From the NCBI GenBank assembly GCA_028876525.1, contig JAGWRI010000008.1, positions 1 through 45,163 of the forward strand: a stretch of 45,163 nucleotides of DNA. Reading direction: 5' to 3'. This document shows positions 1 to 45,163 of this stretch, in pieces. The stretch comes from Gemmatimonadota bacterium. Lineage in GTDB: Bacteria > Gemmatimonadota > Gemmatimonadetes > Gemmatimonadales > Gemmatimonadaceae. The notes beneath the pieces are model-generated. The model searched no databases. It had not been told where the DNA came from and worked only from the letters and a program-made list of their open reading frames with translations. A program made the position numbers and the translations under genes. Numbering within the stretch: the first letter of the stretch is position 1; each line of letters starts with the position of its first letter.

Positions 1-723
1 CGCGGCCGTGCGCTCGGCCAGCGCGTCCCAGAGCGGCAGCAACTCGGGGGCCCGCTCGGCCACCGCGGCGCGCTGGCGCGCGACCGTCTCGTCGTCGCCG
101 CGGGCGATCGGGCCGGTCAGGGCGCGCGCGCCCTGCGCGGCCCAGTGATCCATCGAGGTGCGCGCGAGCTGGACGAGCAGCTCGCGCGGCACGCCGGCGC
201 GCGCCCCAAGCTCGGCGGCGGCGCTCTCCAGCGTCACGAGATAATTCGACGCCACGCTCGCGGCGGCGTGATAGAGGGCGCGATCGGCGTCGGCCACTTC
301 CACCGGCGTCATGCGCAGGGTGCCGGCCAGGGCCCGCGCGAGGTCCAGCGCGCGCGGAGTGGCGCCCGCGACGGCGCAGCCGGCCCCGGCGAAGGCGGCG
401 GGGCGGCCGGCAGCCACCGACAGCAGCGGATGGAGCGAGAACCCCTCGTGCGGGGCGAGCGGGGCCAGCGTGGCGGCGCCGCTGCAGTGGCCCACGAGAC
501 GGCCCGGCGGGACGGCGGCCGCCGCCGCGGCGATCTCCCGGTCGGGCACGCAGAGCAGAACGACCGCGGCGTCCTCAACTCGGGCGCCGCGCCCCAACGG
601 GCCGCGCACCGGGATGCCGGCCGCGGGGAGCGCCGCCGACAGCGCGCGCCCCAGGCGCCCGCCCCCGACGATGGCGACGCCCGATTTCAGGAGGTCAGAA
701 GTGGCCGGCGATGCGTGTACCAC
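1..723 (-). CDS. Rossmann-like/DUF2520 domain protein (3' end outside window)
   Basis: The minus strand reads open from about 723 to the window edge, so the C-terminus is missing. Near the N-terminus is a nucleotide-binding glycine motif (GVAIVGGGRLGRAL). It is followed by the acidic/hydrophobic strand VVLLCVPD and by HPLLSV, which matches the HPLQ-type motif linking the NAD(P)-binding Rossmann domain to the helical DUF2520 domain (YHAAASVASNYLV and onward). This family looks like a short-chain reductase related to ketopantoate or pyrroline-carboxylate reductases, and its substrate is generally unknown. No ATG precedes the Rossmann motif. The GTG at 723 overlaps the end of the upstream M23 peptidase gene by 29 nt, which suggests translational coupling, but I see no Shine-Dalgarno site, so the start is uncertain. 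It is not a typical ProC: the catalytic-domain motifs differ. Confidence 0.75.
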   Translation of the reverse strand, partial: MVHASPATSDLLKSGVAIVGGGRLGRALSAALPAAGIPVRGPLGRGARVEDAAVVLLCVPDREIAAAAAAVPPGRLVGHCSGAATLAPLAPHEGFSLHPLLSVAAGRPAAFAGAGCAVAGATPRALDLARALAGTLRMTPVEVADADRALYHAAASVASNYLVTLESAAAELGARAGVPRELLVQLARTSMDHWAAQGARALTGPIARGDDETVARQRAAVAERAPELLPLWDALAERTAA

Positions 724-1363
724 GCTCGGAAAGTAACGGGAACGGGTCGATCGGTTCGCCCTCCCAGTACTTGCCGTCCGCGGGCATGCGCAGGATCTGG
801 AAGTGGAGGTGGGGCACGTTCTCCGGCGCGTCGCCGGTCGTCCCCACGTACCCCAGGGTGTCGCCCCTGGTCACGATGTCCCCCGCCACCAGCCCCGGTT
901 TGTACCCCTCGAGGTGCGCGTAGTAGAACACGAACTGCCCGCTCCGGTCGATCGTGTACACCGTGATCCCGCCCAGCGTGTTGCTCGAAAGCCGAAGCAC
1001 GCGCCCGTCGTCGGCCGCGAGCACCGGCGTGCCCCGCGGGGCCAGGATGTCGATGGCGTGGTGCACGCGCCCGCCCTCGCGCGGCGAGTCGAAGGAATCG
1101 CGCAGGCCGTCGGGCCCGACGCCGGCCACCGGGATCTCGAGATCGTGCGCGTAGAGCGTGGCGTTTGCCGAAGCGAAGGTGGAGAGCAGGGGTCGGGCCG
1201 GCGCGTCGGCCGGCGCTGCGGCGGCGGTCCCGGCGGCGGGCGCCGCGCCGGCCGCGACGGGACCCAGGGGTCCCGAGACGACCGTCGGCGCCAGCGACTG
1301 GATGCAGCCCGACGCCAGCAGGGCGGCGGCCAGGATCAGGGGGACTCGCGCGGTGAGCGTCAT
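695..1363 (-). CDS. M23-family peptidoglycan metallopeptidase, lipoprotein
   Basis: This 222-residue protein is predicted to be a periplasmic, lipid-anchored zinc endopeptidase that cleaves peptidoglycan peptide bridges, or a degenerate LytM factor that activates amidases. The ATG at 1363 gives MTLTARVPLILAAALLASGC, a lipoprotein signal with lipobox LASGC; a longer in-frame start at 1426 would bury it. An Ala/Pro-rich linker (about residues 25-65) leads to the LytM domain. Both zinc motifs are intact: HHAID (about 101-105, H-x3-D) and HLH (about 185-187). An active enzyme is therefore more likely than an EnvC/NlpD-like pseudoenzyme. It overlaps the downstream DUF2520 gene and is divergent from the small membrane protein at 1503. 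Confidence 0.9.
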   Translation of the reverse strand: MTLTARVPLILAAALLASGCIQSLAPTVVSGPLGPVAAGAAPAAGTAAAAPADAPARPLLSTFASANATLYAHDLEIPVAGVGPDGLRDSFDSPREGGRVHHAIDILAPRGTPVLAADDGRVLRLSSNTLGGITVYTIDRSGQFVFYYAHLEGYKPGLVAGDIVTRGDTLGYVGTTGDAPENVPHLHFQILRMPADGKYWEGEPIDPFPLLSERGTRIAGHF

Positions 1364-1458
1364 ATCGGCGTAGAACGACGCGCCGCGCCCGGCGCGGGCA
1401 ACGGTGGGCGCGCCAGGCGGGCGCAAGGTCCGCCTGCTCGCGCCCCGCCCCGGGTGGC

Positions 1459-1464
1459 ATTATC
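1459..1464 (+). promoter_or_regulatory. Candidate -10 box (TATCTT-type) for the small membrane protein
   Basis: A TATCTT-like hexamer lies about 40 nt before the ATG at 1503 in otherwise very GC-rich DNA. The same hexamer occurs upstream of the ABC exporter (23572) and pruA (40687). No clear -35 box is visible. Confidence 0.3.
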
Positions 1465-1502
1465 TTGGTGCGTCTGACCCGTTCCGTGCTCGCGAGGAGC
1501 CG

Positions 1503-1673
1503 ATGCCGCACCAGGACCGACACATCGCCGTGAAGAAGAACCAGGGCTGGGGAGCCGCGCTCCTCACGATCCTCATCGTCGCCCTCGCCGTCTCGGTCGC
1601 GACGTACATCCACAAGACGACGTACAAGTCGTTCAACGACCTGACCTTCCATGCGAAGGGGCAGGGGATGTAA
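1503..1673 (+). CDS. Small single-pass membrane protein (56 aa), unknown function
   Basis: The ATG at 1503 is preceded by a purine-rich ribosome site (GAGGAG, about 6 nt away). The upstream in-frame start at 1404 would run through promoter-like sequence and is unlikely. The protein has a basic, hydrophilic N-terminus (about residues 1-15, HIAVKKNQGW), one hydrophobic helix of about 20 residues (AALLTILIVALAVSVATYI) and a short basic tail. I do not recognise a family. It is transcribed divergently from the M23 lipoprotein. Immediately after its stop, a six-unit 15-bp repeat array begins at 1681. That array is open in the +1 frame, so a frameshift would add a (S/C)AGKN-repeat tail (see findings). 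Confidence 0.6.
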   Translation: MPHQDRHIAVKKNQGWGAALLTILIVALAVSVATYIHKTTYKSFNDLTFHAKGQGM

Positions 1674-1680
1674 AGAAAGG

Positions 1681-1770
1681 GGCGCAGGCAAGAACTGCGC
1701 CGACAAACCCAGCGCCAACAAGTACGGCGCCTACAAGAACTGCGCCGGCAAGAACAGCGCGGAATGCGGA
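1681..1770 (+). repeat. 15-bp tandem repeat array, arm 1 (six degenerate units)
   Basis: Six head-to-tail 15-nt units start at 1681, 1696, 1711, 1726, 1741 and 1756, with consensus NGCGCCGGCAAGAAC. Read from 1681 they encode pentapeptides of the type GAGKN, CADKP, SANKY, GAYKN, CAGKN, SAECG, with a stop at 1792. The unit at 1742-1760 is the exact reverse complement of 1879-1897 in arm 2. Confidence 0.85.
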
Positions 1771-1776
1771 AGGAAT

Positions 1777-1794
1777 TCACCAGCGAACTGGTGA
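1777..1794. terminator. Stem-loop between the two repeat arms
   Basis: A perfect 7-bp stem (TCACCAG/CTGGTGA) encloses a CGAA tetraloop, midway between the two convergent genes. There is no T-tract on either strand, so this may be a transcript-end structure or the apex of the larger arm-1/arm-2 hairpin rather than a classical terminator. Confidence 0.4.
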
Positions 1795-1857
1795 CCCCGC
1801 CGTTTCCGCGCTGTCGTGTTTCGCGCCGTTGCCCCACGCGCTGTCGACTGCAGTCCT

Positions 1858-1947
1858 TTCCCAGCGCCGTACCTGCCGGCGCTGTTCTTGCCGGCGCCCC
1901 TTTTGCCGGCGCTGTTCCTGTCAGCGCGGTGCTTGCCGGCGCTTCAT
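1858..1947 (-). repeat. 15-bp tandem repeat array, arm 2 (inverted copy, six units)
   Basis: Six 15-nt units (1858, 1873, 1888, 1903, 1918, 1933) repeat the arm-1 consensus in opposite orientation. Both arms are 90 nt, separated by 87 nt. On the minus strand the array lies in frame directly after the TGA of the thioredoxin-like gene and would encode SAGK-type pentapeptides if the stop were read through. The last unit overlaps that gene's stop. Confidence 0.85.
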
Positions 1948-2495
1948 GTACCGGTAGTTGCGCCCTTTTCCATCATGGCCACGACTTCCTCCACGATCTC
2001 CCGTCCATGATGTCGCGCATACCAGCGCCTGATTTCCCGATACTTCTCGTCCGACGGATGCGCCTTTCCCGGCCCCAGCACCCACTCCTGCAGCTCGCGG
2101 GGTCTGGGCCCCCACCAGCCGCGCTCGCGGAATCGCTCGTCCAGCATCATCACCACCGGAATCGAGCGCGACGTCCCGGTGAGGTGCGCATCCATGACGT
2201 CCGGATTGGCGTCGCGGCCCAGCAGGCGCAGGTCGAGGTTCGGCGCCCGCTCCACGAGCCGCTGCGCCACCGGCACGCTGTTCACGGCATCGCCGCACCA
2301 GTCCTCGCTCAGCACCAGCAGGTGCCAGGGTCCGCCCAGCGCCCGGGCGCGGGCCGCGAGATCGTCGGGAATCCGGGCGCGGTCGTACACCGCGCGCCAG
2401 AGGTCCGCATTCTTCTGCGCCGTGGGCAGCCACTGCGCGAACGTGGGCGCCGCGTTCCAGCGCGCCTCGCTCAGTTCGAAAGTCGTCGTCAGCAT
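1944..2495 (-). CDS. Thioredoxin-family protein with monothiol WCGD site
   Basis: This 183-residue cytoplasmic protein has no signal peptide. It matches the thioredoxin-like group with the motif SEDWCGDA (Cys67); the cis-proline strand is at RSIPVVMML. In place of the WCxxC redox pair there is one cysteine followed by Gly-Asp-Ala, so it cannot form the standard intramolecular disulfide. Proteins of this group are annotated as thioredoxin family, but their partners are not established. The ATG at 2495 has a purine-rich stretch (GGAAG) upstream on the minus strand. It is divergent from the PaoB-like gene and convergent with the 56-aa membrane protein, with the inverted repeat arrays between them. 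The TGA stop is followed in frame by an array encoding SAGKN-type repeats. Confidence 0.8.
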   Translation of the reverse strand: MLTTTFELSEARWNAAPTFAQWLPTAQKNADLWRAVYDRARIPDDLAARARALGGPWHLLVLSEDWCGDAVNSVPVAQRLVERAPNLDLRLLGRDANPDVMDAHLTGTSRSIPVVMMLDERFRERGWWGPRPRELQEWVLGPGKAHPSDEKYREIRRWYARHHGREIVEEVVAMMEKGATTGT

Positions 2496-2625
2496 CAGCT
2501 TCCTTCCCTCTTCCCCCCGTCACTTGCTCGGGCCACTCGCCGAGCGCCATTTTCTATCTAGCAACCCGCGCAAGGCCTGTCAGCCGGCGCAATTCCCGTT
2601 TCGTCGAGCACGCATCTCCCCGGCC
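2496..2625. other. Divergent intergenic region, thioredoxin-like / PaoB-like
   Basis: 130 nt between divergent genes. An AT-rich island (TTTTCTATCTAG, about 2549-2560) in GC-rich DNA is the best candidate for overlapping -10 elements, such as TATCTA on the plus strand. No recognisable operator or RNA element is visible. Confidence 0.3.
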
Positions 2626-3588
2626 GTGAGTCCGTTCACCTACCATCGCGCCACTTCCACCGACGACGCCGCGGCGCGGCTGGCCGGAGCCCGCGCCGTG
2701 CCCATGGGCGGCGGCACCGATCTCCTCGTCGCCATCGACGAGGGCGTGGTCGCGCCGGCGCAGCTGGTGGACCTGCGCGGCGTGCCGGGGGCCGATGCCG
2801 TCGCGCTCGACGCGCGCGGCGCCCTTCGCATCGGCGGCGCCGCGCGCGTGCACGACGTGGCGCGGCACCCCGCGGTGCTCGAGCGGTGGCCGGCGCTGGC
2901 CCAGGCCTGCGAGGCGGTCGGCTCCCCCACCCTGCGCCAGATGGGCACGATGGGCGGCAACCTCTGCCAGCGTCCCCGCTGCTGGTATTTCCGGCGCGGC
3001 GTGTCCTGCTTCAAGAACGGGGGCGACGAATGCCCCGCCGTGGACGGCGAGAACCAGTATCTCGCCGTGATCGGCGGCGGGCCCTGCCACGCCGTGCATC
3101 CCAGCGACCCCGCGGTGGCGCTCACCGCGCTGGAGGCGACGGTCGAGATCACCAGCGCCGGCGGGACGCGCACGGTGCCGATCGCGGCGTTCTTCGTGCC
3201 CCCCGCCGAGGCGCCGGAGCGCGAGACCGTGGTGGGGCCGGGAGAGTTCGTGAGCGCCATCGGCGTGCCGGCCGTGTCCGCGGGCGGCGTGCAGCGCTAT
3301 CACAAGCTCATGCAGCGCGAGGCGTGGGACTTCGCGCTGGTCAGCATCGCCGCGGTGCGACCCGCCGCCGGCGGGGTGCGCATGGCGCTCGGCGGCGTGG
3401 CCCCCGGGCCCTGGCGCGTCAATTCCTCGGTCGAAGAGGACGTCGCATCGGGCGGCCTGGACGACGATTCCATTTCGGCGCTCGCCGAGCGGGCGCTGTA
3501 CGACGCGCAGCCGCTGTCGAAGAACGGCTACAAGATCGAGATGGCGGGCGCCCTGCTCCGACAAGCCATGCGCGAACTCGCGACCTGA
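2626..3588 (+). CDS. FAD-binding subunit of a xanthine-oxidase-family dehydrogenase (PaoB/YagS-like), orphan
   Basis: This 320-residue protein carries FAD between the Fe-S subunit and the surface of molybdenum hydroxylases (CoxM/PaoB class). The FAD loops are visible: PMGGGTDLL (about 26-34) and TMGGNL (108-113). A C-terminal CO-dehydrogenase flavoprotein-type domain follows (RYHKLMQREAWDFALVS and onward). Between them lies a cysteine-rich insert with Cys114, Cys119, Cys128 and Cys136. E. coli PaoB has a similar insert that binds an extra [4Fe-4S] cluster, so I infer one here. The GTG at 2626 fits the domain start; the frame is open far upstream but lacks homology. The expected molybdopterin and [2Fe-2S] subunit genes are absent on both sides; the next gene encodes an FHA protein. 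Confidence 0.85.
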   Translation: MSPFTYHRATSTDDAAARLAGARAVPMGGGTDLLVAIDEGVVAPAQLVDLRGVPGADAVALDARGALRIGGAARVHDVARHPAVLERWPALAQACEAVGSPTLRQMGTMGGNLCQRPRCWYFRRGVSCFKNGGDECPAVDGENQYLAVIGGGPCHAVHPSDPAVALTALEATVEITSAGGTRTVPIAAFFVPPAEAPERETVVGPGEFVSAIGVPAVSAGGVQRYHKLMQREAWDFALVSIAAVRPAAGGVRMALGGVAPGPWRVNSSVEEDVASGGLDDDSISALAERALYDAQPLSKNGYKIEMAGALLRQAMRELAT

Positions 3589-3610
3589 CCGAACGGGCCG
3601 CTTCCCTCCG

Positions 3611-4216
3611 GTGCCCACCGTGTTCCCCGATTCTCCCCCTCCCCTTCCCGCTGCCGATGCCGCCGCCGTCCGGCCCTCGCCGGCGCCGCACGCGGTGCCG
3701 GCTCAGCCCGCGTCGCTGGTGGACGTCCGGTGGGCGCTGGCCTACCCGCTCACGCGACTGTGCACCGGAATTGGCCGCGACGCGGGCAACCCCATCCTGA
3801 TCCGCGATCTCGCGGCGTCGCGGTCGCACTGCGAGATCCAGCGCGCGGGCGACGCGTACGTGCTGCACCCCGTGGGGAGCGCCGAGACGAAGGTGAACGG
3901 AATGGCGGTCACGGCGCCGCGCGCGCTGGCCGAGGGGGACGTGATCGAGATCGCGTACACCCGGCTGCGCTTCACACGGCGGCCGCCGGCCGGAGACGTG
4001 CTGCCGGCGCCGGAGCACGCGGCCGTGGACCCCGACTTTGCGGCGCACCGGACCGAGGTCCGGGAGATCGTGTCGACGGAGAAGCTGCAGGAGCTCCGGC
4101 GCCACCTGTCGCGTCCGGTGTCGTTCAACCCGTGGCTCATGGCGGGGGCGATCGTGGGCGGGGCGTTGGTGGTGGCGTTGGCGATCCTGGTCGCCCTGCG
4201 GTTCTGGCCGGGCTGA
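3611..4216 (+). CDS. FHA-domain protein with C-terminal membrane anchor
   Basis: This 201-residue protein has a Pro/Ala-rich N-terminus (1-35), an FHA domain (about 45-125) and one C-terminal transmembrane helix (about 178-197), so the FHA domain should face the cytoplasm. FHA domains bind phosphothreonine peptides. The core residues are present: GIGRD (Gly55, Arg56), SRSH (70-73) and the Asn of KVNG (Asn96). The start is the GTG at 3611, 22 nt after the dehydrogenase subunit stop, so co-transcription is likely. No Ser/Thr kinase lies nearby, so the phosphorylated partner is unknown. A helical stretch (about 140-170) links FHA to the anchor. Confidence 0.85.
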   Translation: MPTVFPDSPPPLPAADAAAVRPSPAPHAVPAQPASLVDVRWALAYPLTRLCTGIGRDAGNPILIRDLAASRSHCEIQRAGDAYVLHPVGSAETKVNGMAVTAPRALAEGDVIEIAYTRLRFTRRPPAGDVLPAPEHAAVDPDFAAHRTEVREIVSTEKLQELRRHLSRPVSFNPWLMAGAIVGGALVVALAILVALRFWPG

Positions 4217-4231
4217 CGTTCCTCCCTGCCG

Positions 4232-4436
4232 GGCATCAAGAACGAAGGGTATGAACTGCAGATGATCCGGACGAGCCGGATGAAACGGGTACTGCAACGG
4301 CAACTGCATGACGAGTGGACTTCAGGGGAAGACTCGGCGCGCCGGGCGCGGCGAATCTCTCCCTGGAGCCCCCTGTATCAGATCCGTGTCATCCGGTCCA
4401 TCCGGATCATCTGCAGTTCCCCATGTTCTTGGTGCC
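4232..4436. repeat. MITE-like inverted-repeat element (about 205 nt)
   Basis: GAACTGCAGATGATCCGGA at 4253-4271 has an exact reverse complement at 4401-4419. Similarity continues inward (CGAGCCGGATGA versus TGGACCGGATGA) and outward (GGCATCAAGAAC at 4232-4243 pairs with 4425-4436, 11 of 12). The interior has short, stop-interrupted frames and no convincing gene. It could be a non-autonomous mobile element or an intergenic repeat that folds into a long hairpin. Confidence 0.7.
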
Positions 4437-4660
4437 AGTTGGCCGGACGGTACCCCCGCCCTGCCAAGTCACAAACCTGATGTTTGCAAGGGATTGCTTT
4501 CACCGGGCGCGATAACCGAGTAATTTTGTCACGTACCGGAAGCAGGTGCATACGGGCTAACTTCCGAGTCGTGAGCCCCGGCGTCGCGCGGCCCCCGGTG
4601 TGGGGACCCCAAGGCGTTTCGACACAACGGCTTGCGCATCGCGTCGGCATTGGAGTGAGC
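4437..4660 (+). promoter_or_regulatory. suf operon upstream region with candidate operator
   Basis: 224 nt without a gene. CAAAC-CTGAT-GTTTG (4472-4486) is a perfect 5-bp inverted repeat, similar in layout to sites bound by Fe-S-sensing SufR or Rrf2 repressors. AT-rich patches follow (GATTGCTTT, GATAACCGAGTAATTTT, about 4492-4529) and probably contain the promoter. I cannot assign -35/-10 boxes with confidence. Confidence 0.4.
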
Positions 4661-6093
4661 ATGAGCTCATCGATTGATTCGCTGGTCAGCAAGGAATACC
4701 AGTACGGCTTCGTGACGGATGTCGAGGCGGACACCATTCCGCCGGGACTCAACGAGGACGTCATCCGTCTGATTTCGCAGAAGAAGCACGAGCCGGAGTT
4801 CATGCTGAACTGGCGGCTCAAGGCGTTCCGCCGCTGGCAGACGATGCAGGAGCCGCACTGGCCGAACGTCCACTACGAGTCGATCGACTACCAGAAGGCG
4901 AGCTACTACTCGGCGCCCCGGTCGGTGAAGCCCAAGCAGTCGCTGGACGAGGTGGATCCCGAGCTGCTGCGGACGTACGAGAAGCTGGGGATTCCGCTCC
5001 AGGAGCAGAAGCTGCTGGCCGGCGTGGCGGTGGACGCGATTTTCGACTCGGTGTCGGTGGGCACGACGATGCGCGCGCAGCTGGCCGAGCACGGCATCAT
5101 TTTCTGCTCGCTGGGCGAGGCGGTTCAGAACCATCCCGACCTGGTGGAGAAGTACCTCGGGTCGGTGGTGCCGTACAGCGACAATTTCTTCGCGGCGCTC
5201 AATTCGGCGGTGTTCAGCGACGGGTCGTTCGTGTACGTGCCCAAGGGGGTGCGGTGTCCGATCGAGCTGTCCACGTACTTCCGCATCAACGCGGCCGACA
5301 CCGGGCAGTTCGAGCGCACGCTGATCGTGGCCGACGAGGGGTCGTACGTGAGCTACCTCGAGGGGTGCACGGCGCCCAAGCGGAGCACCAATCAGCTGCA
5401 CGCGGCGGTGGTGGAGCTGGTGGCGCTCAAGGGCGCGACGATCAAGTACTCCACCGTGCAGAACTGGTATGCGGGCGACGCCGAGGGAAGGGGCGGGATC
5501 TACAACTTCGTGACCAAGCGCGGCAAGGCGTTCGAGGCGGCGAAGATTTCGTGGACGCAGGTCGAGACCGGTTCGGCCATCACGTGGAAGTATCCCAGCG
5601 TGATCCTGCAGGGCGACAACTCGGTGGGCGAGTTCTACTCGGTGGCGGTGGTGAACAACCGCCAGCAGGCCGACACGGGGACGAAGATGCTGCACCTCGG
5701 GAAGAACACGAGGAGCAACATCGTGTCCAAGGGAATCAGCGCCGGGCACGGGAACAATTCGTACCGGGGGCGCGTGTACGTGGGCCCGAAGGCCACGGGG
5801 GCACGCAACTACACGCAGTGCGACTCGATGCTGGTGGGCAACAAGTGCGGGGCGCACACGTTCCCGTACATCGAGGTCAAGAACAACACGGCCCAGGTGG
5901 AGCACGAGGCCAGCACGTCGAAGATCGGGGAGGATCAGATCTTCTATCTCAAGCAGCGCGGGCTCAGCGCCGAGCAGGCGGTGAGCATGATCGTGAGCGG
6001 CTTCTGCAAGGAAGTGTTCAAGGAGCTGCCGATGGAGTTCGCATTGGAAGCGCAGCAGCTGCTGGGGATCACATTGGAAGGAAGTGTGGGATA

Positions 6094-6094
<1 letters not shown>
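4661..6094 (+). CDS. sufB: Fe-S cluster assembly protein SufB
   Basis: At 477 residues this has the usual SufB length. SufB is the scaffold subunit of the cytoplasmic SufBC2D complex, where sulfur from SufS/SufU is assembled with iron. Family features include the N-terminal YGF-DVE-D-PPGL segment, the LKAFRRW motif, [34 protein letters not shown], the beta-helix core, and the C-terminal [16 protein letters not shown]. The conserved cysteine of the LEGCTAP strand is present. The ATG at 4661 has GGAG about 6 nt upstream; the longer frame from 4484 has no homology. The stop overlaps the sufC start (TAATG). Confidence 0.97.
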
Positions 6095-6893
<799 letters not shown>

Positions 6894-6897
<4 letters not shown>

Positions 6898-8204
6898 CCG
6901 ACGCCGTCGCGTACGTCGAGCAGTTCCGAAAGTTCGCGGCTAGCGGCGGGGGCGGCGACGACGCGCCCGAGTGGGTGCGCGCCATGCGCAGCTCGGCGCT
7001 GGAGCGGTTCACCCAGCTCGGCTTTCCCACGACGAAGAACGAGGACTGGCATTTCACCAGCGTCGCGCCGATCGCCGAGCGGCAGTTCGTGCCGCTCACC
7101 GCGCCCAGCGGCGACGTGCGGCGCACCGACCTCGAGCCCTTTCTGTTCGCGGCCACCGAGCGGTGGCCGCTGGCCGTGTTCGTGAACGGGCGGTTCGCGC
7201 CCGAGCTGTCGCACCTGGAACACCTCCCGGCCGGCGTCCGCGTGCTGCCGCTGGCGCGGGCGTGGGACGAGGCGCCCGAGCTGGCCCGCCGCATCGGCAC
7301 CGTGGCGCGCCACGACGCGCAGACCTTCACGGCGCTCAACGCCGCGTTCCTGCACGACGGCGCGGTGATCCACGTCGCCGCCGACCGGGTGGCGGAGCAT
7401 CCGATCCACCTCGTGTTCGTCACCGACCGGCACGCGGCCAACGGCGTGTCGTATCCGCGCAACCTCGTGGTGGCCGGCGCCAACGCCAGGGCGACGGTCA
7501 TCGAGAGCTACGTCGGGCTGGGCGACGCGTCGTACTTCACCAACGCGGTGACCGAGGTGGTGGTGGACCGCGGCGCGACGCTGGCCCACTACAAGCTGCA
7601 GCGCGAGAGCCAGAACGCGTATCACGTGGGCACGATCGAGACCACGCAGGAGCGCGACAGCCACTACGTCTCGTTCTCGCTGGCCACGGGCGCCGCGCTC
7701 TCGCGCACCAACATCGGCACGGTGCTGGGCGGCGAGGGGTGCGGCGCCACGCTCAACGGGCTTTACATGCTCGACGGCGCCCAGCACGGCGACCACCAGA
7801 CGCGCATCGAGCACGCCCAGCCCAACACGTTCAGCCGCGAGCTGTACAAGGGCGTGCTGGACGGCGAATCGCACGGCGTGTTCAACGGCAAGGTGTACGT
7901 GCGGCCCATCGCGCAGAAGACCGACGGCAAGCAGACCAACAACACGCTGCTGCTCTCGGAGCGGGCGCAGATCGACACCAAGCCGCAGCTCGAGATCTTC
8001 GCCGACGACGTGAAGTGCACGCACGGCGCCACCGTGGGCCGGCTGGACGAGGTTTCGCTCTTCTATATGAAGAGCCGCGGCATCGGGGCCGACGAGGCCC
8101 GCAAGCTGCTCACCTACGCCTTCGCCGCCGACGTGCTCGAGACGATCGAGAACGACCTGGTGCGCAACGGCCTGGAGGCGATGACGCTGGCGAGGTTCGT
8201 TTGA
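6894..8204 (+). CDS. sufD: Fe-S cluster assembly protein SufD
   Basis: 436 residues, the partner of SufB in the SufBC2D scaffold. The N-terminus carries the helical region and the TKNEDWHFTSVAPI motif typical of SufD. The beta-helix core includes GVSYPRNLVVAGANARATVIE. The C-terminus has QTNNTLLLSERAQIDTKPQLEIFADDVKCTHGATVG, in which the conserved His of CTHGAT is present. The GTG start at 6894 overlaps the sufC TGA, indicating coupling. The downstream spacer to sufU (8205-8272) holds a copy of an interspersed repeat. Confidence 0.95.
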
Positions 8205-8272
8205 GACGGCCGACGGTGTAGAGTCAACCGTCGACCGCCGATCGTTCACCGCCGCCCGTCAATCGCCGCGCC
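8205..8272. repeat. Interspersed intergenic repeat, copy 1
   Basis: The sufD-sufU spacer contains GTCAACCGTCGAC (8223-8235), identical to 42451-42463, followed by related GTTCACCG and CCCGTCAATCG words. Related sequence also lies at 34745-34786. All three copies sit just before a start codon. Confidence 0.55.
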
Positions 8273-8734
8273 ATGTCCCTCGACGCCCTCTATCAGGAAA
8301 TCATCCTCGAGCACAACCGGAAGCCGCGCAACTTCCGCGAGATGCCCGACGCCAACCGCAAGGTCGAGGGGCACAACCCGCTGTGCGGCGACCAGGTCAC
8401 GCTCTGGCTGCGGGTGGACGGCGACCGCGTGGTCGACGTCAGCTTCCAGGGGCTGGGATGCGCGATCTCCAAGGCCTCGGCCTCCATGATGACCGCCGCC
8501 GTGAAGGGCAAGACGGTGGCCGAGGCGAAGGCGCTGGCCGACGAGATCCTCGCGATGCTCATCGGCAAGCTGGACGTGGAGAAGGAGCGGCAGGCGCTGG
8601 GCTCGCTGGCCGCGCTCAGCGGCGTGTCGAAGTTCCCGCAGCGCGTGAAGTGCGCGAGCATGGCCTGGCACGCGCTGGAGACGGCGCTGGACGAATCGAA
8701 CCCCGAAGGCGCGGCGCCGGAGCCGGCGCGATGA
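8273..8734 (+). CDS. sufU: Sulfur-relay/zinc-binding scaffold-like protein SufU
   Basis: 153-residue member of the IscU/SufU fold. In SUF systems of this type SufU is a zinc-dependent sulfurtransferase that accepts persulfide from SufS and passes it to SufBCD. The zinc/persulfide ligands are visible: PLCGDQ (Cys38 and Asp40), GCAISKASASMM (Cys64) and VKCASMAWHAL (Cys127). The 18-20-residue insertion that separates SufU from IscU is present (about 80-100). The ATG at 8273 follows sufD by 68 nt, and the stop overlaps the Rieske gene (ATGA). A DNA-encoded SufU rather than SufE suits the neighbouring SufS. Confidence 0.95.
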   Translation: MSLDALYQEIILEHNRKPRNFREMPDANRKVEGHNPLCGDQVTLWLRVDGDRVVDVSFQGLGCAISKASASMMTAAVKGKTVAEAKALADEILAMLIGKLDVEKERQALGSLAALSGVSKFPQRVKCASMAWHALETALDESNPEGAAPEPAR

Positions 8735-9075
8735 CCGCGTTCGAGCCGCTGGCCGATCTGGCCGATCTGCCCGAGGGCGCGCTGCTGGCCGTGAGGAGCT
8801 CGGCCGGCGAGGCCATCTGCCTGGCCAACGTGAAGGGGCGGGTCTCGGCCCTCGTGGACTGCTGCACCCACGCCGAGTTTCCGCTGTCGGACGGGGTGAT
8901 CCACGCCGACGGCACCGTGGAGTGCGTGTGGCACGGGGCGCGGTTCGACTGCGCCACCGGCGCCGTGTGCAAGGGGCCGGCCGTGGACGGCGTGGTGGCG
9001 TACGACGTGCGGGTCGAGGGCGGGAAGATTCTCGTGGGACCCAGGCGCCCGATCGGCGCGGAGGCGGCGCGATGA
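8731..9075 (+). CDS. Rieske [2Fe-2S] ferredoxin of the suf operon
   Basis: A 114-residue soluble Rieske-type ferredoxin, small as expected for dioxygenase-type or NirD-like ferredoxins. The [2Fe-2S] ligands are Cys45 and His47 (CTH) and Cys65 and His68 (CVWH). The downstream GARFDCATGAVCKGPA matches the family. The ATG at 8731 overlaps the sufU stop and its own TGA overlaps the sufS ATG, so it is coupled on both sides. Similar Rieske ferredoxins are common in suf operons, where they may supply electrons or serve as a target; that role is inferred. Confidence 0.92.
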   Translation: MTAFEPLADLADLPEGALLAVRSSAGEAICLANVKGRVSALVDCCTHAEFPLSDGVIHADGTVECVWHGARFDCATGAVCKGPAVDGVVAYDVRVEGGKILVGPRRPIGAEAAR

Positions 9076-10316
9076 CCACGCTCAAGGCGGTGGCGCAGGC
9101 GCAGGCGGCGTTGGCCTCCCGGCGCGCGGATTTCCCGCTGCTCGTGAAATTTCCCGAGCTGCACTATCTCGACTCGGCGGCGACGGCGCAGAAGCCGGCG
9201 GCCGTGCTCGACGCGATGCGGGAGTATTACGAGACGGATTATGCCAATCCGCACCGGGGGGCGTACGACCTTTCGGCGCGCAGCACCGAGCGCTACGAGC
9301 GGGCGCGGAAGCGGGTGGCGAAGTTCCTCGGCGTGCGCGATGCCGACACTTTGATTTTCACCCGCGGCACCACCGAGTCGCTGAATCTCGTGGCCACCGC
9401 GTGGGGGCGGGCGAAGGTGAAGTCGGGCGACGAGATCGTGGTCACCGGGATGGAGCATCACGCGAACTTCGTGCCCTGGCAGCAGCTGGCCATTGCCCAG
9501 GGCGCGGACCTCCGGATCTGCGAGCTGACCGAGGACGGCCGGATCGATCTCGACCGGCTGCGGGCGCTGGTGACGCCGAAGACCAGGGTCGTGGCGTTCA
9601 GCCACGTGTCGAACGCGCTGGGGACCATCAATCCCGTGCGCGACATCGCCGCCGTCGCGCGGAAGGTCGGGGCGCTCGTCGTGTGCGACGGGGCGCAGGC
9701 CGCGCCGCACCTGGCGCTGGACCTCGACGCGCTGGGCGTGGACTTCTACGCCTTCAGCGGGCACAAGATGCTGGGTCCGATGGGGATCGGCGTGCTCGTG
9801 GGGCGGCGGGAGATCCTGGAGTTCATGCCGCCGTACCAGATGGGCGGCGACATGATCGAGTTCGTGTACGACGAGACCAGCACGTGGAACGTGCTGCCGC
9901 ACAAGTTCGAAGCCGGCACGCCGAACGTGGCCGGCGCCGTGGGGCTGGCGGCGGCGTGCGACTACCTGGACGCCATCGGGATGGCCGCCGTGCGCGCGCA
10001 CGAGCAGATGCTTCTCGAGCTGGCGCACAAGATGTTGGGCGAGATTCCCGGCGTGCGGATCTACGGGCCGGCTGCGGTGGCCGACAAGAGCGGCGTGGTG
10101 AGCTTCACGCTGGAGGGGGTGCACCCGCACGATCTGGCGACCATCCTGGACGAGGACGGCGTGTGCGTGCGCGCGGGGCACCATTGCGCGCAGCCGCTGA
10201 TGCGGCGGCTCAAGGTGCCGGCGACGGCGCGGGCGAGCGTGTACGTGTACACGACGGCCGAGGATGTGGAGGCGTTGGGGAGGGGGGTGGAGCGGGCGCG
10301 CGGGATGTTCGGGTAG
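9072..10316 (+). CDS. sufS: Cysteine desulfurase SufS
   Basis: 414-residue PLP enzyme that removes sulfur from cysteine to give alanine and an enzyme persulfide, feeding SufU and SufBCD. The PLP lysine is Lys232 in FSGHKMLGP. The catalytic cysteine is Cys372 in RAGHHCAQPLM, the short-loop group II arrangement typical of SufS. The substrate-binding RGTTESLNLVA and MEHHANFVPW motifs are present. The start ATG at 9072 overlaps the Rieske stop, making it the last gene of the sufBCDU-Rieske-sufS operon. The gene is convergent with the acyltransferase, 25 nt away. Confidence 0.97.
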   Translation: MTTLKAVAQAQAALASRRADFPLLVKFPELHYLDSAATAQKPAAVLDAMREYYETDYANPHRGAYDLSARSTERYERARKRVAKFLGVRDADTLIFTRGTTESLNLVATAWGRAKVKSGDEIVVTGMEHHANFVPWQQLAIAQGADLRICELTEDGRIDLDRLRALVTPKTRVVAFSHVSNALGTINPVRDIAAVARKVGALVVCDGAQAAPHLALDLDALGVDFYAFSGHKMLGPMGIGVLVGRREILEFMPPYQMGGDMIEFVYDETSTWNVLPHKFEAGTPNVAGAVGLAAACDYLDAIGMAAVRAHEQMLLELAHKMLGEIPGVRIYGPAAVADKSGVVSFTLEGVHPHDLATILDEDGVCVRAGHHCAQPLMRRLKVPATARASVYVYTTAEDVEALGRGVERARGMFG

Positions 10317-10335
10317 CACATCAGGCCGGCCCGAA

Positions 10336-10352
10336 GCGGCCCTATCGGCCGC
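10336..10352. terminator. Possible bidirectional hairpin at the sufS/acyltransferase junction
   Basis: GCGGCC (10336-10341) and GGCCGC (10347-10352) form a 6-bp stem with a 5-nt loop that covers the acyltransferase stop codon. It has no T-tract, so its role as a terminator is weakly supported. Confidence 0.25.
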
Positions 10353-11490
10353 CGAGACTGGGAACCGAGAGTGCCTCCCGGGCCTGCAGGCGCCCCAGGG
10401 TCATCTTCCGCAGCGCCCGTCTCGCCGGGCGTTCGATCGTCAGATAGCACGCGGCAGCGACGGCGACGATCACGGCGGCGCCCAGGAAGAGTGCGGCGAC
10501 CCTGACGGTCACTGACGCGGCGACCACCTTGCCCAAAGGTAGGAATCGAACCAGAAGCGCGATGGTCAGGACGTGCGTCATGTACAGCGAGTAGCTCGCG
10601 TTCCCCAACGCTTCGAGCGGCCGCCAGCTCCACACGGCCGACACCCGGCTTCCGTGGCGGCCAAGCGCTCCCACGAGCACGAAGAAGATGGACAGGAATG
10701 CCGCACGTTGCACCCGCGGGTCCGCCACCGCGTACGGAATGAGCACCCCGAGGAGAACGCAGAGATCCGGTACGCGGCTCCGACGCTGCGCGCCCGACGG
10801 GCCCCGGCTGAGAGCGGCCAGCGCCACCCCGCCGACGAAGGTCGGAACGACGACGACGATGCCTTCGAAAGGCAGGCCGCTGCCAAGCCAGTATACCCAT
10901 GCGGACGCGCCCGCCATCGCTACGGCCGTCAGCTGCCAGGACCGGCGGGTGAATCCGCCGGCGGCCGCGACGAGCAGCGGGAACAGCAAGTACACGAACC
11001 ATTCGGAGCTGATCGACCACGCCGGATAGTTCCACGTCAGATGGAGGCGCGGCGTCCACGACTGCACAAGCAGGAGATTCGCGAGGAAGCTCTCCGGCGT
11101 GTGCGCGCCATCCGTTGGCCAACCGTGGTGTCCGACCACCAGCAGCGTGGCGAGCAATGTGGCCAGATGGACCGGGTACACCCTGGCGATCCGCAGGAGA
11201 AAGAACCGGACGGTGCTTCGAGACGAGCGCTGCGCGAGCGCCGTGCGATACCGGTACCAGAGCACGTACCCGCTCAGCACGAAGAACAACGGCACCGCCA
11301 GGCCCCCGAGTCGCAGGAGCCGGTTGAATGCGGAGGCCTCGGGCAGCAGCCGCTGGAATACCAGGCTGGCATGAAGCCCGACGACCCACGCGGCGGCCAG
11401 CCCGCGGAGGGCCGTGAACGGCACGATAGTTGGCGGGCCGCCCCCTACCGGCTCGTCCGCGGCCACGGACGGGGACGACGGGTGGTGCAA
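10342..11490 (-). CDS. Acyltransferase-3 family integral membrane protein (OafA/YrhL-like)
   Basis: About 382 residues with roughly ten hydrophobic helices. Family motifs are visible: FTALRGLAAAWVVGLH near the N-terminus with the catalytic-type His, then GGLAVPLFFVLSGYVL, RFFLLRIARVYPVH, and SISSEWFVYLLFPLL. These enzymes transfer acyl groups to sugars of O-antigen, exopolysaccharide or peptidoglycan, and the acceptor here is unknown. The TTG at 11490 has GGAG 6 nt upstream on the minus strand and starts 22 residues before the first helix. A GTG at 11466 is an alternative. An ATG at 11676 would run across the divergent regulator's promoter, so I rejected it. Confidence 0.88.
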   Translation of the reverse strand: MHHPSSPSVAADEPVGGGPPTIVPFTALRGLAAAWVVGLHASLVFQRLLPEASAFNRLLRLGGLAVPLFFVLSGYVLWYRYRTALAQRSSRSTVRFFLLRIARVYPVHLATLLATLLVVGHHGWPTDGAHTPESFLANLLLVQSWTPRLHLTWNYPAWSISSEWFVYLLFPLLVAAAGGFTRRSWQLTAVAMAGASAWVYWLGSGLPFEGIVVVVPTFVGGVALAALSRGPSGAQRRSRVPDLCVLLGVLIPYAVADPRVQRAAFLSIFFVLVGALGRHGSRVSAVWSWRPLEALGNASYSLYMTHVLTIALLVRFLPLGKVVAASVTVRVAALFLGAAVIVAVAAACYLTIERPARRALRKMTLGRLQAREALSVPSLGGR

Positions 11491-11584
11491 TCGGTTCTCC
11501 GGCGAATGCTGTTCCCGGAATGGCGGCGACGCATGCCCGCTCCGGCCGCGCGTTGGCGCCTTGCCGACCCGGCTTCCAAGATGC

Positions 11585-11610
11585 ACTATAGAGTTGCGAA
11601 CTGCTATAGG
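11585..11610. promoter_or_regulatory. Candidate divergent promoter, acyltransferase / BTAD regulator
   Basis: An AT-rich island with ACTATA (11585-11590, TATAGT on the minus strand) and TATAGG (11605-11610, plus strand). These could serve as -10 boxes for the two divergent genes. No convincing -35 boxes are visible. Confidence 0.3.
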
Positions 11611-11674
11611 ACCGTCGGACGTCCGGTGACCGGAGGGGCGGAGTCGTTGTCTGGAATGACAATCCACCATTCCC

Positions 11675-14600
11675 ATGTCAGACCGACGTCAGAACGACTC
11701 CGCCCAACCCGTGCCGGCTTCCGGCCCCGCCTCGCTCCTGCTCGAGACGCTGGGCCGGGCCGCGCTGCTGGCTGCCGGACCCGCCGGCCCGCCCGCGACG
11801 ATCTTCGGGCCCAGCAAGCCGCTGGCCCTCATCGTCTACCTCGCGTCGGTACCCGGCCAGACGGCCACCCGCGAGTTCCTCATCGACCTGCTGTGGGCCG
11901 ACCTGGACCCCGAGGCGGCCCGCCACGCGTTCCGGCAAACGCTCTGGTACATCAAACAGAAGGCGGGCCGGCCGGTGGTCAGAGCCGCCGGCGAGGCGAT
12001 CACGCTGGCCGAGCCGATCACGTCCGACCGCATGGACTTTCTCACCGCGGTCGAGCGGCCGGACTTCGAGGGCGCCGTGTCGCTTTACCACGGCGAGTTC
12101 CTCCCGAACTTCGCGGTGCCCGGCGGCATCGAGTTCGAACACTGGGCGGATCTCGAACGCCAACGCCTTCGCGATACGTTCACCCGCGCGGCTGAGCACA
12201 TGGTGCGGCACTGGCTCGCCATGGCCCGCCACCGCGACGCGGTAGCGCTCGCCCGCCGAGCCCGCGACGTGGCCCCCCTCAGCGAGCGCACCTGGCGGCT
12301 GCTTCTCGAAAGTCTGATTTCGGCCAACGACGCCCTGGGCGCTGCCATGGAGGCGGACGCGCTCCAGAAGATGCTGGCCGACGAGGACCACGAGCCCGAG
12401 CCCGCCACGCGCGCGCTCCTGCGGGCCGCCCGTCAGCTCTCCTCCGAACCGCGATCCGACGGCGCGGCGACGCCCGGTATCGTGGCCGAGCTCGTGGGCC
12501 GCGAAACCGAATTCTCCACCCTGCTCGCCGCCTGGAGCGAAGCGAAGACCGGCGTGGCCCGAAAGGTCTGCATCGTCGGCTCCGCCGGGATCGGCAAGAC
12601 GCGGCTCATCACCGATACCGCGGCCCGCCTCCGCGCCACGCGCGCCCGCGTGGTGTGGGTGCGCGCCAATCCCGGCGAGCGCGAGATTCCCTACGCGTTC
12701 CTGAGCAAGCTCGCCGGGGCGCTCGCCACGCTCCCCGGTGCCGCGGCGGTGTCACCCGCGTCGGCGTCGGCGCTGGTCGCGCTCAACCCCACGCTGTCCA
12801 GCTCGTTCAGCGCCGCGGCCGACCGGGCGACCGGGCCCGACGCGCTCAGAAACCGGACGATCGCCGTCCACGAATTGCTCGCCGCCGCGGCCGACGAAGC
12901 GGCGGTCGCCGTGATCGTGGACGATCTGCACTGGTCCGACCGCGACTCGACCCGTGCCTTTGCCGGGCTGTCCGACCTGCTCGAGCACGAGCGCGTGCTG
13001 CTCGTCTCCGCCGCCCGCCCGTCAAATGGCGGCGGGCAGGAAATCGCCCGCGACGCGACGGTCATCCGACTCGTTCCGCTCACGGTCGCGGACACGGGCG
13101 CGCTGCTCGCCAGCGTGGCCGCGCTTCCGCCGTCAGGCATCGGCCAGGCACTCCCCGGCCTGCTCCGCGACGCCAGCGGCGGCAACCCGCTGCTGGCCAT
13201 CGAGACGCTCCAGTTCCTGCTCGATCAGAGGTCTCTCAAGCTCGAGCGGGAATCGTGGGTGGTCCAGGACGAGCCGACCGTTCGACAGGCCCTCAACGCC
13301 GGCGGCGCCCTCCGGCGCCGGATCGAAGCCCTGGACGCCATGGAACGCTCGGTGCTCATCGCCGTGGCGATGTCGGGCGTGCCGGTGCCCGCCGGCTTCG
13401 CCGCGGACGTCGTGCGCCGTCCCCTGGCCGACGTCGCGGCGGTCCTCCACGGACTCGAGACCCGCGGCATGATCGGCCACGTGGGCGAGGGCTGGGAGCC
13501 CGCGCACGATCAGATCGGAGAGATGGCGCTCGCGACGCTGCCACCCGAACGGCGCGCCGCGATCGAGCTCGAGGTCGGGCGCGCGTGGATGCACGGCGCG
13601 CCGGACGACCGCGCGCTGAGGCGGGCCGGCGTGCACTTCCTGCGCGCCGACGATCGCCGCGCCGTCGCGAACGCGTTCGCCGCATGGGTGCGCCTCGTCC
13701 GCCGGTCCGGAGACCGGCGCCCCGCAGCCGCGCTCGCCACGGAGTTCCTGGATCGTGAGGACGCGACGCTGGTCCGCGCGCTGGTGCAACACCTGCCGAT
13801 CCACCACCGGTACGGCGGCGCCCGCTGGCGCGCCGCCGCCACGATCGCCTTCGTCGCGCTGGCCAGCGCGGCGGCCACCTGGCGATGGACCCGCACGCCG
13901 GAGCCGCCCCCCGACGAAGTGCTCCTGGCCGTGGCCGTGGACTCGGCGGGCGACACCACGGCCTATCGCGTGCCCATACGCCGCGATCGCTGGACCGGCG
14001 GCGACGTCCTGGTCCCGTCGCGGGAAGGACGGCGCGTTCACGTCGCGCTGCCGGCCACCCTCGGCGACTACGCCCTGACGGCCGACGGGAAGGCCTGGAT
14101 CTCCCACGCCGCCATGCCGGATTCGGGCGGCGACGACCTGGTCATGGACCGCCTGTCGGGCGGCCAGCGCCGTCTCACGTGGAACCCCGGCGACGACGTG
14201 AACCCCGACTTCTCCCCCGATGGCAGGCGCCTGCTGTTCATGACGGGTCGCTTCGACTCGCTGAGCCACGCGCATCTCGCCGTGATGGACATCGCCACAG
14301 GACAGGTGCAGCAGCTGACGAGCGGCGGGCCGAAGGATGGGAGCGCCAAGTGGAGCCGCAACGGGCTCCGCATTGCGTTCGTCCGGCTGAGCCTGACGGA
14401 TGCGCCCGACTCGGTGTGCACGATCGCGCCGAATGGCGAGGATCCGGAGTGCCGTCCCACGGCCTACGTCACGGCGGTGCTGGGGTGGATAGACGACGAT
14501 CGCGTATTGCTCACCCAGCAGATCGGCGGCGGCACTGCGCTCGAGGTGTACGACGTCGCCGACGGATCGTCGCGGCGCATCTTCCACAGCGCATGGGGCA

Positions 14601-15763
14601 GCTTCGACCTGAGCCCGGACGGCCGCTGGGTCGCGTGCCGCTGCCGCGAGACCGCCGCGTCCGCCATGGAGTCGGTGGTGTTCCCGTTGGATCACCCCGA
14701 GCTGGCGCGAACGATCGCCGGAAGTCCGCTCGACACCCGCCTGGTGTGGACGCTGTGGGACGACCGGAGGCCCGCCGACTACGTGAACGCCCTGGATCTC
14801 TCCCTGCCGGCCTCGGGCGTCCAACTCGGCGTCGCCTACCGGTTCCCCCTCAACGGGGTCACGGTGAGCGGGGAGCGCGTTCCGCTTCCCTACGCGGCGC
14901 TCGCTTCGCTCGATACGGCGATCGTGCGAGTGCTGCCCGGCCTCCGGCTTCTGCCCATCGCCGCCGGAAGCGCACGCATCGTCGTCTCGGCGATCGGATG
15001 GCGCACCGACACTCTCGCCATGCACGTGGTGCCCGCCGGCGACTCGATCGCGGTGCGTGAAGACTGGTCACACGGCATTGACCGGCAGTTCGTGCCGTAC
15101 GGCGTGCCCGCGCCGCTCGTGGTGCGGGACGCGGCGGGACATCCCGCGTTCCTGAACAACGGCGACGGCGACTTCGCGAGCGGGGCGTACACCCGCGAGC
15201 GCCTCAGCGAGGCCGGCGGCATCGGATTGGAGGCGCTGGTCTCCGCTCCCATCAACTCGATCCAGTGGCAGGCCGAGAACATCACGCTATATCCGGTGCG
15301 CGACTCGGCTGCCCTGGCGCGGTGGGACCGGAAGACCGGGTACCCGCCCTTCGAGGGGGCAACCGGCGACGGAGAGTGCAGCTTCTCGTATCCGGCCGAG
15401 GAAGGAGTGCGCGGAACGGACGAGGTGTTTGTCGGTCACTCCATCGTGAATCTGGATTCCCTTCACCTCACATCGCTCGATACCGGCCGCTGGTTCCGGG
15501 TGCGCCTGCAGATCTTCGCCGACGGCCGCTGCGGAGTGGCCGTTGACGGGCGGCCGATCGCCCTGACTTCCGTCGGTTCCGTTCCCGACGCGCGGTACGT
15601 CGCCGCCATCGAGGGCAGCTCCGTCCACACCCGCATCCTCGCCGGCCCGATCGAGGTCTGGACCGGCATCAAGCCCGGCGTGGATTGGCTCGCGTTCGAC
15701 ACGGCGCACGCCGCGCTGAAGCCGCGACGCGCGTTCAGCAGAGGTGCACCGCGGTCGCCTTGA
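11675..15763 (+). CDS. Membrane-spanning BTAD/STAND-type regulator with extracytoplasmic beta-propeller
   Basis: 1362 residues. A winged-helix SARP-type domain (about 20-110; KPLALIVYLASVP, REFLIDLLWADLDPEAARHAFRQ) is followed by a BTAD helical-repeat domain (about 120-255). A signal-transduction ATPase follows, with Walker A GSAGIGKT (302-309) and Walker B VAVIVDDLHWSD (about 411-422). Next comes a short helical region and one transmembrane helix (about 718-737). The remaining 620 residues, predicted outside the cytoplasm, have TolB/WD40-like blades (NPDFSPDGRRLLFM, SAKWSRNGLRIAFV, SFDLSPDGRWVACR) and then a beta-rich, LamG/jelly-roll-like C-terminus. I infer a single-chain receptor that binds a ligand outside and regulates DNA or transcription inside. 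Divergent from the acyltransferase; its 3' end overlaps the convergent transporter ATPase by 29 nt. No Shine-Dalgarno site is seen at the ATG. Confidence 0.85.
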   Translation: MSDRRQNDSAQPVPASGPASLLLETLGRAALLAAGPAGPPATIFGPSKPLALIVYLASVPGQTATREFLIDLLWADLDPEAARHAFRQTLWYIKQKAGRPVVRAAGEAITLAEPITSDRMDFLTAVERPDFEGAVSLYHGEFLPNFAVPGGIEFEHWADLERQRLRDTFTRAAEHMVRHWLAMARHRDAVALARRARDVAPLSERTWRLLLESLISANDALGAAMEADALQKMLADEDHEPEPATRALLRAARQLSSEPRSDGAATPGIVAELVGRETEFSTLLAAWSEAKTGVARKVCIVGSAGIGKTRLITDTAARLRATRARVVWVRANPGEREIPYAFLSKLAGALATLPGAAAVSPASASALVALNPTLSSSFSAAADRATGPDALRNRTIAVHELLAAAADEAAVAVIVDDLHWSDRDSTRAFAGLSDLLEHERVLLVSAARPSNGGGQEIARDATVIRLVPLTVADTGALLASVAALPPSGIGQALPGLLRDASGGNPLLAIETLQFLLDQRSLKLERESWVVQDEPTVRQALNAGGALRRRIEALDAMERSVLIAVAMSGVPVPAGFAADVVRRPLADVAAVLHGLETRGMIGHVGEGWEPAHDQIGEMALATLPPERRAAIELEVGRAWMHGAPDDRALRRAGVHFLRADDRRAVANAFAAWVRLVRRSGDRRPAAALATEFLDREDATLVRALVQHLPIHHRYGGARWRAAATIAFVALASAAATWRWTRTPEPPPDEVLLAVAVDSAGDTTAYRVPIRRDRWTGGDVLVPSREGRRVHVALPATLGDYALTADGKAWISHAAMPDSGGDDLVMDRLSGGQRRLTWNPGDDVNPDFSPDGRRLLFMTGRFDSLSHAHLAVMDIATGQVQQLTSGGPKDGSAKWSRNGLRIAFVRLSLTDAPDSVCTIAPNGEDPECRPTAYVTAVLGWIDDDRVLLTQQIGGGTALEVYDVADGSSRRIFHSAWGSFDLSPDGRWVACRCRETAASAMESVVFPLDHPELARTIAGSPLDTRLVWTLWDDRRPADYVNALDLSLPASGVQLGVAYRFPLNGVTVSGERVPLPYAALASLDTAIVRVLPGLRLLPIAAGSARIVVSAIGWRTDTLAMHVVPAGDSIAVREDWSHGIDRQFVPYGVPAPLVVRDAAGHPAFLNNGDGDFASGAYTRERLSEAGGIGLEALVSAPINSIQWQAENITLYPVRDSAALARWDRKTGYPPFEGATGDGECSFSYPAEEGVRGTDEVFVGHSIVNLDSLHLTSLDTGRWFRVRLQIFADGRCGVAVDGRPIALTSVGSVPDARYVAAIEGSSVHTRILAGPIEVWTGIKPGVDWLAFDTAHAALKPRRAFSRGAPRSP

Positions 15764-16778
15764 GCGCCGCCACGACCTCGCGCCCCGGCGCGAGCCCCAG
15801 TTCCTCAGCCGACCGCGCGGTGATCACGGCCACGAGCTCCACCCCGCCGGCGTCCACGGTCACCCGCGCCAGCACGCCGGACGGCGCCACCTCCACCACG
15901 CGCGCGTCGAGCTGATTGCGCACCGACGATTCGCGCCGCTCGGGGGCGAGCGCGATCTCGTCGGCCCGGATCACGGCGTGCGCCTCGCCCTCGGGCACGT
16001 CGCTCACGGCGTGCAGCACGAGCCCGCCGCTCGTGAACTCCACCACCCGCTCGGCGTCGGGCGAGCCGTTCACGCTGTGCACACGGCCCGGCACGACGTT
16101 CTCGGCGCCCACGAACTCGGCCACCGCCGGCGACGCGGGGCGGCGGAACACGTCGTCGGGAGATCCGACCTGCAGCACCCGCCCCCCCTCGAGCAGTACG
16201 ACGCGATGGCCCAGCCGCCCGGCCTCGTTGAAGTCGTGCGTCACGTGCAGCACGGTCATCCCGCGCTCGGCGTGCAGCGCGCGCACCTGCCGCCGCACGA
16301 GCACGCGCATCCGCGGATCGAGCGCCGAGAAGGGCTCGTCGAGGAGCAGGATGTCGGGGCACGTGGCCAGCGCGCGGGCCAGCGCCACGAGCTGCCGCTC
16401 GCCTCCGCTCAGGGCGTTCACGTCCCGATCGAGCAGCGCGCCGAGTCCAAAGCGCTCGACCATCTCGCGGGCCGTCTCGCCGTCTGCCGTGCCGTAGGCG
16501 ACGTTCTCGGCCACCGAGAGATGCGGGAAGAGATAGGCATGCTGATACACGATGCCGATGCGCCGCCGCTCGGGCGGCGTGCGCGTGACGTCGGCGCCGC
16601 GCAGCCACACGGTGCCCGACGCCACCGGCACGATGCCGGCGATGGTCTCGAGCAGCGTGGTCTTGCCAGCGCCGGCCGGCCCGATCACCACGCCGTAGCT
16701 CCCCGCGTCGATCTCGAACGACACGTCCCGCAGGGCGAACGTTCCCGCGGTGGCGGTGACCCGATCCAGCCGGATCAT
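15735..16778 (-). CDS. ABC transporter ATP-binding protein, molybdate/tungstate/sulfate type (ModC/WtpC-like)
   Basis: 347 residues. Walker A GPAGAGKTT (33-41), Q-loop VYQHAYLFPHLS, signature LSGGERQ (123-129), Walker B ILLLDEPFSALD and the switch His (VTHD) are intact. The C-terminal 75-80 residues form a TOBE/Mop-like beta domain (LDARVVEVAPSGVLARVTVD, VVAALKATAVHL), which in ModC-type ATPases binds the oxyanion and regulates transport. The ATG at 16778 overlaps the permease TGA (ATGA), so the two form one operon. A longer start at 16985 would lie inside the permease. The substrate could be molybdate, tungstate or sulfate; molybdate/tungstate is more likely, given the Mop-like end. Confidence 0.88.
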   Translation of the reverse strand: MIRLDRVTATAGTFALRDVSFEIDAGSYGVVIGPAGAGKTTLLETIAGIVPVASGTVWLRGADVTRTPPERRRIGIVYQHAYLFPHLSVAENVAYGTADGETAREMVERFGLGALLDRDVNALSGGERQLVALARALATCPDILLLDEPFSALDPRMRVLVRRQVRALHAERGMTVLHVTHDFNEAGRLGHRVVLLEGGRVLQVGSPDDVFRRPASPAVAEFVGAENVVPGRVHSVNGSPDAERVVEFTSGGLVLHAVSDVPEGEAHAVIRADEIALAPERRESSVRNQLDARVVEVAPSGVLARVTVDAGGVELVAVITARSAEELGLAPGREVVAALKATAVHLC

Positions 16779-17590
16779 CCTCGGCGCTCCGGCAGCGAGT
16801 CGGGGCCGTGCACGGTGCGCAGCACCGCGATGGGCACGAGGGCGAGCAGCACCAGCACGGCGGCCACGGGAAGGGCGCTCTTCAGCCCGTACGCGGTGAA
16901 TCGCTCGTAGCTGAGCACGCTTGCCACCTTCGGATTGTACGTCAGGACCACGATGGCGCCGAATTCGCTGATCGCGCGCGCCCACATCACGACGCCGGCC
17001 GAGACGAGCCCGCGCGCGGCGAGCGGCAGCGTCACGCGGCGCACGGCGCGCCAGGGCGGATCGCCGAGCGTGCGGGCCACCGCCTCCAGGCGCGGGTCCA
17101 CGCGGTCGAACGCCTCGCGTGCCGCGCTCACGAGCAGCGGCGCCGACACGAACAGCATGGCGCAGACGATCCCGGTGCGCGAACCGGTGATCTCGAGGCC
17201 GGCGGCGAGCAGCGCCCGGCCGGCCGGCGTGCCGCGGCCGAGCACGAGCAGCAGCGCGATGCCGGCCACGGGATGCGGCACGACGAGCGGCAGGTCGAGC
17301 AGGGCGGCGAGGAGACCGCGCCCGCGGAACCGCCGGCGCGACAGTACGTACGCCAGGGGGATCCCGCCGGCGGCGCCGACCAGGGTGGCGAGCGTCGCCG
17401 TTTCGAGCGTGAGCCCCAGGGATGCCCGCAGCTCGGCGTCGCTGGCCAGCGCCCGCAGGCCGTCCAGCCCCCAGCCGCCGACGATGCCGGCCAGGGGCGC
17501 CACCAGGAAGAGGAGGAGCAGTGAGGCCAGCGCCGCCGTGACGATCGTGGCCGCGCGCTGCCCGCCGTGCCGGGGCTCAGGACGCGGCAT
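16775..17590 (-). CDS. ABC importer permease, molybdate/tungstate/sulfate type (ModB/WtpB-like)
   Basis: 271-residue inner-membrane permease with about six helices. The BPD_transp_1 (EAA-loop) region is visible as EAVARTLGDPPWRAVRRVTLPLAARGL, followed by MWARAISEFGAIVVLTYNP, which is strongly typical of ModB/CysT permeases. The ATG at 17590 starts shortly before the first helix; a TTG at 17647 would add a Pro-rich leader and is less likely. It is coupled to the ATPase. No periplasmic binding-protein gene lies upstream; the next gene upstream is on the other strand. Confidence 0.88.
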   Translation of the reverse strand: MPRPEPRHGGQRAATIVTAALASLLLLFLVAPLAGIVGGWGLDGLRALASDAELRASLGLTLETATLATLVGAAGGIPLAYVLSRRRFRGRGLLAALLDLPLVVPHPVAGIALLLVLGRGTPAGRALLAAGLEITGSRTGIVCAMLFVSAPLLVSAAREAFDRVDPRLEAVARTLGDPPWRAVRRVTLPLAARGLVSAGVVMWARAISEFGAIVVLTYNPKVASVLSYERFTAYGLKSALPVAAVLVLLALVPIAVLRTVHGPDSLPERRG

Positions 17591-17873
17591 GGGCGGGCGC
17601 TTCGGTGGGCCGACCGCCGGGGGCGGCGGACGGTTCGGTCCGGGCAATCACCGTGTGGTCGCCGGCAGGGGGGAACCGCCGGCGCTCGAACCCGCGGGTT
17701 CGGGCTCCGAAACCGGGCACGCCGCGATGGCGTACGGGTGGGCGCGCGCTGAGGCGGCCGCGGCGAGGCGCACGGTCAGCGGGAGACGGGGGTTCGGCAC
17801 GTCTCAAGTATGGCAGCGTCCCGTGCGCTCGCGCTATAATGCAGCGTTCCCCCTTCCCTCCCCTGCCATTCCC
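17591..17873. promoter_or_regulatory. Divergent regulatory region with palindrome and TATAAT box
   Basis: 283 nt without a gene. CGAACCCGCGGGTTCG (17687-17702) is a perfect 16-bp palindrome, a candidate operator for the transporter genes. TATAAT (17835-17840) is a consensus -10 box for the downstream ABC ATPase, about 33 nt before its ATG; no clear -35 is visible. Confidence 0.5.
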
Positions 17874-18839
17874 ATGTCCGACAACGCGATAGAAGTCCGC
17901 CACGTCGTCAAGCGGTACGACGACTACCTGGCGGTGAACGATTTCTCGCTCGATGTGCCGCGCGGCGCGGTCTACGGCTTGCTGGGCCCGAACGGCGCCG
18001 GGAAGACGACCACGATCCGCATGGTGCTCGACGTGATCGAGCCCGACGAGGGCACGATCGCGGTGCTGGGGCAGCCGGTGCGCGGCACGAGCGTGCTGGA
18101 CCGCGTGGGCTACCTGCCCGAGGAGCGCGGCCTGTACAAGAAGATGCAGGTGCGGCGCGTGCTGCGCTTCCTGGCCGAGCTCAAGGGCGTGGACACGCGC
18201 ACGGCCGACGCGCGCATCGACCAGTGGCTGGAGCGGTTCGAGCTGCGCACCGCCGAGCGGGACTGGGGGCTGGCCAAGGTGGACGAGCTGTCGCGCGGCA
18301 TGCAGCAGAAGGTGCAGTTCATCGCCACGCTGCTGCACGATCCCGACCTCGTGATCCTCGACGAGCCGTTCAGCGGGCTGGACCCGATCAATGCGCAGGC
18401 CCTCAAGGACGCGGTGCTCGACCTCCGCCAGCGCGGCAAGACGGTGATCTTCAGCACGCACATGATGGACAACGCCGAGCGGATCTGCGATTCGGTATGC
18501 ATCATCGCCCGGGGGCGGAAGGTGCTGGACGGGCGGGTGACCGACGTCAAGGCCGAGCACGGCATCCACAACGTGGCGCTGGCCCTCGACGGCGACGGGC
18601 GGGGCGTCGTTCTCCCGGTGCTCGAAGACCGGTCGCTCGTCGCACGGTTCGACGACCAGAACCAGTACTTCGAGATCGAGCTGGCGCCGGGCGCCAATCC
18701 GCAGGAGCTGCTCCAGCGCGTGGTGCGCGGGGGCGCGGCGCTGAGCCGGTTCGAGCTGATCCAACCTTCCCTCCATCAGATATTCCTCGATCGGGTCGGC
18801 GCCCAGGGCGTCGAGCCGGGGATGAGCGGCCATGGGTAA
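17874..18839 (+). CDS. ABC-2 type transporter ATP-binding protein (NatA-like)
   Basis: 321 residues. Walker A GPNGAGKTT (38-46), the ABC-2-type signature LSRGMQQK, Walker B LVILDEPFSGLDP and FSTHMMDNAE are visible. The C-terminal 80 residues form the DUF4162-like tail common in NatA-type ATPases (SLHQIFLDRVG near the end). With the next gene it forms an exporter; the sodium or drug substrate is not determined. The ATG at 17874 follows a TATAAT promoter, with no evident Shine-Dalgarno site. It overlaps the permease gene by 8 nt. Confidence 0.93.
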   Translation: MSDNAIEVRHVVKRYDDYLAVNDFSLDVPRGAVYGLLGPNGAGKTTTIRMVLDVIEPDEGTIAVLGQPVRGTSVLDRVGYLPEERGLYKKMQVRRVLRFLAELKGVDTRTADARIDQWLERFELRTAERDWGLAKVDELSRGMQQKVQFIATLLHDPDLVILDEPFSGLDPINAQALKDAVLDLRQRGKTVIFSTHMMDNAERICDSVCIIARGRKVLDGRVTDVKAEHGIHNVALALDGDGRGVVLPVLEDRSLVARFDDQNQYFEIELAPGANPQELLQRVVRGGAALSRFELIQPSLHQIFLDRVGAQGVEPGMSGHG

Positions 18840-20124
18840 GACCTTCGTCGTGTTCAAGCGCGAGTACCTCGAGCGCGTGCGCTCGCGCTGGTTCCTGGTG
18901 GCCACGTTCCTGGGGCCGGTGTTCATGGCCGCGATCATCGTCCTGCCCACGCTGCTCGCGGCGCGCACCAAGTCGTCGTCGAACGTGGCCAACGTGATCG
19001 TGCTCGACGCCACGGGTACCGACCTGGGCGCGCGGGTGGCGAAGGCGCTGGCCGCCCTGTCGCCGACGAGCCCGCCGCCGCGGGTGAGCGCGGTCGCCCC
19101 CGACCAGCTGCCGGCGGCGGAGGACCGCGCCACCCACACGGTCATGCAGCGCGGCGCGGAAGGGTATCTCGTGCTCGACAGCACGACCCTGAGCGGCAAG
19201 GGCGCCGAGTACGCGGGACGCAACGCCACGTCGCTGGTTGACATCTCGAGCCTGACCGCCACCGTGCGCAAGAGCGTGCTCGACATGCGCCTGGAGAACG
19301 CGGGGATGAACCCCGACACCGTGGCCGCGCTCACGGGCGTGAAGCTCGACCTCAAGACCGACAAGATCACCGACAAGGGACGGCAGGCGGGCGGGGGCAT
19401 GTCGAGCGTGGTGTTCGGCTACATCATCGCGTTCCTGCTCTATACCATGATCGCGCTGTACGGCCAGAACATGCTGCGCGGCGTGCTGGAGGAGAAAACG
19501 ACGCGGGTGGCTGAGGTCGTGGTGTCGAGCGTGAAGCCCGACCAGCTCCTGGCCGGGAAGATCTTCGGCATCGGGGCCGTGGCGCTCACGCAGGTGTTCG
19601 TATGGGTCGTGTGCGCGGCCGCGTTGTTCGCGTTCGGCGTGCAGGCGGCCAATGCGTTCGGCGGCCCGCAGGTCGCCGCGGCCGGCATCCACATGCCGAC
19701 GGTTTCGCCGCTGGTCGGCGTCGCGCTGCTGCTGTTCTTCGTCCTCGGGTTCATGCTCTACACCTCGCTGTTCGCCGCCGTGGGCGCCATGGTGAGCAAT
19801 CAGGAGGACGTGCAGCAGGCGCAGTGGCCGGTGATGATGCCGCTCATTGCGGCGATCATCTTCCTCGCGCCGGTGATCGCCAACCCGGCGAGCACGATGT
19901 CCAAGGTCGTGTCGTGGATCCCGTTCACGTCGCCAATCATCATGCCGCTGCGCATGTCGCTGATCACGGTGCCCTGGCCCGAACTCGCGGCCACGCTGGC
20001 CGGGCTCGCCCTGGCCTGCTGGGGCGCGATCTGGGTGTCGGCGCGGATCTACCGCGTGGGGCTCCTCATGTACGGCAAGCGGCCGTCGCTGGACGAGCTC
20101 CTGAAGTGGATCCGGATGGCCTGA
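18832..20124 (+). CDS. ABC-2 type transporter permease (NatB-like)
   Basis: 430 residues. One N-terminal helix (RWFLVATFLGPVFMAAIIVLPTLLA) is followed by an extracytoplasmic domain of about 150 residues (40-190). Five or six C-terminal helices follow, including VFGYIIAFLLYTMIALYGQNML and ALLLFFVLGFMLYTSLFAAVGAM. The cytoplasmic EEKTTRVAEVVVSSVKPDQLLAGK motif is diagnostic of the NatB/ABC2_membrane_3 family. The ATG overlaps the ATPase gene, so they are co-translated and probably form a 2+2 or 1+1 exporter. Confidence 0.92.
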   Translation: MGKTFVVFKREYLERVRSRWFLVATFLGPVFMAAIIVLPTLLAARTKSSSNVANVIVLDATGTDLGARVAKALAALSPTSPPPRVSAVAPDQLPAAEDRATHTVMQRGAEGYLVLDSTTLSGKGAEYAGRNATSLVDISSLTATVRKSVLDMRLENAGMNPDTVAALTGVKLDLKTDKITDKGRQAGGGMSSVVFGYIIAFLLYTMIALYGQNMLRGVLEEKTTRVAEVVVSSVKPDQLLAGKIFGIGAVALTQVFVWVVCAAALFAFGVQAANAFGGPQVAAAGIHMPTVSPLVGVALLLFFVLGFMLYTSLFAAVGAMVSNQEDVQQAQWPVMMPLIAAIIFLAPVIANPASTMSKVVSWIPFTSPIIMPLRMSLITVPWPELAATLAGLALACWGAIWVSARIYRVGLLMYGKRPSLDELLKWIRMA

Positions 20125-20153
20125 GGCCCGCCCGGCGCGGGACCCGGGCGCCG

Positions 20154-20182
20154 TTGCTACGTTGTGCTACGATTGCTACATT
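20154..20182 (+). promoter_or_regulatory. Leaderless promoter and three TGCTAC operator repeats for the toxin-antitoxin pair
   Basis: TTGCTA (20154-20159), a 17-nt spacer and TACATT (20177-20182) form a -35/-10 pair ending 6 nt before the antitoxin ATG, so the transcript probably begins at or near the start codon. TGCTAC repeats at 20155, 20165 and 20174 lie on nearly one helical face (9-10 nt apart). They overlap both boxes, as expected for autoregulation by the antitoxin. Confidence 0.6.
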
Positions 20183-20188
20183 GACGGC

Positions 20189-20440
20189 ATGGACAAGCGG
20201 ACCATCACGCAGCGCGAGCTGCGCAACGACTCCGGCGCCGTGCTGCGCGAAGTGGAGGCCGGGTACCCGGTAGTCGTGACCCGCAACGGCGAGCCGGTGG
20301 CGGAGCTCCGGCCGGTCGCCCACCGGCGGTTCGTGCCCCGCGCCGCGATCGCCGCCGCGGCGGCGCACGCCCCGCGGGTGAATGCCAAGCGGTTCCGCCG
20401 CGACGTCGATCGCGTCGTCGACCAGTCGGTCCGTGGCTGA
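20189..20440 (+). CDS. Phd/YefM-family antitoxin
   Basis: 83 residues. The N-terminal MDKRTITQRELRNDSGAVLREVEAGYPVVVTRNGEPVAELRPV has the layout of Phd/YefM antitoxins: a DNA-binding dimer fold with the conserved RNGEPVA hairpin. The C-terminal tail (about 48-83) is Arg/Ala-rich and would wrap the toxin. The ATG at 20189 is placed directly after a -10 box. A TTG at 20162 would encode part of the operator and is unlikely. The toxin GTG lies inside the last codons (8-nt overlap). Confidence 0.85.
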   Translation: MDKRTITQRELRNDSGAVLREVEAGYPVVVTRNGEPVAELRPVAHRRFVPRAAIAAAAAHAPRVNAKRFRRDVDRVVDQSVRG

Positions 20441-20834
20441 CGCGACCCGCGGACTGCTCGACACGTCGGTCGTCGTGGATCTCGACCTCGTGGACGTGGA
20501 TGCCCTGCCGGCCGAGTCGGCGATCTCGGCCGTCACGCTCGCCGAACTGGCGGCCGGGCCGCACGCGGCGCGGGACGCGGGCGAACGGGCCCGGCGGCAG
20601 GATCGCCTGCAGTGGGCCGCCTCGACGTGGGACCCGATTCCGTTCGACGCCGAGGCGGCCCGGGCCTACGGGCTGGTGTTCGCCTCCGTGCGCTCGGCGG
20701 GGCGGACGAGCCGGGCCCGCCTGGCCGATCTGCTGATTGCGGCGACCGCCACGGCCAACGGGCTTCCCCTGTACACCAGGAACCCGCGCGATTTCGCCGG
20801 TCTCACCCGCGTCGTCAAGATCGTGAGCATCTAG
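20433..20834 (+). CDS. PIN-domain ribonuclease toxin (VapC-like)
   Basis: 133 residues. VapC-type toxins are Mg2+-dependent endoribonucleases that cut tRNA or rRNA. The catalytic acids are in place: Asp10 (GLLDTSVVVD), Glu38 (VTLAELAAG) and Asp99 (RLADLLIAATA), with the TRNPRDF motif (115-121) near the C-terminus. The start is the GTG at 20433, overlapping the antitoxin stop and giving coupled translation; the longer start at 20382 lies inside the antitoxin. The residues suggest an active toxin. It ends 13 nt from the convergent DGQHR gene. Confidence 0.88.
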   Translation: MADATRGLLDTSVVVDLDLVDVDALPAESAISAVTLAELAAGPHAARDAGERARRQDRLQWAASTWDPIPFDAEAARAYGLVFASVRSAGRTSRARLADLLIAATATANGLPLYTRNPRDFAGLTRVVKIVSI

Positions 20835-20847
20835 CGCTCACGGCGCG

Positions 20848-21975
20848 TCAGCCGATCCCCGCCTCTCGGGCCAGCCGGGTGCGAACCTTCTCCACGCGCT
20901 GGGCCTGCCCCGCCGCCGGGAACCGTTCGTAGAACCCCTCGCGGCGGAAGTCGCGGGCCAGCTCGCGCCAGGGCGCGAACGCGCCCGAGAGCGGGGCGCC
21001 GAGGTCCATGCCCGGCGCGACGCCCAGGCGGCCGGCGCCGTCCACGACGTCCTCGCACAGCCGGAGCAGCGCCTTGAGGGTGACGTCGCGCGTCACCATG
21101 AACCGCTTGTTGTCGCCCCACGCCTCGCCGAACGCGCCGCGTGCCGCCCGCAGCACGTCGCGGAACAGGGCGTAGCCGCGCGCCTCGCTCCGCCCGCGTC
21201 CGTCGCTGATCCACGGCTCCACCGCCGGGCGCGAGACGAAGCGGTGCACCTCGGAGAAGACCTGCGCCTGGTTGATCCAGAGGTCCTGCTGCGACCGTCC
21301 GCCAAGCATGTTGACGTGGTACCGGAGCGGCGAGTCGCCCTCCTCGTACAGGCGCCGCACGAGGCGCGCCGAATACTTCTTCAGCTCGTCGGTGCCCCAC
21401 TCGATCTTCTCGTAGAGATCGATGAGGTGGCTCTTGTTGATCTTGGTGTGCGTGGAGTTGATGACCACGAACATCTCGGTGGCGAAGTCGGCGGTCTTGC
21501 CGTCGAAGATCACGCACGGCACCTCGATGCGCCGGTTGGCGTCGGGCTCGTCGAAGTAGAAGTGGAGCCCGGCCAGGCGGTGCTGGCCGTCGATGATGAG
21601 GAAGGGCGTGCGCGGCTCGCCCAGGTGCCCCACGCGGTCCTGACCGGGGAGCGAGCGGAAGGACAGCGCCTCGGGAGAGAAGAGGAGCACGGCCCCGGGA
21701 ATCACGGGCTGGGCCGCCTCGGTGCGGAAGAAGTCGCGGATCTGGCGCACCTTGCGTCGGCTCAACTCGCGCTGGAAGGCGTCGGAGCCCCGCTCGACGG
21801 TCTGGATGAACCGCTCGACGTCGTCCGGCTCGCCCCGGCCCTCGTCGCCGCCCACCGTCTCGCCCCGGCCGCCGTAGAACCGGCTGATGAACCGGACGTG
21901 GCGCAGGAGCTCCTCGGCGGGGAAGCTCACGAAGTAGAACTCGGCGTCCTTCTGGCGCATGCGCAGGGCGAGCAT
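20848..21975 (-). CDS. Solo DGQHR-domain (DndB-like) protein
   Basis: 375 residues. The family motif FLIIDGQHRLAGL (Asp-Gly-Gln-His-Arg at about 129-133) and the partner segment FVVINSTHTKINKSHLIDL (about 169-187) are clear. DGQHR proteins include DndB, which represses DNA phosphorothioation genes, and related proteins of unknown role. No dndACDE, dptFGH or restriction genes are seen here, so this is a solo copy. The ATG at 21975 has AGGAG 6 nt upstream; a GTG one codon earlier is possible. A promoter is visible at 22059-22086. It is convergent with the PIN toxin, so the locus may be a small defence or stress island. Confidence 0.8.
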   Translation of the reverse strand: MLALRMRQKDAEFYFVSFPAEELLRHVRFISRFYGGRGETVGGDEGRGEPDDVERFIQTVERGSDAFQRELSRRKVRQIRDFFRTEAAQPVIPGAVLLFSPEALSFRSLPGQDRVGHLGEPRTPFLIIDGQHRLAGLHFYFDEPDANRRIEVPCVIFDGKTADFATEMFVVINSTHTKINKSHLIDLYEKIEWGTDELKKYSARLVRRLYEEGDSPLRYHVNMLGGRSQQDLWINQAQVFSEVHRFVSRPAVEPWISDGRGRSEARGYALFRDVLRAARGAFGEAWGDNKRFMVTRDVTLKALLRLCEDVVDGAGRLGVAPGMDLGAPLSGAFAPWRELARDFRREGFYERFPAAGQAQRVEKVRTRLAREAGIG

Positions 21976-22058
21976 CACGGTCTCCTGAAAGGCAAGGCCG
22001 CCACGGGCGGCGGGGGCGGGGATGGGGAGCGGGGGGCGGCCCACCGGCCTGCCGGGCT

Positions 22059-22086
22059 ACGCTACAACCGGGCCGTCCAACGTCAA
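22059..22086 (-). promoter_or_regulatory. Candidate promoter of the DGQHR gene
   Basis: On the minus strand TTGACG (22081-22086) is followed by a 16-nt spacer and TAGCGT (22059-22064). The expected leader is about 75 nt to the ATG at 21975. Confidence 0.45.
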
Positions 22087-22138
22087 GGGCCCCGCCGCCG
22101 GGCGCCCGCCGCCCGGGCGATCGGCCCCCGCGAGGCGC

Positions 22139-23461
22139 TCAGTCGCCCCGCGCGGCCACCGTTCGCCGGTAGGCCGGCATGCCCCATATGAACATCAGAA
22201 TGGCCGCGCTCATCCCCACGACGTTGGTAAGGGCCAGCGACCACCCCACGGCGCCGTCGGCCCGGAACACGTAGTCGGTGAGGAGGGCGACGACGGTGGG
22301 CCCGAGCGTCGAGGAGACCAGACTCAGCACGAAGAAGTAGAGCGCGGCCCCCTGGGCCCGCATCGAGGCGGGCACGATCTCGGCCGCCGCCGCGTTGGCC
22401 GCGCCCCACGGGAACGCGGCGAAGAAGTTGACGGGCACGAGCCACGCCACGGCCAGCCAGGCCGAGGGCATGAACGGGTACGCCGTGGCCGAGACGAGCA
22501 TCCCGGCGGCGCCGATCACGCCCACGCGCAGCGGGCCGTCGCGGAACCCGCGCCGCGCATAGCGGTCGCTCACCCATCCGCCGGCCAGCACGCCGGCCAC
22601 CCCCACGGTCATCGTGAGCACGCCCTGCACGGTGCCGGCGCGCCCGGCGGTCCACCCGTAGTGGCGGATGAGGAAGGTGGCCAGCCAGGCGGCGATCCCG
22701 TAATTCACCATGGCCGACAGCGAGAATCCGAAGCTGTTGCCGGCAAAGGCGCGGCGGTGGCGCTTCACGTAGGCGAACAGCTCGCCCATGCTGGCGCCGC
22801 GCGAGCCCGGCGCGCGCGGTGGCTCGCGCACGGTGAGGAAGAGGAGCGCCACGACAAGGCCCGGCACCCCGACCGCGAAGAACGCCGTCTGCCAGGGGTG
22901 CACGGCGCCGACCAGGGGCAGTATGACGCGCCCCTTGGCGTCGAGGAACGCCACCACGGCCCCGCCGATGACGTACGCCAGCCCCGAGCCGAGGAACACG
23001 CCCATTGAGTAAACGCTCATGGCCGTGCCGAGCCGCTGGGGCGGGAAGTAGTCGGCGAGGAACGAGGTCGCGGTGGGGGCCAGCGTCGCCTCGCCCACGC
23101 CCACGCCGATGCGCGTGGCGAGCAGCCGGCCGAAGGTGCCGGCCACGCCGCACGCGGCGGTCATCACGCTCCACACCGCCACCCCCCACCCCATGATCGC
23201 CTTGCGGTTGGCGCGGTCGGCCAGCCACCCGATGGGCAGCCCCAACACCGTGTAGAACACGGAGAAGGCGAGCCCCATGAGCAGGCTCATCTGGGTGTCG
23301 GAGATGCCGAGGTCGCGCCGGATGGGCACGACGAGCAGGCTCAGGATCAGGCGGTCCACGAACCCGCCGACGTTGGCAAGCGTCAGCACCCCGACCACGT
23401 ACCAGGCGTAGCGGGGCGACACGGGACGCGGGGACTCGGGCACGGGGTCCGGCTGGGCCAT
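22139..23461 (-). CDS. MFS transporter (spinster-like)
   Basis: 440 residues with about 12 hydrophobic helices in two six-helix halves. The first half contains GLAFSVFYTVLGLPIGWLADRANRKAIM, the conserved MFS loop 2-3 motif (G-x3-D-R/K). The second has GVLAGGWVSDRYARRGFRD in the equivalent loop. The first helix (VLTLANVGGFVDRLILSLLV) and the GEATLAPTATSFLADYFP segment are typical of spinster/sphingosine-1-phosphate-like and related bacterial MFS proteins. The substrate cannot be told. Transcription diverges from the ABC exporter at 23583. No Shine-Dalgarno site is evident at the ATG. Confidence 0.88.
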   Translation of the reverse strand: MAQPDPVPESPRPVSPRYAWYVVGVLTLANVGGFVDRLILSLLVVPIRRDLGISDTQMSLLMGLAFSVFYTVLGLPIGWLADRANRKAIMGWGVAVWSVMTAACGVAGTFGRLLATRIGVGVGEATLAPTATSFLADYFPPQRLGTAMSVYSMGVFLGSGLAYVIGGAVVAFLDAKGRVILPLVGAVHPWQTAFFAVGVPGLVVALLFLTVREPPRAPGSRGASMGELFAYVKRHRRAFAGNSFGFSLSAMVNYGIAAWLATFLIRHYGWTAGRAGTVQGVLTMTVGVAGVLAGGWVSDRYARRGFRDGPLRVGVIGAAGMLVSATAYPFMPSAWLAVAWLVPVNFFAAFPWGAANAAAAEIVPASMRAQGAALYFFVLSLVSSTLGPTVVALLTDYVFRADGAVGWSLALTNVVGMSAAILMFIWGMPAYRRTVAARGD

Positions 23462-23571
23462 GCGGAGCGACGGAGGGTTGGACGGCGGGCTGGCTCAAGC
23501 TAGAGCGCGCCGGCGCCGTCACCAAGGGACCGGCCGGCGGGGCCCGCGGAGCCGGGGGTTCCGCCAACGGC

Positions 23572-23577
23572 TATCTT
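23572..23577 (+). promoter_or_regulatory. -10 box TATCTT 5 nt before a GTG start
   Basis: TATCTT ends 5 nt before the GTG at 23583, so the mRNA may begin at or very near the start codon. No clear -35 is seen 16-18 nt upstream. Confidence 0.45.
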
Positions 23578-23582
23578 GCAGC

Positions 23583-25502
23583 GTGTCCATCCCCCGACTT
23601 CCCGGCGCGCGCGGCGAGCGCACGGGCCGCCGCGCCGGAGCCTCGGCGGCGGCCGGCCCCTCGGCCTCCAAGAAGCCCCTCGACCCGAAACGGGCCTGGC
23701 ACGAGGCGCGCGAGCTGATCGGCGAGCACCGGCGGTCGCTCGCCGTCGGGCTCTCGCTCATGGTGGTGAGCCGGCTGGCCGGGTTCGTGCTGCCGATGAG
23801 CTCGAAGTTCCTGATCGACACCGTGATCGGGAAGCACCGCGCCGACCTGCTCCTGCCGCTGACCGGCGCGGTGGCCGCGGCGACGCTGGTGCAGGCCGTC
23901 ACCTCGTTCCTGCTGGCGCAGGTCGTGAGCATCGCCGGCCAGCGAGCCATCACGAACATGCGCAAGCGGGTGCAGGCGCACGTGCTGCGGCTGCCGGTGT
24001 CGTACTTCGACTCGACGAAGACGGGCATCGTGATCTCGCGGGTGATGACCGACGCCGAGGGGGTGCGCAACGTGGTCGGCACGGGAATCATCCAGCTCCT
24101 GGGCGGGCTGATGACGGCGGCGATCGCGGTGACCGTGCTGTTCTACCTCAACTGGCGGCTCACGGCGCTGACGGCGGTGGTGCTGATCGCGTTCGGCGGG
24201 ATGATGGCGTACGCGTTCCGGAAGCTGCGCCCGATGTTCCGCGAGCGGGGGGCGATCAACGCCGACGTGACCGGGCGGCTGGCCGAGTCGGTGGGCGGCA
24301 TCCGGCTGGTGAAGCTCTACGTATCGGAGCGCCGCGAGCGGAAACTGTTCGCCGAGGGCGTGCACAAGCTGCTGCGCAACATCGCGCAGACCATCACCGG
24401 CACGTCGGCGGTGGGCGCCGGGACGACGGTGCTGAGCGGCGTGATCGGCGTGCTGGTCATGGTGATCGCGGGGCGCGCCGTGCTGAACGGGGCGATGACG
24501 CTGGGCGACCTGTTCCTGTACGTGTATCTGGTGGGGCTGGTGGCCGCGCCGCTGGTGCAGATCGCCTCCATCGGCACGCAGATCTCCGAGGCGTTCGCCG
24601 GGCTGGACCGCATCCGGGACGTGATGAACACGGCGACCGAGGACGGCGACGACGCCGCGCGGCAGGCGGTGGACGACATCGTGGGCACGGTGGAGTTCCG
24701 CCGGGTGTCGTTCGCGTACGAGCCCGGCACGCCGGTGCTGCACGATGTGAGCTTCGCGGCGCCGGCGGGCTCGACGACGGCGCTCGTGGGCTCCAGCGGC
24801 TCGGGCAAGAGCACGCTGATCGGCCTCGTGCAGGCGTTCTACCGCCCGCAGGAGGGGCACATCCTGATCGACGGGCGCGACCTATCGGGGCTCCGGCTGC
24901 ACGATTATCGCGCCCAGCTGGGCGTGGTGATGCAGGACAATTTCCTGTTCGATGGCTCGATCCGCGACAACATCGCGTTCGCGCGCCCCGGGGCGACCGA
25001 CGCCGAGATCGCGCGCGTGGGGCAGATCGCGCACGTGGACGAATTCGTGGACCGGTTCGAGAAGAAGTACGACACGATCGTCGGCGAGCGCGGGGTGAAG
25101 CTGTCGGGCGGGCAGCGGCAGCGGGTGGCGATCGCGCGGGCCATCCTGGCCGATCCGAGAATTCTGATTCTCGACGAGGCGACGTCGAGCCTGGACAGCG
25201 AGAGCGAGGCGCTGATCCGCGACGGCCTGCGGTCGCTGCGCCGCGGGCGCACGACGTTCGTGATCGCGCACCGGCTGTCGACCATCGAGAGCGCCGACCA
25301 GATCCTGGTGCTCGAGGAGGGGCGGGTCGTGGAGCGCGGCACGCACGCCGAGCTGATGGCGCTGGCCGGGCGGTACCGGCAGCTGCACGACCGGCAGCAC
25401 GGCATCGAAACGGATCAGTACATCAATCCCGGCGAGGACTTCCTGCCCGCGGCGCCGTCGCCGCGCGAGGCGATGAAGGGTGGGCCCCGAACGAACGGCT
25501 GA
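23583..25502 (+). CDS. Type-I ABC exporter, fused permease and ATPase (MsbA/LmrA-like)
   Basis: 639 residues. A Pro/Ala-rich basic N-terminus (1-45) precedes a six-helix ABC_membrane domain (about 55-340; MVVSRLAGFVLPMSSKFLID, RITVLFYLNWRLTALT region). The nucleotide-binding domain (about 365-605) has Walker A VGSSGSGKST, Q-loop VVMQDNFLFDGSIRDNI, signature LSGGQRQRVAIARA, Walker B ILILDEATSSLD and IAHRLSTIE. It should work as a homodimer exporting lipids, drugs or peptides; the substrate is unknown. The GTG at 23583 follows a TATCTT box closely, suggesting a leaderless mRNA. The in-frame ATG at 23460 overlaps the divergent MFS start and is rejected. Confidence 0.92.
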   Translation: MSIPRLPGARGERTGRRAGASAAAGPSASKKPLDPKRAWHEARELIGEHRRSLAVGLSLMVVSRLAGFVLPMSSKFLIDTVIGKHRADLLLPLTGAVAAATLVQAVTSFLLAQVVSIAGQRAITNMRKRVQAHVLRLPVSYFDSTKTGIVISRVMTDAEGVRNVVGTGIIQLLGGLMTAAIAVTVLFYLNWRLTALTAVVLIAFGGMMAYAFRKLRPMFRERGAINADVTGRLAESVGGIRLVKLYVSERRERKLFAEGVHKLLRNIAQTITGTSAVGAGTTVLSGVIGVLVMVIAGRAVLNGAMTLGDLFLYVYLVGLVAAPLVQIASIGTQISEAFAGLDRIRDVMNTATEDGDDAARQAVDDIVGTVEFRRVSFAYEPGTPVLHDVSFAAPAGSTTALVGSSGSGKSTLIGLVQAFYRPQEGHILIDGRDLSGLRLHDYRAQLGVVMQDNFLFDGSIRDNIAFARPGATDAEIARVGQIAHVDEFVDRFEKKYDTIVGERGVKLSGGQRQRVAIARAILADPRILILDEATSSLDSESEALIRDGLRSLRRGRTTFVIAHRLSTIESADQILVLEEGRVVERGTHAELMALAGRYRQLHDRQHGIETDQYINPGEDFLPAAPSPREAMKGGPRTNG

Positions 25503-25654
25503 CGCTCGCCCCGTTCGCGTTTGACGCCCGCGCCGCGCGATCGTTAAGGCCCGCGTGCAGAGCGAAAAACGGTCAACGCGCCTCGCGCTGACCGCGTACG
25601 GATGCTAGAACGCGGTGCGCGTGCACCGGTCCGACCCTCAGCATCCGAGTTCCG
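25503..25654. other. Intergenic region with hairpin, ABC exporter / outer-membrane receptor
   Basis: 152 nt. An imperfect hairpin at 25571-25593 (GGTCA-A-CGCG / CGCG-C-TGACC, loop CCT, one mismatch) lies 68 nt after the exporter stop and could end its transcript, though no T-tract follows. The receptor promoter is expected downstream, but no clear boxes are visible. Confidence 0.35.
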
Positions 25655-28600
25655 ATGAGATCCGCGCTGTGCATCGCCCTGCTGGCCCTCGGGGCCCTGG
25701 CCTCCACCGCTGCCGCGCAGGGCGGCTCGGTGGACATCATCCGCGGGCGGGTCACGGGGCCCGGCGGGCAGCCGGTGGCCAACGCCACCGTGACGGCGCA
25801 GTCGCTGAGCGACGAGACGACGCGTTCGGCGCGCACGAACGCCGACGGCCGGTTCACGATCCTGTTCGCGGGCGGCGGCGGCGACTACATGATGAGCTTC
25901 ATCGCCATCGGCATGGTGCCGCTGAGCTTCGAGGTGCAGAAGACGAGCGACGACGACGCGGTGGTCCTGGCCAACGCGCGGATGGAGGGGGCGCCGCAGC
26001 AGCTCGACGCGGTGCGCATCAACGGCCGGCAGCGGCCGACCGCGGCCGACGCCAACCGCCCCGACATCGGCGGGGTCGAGCAGAACATGAACAGCCAGGG
26101 GATCCCGGTGGACGTGATGGGCGACCTGTCGGCGATGGCGGCCTATCTCCCGGGGGTGACGGCAATCGCCAACGCCGACGGAACGATGGGGTTCTCGGTG
26201 CTGGGCCTGAGCCCGGACCAGAACAACATCAGCCTCAACGGCCTGACCTTCGGCGGCACGCTGCCGCGTGACGTGCAGGTGAGCGCGCGGCTCTCGACCA
26301 CGACCTTCGATCCGTCGCGCGGCGGGTTCAGCGGCGGGCAGATCACGGCGCGGACGTTCAGCGGGTCGAACTACGTCAACCGCACGCTGCACGTCACGTT
26401 CGACCATCCCGACCTGCAGTGGGCGAGCCCGACCTCGCGGGCCCTGGGGCAGCAATACACCAACGTCGTGGCCAGCGGGGCGCTGAGCGGGCCGCTCGTG
26501 TGGAACAAGCTGTTCTACAACACGTCGTTCCAGATCGGCCAGCAGAGCAGCGGGCTGCAGACCCTGCTCAACACCAGCGCCTCGGGGCTCGAGAGCGTGG
26601 GCATCGCGCAGGACTCGGTGAACCAGCTCCTGTCGTACATGCAGGGCGCGGGGATTCCGGCCACGCTGTCGAACATCCCCGGCACGCGGCTCAACGATCA
26701 GGGCGCGCTGTTCGCGCAGTTGGGCTTCTCGCCCACCGGCACCGACACCTGGGGGCTGCTGTTCAACGGCTCGTGGAATCAGTCGGGCGGGGCGTCGCTC
26801 GGCACGTCGGCCGTGCCGGCCCACGGCGGGCAGACGACGCGGCGCAGCGGCACGCTCCAGCTCACCCACGCCGGCTACTTCGGCTACGGATTCCTGAACG
26901 AGACCAGCGCGTCGTTCAGCGCCACCGGCTCGGACGCCAGCGCGTACCTGCTGCTGCCGTCGGCCAGCGTGCTCGTGACGTCGACCCTGCCCGGCACCGC
27001 CTCGGGGGTGTCGTCGCTGCAGTTCGGCGGCAACTCGAGCTATCCGCAGACGGCGACCAACTTCCAGTGGGAGTTCTCCAACGCCACGTCGTGGTTCAGC
27101 GACGACAACACGCACCGCCTCAAGCTCACCGAGGACGTCCAGGTGAGCCGCTACATCCAGAACCAGAACGCGAATTCGCGCGGCACGTTCGTGTTCAGCT
27201 CGCTCGCCGCGCTGGAGGCCAACCAGCCGACGTCGTTCACGCGCCGCCTGGCCCCGGCCATCCGGAGCGGCGACGTCGTGACGTACGCGGCCTCGATCGG
27301 CGACGCCTGGCGTCCGCTGGACGCGCTGCAGGTGCAGTACGGGTTCCGGGCCGAGGCCAGCCGGTTCAGCACCGCGCCGCAGTACAATCCGCTGGTCGAC
27401 AGCGTGTTCGGCCTGCGGAACAGCGTCGTGCCCAACGACGTCACGGTGAGCCCGCGGGTGGGCTTCACCTGGCGCGTGGGCTCGGCGCCGGAAATCGAGG
27501 GCTTCCGCGGCGCCTTCCACCCGCCCCTGTACGTGATCAGCGGCGGCGTGGGCGAGTTCCGCAACAACCCGACGGCGACCCTGATCTCGAGCGCCGTGGA
27601 CCAGACCGGCCTGACGGGCGCGGCCCAACAGGTTACCTGCGTGGGCGCCGCGGTGCCGACCCCCGACTGGGCCGCTTACGCGCAGAATCCGGCATCCGTC
27701 CCGGCCACCTGCGCCGACGGCTCCCTGGGCACGGTGTTCGCCAACTCGGCCCCGAACGTGACGCTGTTCAGCCCCGGCTACCGCACCCAGCGCAGCTGGC
27801 GCGGCAACATCGGCATCCAGGGAATGCTGACGCCGCTGTTCAACGAGAACCTGACGTTCACCTATTCGCGCAACTACGACCAGCGCGGCACCGTGAACGC
27901 AAACTTCGCCGACGTCGTGCAGTTCACGCTGCCCGCCGAGGACAACCGGCCGGTGTACGTGGCGCCGACGGCCATCGTGCCGTCCACGGGAGCGATCGCC
28001 GCCGGCGCCAACCGCCTGTCGCCGGCGTTCTCCCAGGTCAGCGAGGCGGTGTCCGACCTGCGGTCGTACACCCGCGAGCTGCAGTTCGGCATCTCGCCGC
28101 GCCAGTTCAATTCCACCGTCAACTGGACGCTCACCTACGTCTACCGCGACACGAAGCAGCTCGCGCGCGGCTTCGGCGACTACACGGCGGGCGACCCGCT
28201 GGCCACCTACTGGGCCGGCAGCGGCCCGCAGCACCAGTTCAACCTCAACACCGCGATCACGCTCGGCGGCGCGGTGAGCGTGTCCACCTTCGTGCGCGTC
28301 AGCTCGGGCAACCGGTTCACGCCCGCGGTGGCGGGGGATGTGAACGGCGACGGGTCGAGCAACGATCGCGCGTTCGTGTTCGACCCGGCCACCGTGGCCG
28401 ACACGGCGGTGCGCGACGGCATGCAGGCGCTGCTCGGCGGCCTGTCGGGGAGCACCCGCCGGTGTCTGGTGAATCAGCTCGGCACGATCGCCGGCCGGAA
28501 CAGCTGCGCCGGCCCGTGGTCGGTATCGATGAGCGCGCTCAATGTGCAGCTCGTCTCGGACCGCGTCGGGCTCCCGTCGCGAATGACGGTGGGCCTCAGC

Positions 28601-29416
28601 CTGTCGAATCCGCTCACCGGCGTCGACGCGATGGTCCACGGCGACCGCCTGGCCGGGTGGGGGCAGCAGCCGGTGGTCGATCCGACGCTGCTCTACGTGC
28701 GGGGGTTCGATCCCAATGCGAAGACGTTCAAGTACGAGGTCAATCCGCGGTTCGGCGCGGCGCCGGCGGCGCAGATCGCCTCGTACTCACCCTTCCGGGC
28801 CACGCTCGACGTGCGCCTGGCGGTGGGGCCCGACCGCAACCTGCAGCAGCTCGAGCAGCTGTTGCGCGGCGGCGGGCGGGGAGGGCGCGGCGGGATGTTC
28901 GGCGGGCGCGGCGGGCCGGGGGGCGACGCGAACGCGCGGGCGGCCAGCCGCCCCAGCGAGACGATGATCAAGAACCGCTACGTGCGCGGCTACCCGAATC
29001 CCATGGACCAGCTCCTGCGCCAGAAGGAGCTGCTGGCGCTCACCGACGCGCAGACCGACACGCTCATCAAGATGAACAAGGCGTTCACGGCGTCGGTGGA
29101 CTCGATCTGGACGCCGGTGGCGCACTACCTGGCGGGCCTGCCGGAGCAGTTCGACGTGAACGACGCATTCTCGCACGTGAGCAAGGGACAGGACACGACC
29201 ATCGCGCTGCTCGTGGCCTACGCGCCGCGCGTGAAGGGGCTGCTCACGGCGGCCCAGCTCCAGAAGCTCCCCGCGTTCCTGGCGGCGTTCCTCGATCCGG
29301 AGACGCTGCGCGAGATCCGTCCGGGCGGCGCGTTCGGCTTCGGGTTCGGCGGCGGGGCCGGCGGGATGGGGCGCGGCGGGTTCGGGGGCGGCGGGCGGGG
29401 GGGACGGGGCGGCTGA
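25655..29416 (+). CDS. TonB-receptor-like outer-membrane protein with CarboxypepD-regulatory N-terminus and periplasmic helical tail
   Basis: 1253 residues. A signal peptide (MRSALCIALLALGALASTAAAQ, cleavage about residue 22) precedes a carboxypeptidase-regulatory-like beta-sandwich (about 25-105; GRVTGPGGQPVANATVTAQS) and a plug-like segment (about 115-240; LSMAAYLPGVTAI-type region, GLSPDQNNISLNGL). A long beta-barrel with alternating aromatic strands and large loops runs to about 1065. After the expected last strand (ATLDVRLAVG) comes a Gly/Arg linker (about 1070-1092), then a helical segment with LTDAQ (about 1128) and LLTAAQLQKL (about 1195) motifs, then an RGG-like tail (about 1228-1253). 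No TonB box is obvious. The substrate is unknown. OAR/SusC-like proteins are close relatives. Confidence 0.85.
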   Translation: MRSALCIALLALGALASTAAAQGGSVDIIRGRVTGPGGQPVANATVTAQSLSDETTRSARTNADGRFTILFAGGGGDYMMSFIAIGMVPLSFEVQKTSDDDAVVLANARMEGAPQQLDAVRINGRQRPTAADANRPDIGGVEQNMNSQGIPVDVMGDLSAMAAYLPGVTAIANADGTMGFSVLGLSPDQNNISLNGLTFGGTLPRDVQVSARLSTTTFDPSRGGFSGGQITARTFSGSNYVNRTLHVTFDHPDLQWASPTSRALGQQYTNVVASGALSGPLVWNKLFYNTSFQIGQQSSGLQTLLNTSASGLESVGIAQDSVNQLLSYMQGAGIPATLSNIPGTRLNDQGALFAQLGFSPTGTDTWGLLFNGSWNQSGGASLGTSAVPAHGGQTTRRSGTLQLTHAGYFGYGFLNETSASFSATGSDASAYLLLPSASVLVTSTLPGTASGVSSLQFGGNSSYPQTATNFQWEFSNATSWFSDDNTHRLKLTEDVQVSRYIQNQNANSRGTFVFSSLAALEANQPTSFTRRLAPAIRSGDVVTYAASIGDAWRPLDALQVQYGFRAEASRFSTAPQYNPLVDSVFGLRNSVVPNDVTVSPRVGFTWRVGSAPEIEGFRGAFHPPLYVISGGVGEFRNNPTATLISSAVDQTGLTGAAQQVTCVGAAVPTPDWAAYAQNPASVPATCADGSLGTVFANSAPNVTLFSPGYRTQRSWRGNIGIQGMLTPLFNENLTFTYSRNYDQRGTVNANFADVVQFTLPAEDNRPVYVAPTAIVPSTGAIAAGANRLSPAFSQVSEAVSDLRSYTRELQFGISPRQFNSTVNWTLTYVYRDTKQLARGFGDYTAGDPLATYWAGSGPQHQFNLNTAITLGGAVSVSTFVRVSSGNRFTPAVAGDVNGDGSSNDRAFVFDPATVADTAVRDGMQALLGGLSGSTRRCLVNQLGTIAGRNSCAGPWSVSMSALNVQLVSDRVGLPSRMTVGLSLSNPLTGVDAMVHGDRLAGWGQQPVVDPTLLYVRGFDPNAKTFKYEVNPRFGAAPAAQIASYSPFRATLDVRLAVGPDRNLQQLEQLLRGGGRGGRGGMFGGRGGPGGDANARAASRPSETMIKNRYVRGYPNPMDQLLRQKELLALTDAQTDTLIKMNKAFTASVDSIWTPVAHYLAGLPEQFDVNDAFSHVSKGQDTTIALLVAYAPRVKGLLTAAQLQKLPAFLAAFLDPETLREIRPGGAFGFGFGGGAGGMGRGGFGGGGRGGRGG

Positions 29417-29503
29417 ACCCCCTCGGCTGGATGGGCCGGGGGGTCAAGTACTATTTGCTAATAACGGACGGCCGTCGGGCGCGGCGGGGCGGGTCGGCGG
29501 GGT
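29417..29503. other. Convergent intergenic region
   Basis: 87 nt between two convergent genes. It has an AT-rich spot (TACTATTTGCTAATAA, about 29450-29465), but I see no clear hairpin with a T-tract. Confidence 0.2.
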
Positions 29504-29947
29504 TCAGCAGTGCTCGTCGAACGCGGCCACCAGATCCCGCGCGATTTCCTCCGCCGGCCGGCCCTCGATCTGCCAGCGCTCGAGCATGAACACGAGCTTT
29601 CCGTCCTTGAGCAGCCCGATCTGCGGCGACGAGGGCGGGTAGCCGGTGAAGTAGCTCCGCGCCCGCGCCGTGGCGTCGGCGTCCTGGCCGGCGAACACCG
29701 TCGTCAGATGCTCCGGCTTCCGGGCGTGCCGGATGGCCAGAGCCGCCGCGGGTCGCGCGTTGCGCGCCGAGCAGCCGCACACCGAGTTCACGACGACCAG
29801 CGTCGTGCCCCCGGCGTCCCTGAGCGCCGCGTCGACCGCGGCGGGGGTGCGCAGCTCGGTGAAGCCGATCCCGGTCAGCTCGGCGCGCATCGGCGTCACC
29901 AGCTCTTCGGGATACATCGTCGGGGCCATGCGGAGATTCACGGGCAT
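29504..29947 (-). CDS. Bacilliredoxin-family (BrxA/BrxB, DUF1094) protein
   Basis: 147 residues, a thioredoxin-like fold. The active-site CGC motif (VNSVCGCSARNARPA) is intact. Flanking family motifs are YPEELVTPMRAELT near the N-terminus and TGYPPSSPQIGLLKDGKLVFMLERWQIEGRPAEEIA near the C-terminus. Bacilliredoxins remove bacillithiol from proteins; whether this organism makes bacillithiol cannot be told. The ATG at 29947 has GAGGA about 8 nt upstream. The gene follows the GroES-like gene by 11 nt on the same strand and probably shares its transcript. Confidence 0.9.
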   Translation of the reverse strand: MPVNLRMAPTMYPEELVTPMRAELTGIGFTELRTPAAVDAALRDAGGTTLVVVNSVCGCSARNARPAAALAIRHARKPEHLTTVFAGQDADATARARSYFTGYPPSSPQIGLLKDGKLVFMLERWQIEGRPAEEIARDLVAAFDEHC

Positions 29948-29958
29948 TCTGGATTCCT

Positions 29959-30321
29959 CTAGGACTCGTCGCGCACGAGCGCGAGAATAGCCTGCTGCGG
30001 CACGACCAGGAACCGCTCGTTGTCGAAGGTGATCTCGACCGCCGCCTTCCGGAAGAACAGGGCGTAGTCCCCCTCCCGGGCCTGCATCGGCACGAACCGC
30101 GTCTCGCGGGCCGGGCTCCGCCAGGGCTCGTCGGCCCCGGCGTCGGGGGTGGGCAGCGGGAGTCCGGGCCCCGTGGCCACGATCGTGCCCCCCTGCACGG
30201 CCTGGTTGTCCACCGCCGTGGGGGGCAGATACAGCCCGACGTTGGTCCGCTCCTCGCCCTCCTCGACCTTCACCAGCACCCGGTCGCCGACGACGAGCAG
30301 AGCCTTGTTGTTCCGGTACAT
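29959..30321 (-). CDS. GroES-like co-chaperonin paralogue
   Basis: 120 residues, longer than the usual 95-100 of GroES. The beta-barrel motifs are visible (ALLVVGDRVLVKVEEGEERTNVGLYLPP; GGTIVATGPG; GDYALFFRKAAVEITFDNERFLVVPQQAILALV). In place of the short mobile-loop-to-roof region there is a Pro-rich insert (about 53-80, PLPTPDAGADEPWR). No groEL is adjacent, so it is likely a second copy with a specialised role rather than the main co-chaperonin. A TATATT box lies 6 nt before the ATG, suggesting leaderless translation. Likely an operon with the bacilliredoxin. Confidence 0.75.
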   Translation of the reverse strand: MYRNNKALLVVGDRVLVKVEEGEERTNVGLYLPPTAVDNQAVQGGTIVATGPGLPLPTPDAGADEPWRSPARETRFVPMQAREGDYALFFRKAAVEITFDNERFLVVPQQAILALVRDES

Positions 30322-30327
30322 GCCGGC

Positions 30328-30333
30328 AATATA
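30328..30333 (-). promoter_or_regulatory. -10 box TATATT 6 nt before the GroES-like start
   Basis: TATATT on the minus strand ends 6 nt before the ATG at 30321. Transcription would therefore start at about the A of the ATG, with no room for a Shine-Dalgarno site. Confidence 0.5.
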
Positions 30334-30504
30334 ACGCGCCGCGGAGGGCCCGCCGCGCGGCGCCGCCCCGCGGAACCCGCCGCCGCGGGCCGTAATCGCC
30401 CCGCAGAGGCCCGCGAGCGCCCGCCGAGGGCCGAGGGCCGCGCGCGGGCTTCTGAGGCCCAGGCGACGCTCCTGGAGGCGCCGGGCCCGCCTGGGCCGGC
30501 CGGC

Positions 30505-31023
30505 TCAGCGGCCGGCCTGATGCTCGCGTTCGTGTTTCTCGTGGAGCTCGGCGGCCACGATGGCCCGCCGGACGATGGTCACGATCAGGGCCAGCACCAG
30601 CGCCCACGCGCAGATCGCGGCCTCGCGGGTCCAGAAGGTGTTCAGGGCCATGCCCGGCCAGTCGTGGAACCCGGCCCGGGCGGTGCCGTTGGGCTCGCGG
30701 TTCAGGGCAATGAGACAGACGCTCGTCGCCATCTCGCCGGCGGCGGCGCAGGCGGCGAATCCCGGGGCCCGCCTGAGCCACTGCCGGAGGGGGTAGTTGG
30801 CGAGGTGCGCGGTGGCCATGGCGAGGATGAAGACGAGCCCCAGCGCCACGGCCACCACGAACAGCCATCCCGAGGGGCCGTGGGTGAGCACGACCGACCG
30901 GTAGAGCCGGAGCACGATCCCCGTGACCAGCCCCATCTCGACGAGGTTGAACGACAACCGGCGGAACGCCCTGGACTCCTCGAGGCGGAGTTCGATCGTC
31001 TGACGCGGGAAGAATGAGGCCAT
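30505..31023 (-). CDS. Four-helix membrane protein, unknown function
   Basis: 172 residues. After an amphipathic N-terminus (MASFFPRQTIELRLEESR) come four predicted transmembrane helices: about 26-46 (LVEMGLVTGIVLRLYR), 52-75 (WLFVVAVALGLVFILAMATAHL), 90-110 (FAACAAAGEMATSVCLIAL) and 130-152 (TFWTREAAICAWALVLALIVTIV). A charged C-terminus (LHEKHEREHQ) follows. I do not recognise the family. The ATG at 31023 has AAGGA about 11 nt upstream. It lies downstream of the histidine kinase on the same strand, 76 nt away, and may be co-transcribed. The 181-nt gap after it holds only GC-rich sequence. Confidence 0.6.
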   Translation of the reverse strand: MASFFPRQTIELRLEESRAFRRLSFNLVEMGLVTGIVLRLYRSVVLTHGPSGWLFVVAVALGLVFILAMATAHLANYPLRQWLRRAPGFAACAAAGEMATSVCLIALNREPNGTARAGFHDWPGMALNTFWTREAAICAWALVLALIVTIVRRAIVAAELHEKHEREHQAGR

Positions 31024-31099
31024 GTGGGCTCGGGTTCCTTGGCTTGGACAGTCGAAGGCGGCCGAACGATCGCGCGTCCGATCGCCCGGCCCCTGCAAC

Positions 31100-33613
31100 T
31101 TACGGAATCCGCTCCGTGCCGTGAATCGGCGTCGGGCGGCCCTCGTCGAACGGCCGCCCCTGGATGACGGCCGTGACCGACGCTTCCAGCCGCTCGAAGG
31201 TGAACGGCTTGGCGAGCATCGGCTGGCGCACGGTGCGGCGGCTCGAGGCGGTGACGACGTCGCCCGTGATGAACACGGTGCGGGTGGCCAGCCCGGGGCG
31301 TTCGAGGCGCAGCCAGTTGTGGAACGCGAACCCGTCCATGCCCGGCATGCGGATGTCGCAGACCACGGCGTCCACGTTGGTCTCGCGCAGGATCTCGAGG
31401 GCGGCCTCGCCGCTCGACGCGGTGATGACGGTGAACCCACGGGCCCGCGCGTACGCCGTCACGCCCCCGCAGATCGCGGGTTCGTCGTCCACGAACAGAA
31501 GCCGCGTGCCGGCGATCGGCGATCGCAGGACGAGCGGCGGCTCGGCCACGGCGCCGCCGGCGACGGTGGCCTCGGCGGCGGGGAGCGTGACGCGGAAGGT
31601 CGTGCCGCGCGGCGAGGTCTGGGCGATCTCGATGCGTCCCTCGTGCGCGGTCACGATGCCGTAGCTCACGCTGAGCCCGAGCCCCGTGCCCTCGCCCTCC
31701 TTCTTCGTGGTGAAGAAGGGCTCGAACACGCGGTTGCGGAGCTCGGCGGGAATGCCGGGCCCGGTGTCGGCGATCTCGAGCACGACCGTTCCGTCCGCCG
31801 AGCGGGTGGTGACGGTGAGCGCCCCGCCGGCCCCGCCGGCCCCGGCCATGGCCTGGGTGGCGTTGGTGACGAGGTTGAGGCAGACCTGCTGCAGCTGGCG
31901 GGCGTCGCCGATGACCGGCGCCAGGCCCTCCTCCAGCGACTGCTGGACGACGATGCGGCCGGAGGAGAGCTGGTAGGCGCGCATGCGCAGGGTGCGGGCC
32001 ACGACCATGTTGAGGTCCAGCGGCTCGTGCCGCGGCTCGGTGCGGCGGGCGAACGCGAGGAGGTCCTTCACCACCTGGCTGGCGCGCATCGTCTCCGACC
32101 GGATGACCTCGACCTGCTCGCGCAGCGCGCCGTCCAGGCGCTCGTCGCGCAGCAGGAGCTGGGCATAGGCGCTGATGCTGCTCAGCGGGTTGTTCACCTC
32201 GTGGGCCACGCCGGCCACGAGCTCCCCGACCGCGGCCAGCCGGTCGGACTGCATGAGGCGGACGCGCATGTCGCGCTCGGCGGTGACGTCGCGGGCCACG
32301 ACCAGCACCGTGGGCGGATCGGCCTCGGGAAGGAGGCTGGCGGCGAACGAGACGAGGCGCGACGGACCCCCGGCTTCGCGGCGGAACGAGATCTCGAGGC
32401 GCGCCGCGCGGCCGGCGAAGGTCGCGGCGAGCGCCTCGTCGATGCGGTCGCGGTCGTCGTCCACCACCAGCTCGCCGAACCGGCGGCCGACGAGGCGCAC
32501 GGTCTCGACGCCGAGCAGATCGGCCGCCGCGTCGTTGGCCTCGCGGATCCGCCCGCTGCGCAGCACGGTGAACACCGCGTCGGGCGCCGAGCGGAAGAGG
32601 GTGCGGAAGCGCCACTCCGCCTGCCGCAGCGTTTCGACCAGCTCGGCGTTCTCGAGGGCGACGTTGAGCAAGTCGCCCATCGAGTTGACGCGCGAGAGGG
32701 TGACCTCGGTGAACGGGTTCGTCTCGAGGCGGACGAGCATCACGGCGCCCACGCGCTCTCCGCGCCGCGAGATGGGGAGCACGGCCACGCTGTGCACCGT
32801 GCCCGTGGCCAGCCGGCGGAAGGGGAAGTCGGCGGACGGGTCGCCGTGCACGTCGTCGGCCACCCACGGCGTGCCGGAGCGGATGACGCGTCCCATCGCG
32901 CATTCGCCGGCCGGCACCTGCGCGCCGGCGAGGTTCACGAGCGCGCCGCGGGCCATCGAGACGCGCACCGTGGCGTCCTCGCCCATCAGCCCGATGGCGG
33001 CGCCGTCGGCCTGCGCGATGTCGCTCGCCGCGTCCACGAACCGCTCGAGCACGCGGGTGGGGTCGAGCTCGAGCGAGATCTGCTGGCCCAGGCGCCACAT
33101 GCGCTGGAGCACGCGCTGGGTGTCTTCCAGCTCCGCGGTGCGCACGGCGACGCTGGCCTCGAGGGTCGCGGCGAACGTGCGCTCGGCGACCACGCTCGTC
33201 TCCAGCGCCTCGGCGGCGCGCCGCTGGGCCACCTGCGCCGCCTGCGCGTACAGGGGGAGCAGGGTGTTGAGCGTGGCGACGAAGATCGCCTTCTCGGTGT
33301 CGCCCATCAGGTGCAGCGTCGCCGCGAGGCCGGAATGCGGGATCAGCAGCGCCAGGATCTCGGCCAGCGTGAGCAGCGCGGCGGCGGCGGCGAACCCGGC
33401 GAACAGGAGCCGCGGCAGGCGCCGCGTGCGCAGCGCGATGCCGCCGGCGGCCAGCGCGAAGATGCCCAGCGAGGCGACGAACGTCCCGTTGAGCAGCCGG
33501 TCGGAATGCTGCCACGACGCGGCGAGCAGCGCCCCCAGCGTGGCCAGGCAGGCCAGCTGGGACAGCGCGATGAACAGCTCGGTCCGTTGCGACAGCGGCG
33601 ACCAGCGCGCCAT
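31100..33613 (-). CDS. Hybrid sensor histidine kinase with GAF, PAS and receiver domains
   Basis: 837 residues. About four N-terminal transmembrane helices (12-120) form a 7TM-like or MASE-like sensor. A coiled coil (about 130-170), a GAF domain (about 175-325), a PAS domain (about 335-445), HisKA with phospho-acceptor His471 (VAHEVNNPLSS), and HATPase with N box (LVTNATQAM), G1 (DTGPGIP) and G2 (GTGLGLS) follow. A C-terminal receiver with acidic pair DD (709-710), Asp753 (CDIRMPG) and Lys802 (AKPF) completes it. Phosphate would pass from His471 to Asp753 and on to an unknown partner, as no separate response regulator is adjacent. It starts 39 nt after the Rieske oxygenase gene, so co-transcription is likely. 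Confidence 0.93.
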   Translation of the reverse strand: MARWSPLSQRTELFIALSQLACLATLGALLAASWQHSDRLLNGTFVASLGIFALAAGGIALRTRRLPRLLFAGFAAAAALLTLAEILALLIPHSGLAATLHLMGDTEKAIFVATLNTLLPLYAQAAQVAQRRAAEALETSVVAERTFAATLEASVAVRTAELEDTQRVLQRMWRLGQQISLELDPTRVLERFVDAASDIAQADGAAIGLMGEDATVRVSMARGALVNLAGAQVPAGECAMGRVIRSGTPWVADDVHGDPSADFPFRRLATGTVHSVAVLPISRRGERVGAVMLVRLETNPFTEVTLSRVNSMGDLLNVALENAELVETLRQAEWRFRTLFRSAPDAVFTVLRSGRIREANDAAADLLGVETVRLVGRRFGELVVDDDRDRIDEALAATFAGRAARLEISFRREAGGPSRLVSFAASLLPEADPPTVLVVARDVTAERDMRVRLMQSDRLAAVGELVAGVAHEVNNPLSSISAYAQLLLRDERLDGALREQVEVIRSETMRASQVVKDLLAFARRTEPRHEPLDLNMVVARTLRMRAYQLSSGRIVVQQSLEEGLAPVIGDARQLQQVCLNLVTNATQAMAGAGGAGGALTVTTRSADGTVVLEIADTGPGIPAELRNRVFEPFFTTKKEGEGTGLGLSVSYGIVTAHEGRIEIAQTSPRGTTFRVTLPAAEATVAGGAVAEPPLVLRSPIAGTRLLFVDDEPAICGGVTAYARARGFTVITASSGEAALEILRETNVDAVVCDIRMPGMDGFAFHNWLRLERPGLATRTVFITGDVVTASSRRTVRQPMLAKPFTFERLEASVTAVIQGRPFDEGRPTPIHGTERIP

Positions 33614-33652
33614 GGGAGACGGGACGGAGGAAGACCGACGCCCGACCCGGGG

Positions 33653-34744
33653 TCAGGTCAGGAATTCGTGGAGCAGGGAGTGGAAGTGATGCACGCCGTT
33701 CTCGCGCTTCGCGGAATACCGCCCCCGGTCATAGACGCGCGACCGCAGGTTGCGTTGCACGGCCTCGCAGATCGCGATGTCCTCGTCCTGGATCTCGTCG
33801 CTGAACGCCACCAGCCGGCTCCACCGCGCGTCGGCGGCGGGGTCGGCCGGCGGGTCCGTGGCGTACCACTCGAACACCACCTTCGTGCGGTCGGGCGCGA
33901 CCGGCAGCACCACGTTCGTCTGCATCTGCCCCATGTACACGTTGAGCATCACGTTGGGAAAGATCCAGACGTAGAACGCCTCGGGCACGTCGCCCGCGGC
34001 AGGCACGTACCGGCGGTCGCCCGCCGCCTGCGCCGCCGGCACCGGACGCATCGGTGCGTGCTGCAGCGAGTAGTAGCGGTGCGGCTCCACGCGGTAGTTG
34101 TCGTAGTCCAGCTCCCGGTGCAGCCCGGGGTGGACGACCGGCACGTGGTACCCCTCGAGGTAGTTGTCCACGTACACCTTCCAGTTGCACGCCAGGTCGT
34201 ATTCCTTGCGCATCACGTAGCGCATGGACTCGCAGTGGAAGGGCGCGACGCGGGCCGGAATGTCCTCGAGCACCTCGGCCAGCGGGGACGCCTTGCCGTC
34301 GAGGTTGGCGAACACGAGCGGCCCCCAGGCGTCCACGGCCACCGGACGCAGGCGCATCTCCTCGGGGCGGAACCCCTCGACGCCCTCCATCTCCGGGGCG
34401 CGGAGCAGCGCGCCGGAGAGCGAATAGGTCCATCCGTGATAGCGGCACTGCAGCGTCTGGCGGCGGCCGCACCCGTGGGCCACCGGGCCGGCGCGGTGCA
34501 GGCACACGTTGTGGAACCCGCGCAGCACGTCGCCGTCGCGCACGACGGCAATCGAGTCGTTGCCGACCTCGGCGGTGATGAAGTCGCCCGGCTGCGCCAG
34601 CTGCTCCCGCCGCCCCACCAGCTGCCAGGTGCCGGCGAAGATGCGCTCCCGCTCCAGCTCGAGGTACACCGGATCGTTGTACAGCCGCGCCGGGATCGTG
34701 GCGGCGCGGGTGATGTCGGGATCGAACGGGAAGACGAGGGGCAA
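33653..34744 (-). CDS. Rieske non-heme iron oxygenase alpha subunit (quaternary-amine type)
   Basis: 363 residues. The Rieske [2Fe-2S] ligands are Cys81/His83 (CLH) and Cys100/His103 (CRYH). The mononuclear iron site has Glu197-x2-His200-x4-His205 (DNYLEGYHVPVVH) and an Asp near the C-terminus (DEDIAICEAVQ). Glutamate instead of aspartate at the bridge position, with a Glu-x2-His pattern, points to the GbcA/CntA/choline-monooxygenase group that demethylates or hydroxylates trimethylammonium compounds. The substrate is inferred only from this. The reductase partner is not adjacent. Only a TTG (34744) is available as start, with no clear Shine-Dalgarno site; an interspersed repeat lies just upstream. 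Confidence 0.85.
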   Translation of the reverse strand: MPLVFPFDPDITRAATIPARLYNDPVYLELERERIFAGTWQLVGRREQLAQPGDFITAEVGNDSIAVVRDGDVLRGFHNVCLHRAGPVAHGCGRRQTLQCRYHGWTYSLSGALLRAPEMEGVEGFRPEEMRLRPVAVDAWGPLVFANLDGKASPLAEVLEDIPARVAPFHCESMRYVMRKEYDLACNWKVYVDNYLEGYHVPVVHPGLHRELDYDNYRVEPHRYYSLQHAPMRPVPAAQAAGDRRYVPAAGDVPEAFYVWIFPNVMLNVYMGQMQTNVVLPVAPDRTKVVFEWYATDPPADPAADARWSRLVAFSDEIQDEDIAICEAVQRNLRSRVYDRGRYSAKRENGVHHFHSLLHEFLT

Positions 34745-34786
34745 GGAGCGGTGGACGGGTGACGGTTCACCGTCGGCGGGCGACGG
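34745..34786. repeat. Interspersed intergenic repeat, copy 2
   Basis: The 42-nt spacer between lepB and the oxygenase gene contains GACGGTTCACCGT (34761-34773), identical to 42433-42445, with GGTGACGG and CGACGGTCAGCGG flanking words. Confidence 0.55.
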
Positions 34787-35656
34787 TCAGCGGATGACGT
34801 GGAAGAGGCGGCTCCACCGGATGTCGGTGACGAAGGGCAGCGGGCGGTCGCTGGTCTGGCCGTCGCAGTCGTTGAGGCCGCCCGGCCCGGGGCGGTAGGA
34901 GTAGTACACGAACAGCGGGCGCCCGCGGATGTTGGCGCGCGGCACGGTGCCCCAGTAGCGGCTGTCCTTGGAGCAGTACCGGTTGTCGCCCATCATGAAG
35001 TAGCGGCCCGGCGGGACGAGGAGCGGCCCCCAGTTGTCGTGCGTCGGCTCGGCGGGCGCCGAGCCGAAGCGCGTGCCGTGGAGCGCGATCGTGCTCTGCC
35101 AGGCGAACAGCGGGTCGGTGGCGTCGGGGGGCGACTGCGCCGGATCGCCGGTGTAGCCCAGCGCGCCGAACCCCTGCCGCTGCGCCACGCCGTCGACGTA
35201 GACCACGCCCTGGCGCATGTAGATCGTGTCGCCGGGCATGCCGATGAGGCGCTTGACGAGCACCGGCGTGGGGTCGTTGCCGCGCGCCGCCTCGTCGGCC
35301 TGGTACGGCGAGACGAACACGACCACGTCGCCGTGCCGCGGATTTGCGTACCCGGGCAGGTGGACGTCGGTGAACGGAACGGCGGGGCCGTAGACGGCCT
35401 TGTTGACGAACAGCCAGTCGCCCACGAGGAGCGTGGGGATCATGCTCCCCGATGGGATCTTGAACGCCTCGACGAAGAACGTGCGGATGACGAGGAAAAT
35501 GAGGAGCGCGCCGACGAGGGACTTGGCGTTCTCCCACAGGCGCGAGCGGCGCCGCGTCTTGGCCCCGCCCCCGCGCCGCACGTCGGCGACGACGTTGGTC
35601 GAGCGCGGAGACTTCGCAGGCTTGCGCGACTTGGCGGACTTGGCGGACTTGGCCAC
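34787..35656 (-). CDS. lepB: Signal peptidase I
   Basis: 289 residues. The enzyme removes signal peptides from exported proteins at the outer face of the inner membrane. After a Lys/Ser-rich cytoplasmic N-terminus (1-40, repeats of AKS) comes one transmembrane helix (about 44-63), then the catalytic Ser71 in IPSGSMIPTL, Lys135 in LVKRLIGMPGD, and GDNRYCSKDSRYWGTV (box E). The GTG at 35656 is the start; no good Shine-Dalgarno site is visible. The enzyme ends in LFHVIR. It is upstream of the Rieske oxygenase on the same strand. Confidence 0.95.
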   Translation of the reverse strand: MAKSAKSAKSRKPAKSPRSTNVVADVRRGGGAKTRRRSRLWENAKSLVGALLIFLVIRTFFVEAFKIPSGSMIPTLLVGDWLFVNKAVYGPAVPFTDVHLPGYANPRHGDVVVFVSPYQADEAARGNDPTPVLVKRLIGMPGDTIYMRQGVVYVDGVAQRQGFGALGYTGDPAQSPPDATDPLFAWQSTIALHGTRFGSAPAEPTHDNWGPLLVPPGRYFMMGDNRYCSKDSRYWGTVPRANIRGRPLFVYYSYRPGPGGLNDCDGQTSDRPLPFVTDIRWSRLFHVIR

Positions 35657-35801
35657 GCGGAACGGGGCGAGAGTGGAGACGGCGGCCCGCCCGCGGGCGG
35701 CGCCGGGTACGGGGAGAATCTACGACACCGTACGGCCCGCGGCACGGCGGGGGTTTCGCGGGCGCGGGGCGGGTCCGGGGGGAGGGAGGCAGAGACAACA
35801 A

Positions 35802-35825
35802 AGGGCGCGCCGTCGGGCGCGCCCT
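35802..35825 (-). terminator. Rho-independent terminator of the SWIB gene
   Basis: A 10-bp stem (AGGGCGCGCC / GGCGCGCCCT, 35802-35811 and 35816-35825) with a GTCG-side tetraloop. On the minus strand it is followed by a T-rich tract (TTTGTTGTCT). It lies 22 nt beyond the stop of the SWIB gene. Confidence 0.8.
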
Positions 35826-35847
35826 CGTTGCGTCACGGCGGAGCGTC

Positions 35848-36198
35848 TTACTTGACGTGCTTGTTGACGAGCTTGGTCATCTCGAACATCGAGACCCGAC
35901 CCTTGCCGGCGAACACCGCCTTGAGGTTGGCGTCGGCGTTGATCATCCGGCGCTCCTTGGCATCCTGCAGGCCGTGCTTCTTGATGTAGGCCCACAGCTT
36001 CTTGGTGAGCTCGGTGCGGGGGATCGCGGTCGACCCCACCACGGCGGCGAGCGTCGCATCGGGCTGCACGGGCTTCATGAACGCCGCATTGGGTTTCCGC
36101 TTCGACTTCTTCGCCGCCTTCTTCGCGGGCTTGCGGGCCTTCTTCACGCTCTTCTTGGCGGCCTTCTTCCCGCCCTTCTTGCCCTTTTTCGCAGCCAT
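35848..36198 (-). CDS. Histone-H1-like lysine-rich tail fused to SWIB/MDM2 domain
   Basis: 116 residues. The N-terminal 36 residues are almost pure Lys/Ala/Gly (KKGKKGGKKAAKK and similar), resembling bacterial histone-H1-like DNA-binding tails. The rest (about 40-116; PVQPDATLAAVVGSTAIPRTELTKKLWAYIKKHGLQD, INADANLKAVF, VSMFEMTKLVNKHVK) is a compact SWIB/MDM2 domain, the fold known from eukaryotic chromatin remodelling complexes and from chlamydial proteins. I infer a nucleoid-associated role. Excellent translation signals: AGGAG 7 nt before the ATG, and a promoter at 36264-36291. A strong terminator follows, so it is a highly expressed single gene. Confidence 0.92.
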   Translation of the reverse strand: MAAKKGKKGGKKAAKKSVKKARKPAKKAAKKSKRKPNAAFMKPVQPDATLAAVVGSTAIPRTELTKKLWAYIKKHGLQDAKERRMINADANLKAVFAGKGRVSMFEMTKLVNKHVK

Positions 36199-36263
36199 GT
36201 GGTCTCTCCTGGAATTGTGAAACCGGTGGTGTTCTCAGAGGGAACCGCAGTCCGTCGCGCGGA

Positions 36264-36291
36264 AAGGTAAAACAGTCCTCGACGGACGCAA
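36264..36291 (-). promoter_or_regulatory. Promoter of the SWIB gene
   Basis: Minus-strand TTGCGT (36286-36291), a 16-nt spacer, then TACCTT (36264-36269). The predicted leader is about 60 nt and ends in the AGGAG ribosome site. Confidence 0.5.
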
Positions 36292-36361
36292 TAGGAAGTT
36301 TGCGCGGTTTCCCCTCTGACGACGGCCCGGTTTCCCTCGGGCGGCGGCCCCGCGTTCGCCC

Positions 36362-37933
36362 TCAGCGCAGGTGCGTCGCCAGCCAGTCGGCGATCGCGCC
36401 GAGCACGGCGGGACGCACGGTGCGCGTGGGCAGCACGGGGTAGCGCGACGGGTCGCCCGACGAATCGGCCAGAAAGAGGTGATCGGTGGCCGGGAATTCG
36501 CGCACGGTAACGTCGCGGTCGCCCCCGGCGCGGAACGCCGCCGCCAGGGTGTCGGCCTGCTCCGGCGTCACCTGCTGGTCGGTTTCCCCCTGCACGATGA
36601 GCACCGGCACGCGCACCTTCCGCGCCGTGACCAGCGGGTCGTAGTCCATGAAGAACCGCAGCCAGCCGCTCTTCTCGGCCAGCGCCCGGGTCGCGCTGTC
36701 GCTCTCGGCCAGGGCGCGCGTCCGCTCGGCCGGCGAGAGGGATTTCGCGTTGTCCACGGCGTTCCGCTGCTGGTAGGCCAGGATGCGCCGCCCGGTGTAC
36801 GCCGGCCCCGCGAGCAGCACGATTCCCCGGAGCCGGGGATCGGTCGCGGCCACCATGGGCGCGATCATCCCGCCCTCGCTGTGCCCCACGAGGCCCAGCC
36901 GCGCGCCGTCGATCTCCGGCCGGGCGCGCAGGTACGCGAGCCCGGCGCGGATGTCGTTGGCGTAGTCGGCCGACGTGGCGTTCGCGGGCCCCGCGCTCGA
37001 GCCGTTCATGCCGCGGTCGTCCAGGCGCAGGGTGGCGATCCCGCGCCGCGCGAGCGTGTCGGCGATCTGCCAGAACGGGCGGTACCCCTCGACGATGCTG
37101 ATCCGTTCGTCGCGGTCCTCGGTGCCCGAGCCGGTGATCGTCACCACGGCCGGCACGCGCCCGCGGCGCGCCGCGGGCAGGGTGAGCGTCCCGGTGAGCG
37201 ACAGCCCCTCGGGGGTGTGCACCGTGACGTCCTGCGCGGTATAGGGCGCGCCCGGGGGCGCGCCGTAGTCAATGGGCTGCGACACGAGCGGGCGCGCCCC
37301 GGCCTCGCGGATCACCGTGACGTGCTGCACCGGAATCGTGGCGCCGAGCAGCGATCCGTCGGCGCCCACGGCGGCGCGGATGGCCGCGCCGCCGATGGTG
37401 ACCACCGCCGAGTCGGCGCCGGGCCAGCTCACCGTGGCGGGAACCGTCTGCCCGCCGGCCACCATGAACAGGGGCACGGTGTCGATCGTTCCGCCCATGG
37501 CGCGGGCGCGGAACAGCGCCTGCTCGATCATGGCGAACGACGGATTGATGTACGGGAGGGCGCCCGGGCGCGTGGCCAGATGCTCGGTGCGCGAGACGTT
37601 CCCGGCGATGACGACGGTGACCGAGTCGCGCGCGAAGGTGAGGTCGGCCGCCTGCAGGGGCTCCGCGGAGGGCTGGGCCAGGCGGAAGATCGAATTGTGC
37701 ATCGCCTGGACGCGGGCGTCGGGGGCGAGCGACATGCTGTAGGTCCAGCGCACGCCGGCGGACTTGTCCACCATGTCGACGTGCAGGAAGTCGCCCGAAC
37801 GCTGGACGACCTCGCTGGTGAGGGTGTCGCGGCCGAGGATCATGCGGAAGGTGTACGGTCCCCCGCCCTGGGCGCGGGCGCCGGCGGCGAAGGTCAGGAC
37901 GAGGCCGAGGGCGGCCGTGGATGCGCGGATCAT
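36362..37933 (-). CDS. Secreted alpha/beta-hydrolase
   Basis: 523 residues. A signal peptide (about 1-22, ending in AGARAQ) leads to a beta-rich N-terminal domain of about 200 residues with no recognised family. The hydrolase domain (about 235-523) begins with EGLSLTGTLTLPAARRG. The catalytic triad is Ser352 (VGHSEGGM), Asp452 (QGETDQQVTPE) and His485 (TDHLF). The oxyanion/turn sequence LDDRGMNGSS is typical of the dienelactone-hydrolase/prolyl-oligopeptidase-like group. Esterase or peptidase activity is probable; the substrate is unknown. The ATG at 37933 overlaps the sdpI stop, so it is the last gene of the sdpR-sdpI operon. Confidence 0.85.
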   Translation of the reverse strand: MIRASTAALGLVLTFAAGARAQGGGPYTFRMILGRDTLTSEVVQRSGDFLHVDMVDKSAGVRWTYSMSLAPDARVQAMHNSIFRLAQPSAEPLQAADLTFARDSVTVVIAGNVSRTEHLATRPGALPYINPSFAMIEQALFRARAMGGTIDTVPLFMVAGGQTVPATVSWPGADSAVVTIGGAAIRAAVGADGSLLGATIPVQHVTVIREAGARPLVSQPIDYGAPPGAPYTAQDVTVHTPEGLSLTGTLTLPAARRGRVPAVVTITGSGTEDRDERISIVEGYRPFWQIADTLARRGIATLRLDDRGMNGSSAGPANATSADYANDIRAGLAYLRARPEIDGARLGLVGHSEGGMIAPMVAATDPRLRGIVLLAGPAYTGRRILAYQQRNAVDNAKSLSPAERTRALAESDSATRALAEKSGWLRFFMDYDPLVTARKVRVPVLIVQGETDQQVTPEQADTLAAAFRAGGDRDVTVREFPATDHLFLADSSGDPSRYPVLPTRTVRPAVLGAIADWLATHLR

Positions 37934-38562
37934 GAGCGTTCGTTTCTCCAGGCGAAGTAGGAATACGCGACCGAGCCGAGCGAGGCGACGCCGATGGCGG
38001 CCATCATCACGCCGAACGACCAGCGGGCCGGCAGCAGCGCGGAGAGCACGGTCGCCACGCCGGCGCCGGTCATGAGGTAGCCGCCGATGCGATGCGTCTT
38101 GGCCCAGGCGACGTCGCTGGACAGCGTCCACGGGGTGCGGATGCCGAACCACCAGTTCGGCCGGGCGCGGGGGAGGACGTTGCCGAGGACGAGGAACATG
38201 GCGCCCATGACGAGCGGCATGAGGCGGTCGATGCGCACCGGCCAGCCGAGGGCGGCGCCGATGACGCCGAGGTGGATCGCCACGAGGAGCGTCACGACCG
38301 TGTCGACGACGAGGTCGTAGGTGCCCTGGAACTTGGCGTAGTTCTCGCGGCGCGGGTCGATGGTGGGCAGCCAGCGCATCATGCCCCAGATGACGAGCGC
38401 CATGATGGGCGCCATGAAGGCGCCGAAGGCGCGGCTGCCGTAGCCGTTGACGTGGCCGCTGGCGTCCCAGTGCACGGGCATGGGGTTGGGCAGCCGCCCG
38501 AACACCGCGATGGACAGCGCGAAGGCGGCCGCGATGACGACGGCCGGGTACCACTTACGCAT
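37930..38562 (-). CDS. SdpI-family membrane protein
   Basis: 210 residues with about six transmembrane helices. The N-terminal segment (VFGRLPNPMPVHWDASGHVNGYGSRAFGAFMAP) is the DUF1648 domain. The C-terminal half (NVLPRARPNWWFGIRTPWTLSSDVAWAKTHRIGGYLM) has the SdpI family signature, with conserved N-W/F-G-I/FRTPWTL and TH-R-G. In Bacillus, SdpI confers immunity to the SdpC toxin and sequesters the repressor SdpR. Here no sdpABC toxin genes are adjacent. The gene overlaps the ArsR-type regulator by 8 nt and the hydrolase by 4 nt. Confidence 0.9.
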   Translation of the reverse strand: MRKWYPAVVIAAAFALSIAVFGRLPNPMPVHWDASGHVNGYGSRAFGAFMAPIMALVIWGMMRWLPTIDPRRENYAKFQGTYDLVVDTVVTLLVAIHLGVIGAALGWPVRIDRLMPLVMGAMFLVLGNVLPRARPNWWFGIRTPWTLSSDVAWAKTHRIGGYLMTGAGVATVLSALLPARWSFGVMMAAIGVASLGSVAYSYFAWRNERS

Positions 38563-38845
38563 GCTTCCTCCCGGAACGGGAACTGGGGGTGGGGCGGATC
38601 CAGTCGAGCAGCTGTTCGACGACGTCGTTGAAGACGGTCGTGTTGAGCTCGTAGACGATCTGCTGCCCCTGGCGCTCGGACAGGATGAGCCCGGCGTCGC
38701 GGAGGACGCCGAGGTGGCGGGAGATCGTGGGCCAGGCGGTCTCGAACCGCTGGGCGATCTCTCCCGAGGTGCGGGGGCCCGTGCGGAGCAGCTTGAGGAT
38801 TTCGCGCCGTGTGGGGTCGGCGAGGGCTTTGAAGGCGGAGTCCAT
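38555..38845 (-). CDS. ArsR-family autorepressor (SdpR-like)
   Basis: 96 residues. A winged-helix DNA-binding domain of the ArsR/SmtB type: ALADPTRREILKLLRTGPRTSGEIAQRF, then the recognition helix TAWPTISRHLGVLRDAGLI, then the wing ERQGQQIVYELN. No metal-binding Cys/His cluster is visible, which fits the SdpR branch. It probably represses its own operon from the AT-rich region upstream (38846-38880). The ATG lies 7 nt after the -10 box, so its mRNA may be leaderless. The stop overlaps sdpI. Confidence 0.9.
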   Translation of the reverse strand: MDSAFKALADPTRREILKLLRTGPRTSGEIAQRFETAWPTISRHLGVLRDAGLILSERQGQQIVYELNTTVFNDVVEQLLDWIRPTPSSRSGRKHA

Positions 38846-38952
38846 GGCTTACAAAATAAGACAATTAGCTAAGCATGCAACTAATGGCGGCGGGACGGAC
38901 TGCCGAATGCCAGAGGGTCGCGCTCGGCGCTCTGGCGCGGTCGCGCCCGCCG
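38846..38952. promoter_or_regulatory. sdpR promoter/operator region
   Basis: 107 nt, the most AT-rich spot in this part of the window. On the minus strand TTGCAT (38875-38880), a 16-nt spacer and TATTTT (38853-38858) form a promoter. TTAGCTAA (38865-38872), a perfect 8-bp palindrome, lies between the boxes and is a candidate SdpR operator. The rest, up to the endonuclease stop at 38953, is GC-rich without visible signals. Confidence 0.5.
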
Positions 38953-39861
38953 TCACCCCGCCAGGTCGCGCAGCAAGCCCATCATCGCCGCATCCCACGG
39001 ATCCGCGCTCGCATCGTCGTCCGCGATCGCCGGATTCTCCTGCGGCGTTTCCAGGATGCACGGCACCCCGGCCGAGCGCGGATCGTGGAGCAGCCAGCGG
39101 AAGGGCTCCTCGCCGATCTGCCCCTTCCCGATCAGCGCGTGGCGGTCGCGATTCGAGCCCAGCGCGCCCTCGCTGTCGTTGAGGTGAAAGAACCCGGGGC
39201 GCTCGCCCGCGGCGCGCTCGAAGTCGTCCAGCACCGCGGCCTGCGCGGCGGCGCTCTCGTGGATGGGAAATCCCGACGCGAACAGGTGGCAGGTGTCGAG
39301 GCCGTAGCCGGCGCGGGCGCGCAGCGGCACCGGAATGCGCTCCAGGATTCCGGCGACCTCGGCCGGCGTCCGCCCCATCGTGCGACCGGCGCCGGCGGTG
39401 TTCTCCACGAGCAGCCGCGTCGCCCCCTCGACGCGCTCCAGGGCGTGCGTCATCGCCGCGGCGATGCGGTCGAGCGCCGCGTCGCGATCGTCGTCGGTGG
39501 CGGCGCCGGGGTGGAAGCACACCGCCCCGATGCCGAGGGCGGTGGAGCGCTCGAGTTCCTTCGTGAGCCCGTCGCGCGCCCGGGGCCACTTGGCCGGATC
39601 CGGGGTCGCGGTGTTCAGCACGTAGGCGGCGTGCGCCACGACGTGCCCGGGCAAGATCCCGGCCTCGGCGAGCGCTGCGCGGAATCGCTCCACGCGCTCC
39701 GGTTTGATGGAAGTCTTGTCGCCGTAGAACTTGGGGATGGCGGTGAAGACCTGCAGCGCGCTCATGCCCGCACCTGCGGCGCGGCGCACGGCCATGTGGA
39801 TGCCGCCGTTCTCGATCGTGTGGGCGCCGAGGAGCCGGCGGCCGGCGGCGGCCGGCGTCAC
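38953..39861 (-). CDS. nfo: Endonuclease IV (AP endonuclease)
   Basis: 302 residues. A TIM-barrel zinc enzyme that cuts DNA 5' to abasic sites in base-excision repair. The metal-ligand motifs are all seen: HAAYVLNTA (His), VCFHPGA (His), LLVENTAG (Glu), GLDTCHLFASG (Asp and His), FFHLNDSEG (His, Asp), DRHALIGKGQIG (His) and ILETPQ (Glu). The start is a GTG at 39861, with GAGGAG immediately upstream and a GTGA overlap with the REC-HisKA gene. The two are therefore translationally coupled, an unusual partnership. Confidence 0.93.
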   Translation of the reverse strand: MTPAAAGRRLLGAHTIENGGIHMAVRRAAGAGMSALQVFTAIPKFYGDKTSIKPERVERFRAALAEAGILPGHVVAHAAYVLNTATPDPAKWPRARDGLTKELERSTALGIGAVCFHPGAATDDDRDAALDRIAAAMTHALERVEGATRLLVENTAGAGRTMGRTPAEVAGILERIPVPLRARAGYGLDTCHLFASGFPIHESAAAQAAVLDDFERAAGERPGFFHLNDSEGALGSNRDRHALIGKGQIGEEPFRWLLHDPRSAGVPCILETPQENPAIADDDASADPWDAAMMGLLRDLAG

Positions 39862-40541
39862 GGCTCCTCGTACGGCGGGTGGCTCAGGTCGAGCATCCGC
39901 GCGCCGGCCACGTACTCCACCGTCCGCGGGTCGCGCAGCCGGCGCAGCCGCTTCATGACGTCGGCAATGCGCCGGGCCTGCTCGTGGATCACGCGCACGT
40001 GCTCGTTCTCCTCGCCCCGCTCCTTCTCGTCCATCATCATCAATTCCGCATGGCCAAGGAGCGCCGAGAGCGGGTTGTTGATCTCGTGCTGGAGCGCGAT
40101 GCTGGTCTCGCCGATGCCGGCCAGCCAGCGGGCGCGGGCCAGCTCGGCTTCGGCGGCCCGGCGCTGCGCTTCCTGCTCCATGCGCCGCCGGGCGATCACG
40201 AGCCGGGCGCGGAGGTTGCTGGGCGAGGTCGGCTTGGCGATGTAGTCGTCGGCCCCCGCCTCGAGCACCGCGCCGAGGTCGTCCTGCGTATTCCGCCCGG
40301 TGAGCACGAGGATGAACGACTCGTGGTCGGGATCGGCGCCGCGAATGCGCCGGCACAGCTCGAGCCCGTCCATGTCCGGCATCTCGATGTCCACGACGGC
40401 CAGCGGAAAGCGCTCGTTCCGGTACCGTTCCCAGGCGTCGCCCCCGTCGGCGGCCTCGACGGGTTCGTAGCCAAGACTCACGACCACGGCCCGGACCAGG
40501 GCCTGGATCGTCGCGTCATCGTCGGCGATGAGGACTTTCAC
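39858..40541 (-). CDS. Response regulator with C-terminal HisKA-like domain and no ATPase domain
   Basis: 227 residues. The receiver domain (1-120) has Asp7-Asp9, the phospho-acceptor Asp51 (VVDIEMPDMDG) and Lys103 (AKP). A coiled linker (about 115-135) leads to a HisKA-type dimerisation helix with His152 (LQHEINNPLSAL), followed by a helix rich in charged residues (about 170-205). No HATPase domain follows: the gene ends at residue 227 in PPYEEP. It cannot autophosphorylate and may instead act as a phosphorelay module like the REC-HisKA or HPt-like proteins that shuttle phosphate. The start is a GTG at 40541. It is coupled to nfo. Confidence 0.85.
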   Translation of the reverse strand: MKVLIADDDATIQALVRAVVVSLGYEPVEAADGGDAWERYRNERFPLAVVDIEMPDMDGLELCRRIRGADPDHESFILVLTGRNTQDDLGAVLEAGADDYIAKPTSPSNLRARLVIARRRMEQEAQRRAAEAELARARWLAGIGETSIALQHEINNPLSALLGHAELMMMDEKERGEENEHVRVIHEQARRIADVMKRLRRLRDPRTVEYVAGARMLDLSHPPYEEP

Positions 40542-40750
40542 GGGCGGGCGCTGCGGAATGGGAGAACCACGGCTCCGCGGCTCGGCTCGGCGCCTCTCCG
40601 CGGGCTCGGCGACTGCCCGGAAATGTGGCGGATCGCCGCCCCGATGGCGAGTCCCGAACGCGTTGGTCCCGCTCCGGACATCCGGGTATCTTTAGCCCCG
40701 GGCGCGCGTCCGTCGCGCCCGGCGATTCCGGCACCATTCGAGACTCGATC
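40542..40750. promoter_or_regulatory. Divergent region upstream of pruA with TATCTT box and leader hairpin
   Basis: 209 nt. TATCTT (40687-40692) is a -10 box candidate for pruA. The leader then carries a perfect 9-bp hairpin (CCGGGCGCG at 40698-40706, loop of 7 nt, CGCGCCCGG at 40714-40722) that begins close to the expected transcription start. No promoter for the minus-strand gene could be assigned. Confidence 0.5.
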
Positions 40751-42409
40751 ATGCCCTCTTCCGACCGCATTGCCGCTCTTGCCGCGTTCAACGGGACGCG
40801 GCGCGTCCCCCCGCCCGTGAACGAGCCCGTGCGCGGCTACGCCCCCGGCTCCCCCGAGCGCGCCTCGCTCAAGGCCCGCCTCGCCGCCATGGCCGCCGAG
40901 CACATCGACATTCCGCTCGTCATCGGCGGCGCCGACGTGCGCACCGGCGACACCGGGCGCGCCGTGATGCCGCACGACCACCGGCACGTGCTCGCCGACT
41001 GGCACCGGGCCACCCCCGGCCACGTGCAGCAGGCCATCGCGGCCGCCCGCGCGGCGCAGGCCGACTGGGCCAACTGGGCCTGGGAGGACCGCGCCGCGGT
41101 GTTCCTCCGCGCCGCCGAGCTCCTGGCCACGACGTGGCGCGACACGGCCAACGCGGCCACGATGCTCAACCAGTCCAAGACGGCGTTCCAGGCCGAGATC
41201 GACGCGGCGGCCGAGCTGATCGACTTCTGGCGGTTCAATCCGCACTACGCCCAGGAGCTGTACGACGAGCAGCCGCTGTCGAATCACACGATGTGGAATC
41301 AGCTCGACTACCGGCCGCTGGAAGGGTTCGTGTACGCCGTCACGCCGTTCAACTTCACGTCGATCGCCGGAAACCTCCCGACGTCGCCGGCCCTGATGGG
41401 GAACACCGTGGTGTGGAAGCCGGCGTCCTCGGCCATGCTCTCGGCGCACTACATCCTGAAGGTGCTCGAGGCCGCCGGGCTGCCGCCGGGGGTGATCAAC
41501 CTCGTGGGCGGCGACGCGGGGATGATCAGCGACCTCGCGCTGTCGCACCCCGACCTGGCCGGCGTGCACTTCACCGGCAGCACGGCGGTGTTCAACAACA
41601 TGTGGCAGACCATCGGCGCCAACATGTCGCGGTACCGCTCGTACCCGCGCATCGTGGGCGAGACCGGCGGCAAGGACTTCATCCTGGCGCATCCCTCGGC
41701 CGACCCGCAGGCGTTGGCCGTGGCCGTGGCGCGCGGCGCGTTCGAGTACCAGGGGCAGAAGTGCTCGGCGGCGAGCCGCGTGTACGTGCCGCGCTCGCTC
41801 TGGCCCGACGTCCGCGACCGTATCGTGGGCATCATGCAGGACATGCGGATGGGCGACGTCCAGGACTTCCGCAACTTCGTGGGCGCGGTGATCGACCAGA
41901 AGGCCTTCCGGAAGATCGGCGAGTACGTGGCCGACGCGAAGCGGAACGCCAGGATCGTGGCCGGCGGCAAGACCGACGACTCGGTGGGCTACTTCATCGA
42001 GCCGACGCTCGTGGAGACCGACGACCCGGGCTACCGGCTGCTGTGCGAGGAGATCTTCGGCCCCGTGCTCACGGCCTACGTGTACGACGACGCGAAGTGG
42101 ACCGAGACCCTGCACACGATCGACGAGACGTCGCCCTACGCGCTGACCGGCGCCGTGTTCTCGACCGACCGGCGCGGCGTTCGCGAGGCGATGGCCACGC
42201 TGCGCAACGCGGCGGGCAACTTCTACGTGAACGACAAGCCCACCGGCGCCGTGGTGGGCCAGCAGCCGTTCGGCGGCGCCCGCGGCTCGGGCACCAACGA
42301 CAAGGCCGGGTCGAAGCTCAACCTGGTGCGCTGGGTGAGCGCGCGGGCCATCAAGGAGACCTTCTCGCCGCCGACGGACTTCCGGTATCCGTTCATGGGG
42401 GCGGAGTGA
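40751..42409 (+). CDS. pruA: L-glutamate gamma-semialdehyde dehydrogenase (delta-1-pyrroline-5-carboxylate dehydrogenase)
   Basis: 552 residues, the length of stand-alone PruA. It oxidises glutamate semialdehyde to glutamate with NAD+, the second step of proline catabolism. The active-site Cys338 (GQKCSAASR) and general-base Glu304 (GETGGKDF) are present. PFNFTSIAGNLPTSPALMGNTVVWKP and FTGSTAVF are typical of PruA and its NAD site. The N-terminus (FNGTRRVPPPVNEPVRGYAPGSPER) matches the family. The ATG at 40751 lacks a strong Shine-Dalgarno site. No proline dehydrogenase is adjacent; the next genes act on other amino acids. Confidence 0.96.
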   Translation: MPSSDRIAALAAFNGTRRVPPPVNEPVRGYAPGSPERASLKARLAAMAAEHIDIPLVIGGADVRTGDTGRAVMPHDHRHVLADWHRATPGHVQQAIAAARAAQADWANWAWEDRAAVFLRAAELLATTWRDTANAATMLNQSKTAFQAEIDAAAELIDFWRFNPHYAQELYDEQPLSNHTMWNQLDYRPLEGFVYAVTPFNFTSIAGNLPTSPALMGNTVVWKPASSAMLSAHYILKVLEAAGLPPGVINLVGGDAGMISDLALSHPDLAGVHFTGSTAVFNNMWQTIGANMSRYRSYPRIVGETGGKDFILAHPSADPQALAVAVARGAFEYQGQKCSAASRVYVPRSLWPDVRDRIVGIMQDMRMGDVQDFRNFVGAVIDQKAFRKIGEYVADAKRNARIVAGGKTDDSVGYFIEPTLVETDDPGYRLLCEEIFGPVLTAYVYDDAKWTETLHTIDETSPYALTGAVFSTDRRGVREAMATLRNAAGNFYVNDKPTGAVVGQQPFGGARGSGTNDKAGSKLNLVRWVSARAIKETFSPPTDFRYPFMGAE

Positions 42410-42472
42410 ACCACGGTTGACGGTCGCCCGTCGACGGTTCACCGTTAGCGGTCAACCGTCGACGGCGATTCC
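42410..42472. repeat. Interspersed intergenic repeat, copy 3
   Basis: The 63-nt spacer between pruA and the cyclodeaminase gene contains GACGGTTCACCGT (42433-42445) and GTCAACCGTCGAC (42451-42463), both found in other spacers. ACGGTTGAC (42414-42422) is the inverse of GTCAACCGT (42451-42459), so a hairpin can form. The repeat ends 9 nt before the next start codon. Confidence 0.6.
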
Positions 42473-43468
42473 ATGCGCATCCTGACCCAATCGCAGGTCA
42501 CGCGGCTGCTCCCGATGCGCGAGTGCATTCCGCTCATGGAGTCGGCGCTCGCGTCGCTCTCGCGGGGCGAGGTGGTGCTGCCGCTGCGCACGGTGGTGCG
42601 AGTGCCCGACGGGCGCGGCGCGTTCGGGATGATGCCGGCATATTCGGCGGCGCTCCCGGCGTTCGGCGCCAAGGTCATCAGCGTTTTCCCGGGGAATCAC
42701 GCCCGCGGCGTGGACTCCCACCAGGGCGCCGTGCTGCTGTTCGATCGGGAGGACGGACGGATCGTCGCGCTCATGGACGCGTCGTCCATCACGGCGATCC
42801 GCACGGCCGCGGTCTCGGCCGTGGCCACGAAGCTCCTGGCCCGCGAAGATGCCTCGACCCTGGCCCTGCTCGGGAGCGGCGTGCAGGCGCGCACGCACCT
42901 CGAGGCGATCGCGCTCGTGCGCCCCATCGCGCGCGTGCGCGTGTGGAGCCGCACGCCGGCTCACGCCGCGTCGTTCGCCGACTGGGTGCGGCGGACGCGC
43001 GACCTGGAGGTCGCGGTGTGCGCATCGGCCGCCGCCGCGGCCCGCGGCGCCGACGTGCTGTGCACGCTCACGGCGTCGCGCGAACCGGTGCTGGACGGCG
43101 GGGCGCTGGCGCCGGGAATGCACGTCAACGCGGTGGGCGCGTCGCAGCCCGACGCGCGCGAGCTCGCGAGCGACGCGGTGGCCCGCGCGCGGATATTCGC
43201 CGACCGCCGCGAATCGCTGGTCCACGAATCGGCCGACTACCTCACTCCGCTGCGCGAGGGCCTCATCGCCGAAGACCGGGTGGCCGCCGAGTTGGGCGAG
43301 ATCCTGATCGGAAAGGCGCGCGGCCGCGCGTCGGGCGACGAGATCACGCTCTTCAAGTCGCTGGGCCTGGCCGTCGAGGATATCGCGGCGGCCTGCCACG
43401 TGCTGGAACGCGCCGAGCGCGAGAACATCGGGCTCGATGTCGCGCTCGGCGGCGAGCGGCCGTCCTGA
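42473..43468 (+). CDS. Ornithine cyclodeaminase/mu-crystallin family protein
   Basis: 331 residues, the usual length. The NAD(P)-binding glycine motif is LLGSGVQARTHLEA (about 133-146). The family substrate lysine lies in FGAKVISVFPGN (about Lys68). GAVLLFDREDGRIVALMDASSITAIRTAAVSAVATK is characteristic. The family includes ornithine cyclodeaminase, alanine dehydrogenase, ketimine reductase and L-arginine- or lysine-type enzymes, so the exact substrate is not known; proline-forming ornithine cyclodeaminase would suit the neighbouring pruA. The ATG at 42473 follows an interspersed repeat and has no Shine-Dalgarno site. The gene ends about 90 nt before the GTG of the next gene. Confidence 0.92.
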   Translation: MRILTQSQVTRLLPMRECIPLMESALASLSRGEVVLPLRTVVRVPDGRGAFGMMPAYSAALPAFGAKVISVFPGNHARGVDSHQGAVLLFDREDGRIVALMDASSITAIRTAAVSAVATKLLAREDASTLALLGSGVQARTHLEAIALVRPIARVRVWSRTPAHAASFADWVRRTRDLEVAVCASAAAAARGADVLCTLTASREPVLDGGALAPGMHVNAVGASQPDARELASDAVARARIFADRRESLVHESADYLTPLREGLIAEDRVAAELGEILIGKARGRASGDEITLFKSLGLAVEDIAAACHVLERAERENIGLDVALGGERPS

Positions 43469-43557
43469 GCGGCGGCCCGTTCGCCGCGCCACCCCCCTCA
43501 CCGGAGCGCCCGCTGGAACACCCACCGCCAATCCTCGCCCCGCCGCCGCTGGAAGCC

Positions 43558-44484
43558 GTGCAGGCGGCGCGCGACCGCATTGCCGGCACCGCGGTGCGGA
43601 CGCCGCTGGTGCGCCTCCACGCCGGCGCCGGCGCCGAGGTTCACCTCAAGCTGGAGACGCTCCAGCCCATCGGGTCGTTCAAGATCCGCGGCGCGGTGAA
43701 CGCCATGCGGATGCTGCCCCCCGACCGTCTGGCGCGGGGCGTGTACACGGCCAGCGCGGGGAACATGGCGCAGGGGGTGGCCTGGGCGGCCCGCGAGCTG
43801 GGCGTTCCCTGCCGCGTGATCGCCCCCGATCACGTGCCGCAGACCAAGCTGGATGCCATCGAGCGGCTGGGCGCGGTCGTGGTCCGCGTGCCGTTCGCCG
43901 AATGGTGGCGCGCCCTCACGGAGTTCGGCGTCCCGGGCGAGACCGGAACCTTCATCCATCCGGGCGCCGACCCCGCCGTCGTGGCCGGCAACGCGACGAT
44001 CGGGCTGGAGATCGTGGAGGACCTGCCCGACGTGGACGCCGTGCTCGTGCCGTACGGCAGCGGCGGGCTGGCGTCGGGAATTGCGTGCGCCGTGCACGCC
44101 CTCAGGCCCGGGGTCCGGGTGTTCGCCTGCGAGGTGGAGACGGCGGCTCCCTTCTCGGCGTCGCTGGCCGCGGGGCGGCCGGTGGCGGTGGAGTACGTCC
44201 CGACGTTCGTCGACGGCATCGGCGGCAAGGGGGTGCTGGACCGGATCTGGCCCCTGGCGCGCGAGGTGCTGGCCGGCTCGCTCGTGGTGACGGTGCGGCA
44301 GATTGCCGACGCCGTTCGGCTTTTGTCGGAGCGCGCGCGGGTGGTGGCCGAGGGTGCGGGTGCGGCGAGCGTCGCGGCGGCGCTGGCGCACGACGTGGGC
44401 GCGAAACGGGTGGTTTGCGTAGTATCCGGTGGGAACATCGACAGCGCGAAGCTGGCGACGATCCTGACCGGCGCGATTCCGTAG
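43558..44484 (+). CDS. Threonine/serine dehydratase family PLP enzyme
   Basis: About 308 residues. Fold type II PLP enzyme. The PLP lysine is Lys42 (GSFKIRGA), the phosphate-binding loop is YGSGGLASG, and SAGNMAQGVAW and VVSGGNID are family motifs. It may be a catabolic threonine dehydratase, serine racemase or hydroxyaspartate dehydratase; it has no ACT regulatory domain. No ATG or usual start precedes the GTG at 43558, yet family-like sequence (PPLEAVQAARDRI) begins a little upstream, so the true start may be an unusual codon such as CTG. The gene is downstream of the cyclodeaminase gene on the same strand. Confidence 0.85.
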   Translation: MQAARDRIAGTAVRTPLVRLHAGAGAEVHLKLETLQPIGSFKIRGAVNAMRMLPPDRLARGVYTASAGNMAQGVAWAARELGVPCRVIAPDHVPQTKLDAIERLGAVVVRVPFAEWWRALTEFGVPGETGTFIHPGADPAVVAGNATIGLEIVEDLPDVDAVLVPYGSGGLASGIACAVHALRPGVRVFACEVETAAPFSASLAAGRPVAVEYVPTFVDGIGGKGVLDRIWPLAREVLAGSLVVTVRQIADAVRLLSERARVVAEGAGAASVAAALAHDVGAKRVVCVVSGGNIDSAKLATILTGAIP

Positions 44485-44531
44485 CATCAGGCAGTTCGCG
44501 GCAGTTTCACCGACCCACCGACCAACGCTCC

Positions 44532-45163
44532 ATGCCCTCCGCCAGGTACGTCACCGTCGACGTCTTCACCGACCGCCGTTTCGGCGGCAACCAGCTCGCC
44601 GTGTTCCCGGACGCGCGGGAGATCCCGGGCGAGCTGATGCTCGACATCACGAAGGAGTTCAACTATTCCGAAACGACCTTCGTGCTGCCCCCGGAGGATC
44701 CGCGGCACACGCGCCGGGTGCGGATCTTCACGCCCGAGCGCGAGATGCCCTTTGCCGGGCACCCCACGGTGGGCACGGCGCACGTGCTGGCGCACCTCGG
44801 AGAGGTGATGCTCGACGGCCCCGAGACGCGGATCGTGTTCGAGGAGGGGGTGGGTCCGGTGCCGGTGACGATCCGCGAGCAGGGCGGCCGCCCGGTGTTC
44901 GCGCAGCTCACCGCGGCCAAGCTGCCCGAAGTGCTGCCGCCCCCGCCGCCGGCCACCGCGCTGGCCGAGGTCCTGTCGCTGCACGCCGGCGACATATTAC
45001 AGAACGTATATAAGCCCGAAGCCGTCTCGGCCGGCCTCCCGTTCCTGTTCGTTCCGGTCACCGACCGGCGCGCCGTGGGCCGCGCCCGGGTGCGCATGGA
45101 CGCCTGGGAGCGGGTGCTCACGGGCTACCCGACGCGCGAGCTGTTCGTGTTCGCGTTCGATCC
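44532..45163 (+). CDS. PhzF-family isomerase-like protein (3' end outside window)
   Basis: At least 210 residues are visible; the gene runs off the window. The N-terminus (YVTVDVFTDRRFGGNQLAVFPDA) and the catalytic-type Glu47 (EFNYSETTFVLPP) are typical, as is the RIFTPEREMPFAGHPTVGTAHVLA motif. In PhzF of phenazine biosynthesis this family does isomerisation; most members have other, unknown metabolic roles, and no phenazine genes are near. The ATG at 44532 follows the dehydratase by 47 nt. It may belong to the amino-acid catabolic cluster that starts with pruA. Confidence 0.9.
   Translation, partial: MPSARYVTVDVFTDRRFGGNQLAVFPDAREIPGELMLDITKEFNYSETTFVLPPEDPRHTRRVRIFTPEREMPFAGHPTVGTAHVLAHLGEVMLDGPETRIVFEEGVGPVPVTIREQGGRPVFAQLTAAKLPEVLPPPPPATALAEVLSLHAGDILQNVYKPEAVSAGLPFLFVPVTDRRAVGRARVRMDAWERVLTGYPTRELFVFAFD

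Follow-up and report, generated by a model that had tools for sequence, protein, structure and literature searches.

The window analysed here is a 45,163-nucleotide stretch of DNA from a Gemmatimonadota metagenome-assembled genome (3.2 Mb, 94% complete; contig C349). On its plus strand, at 11675..15763, lies an open reading frame encoding 1362 amino acids that begins with ATG, although the start codon may instead be the GTG at 11711. The N terminus is a winged-helix DNA-binding domain (residues ~19-112, 11729..12010) with its recognition helix at ~79-96, followed by a BTAD of TPR-like helices (PF03704; residues ~113-257, 12011..12445) and a STAND/AAA_16 NTPase (12485..13069) that carries Walker A GxxGxGK[T/S]R, Walker B DDxHW and the sensor R448. 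The STAND winged-helix/lid region, with G503-x-P505-L506 and the invariant H611-D612, occupies 13070..13810, together with a helical arm that comes after the lid and ends at the invariant R712. A single predicted transmembrane helix (residues ~718-736, 13826..13882), with arginines on its cytoplasmic side, precedes a PD40/TolB-like beta-propeller (residues ~748-1032, 13916..14770; cysteine pairs 915-926 and 988-990), a Big_2 bacterial Ig-like domain (residues ~1036-1122, 14780..15040) and a C-terminal all-beta, jelly-roll-like domain (15047..15709; cysteine pair 1235-1286), which is the most conserved portion of the ectodomain. An acyltransferase (Pfam Acyl_transf_3; 10342..11676, minus strand), whose true start is probably further inside the annotated ORF, is transcribed divergently, and an ABC ATPase and permease pair is found 3′ of the receptor gene at 17.9-20.1 kb.

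The first-pass annotation had described this protein as a SARP winged helix, BTAD, STAND ATPase, membrane helix and outer propeller in one chain, and Pfam, family comparison and structure modelling agree with that order of domains. In the protein itself, Pfam detects BTAD at 130-250 (E = 5e-11), AAA_16 at 272-444 (1e-20) and PD40 at 832-856 (2e-6), and the winged helix alone scores below threshold. In the family as we define it, 24 near full-length sequences including this one, Trans_reg_C is recognised in 18, BTAD in 20, AAA_16 and PD40 in all 24, and Big_2 in 15. The full design is kept in every member and the STAND catalytic motifs are unbroken throughout; Walker A, Walker B with its acidic pair, GxP and the winged-helix domain are all present, as is the SARP hallmark of an N-terminal winged helix joined to a BTAD. 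AlphaFold models built with family alignments have a pLDDT of 88 for residues 2-745 and a mean pLDDT of 85 for residues 738-1362. Foldseek matches the first model to the AfsR SARP domain as seen in the cryo-EM activation complexes 8k60 and 8hvr (TM-score 0.68-0.69 over the target, E 2e-6 to 9e-6), and to STAND proteins that include MalT, CED-4, plant NLRs and 6mfv. The second model is all-beta. Its propeller resembles TolB in both sequence and fold, as the annotation had proposed, and the segment C-terminal to it gives profile matches to Big_2/Ig structures, a domain that the annotation had overlooked. The proposed LamG-like end is more weakly backed: Laminin_G_2 is detected in one member of 24 (E = 0.008), SHBG matches at E = 0.97 and a GH9-family chain at E = 0.004, so that, together with the all-beta secondary structure, kinship to LamG or CBM is only hinted at.

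The topology of the protein was predicted from the family as a whole. In the 24-sequence alignment, the 17-residue window at 718-722 has the top hydrophobicity and the lowest charge of all positions (mean KD 1.91, 2% charged at 720), and AlphaFold places one helix here (model residues 714-738). The hydrophobic segment follows the invariant R712 in all 24 members, and 18 additional distant loci, the majority of them belonging to other families within the class, have it too. The pattern of cysteines is the strongest topology evidence. Each of the 24 ectodomains has an even number of them (4 or 6); the 915-926 and 1235-1286 pairs are near-constant, and 988 and 990 are jointly present or jointly absent in 23 of 24, the exception having 973 with 988. 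In the cytoplasmic part there are 1-10 cysteines per member, odd or even, without pattern. Even numbers and co-variation point to disulfides formed in an oxidising compartment, indicating that the ectodomain lies outside the cytoplasm.

How widespread is this architecture? A contig scan with one query gave a single relative, and whole-genome searches were therefore used to assemble the family. Of 298 genomes sampled across the phylum, 45 encode a complete ectodomain, defined as at least 500 of 613 profile positions, none of them outside the class. The ectodomain is joined to SARP-family cytoplasmic sequence in all 18 distant loci checked, two of which (L097 and L099) have the BTAD without a STAND domain, so the STAND switch is not strictly required in every member. 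A second group of ~1040 amino acids combines the same SARP-STAND-helix part with a different outer domain of ~300 amino acids that has no Pfam match. The source genome encodes two further BTAD proteins, a soluble-looking SARP-STAND protein (C75) and a SARP-helix-TPR protein without STAND (C34), the helix of which was read from sequence. Among plasmid relatives there is one partial match, a Meiothermus BTAD protein.

The winged helix retains the features expected of a DNA-binding head. When the DNA-contact residues of AfsR (PMC10936776) are mapped onto the family alignment, W74 and R87 are invariant, Q48 is replaced by lysine or arginine in all members, position 94 is basic in 23 of 24, and T88 and R92 have become mostly glutamine and tyrosine. 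Since most contacts are kept and 88 and 92 are changed, the head can bind DNA, probably with a sequence preference different from that of AfsR. An any-sequence repeat search upstream of family genes returned 11 bp as the sole outstanding spacing, with 3.85 direct repeats per family upstream region against 1.10 in 264 upstream regions of neighbouring genes. The repeat unit is YTGACGC and the consensus operator is built of TCTGACGCTCG repeats, TAACG replacing TGACG in more distant relatives. Operator-like repeats also occur at +30 to +42 within the conserved xDxxLTL codons of L010, L012, L013, L020 and L049; the statistics were therefore redone on sequence lying wholly 5′ of the start codon, where the enrichment of [TA][GA]ACG-N6-[TA][GA]ACG persisted (17 of 34 versus 8 of 263, Fisher p 8e-13). 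A position-weight score was trained on the same sequences, and our conclusion thus rests on the unsupervised spacing test and on a later test of the -10 element. Published SARP promoters have 11-bp direct repeats with the -10 element 8 bp past the 3′ repeat (PMC10936776), and here an A...T -10 signature lies 8 bp past the second heptamer in 13 of 29 sites, and in two at most at any other offset. The combined layout is found in the family taken as a set and in a relative, G056, the fixed 8-bp distance being seen both in the G056 sites and in the homologues' own promoters. These candidate operators are tied to the family by gene proximity, and other SARP paralogues of the same genomes could bind them.

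G056, which encodes a full-length member 40% identical to the Gemmatimonadota protein in the window as well as further SARPs, offers a view of a putative regulon. YTGACGN5YTGAC occurs 17 times in its genome, mostly in front of genes, versus once for the reversed pattern, and 9 sites fit the full operator-plus-(-10) pattern versus none for its reverse. Predicted targets include radical SAM/B12 enzymes, an AMP-binding enzyme, a glycosyltransferase and predicted lipoproteins, and the SARP acting on them could be any of the several in G056.

In the source genome, YTGACGN5YTGAC occurs three times, one of them at the start of the receptor gene (11677-11692, minus strand), and in the genome of a sister species once, at the same place. 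The candidate operator of the receptor gene consists of two 11-bp direct repeats, TCTGACGTCGG TCTGACATGGG, extending over the start codon (11672..11693, minus strand); a site in 11585-11675 had been anticipated, and the best candidate straddles the start codon instead. A candidate promoter of the receptor gene, the sigma-70-like TTGCCG-N17-CACTAT, lies ~85 bp upstream (11561..11589, plus strand), and the operator is kept in the sister species, as, from comparison of the two loci, the promoter appears to be. The receptor gene has the repeats only, reversed and without a good -10, and the pattern YTGACN6YTGACG does not match its site. As the operator is 3′ of the promoter and reverse-oriented, autorepression fits better than activation, and the arrangement of these predicted elements suggests autoregulation that is more likely negative. 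A strict search of the source genome for a complete SARP operator plus -10 promoter found none. A secreted GH3 glycosidase gene (G000:C248:8902) preceded by a TGACG-N6-TGACG pair was rejected as a target for want of a -10 at the SARP offset, and it remains a lead.

A SARP head, a STAND switch, one predicted membrane helix and a disulfide-type all-beta ectodomain are thus combined in one chain that is conserved through one Gemmatimonadota class, with predicted SARP-type 11-bp repeat operators near the family genes. We consider it likely that the protein is a transmembrane one-component transcription regulator of the ToxR/CadC kind, made from SARP and STAND parts. The ectodomain of propeller, Ig-like domain and jelly roll would bind a ligand, for which the annotation had proposed an external polymer, or a partner in the envelope beyond the inner membrane. 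The resulting change would travel along the membrane helix and the helical arm and switch the STAND ATPase between its closed ADP and open ATP states. The SARP heads freed in this way, from at least two receptors, would occupy neighbouring 11-bp repeats and, still anchored in the membrane, recruit RNA polymerase. The proposal of the first-pass annotation that output needs no phosphorelay is supported along with the single-chain topology, itself backed by family hydrophobicity, the cysteine pattern and the modelled helix.

Could the helix be a mere anchor, with an outside signal triggering cleavage near it and a soluble SARP-STAND fragment (~715 amino acids) then finding its promoters? Such regulated proteolysis would suit the weakly conserved helical arm that precedes the helix, a transmembrane sequence that is unconserved apart from its hydrophobicity, and a cytoplasmic part that, taken alone, is built like a soluble medium SARP (SARP plus NB-ARC; PMC10972967). 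However, no conserved protease gene was found near the family loci and no cleavage motif was noticed, and an ATPase switch coupled to a conserved ectodomain needs no cleavage; we regard proteolysis as unlikely. The genome-wide spread of predicted sites does not separate it from action at the membrane.

A much less probable alternative is that the hydrophobic stretch is no membrane helix, and that the protein is soluble and cytoplasmic, a large SARP whose propeller serves internally as a sensor or scaffold, much as the TPR domain does in AfsR. The segment in this protein is short, alanine-rich and marginally hydrophobic, with a rough dG of +1.2, and falls outside the top windows of a plain 19-residue hydropathy scan; the topology assignment therefore relies on the family, on the cysteine pattern and on domains of extracytoplasmic type. 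On an approximate hydrophobicity scale, however, the same segment outranks every other membrane candidate in 23 of the 24 sequences, several of them with negative rough dG, paired cysteines occur only C-terminal to it, and TolB and Big_2 domains are typical of extracytoplasmic proteins. The annotation had made its reading depend on a true membrane helix and on a winged helix with DNA-binding residues, and both are supported, the first by the family evidence and the second by W74, R87, K/R48 and the basic residue at 94.

The annotation had also linked the receptor to the acyltransferase as a possible target and ligand link, and had suggested a survey of homologues for conserved neighbours. No gene is conserved across the family loci, and only L071, L073, L081 and L083 share several genes. 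In the sister species, where the SARP gene is 62% identical and is likewise followed by the ABC ATPase and permease pair, the SUF operon lies directly next to the SARP gene and no acyltransferase separates them, and in three same-genus genomes no acyltransferase homologue was found by a search run without a positive control; synteny thus rules out this lineage-specific gene as a conserved partner. A receptor dedicated to it and to surface-sugar modification, for which the divergent genes and the reversed operator pointing towards the acyltransferase might speak, is largely refuted and scarcely credible, since the sister locus has operator, promoter and receptor without it and the acyltransferase-facing strand has no A...T at the SARP -10 offset.

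In Streptomyces, SARPs are known to activate antibiotic genes as soluble proteins, and the familiar STAND proteins, among them MalT and the NLR immune receptors, are likewise soluble switches. With AfsR and other large SARPs the receptor shares the N-terminal winged helix and BTAD followed by a STAND/NB-ARC ATPase, the SARP fold, and, for its family taken as a set, the candidate 11-bp direct repeats with a -10 element 8 bp downstream; it differs in its YTGACGC heptamer and in the residues at 88 and 92. In AfsR the C-terminal sensor is a TPR domain in the cytoplasm, and ATP and Ser/Thr phosphorylation control the protein (PMC10936776), whereas the Gemmatimonadota protein has a membrane helix and an extracytoplasmic sensor of ~600 amino acids in this place, with no TPR detected by Pfam after the ATPase, and so departs from the AfsR type of large SARP. 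With MalT/LAL and NLR-type ATPases it has in common the AAA_16/NOD core, Walker A and B, GxP and the WHD H-D, but these are soluble, with the sensor on the ATPase side rather than across the membrane. Only the blade module is common to the receptor and TolB/PD40 proteins, TolB being a free periplasmic protein of the Tol-Pal system. In ToxR and CadC no ATPase separates the DNA-binding domain from the TM helix. Here BTAD and a STAND ATPase intervene, and the protein falls outside the ToxR/CadC family proper, as do the two distant relatives without STAND, which keep the BTAD. The cytoplasmic winged helix, single membrane helix, outside C-terminal sensor and lack of a phosphorelay are nonetheless those of ToxR/CadC-like transmembrane transcription regulators (TTRs), and by its predicted topology the protein belongs to the broad TTR class, whose members unite a DNA-binding domain with one or more TM helices in a single chain, as defined in the TTR census (PMC10269533). 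The main text of the census mentions neither SARP, BTAD, WD40 nor Gemmatimonadota, a review of SARPs recognises small, medium, large and SARP-LAL classes with no membrane class and without use of the word membrane (PMC10972967), and our literature search found no paper on membrane SARPs or on a SARP-STAND-TM-propeller architecture. In its build the protein belongs with the SARPs as well as with the STAND proteins, and the best reading is that it would work like a ToxR/CadC-type transmembrane regulator.

On balance, though with less assurance than for the receptor itself, we favour the view that the Gemmatimonadota possess class-wide, modular transmembrane SARP receptors, in which a head with or without an NLR-like STAND domain is joined by one helix to exchangeable outer sensors (propeller-Ig-jelly roll, the ~300-amino-acid module that Pfam does not recognise, or a TPR type) and drives canonical 11-bp-repeat SARP promoters from the membrane. 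Outside signals may reach genes directly in these bacteria, without a relay of partner proteins. With a STAND switch interposed in a single chain between the outer sensor and the SARP, an envelope signal would have a very short path to the genes, with an ATP-gated threshold midway, and the predicted operator, YTGACGC repeated at 11 bp with a -10 element 8 bp further, makes the regulons searchable in many soil and water bacteria in which regulation has been little studied.

Within the receptor family, only one conserved neighbourhood was seen, that of four loci (L071, L073, L081 and L083) which have several neighbouring genes in common. In the window, an acyltransferase gene (10342-11676) lies between the SUF genes and the receptor gene; the sister species has no acyltransferase there, and the gene was either gained by insertion in the window lineage or lost in the sister species. 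After the receptor gene, on the minus strand, are ABC ATPase and permease genes (15735-17647), by appearance of the molybdate/sulfate type, whose place is occupied in the sister locus by two different genes. Positions 25655-29416 encode a large protein (1253 aa) that is predicted to be secreted and is possibly a TonB-dependent receptor.

Among relatives, L097 (genome G124) and L099 (G139) have the SARP-helix-propeller build without the STAND ATPase. SARP-STAND-helix paralogues of ~1040 aa each (L026, L027, L028, L030 and L043-L046) carry a different outer domain of ~300 aa, conserved and with a W-x-DGND motif, to which Pfam gives no match. The window's own genome, G000, apparently encodes a further membrane SARP (L004/L086, contig C34), consisting of a winged helix-BTAD, a hydrophobic helix and a TPR-rich region predicted to lie outside, without STAND.

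Elsewhere in G000, a TGACG-N6-TGACG pair (L120, contig C248, 8902-8917) precedes a secreted GH3 glycosidase gene, and no -10 element was found at the SARP distance. In the relative G056, loci L151, L156, L161, L165 and L176-L186 have YTGACGC repeats spaced by 11 bp, followed after 8 bp by a -10 element, and behind these sites are genes for radical SAM/B12 enzymes, an AMP-binding enzyme, a glycosyltransferase and lipoproteins, an apparent SARP regulon.
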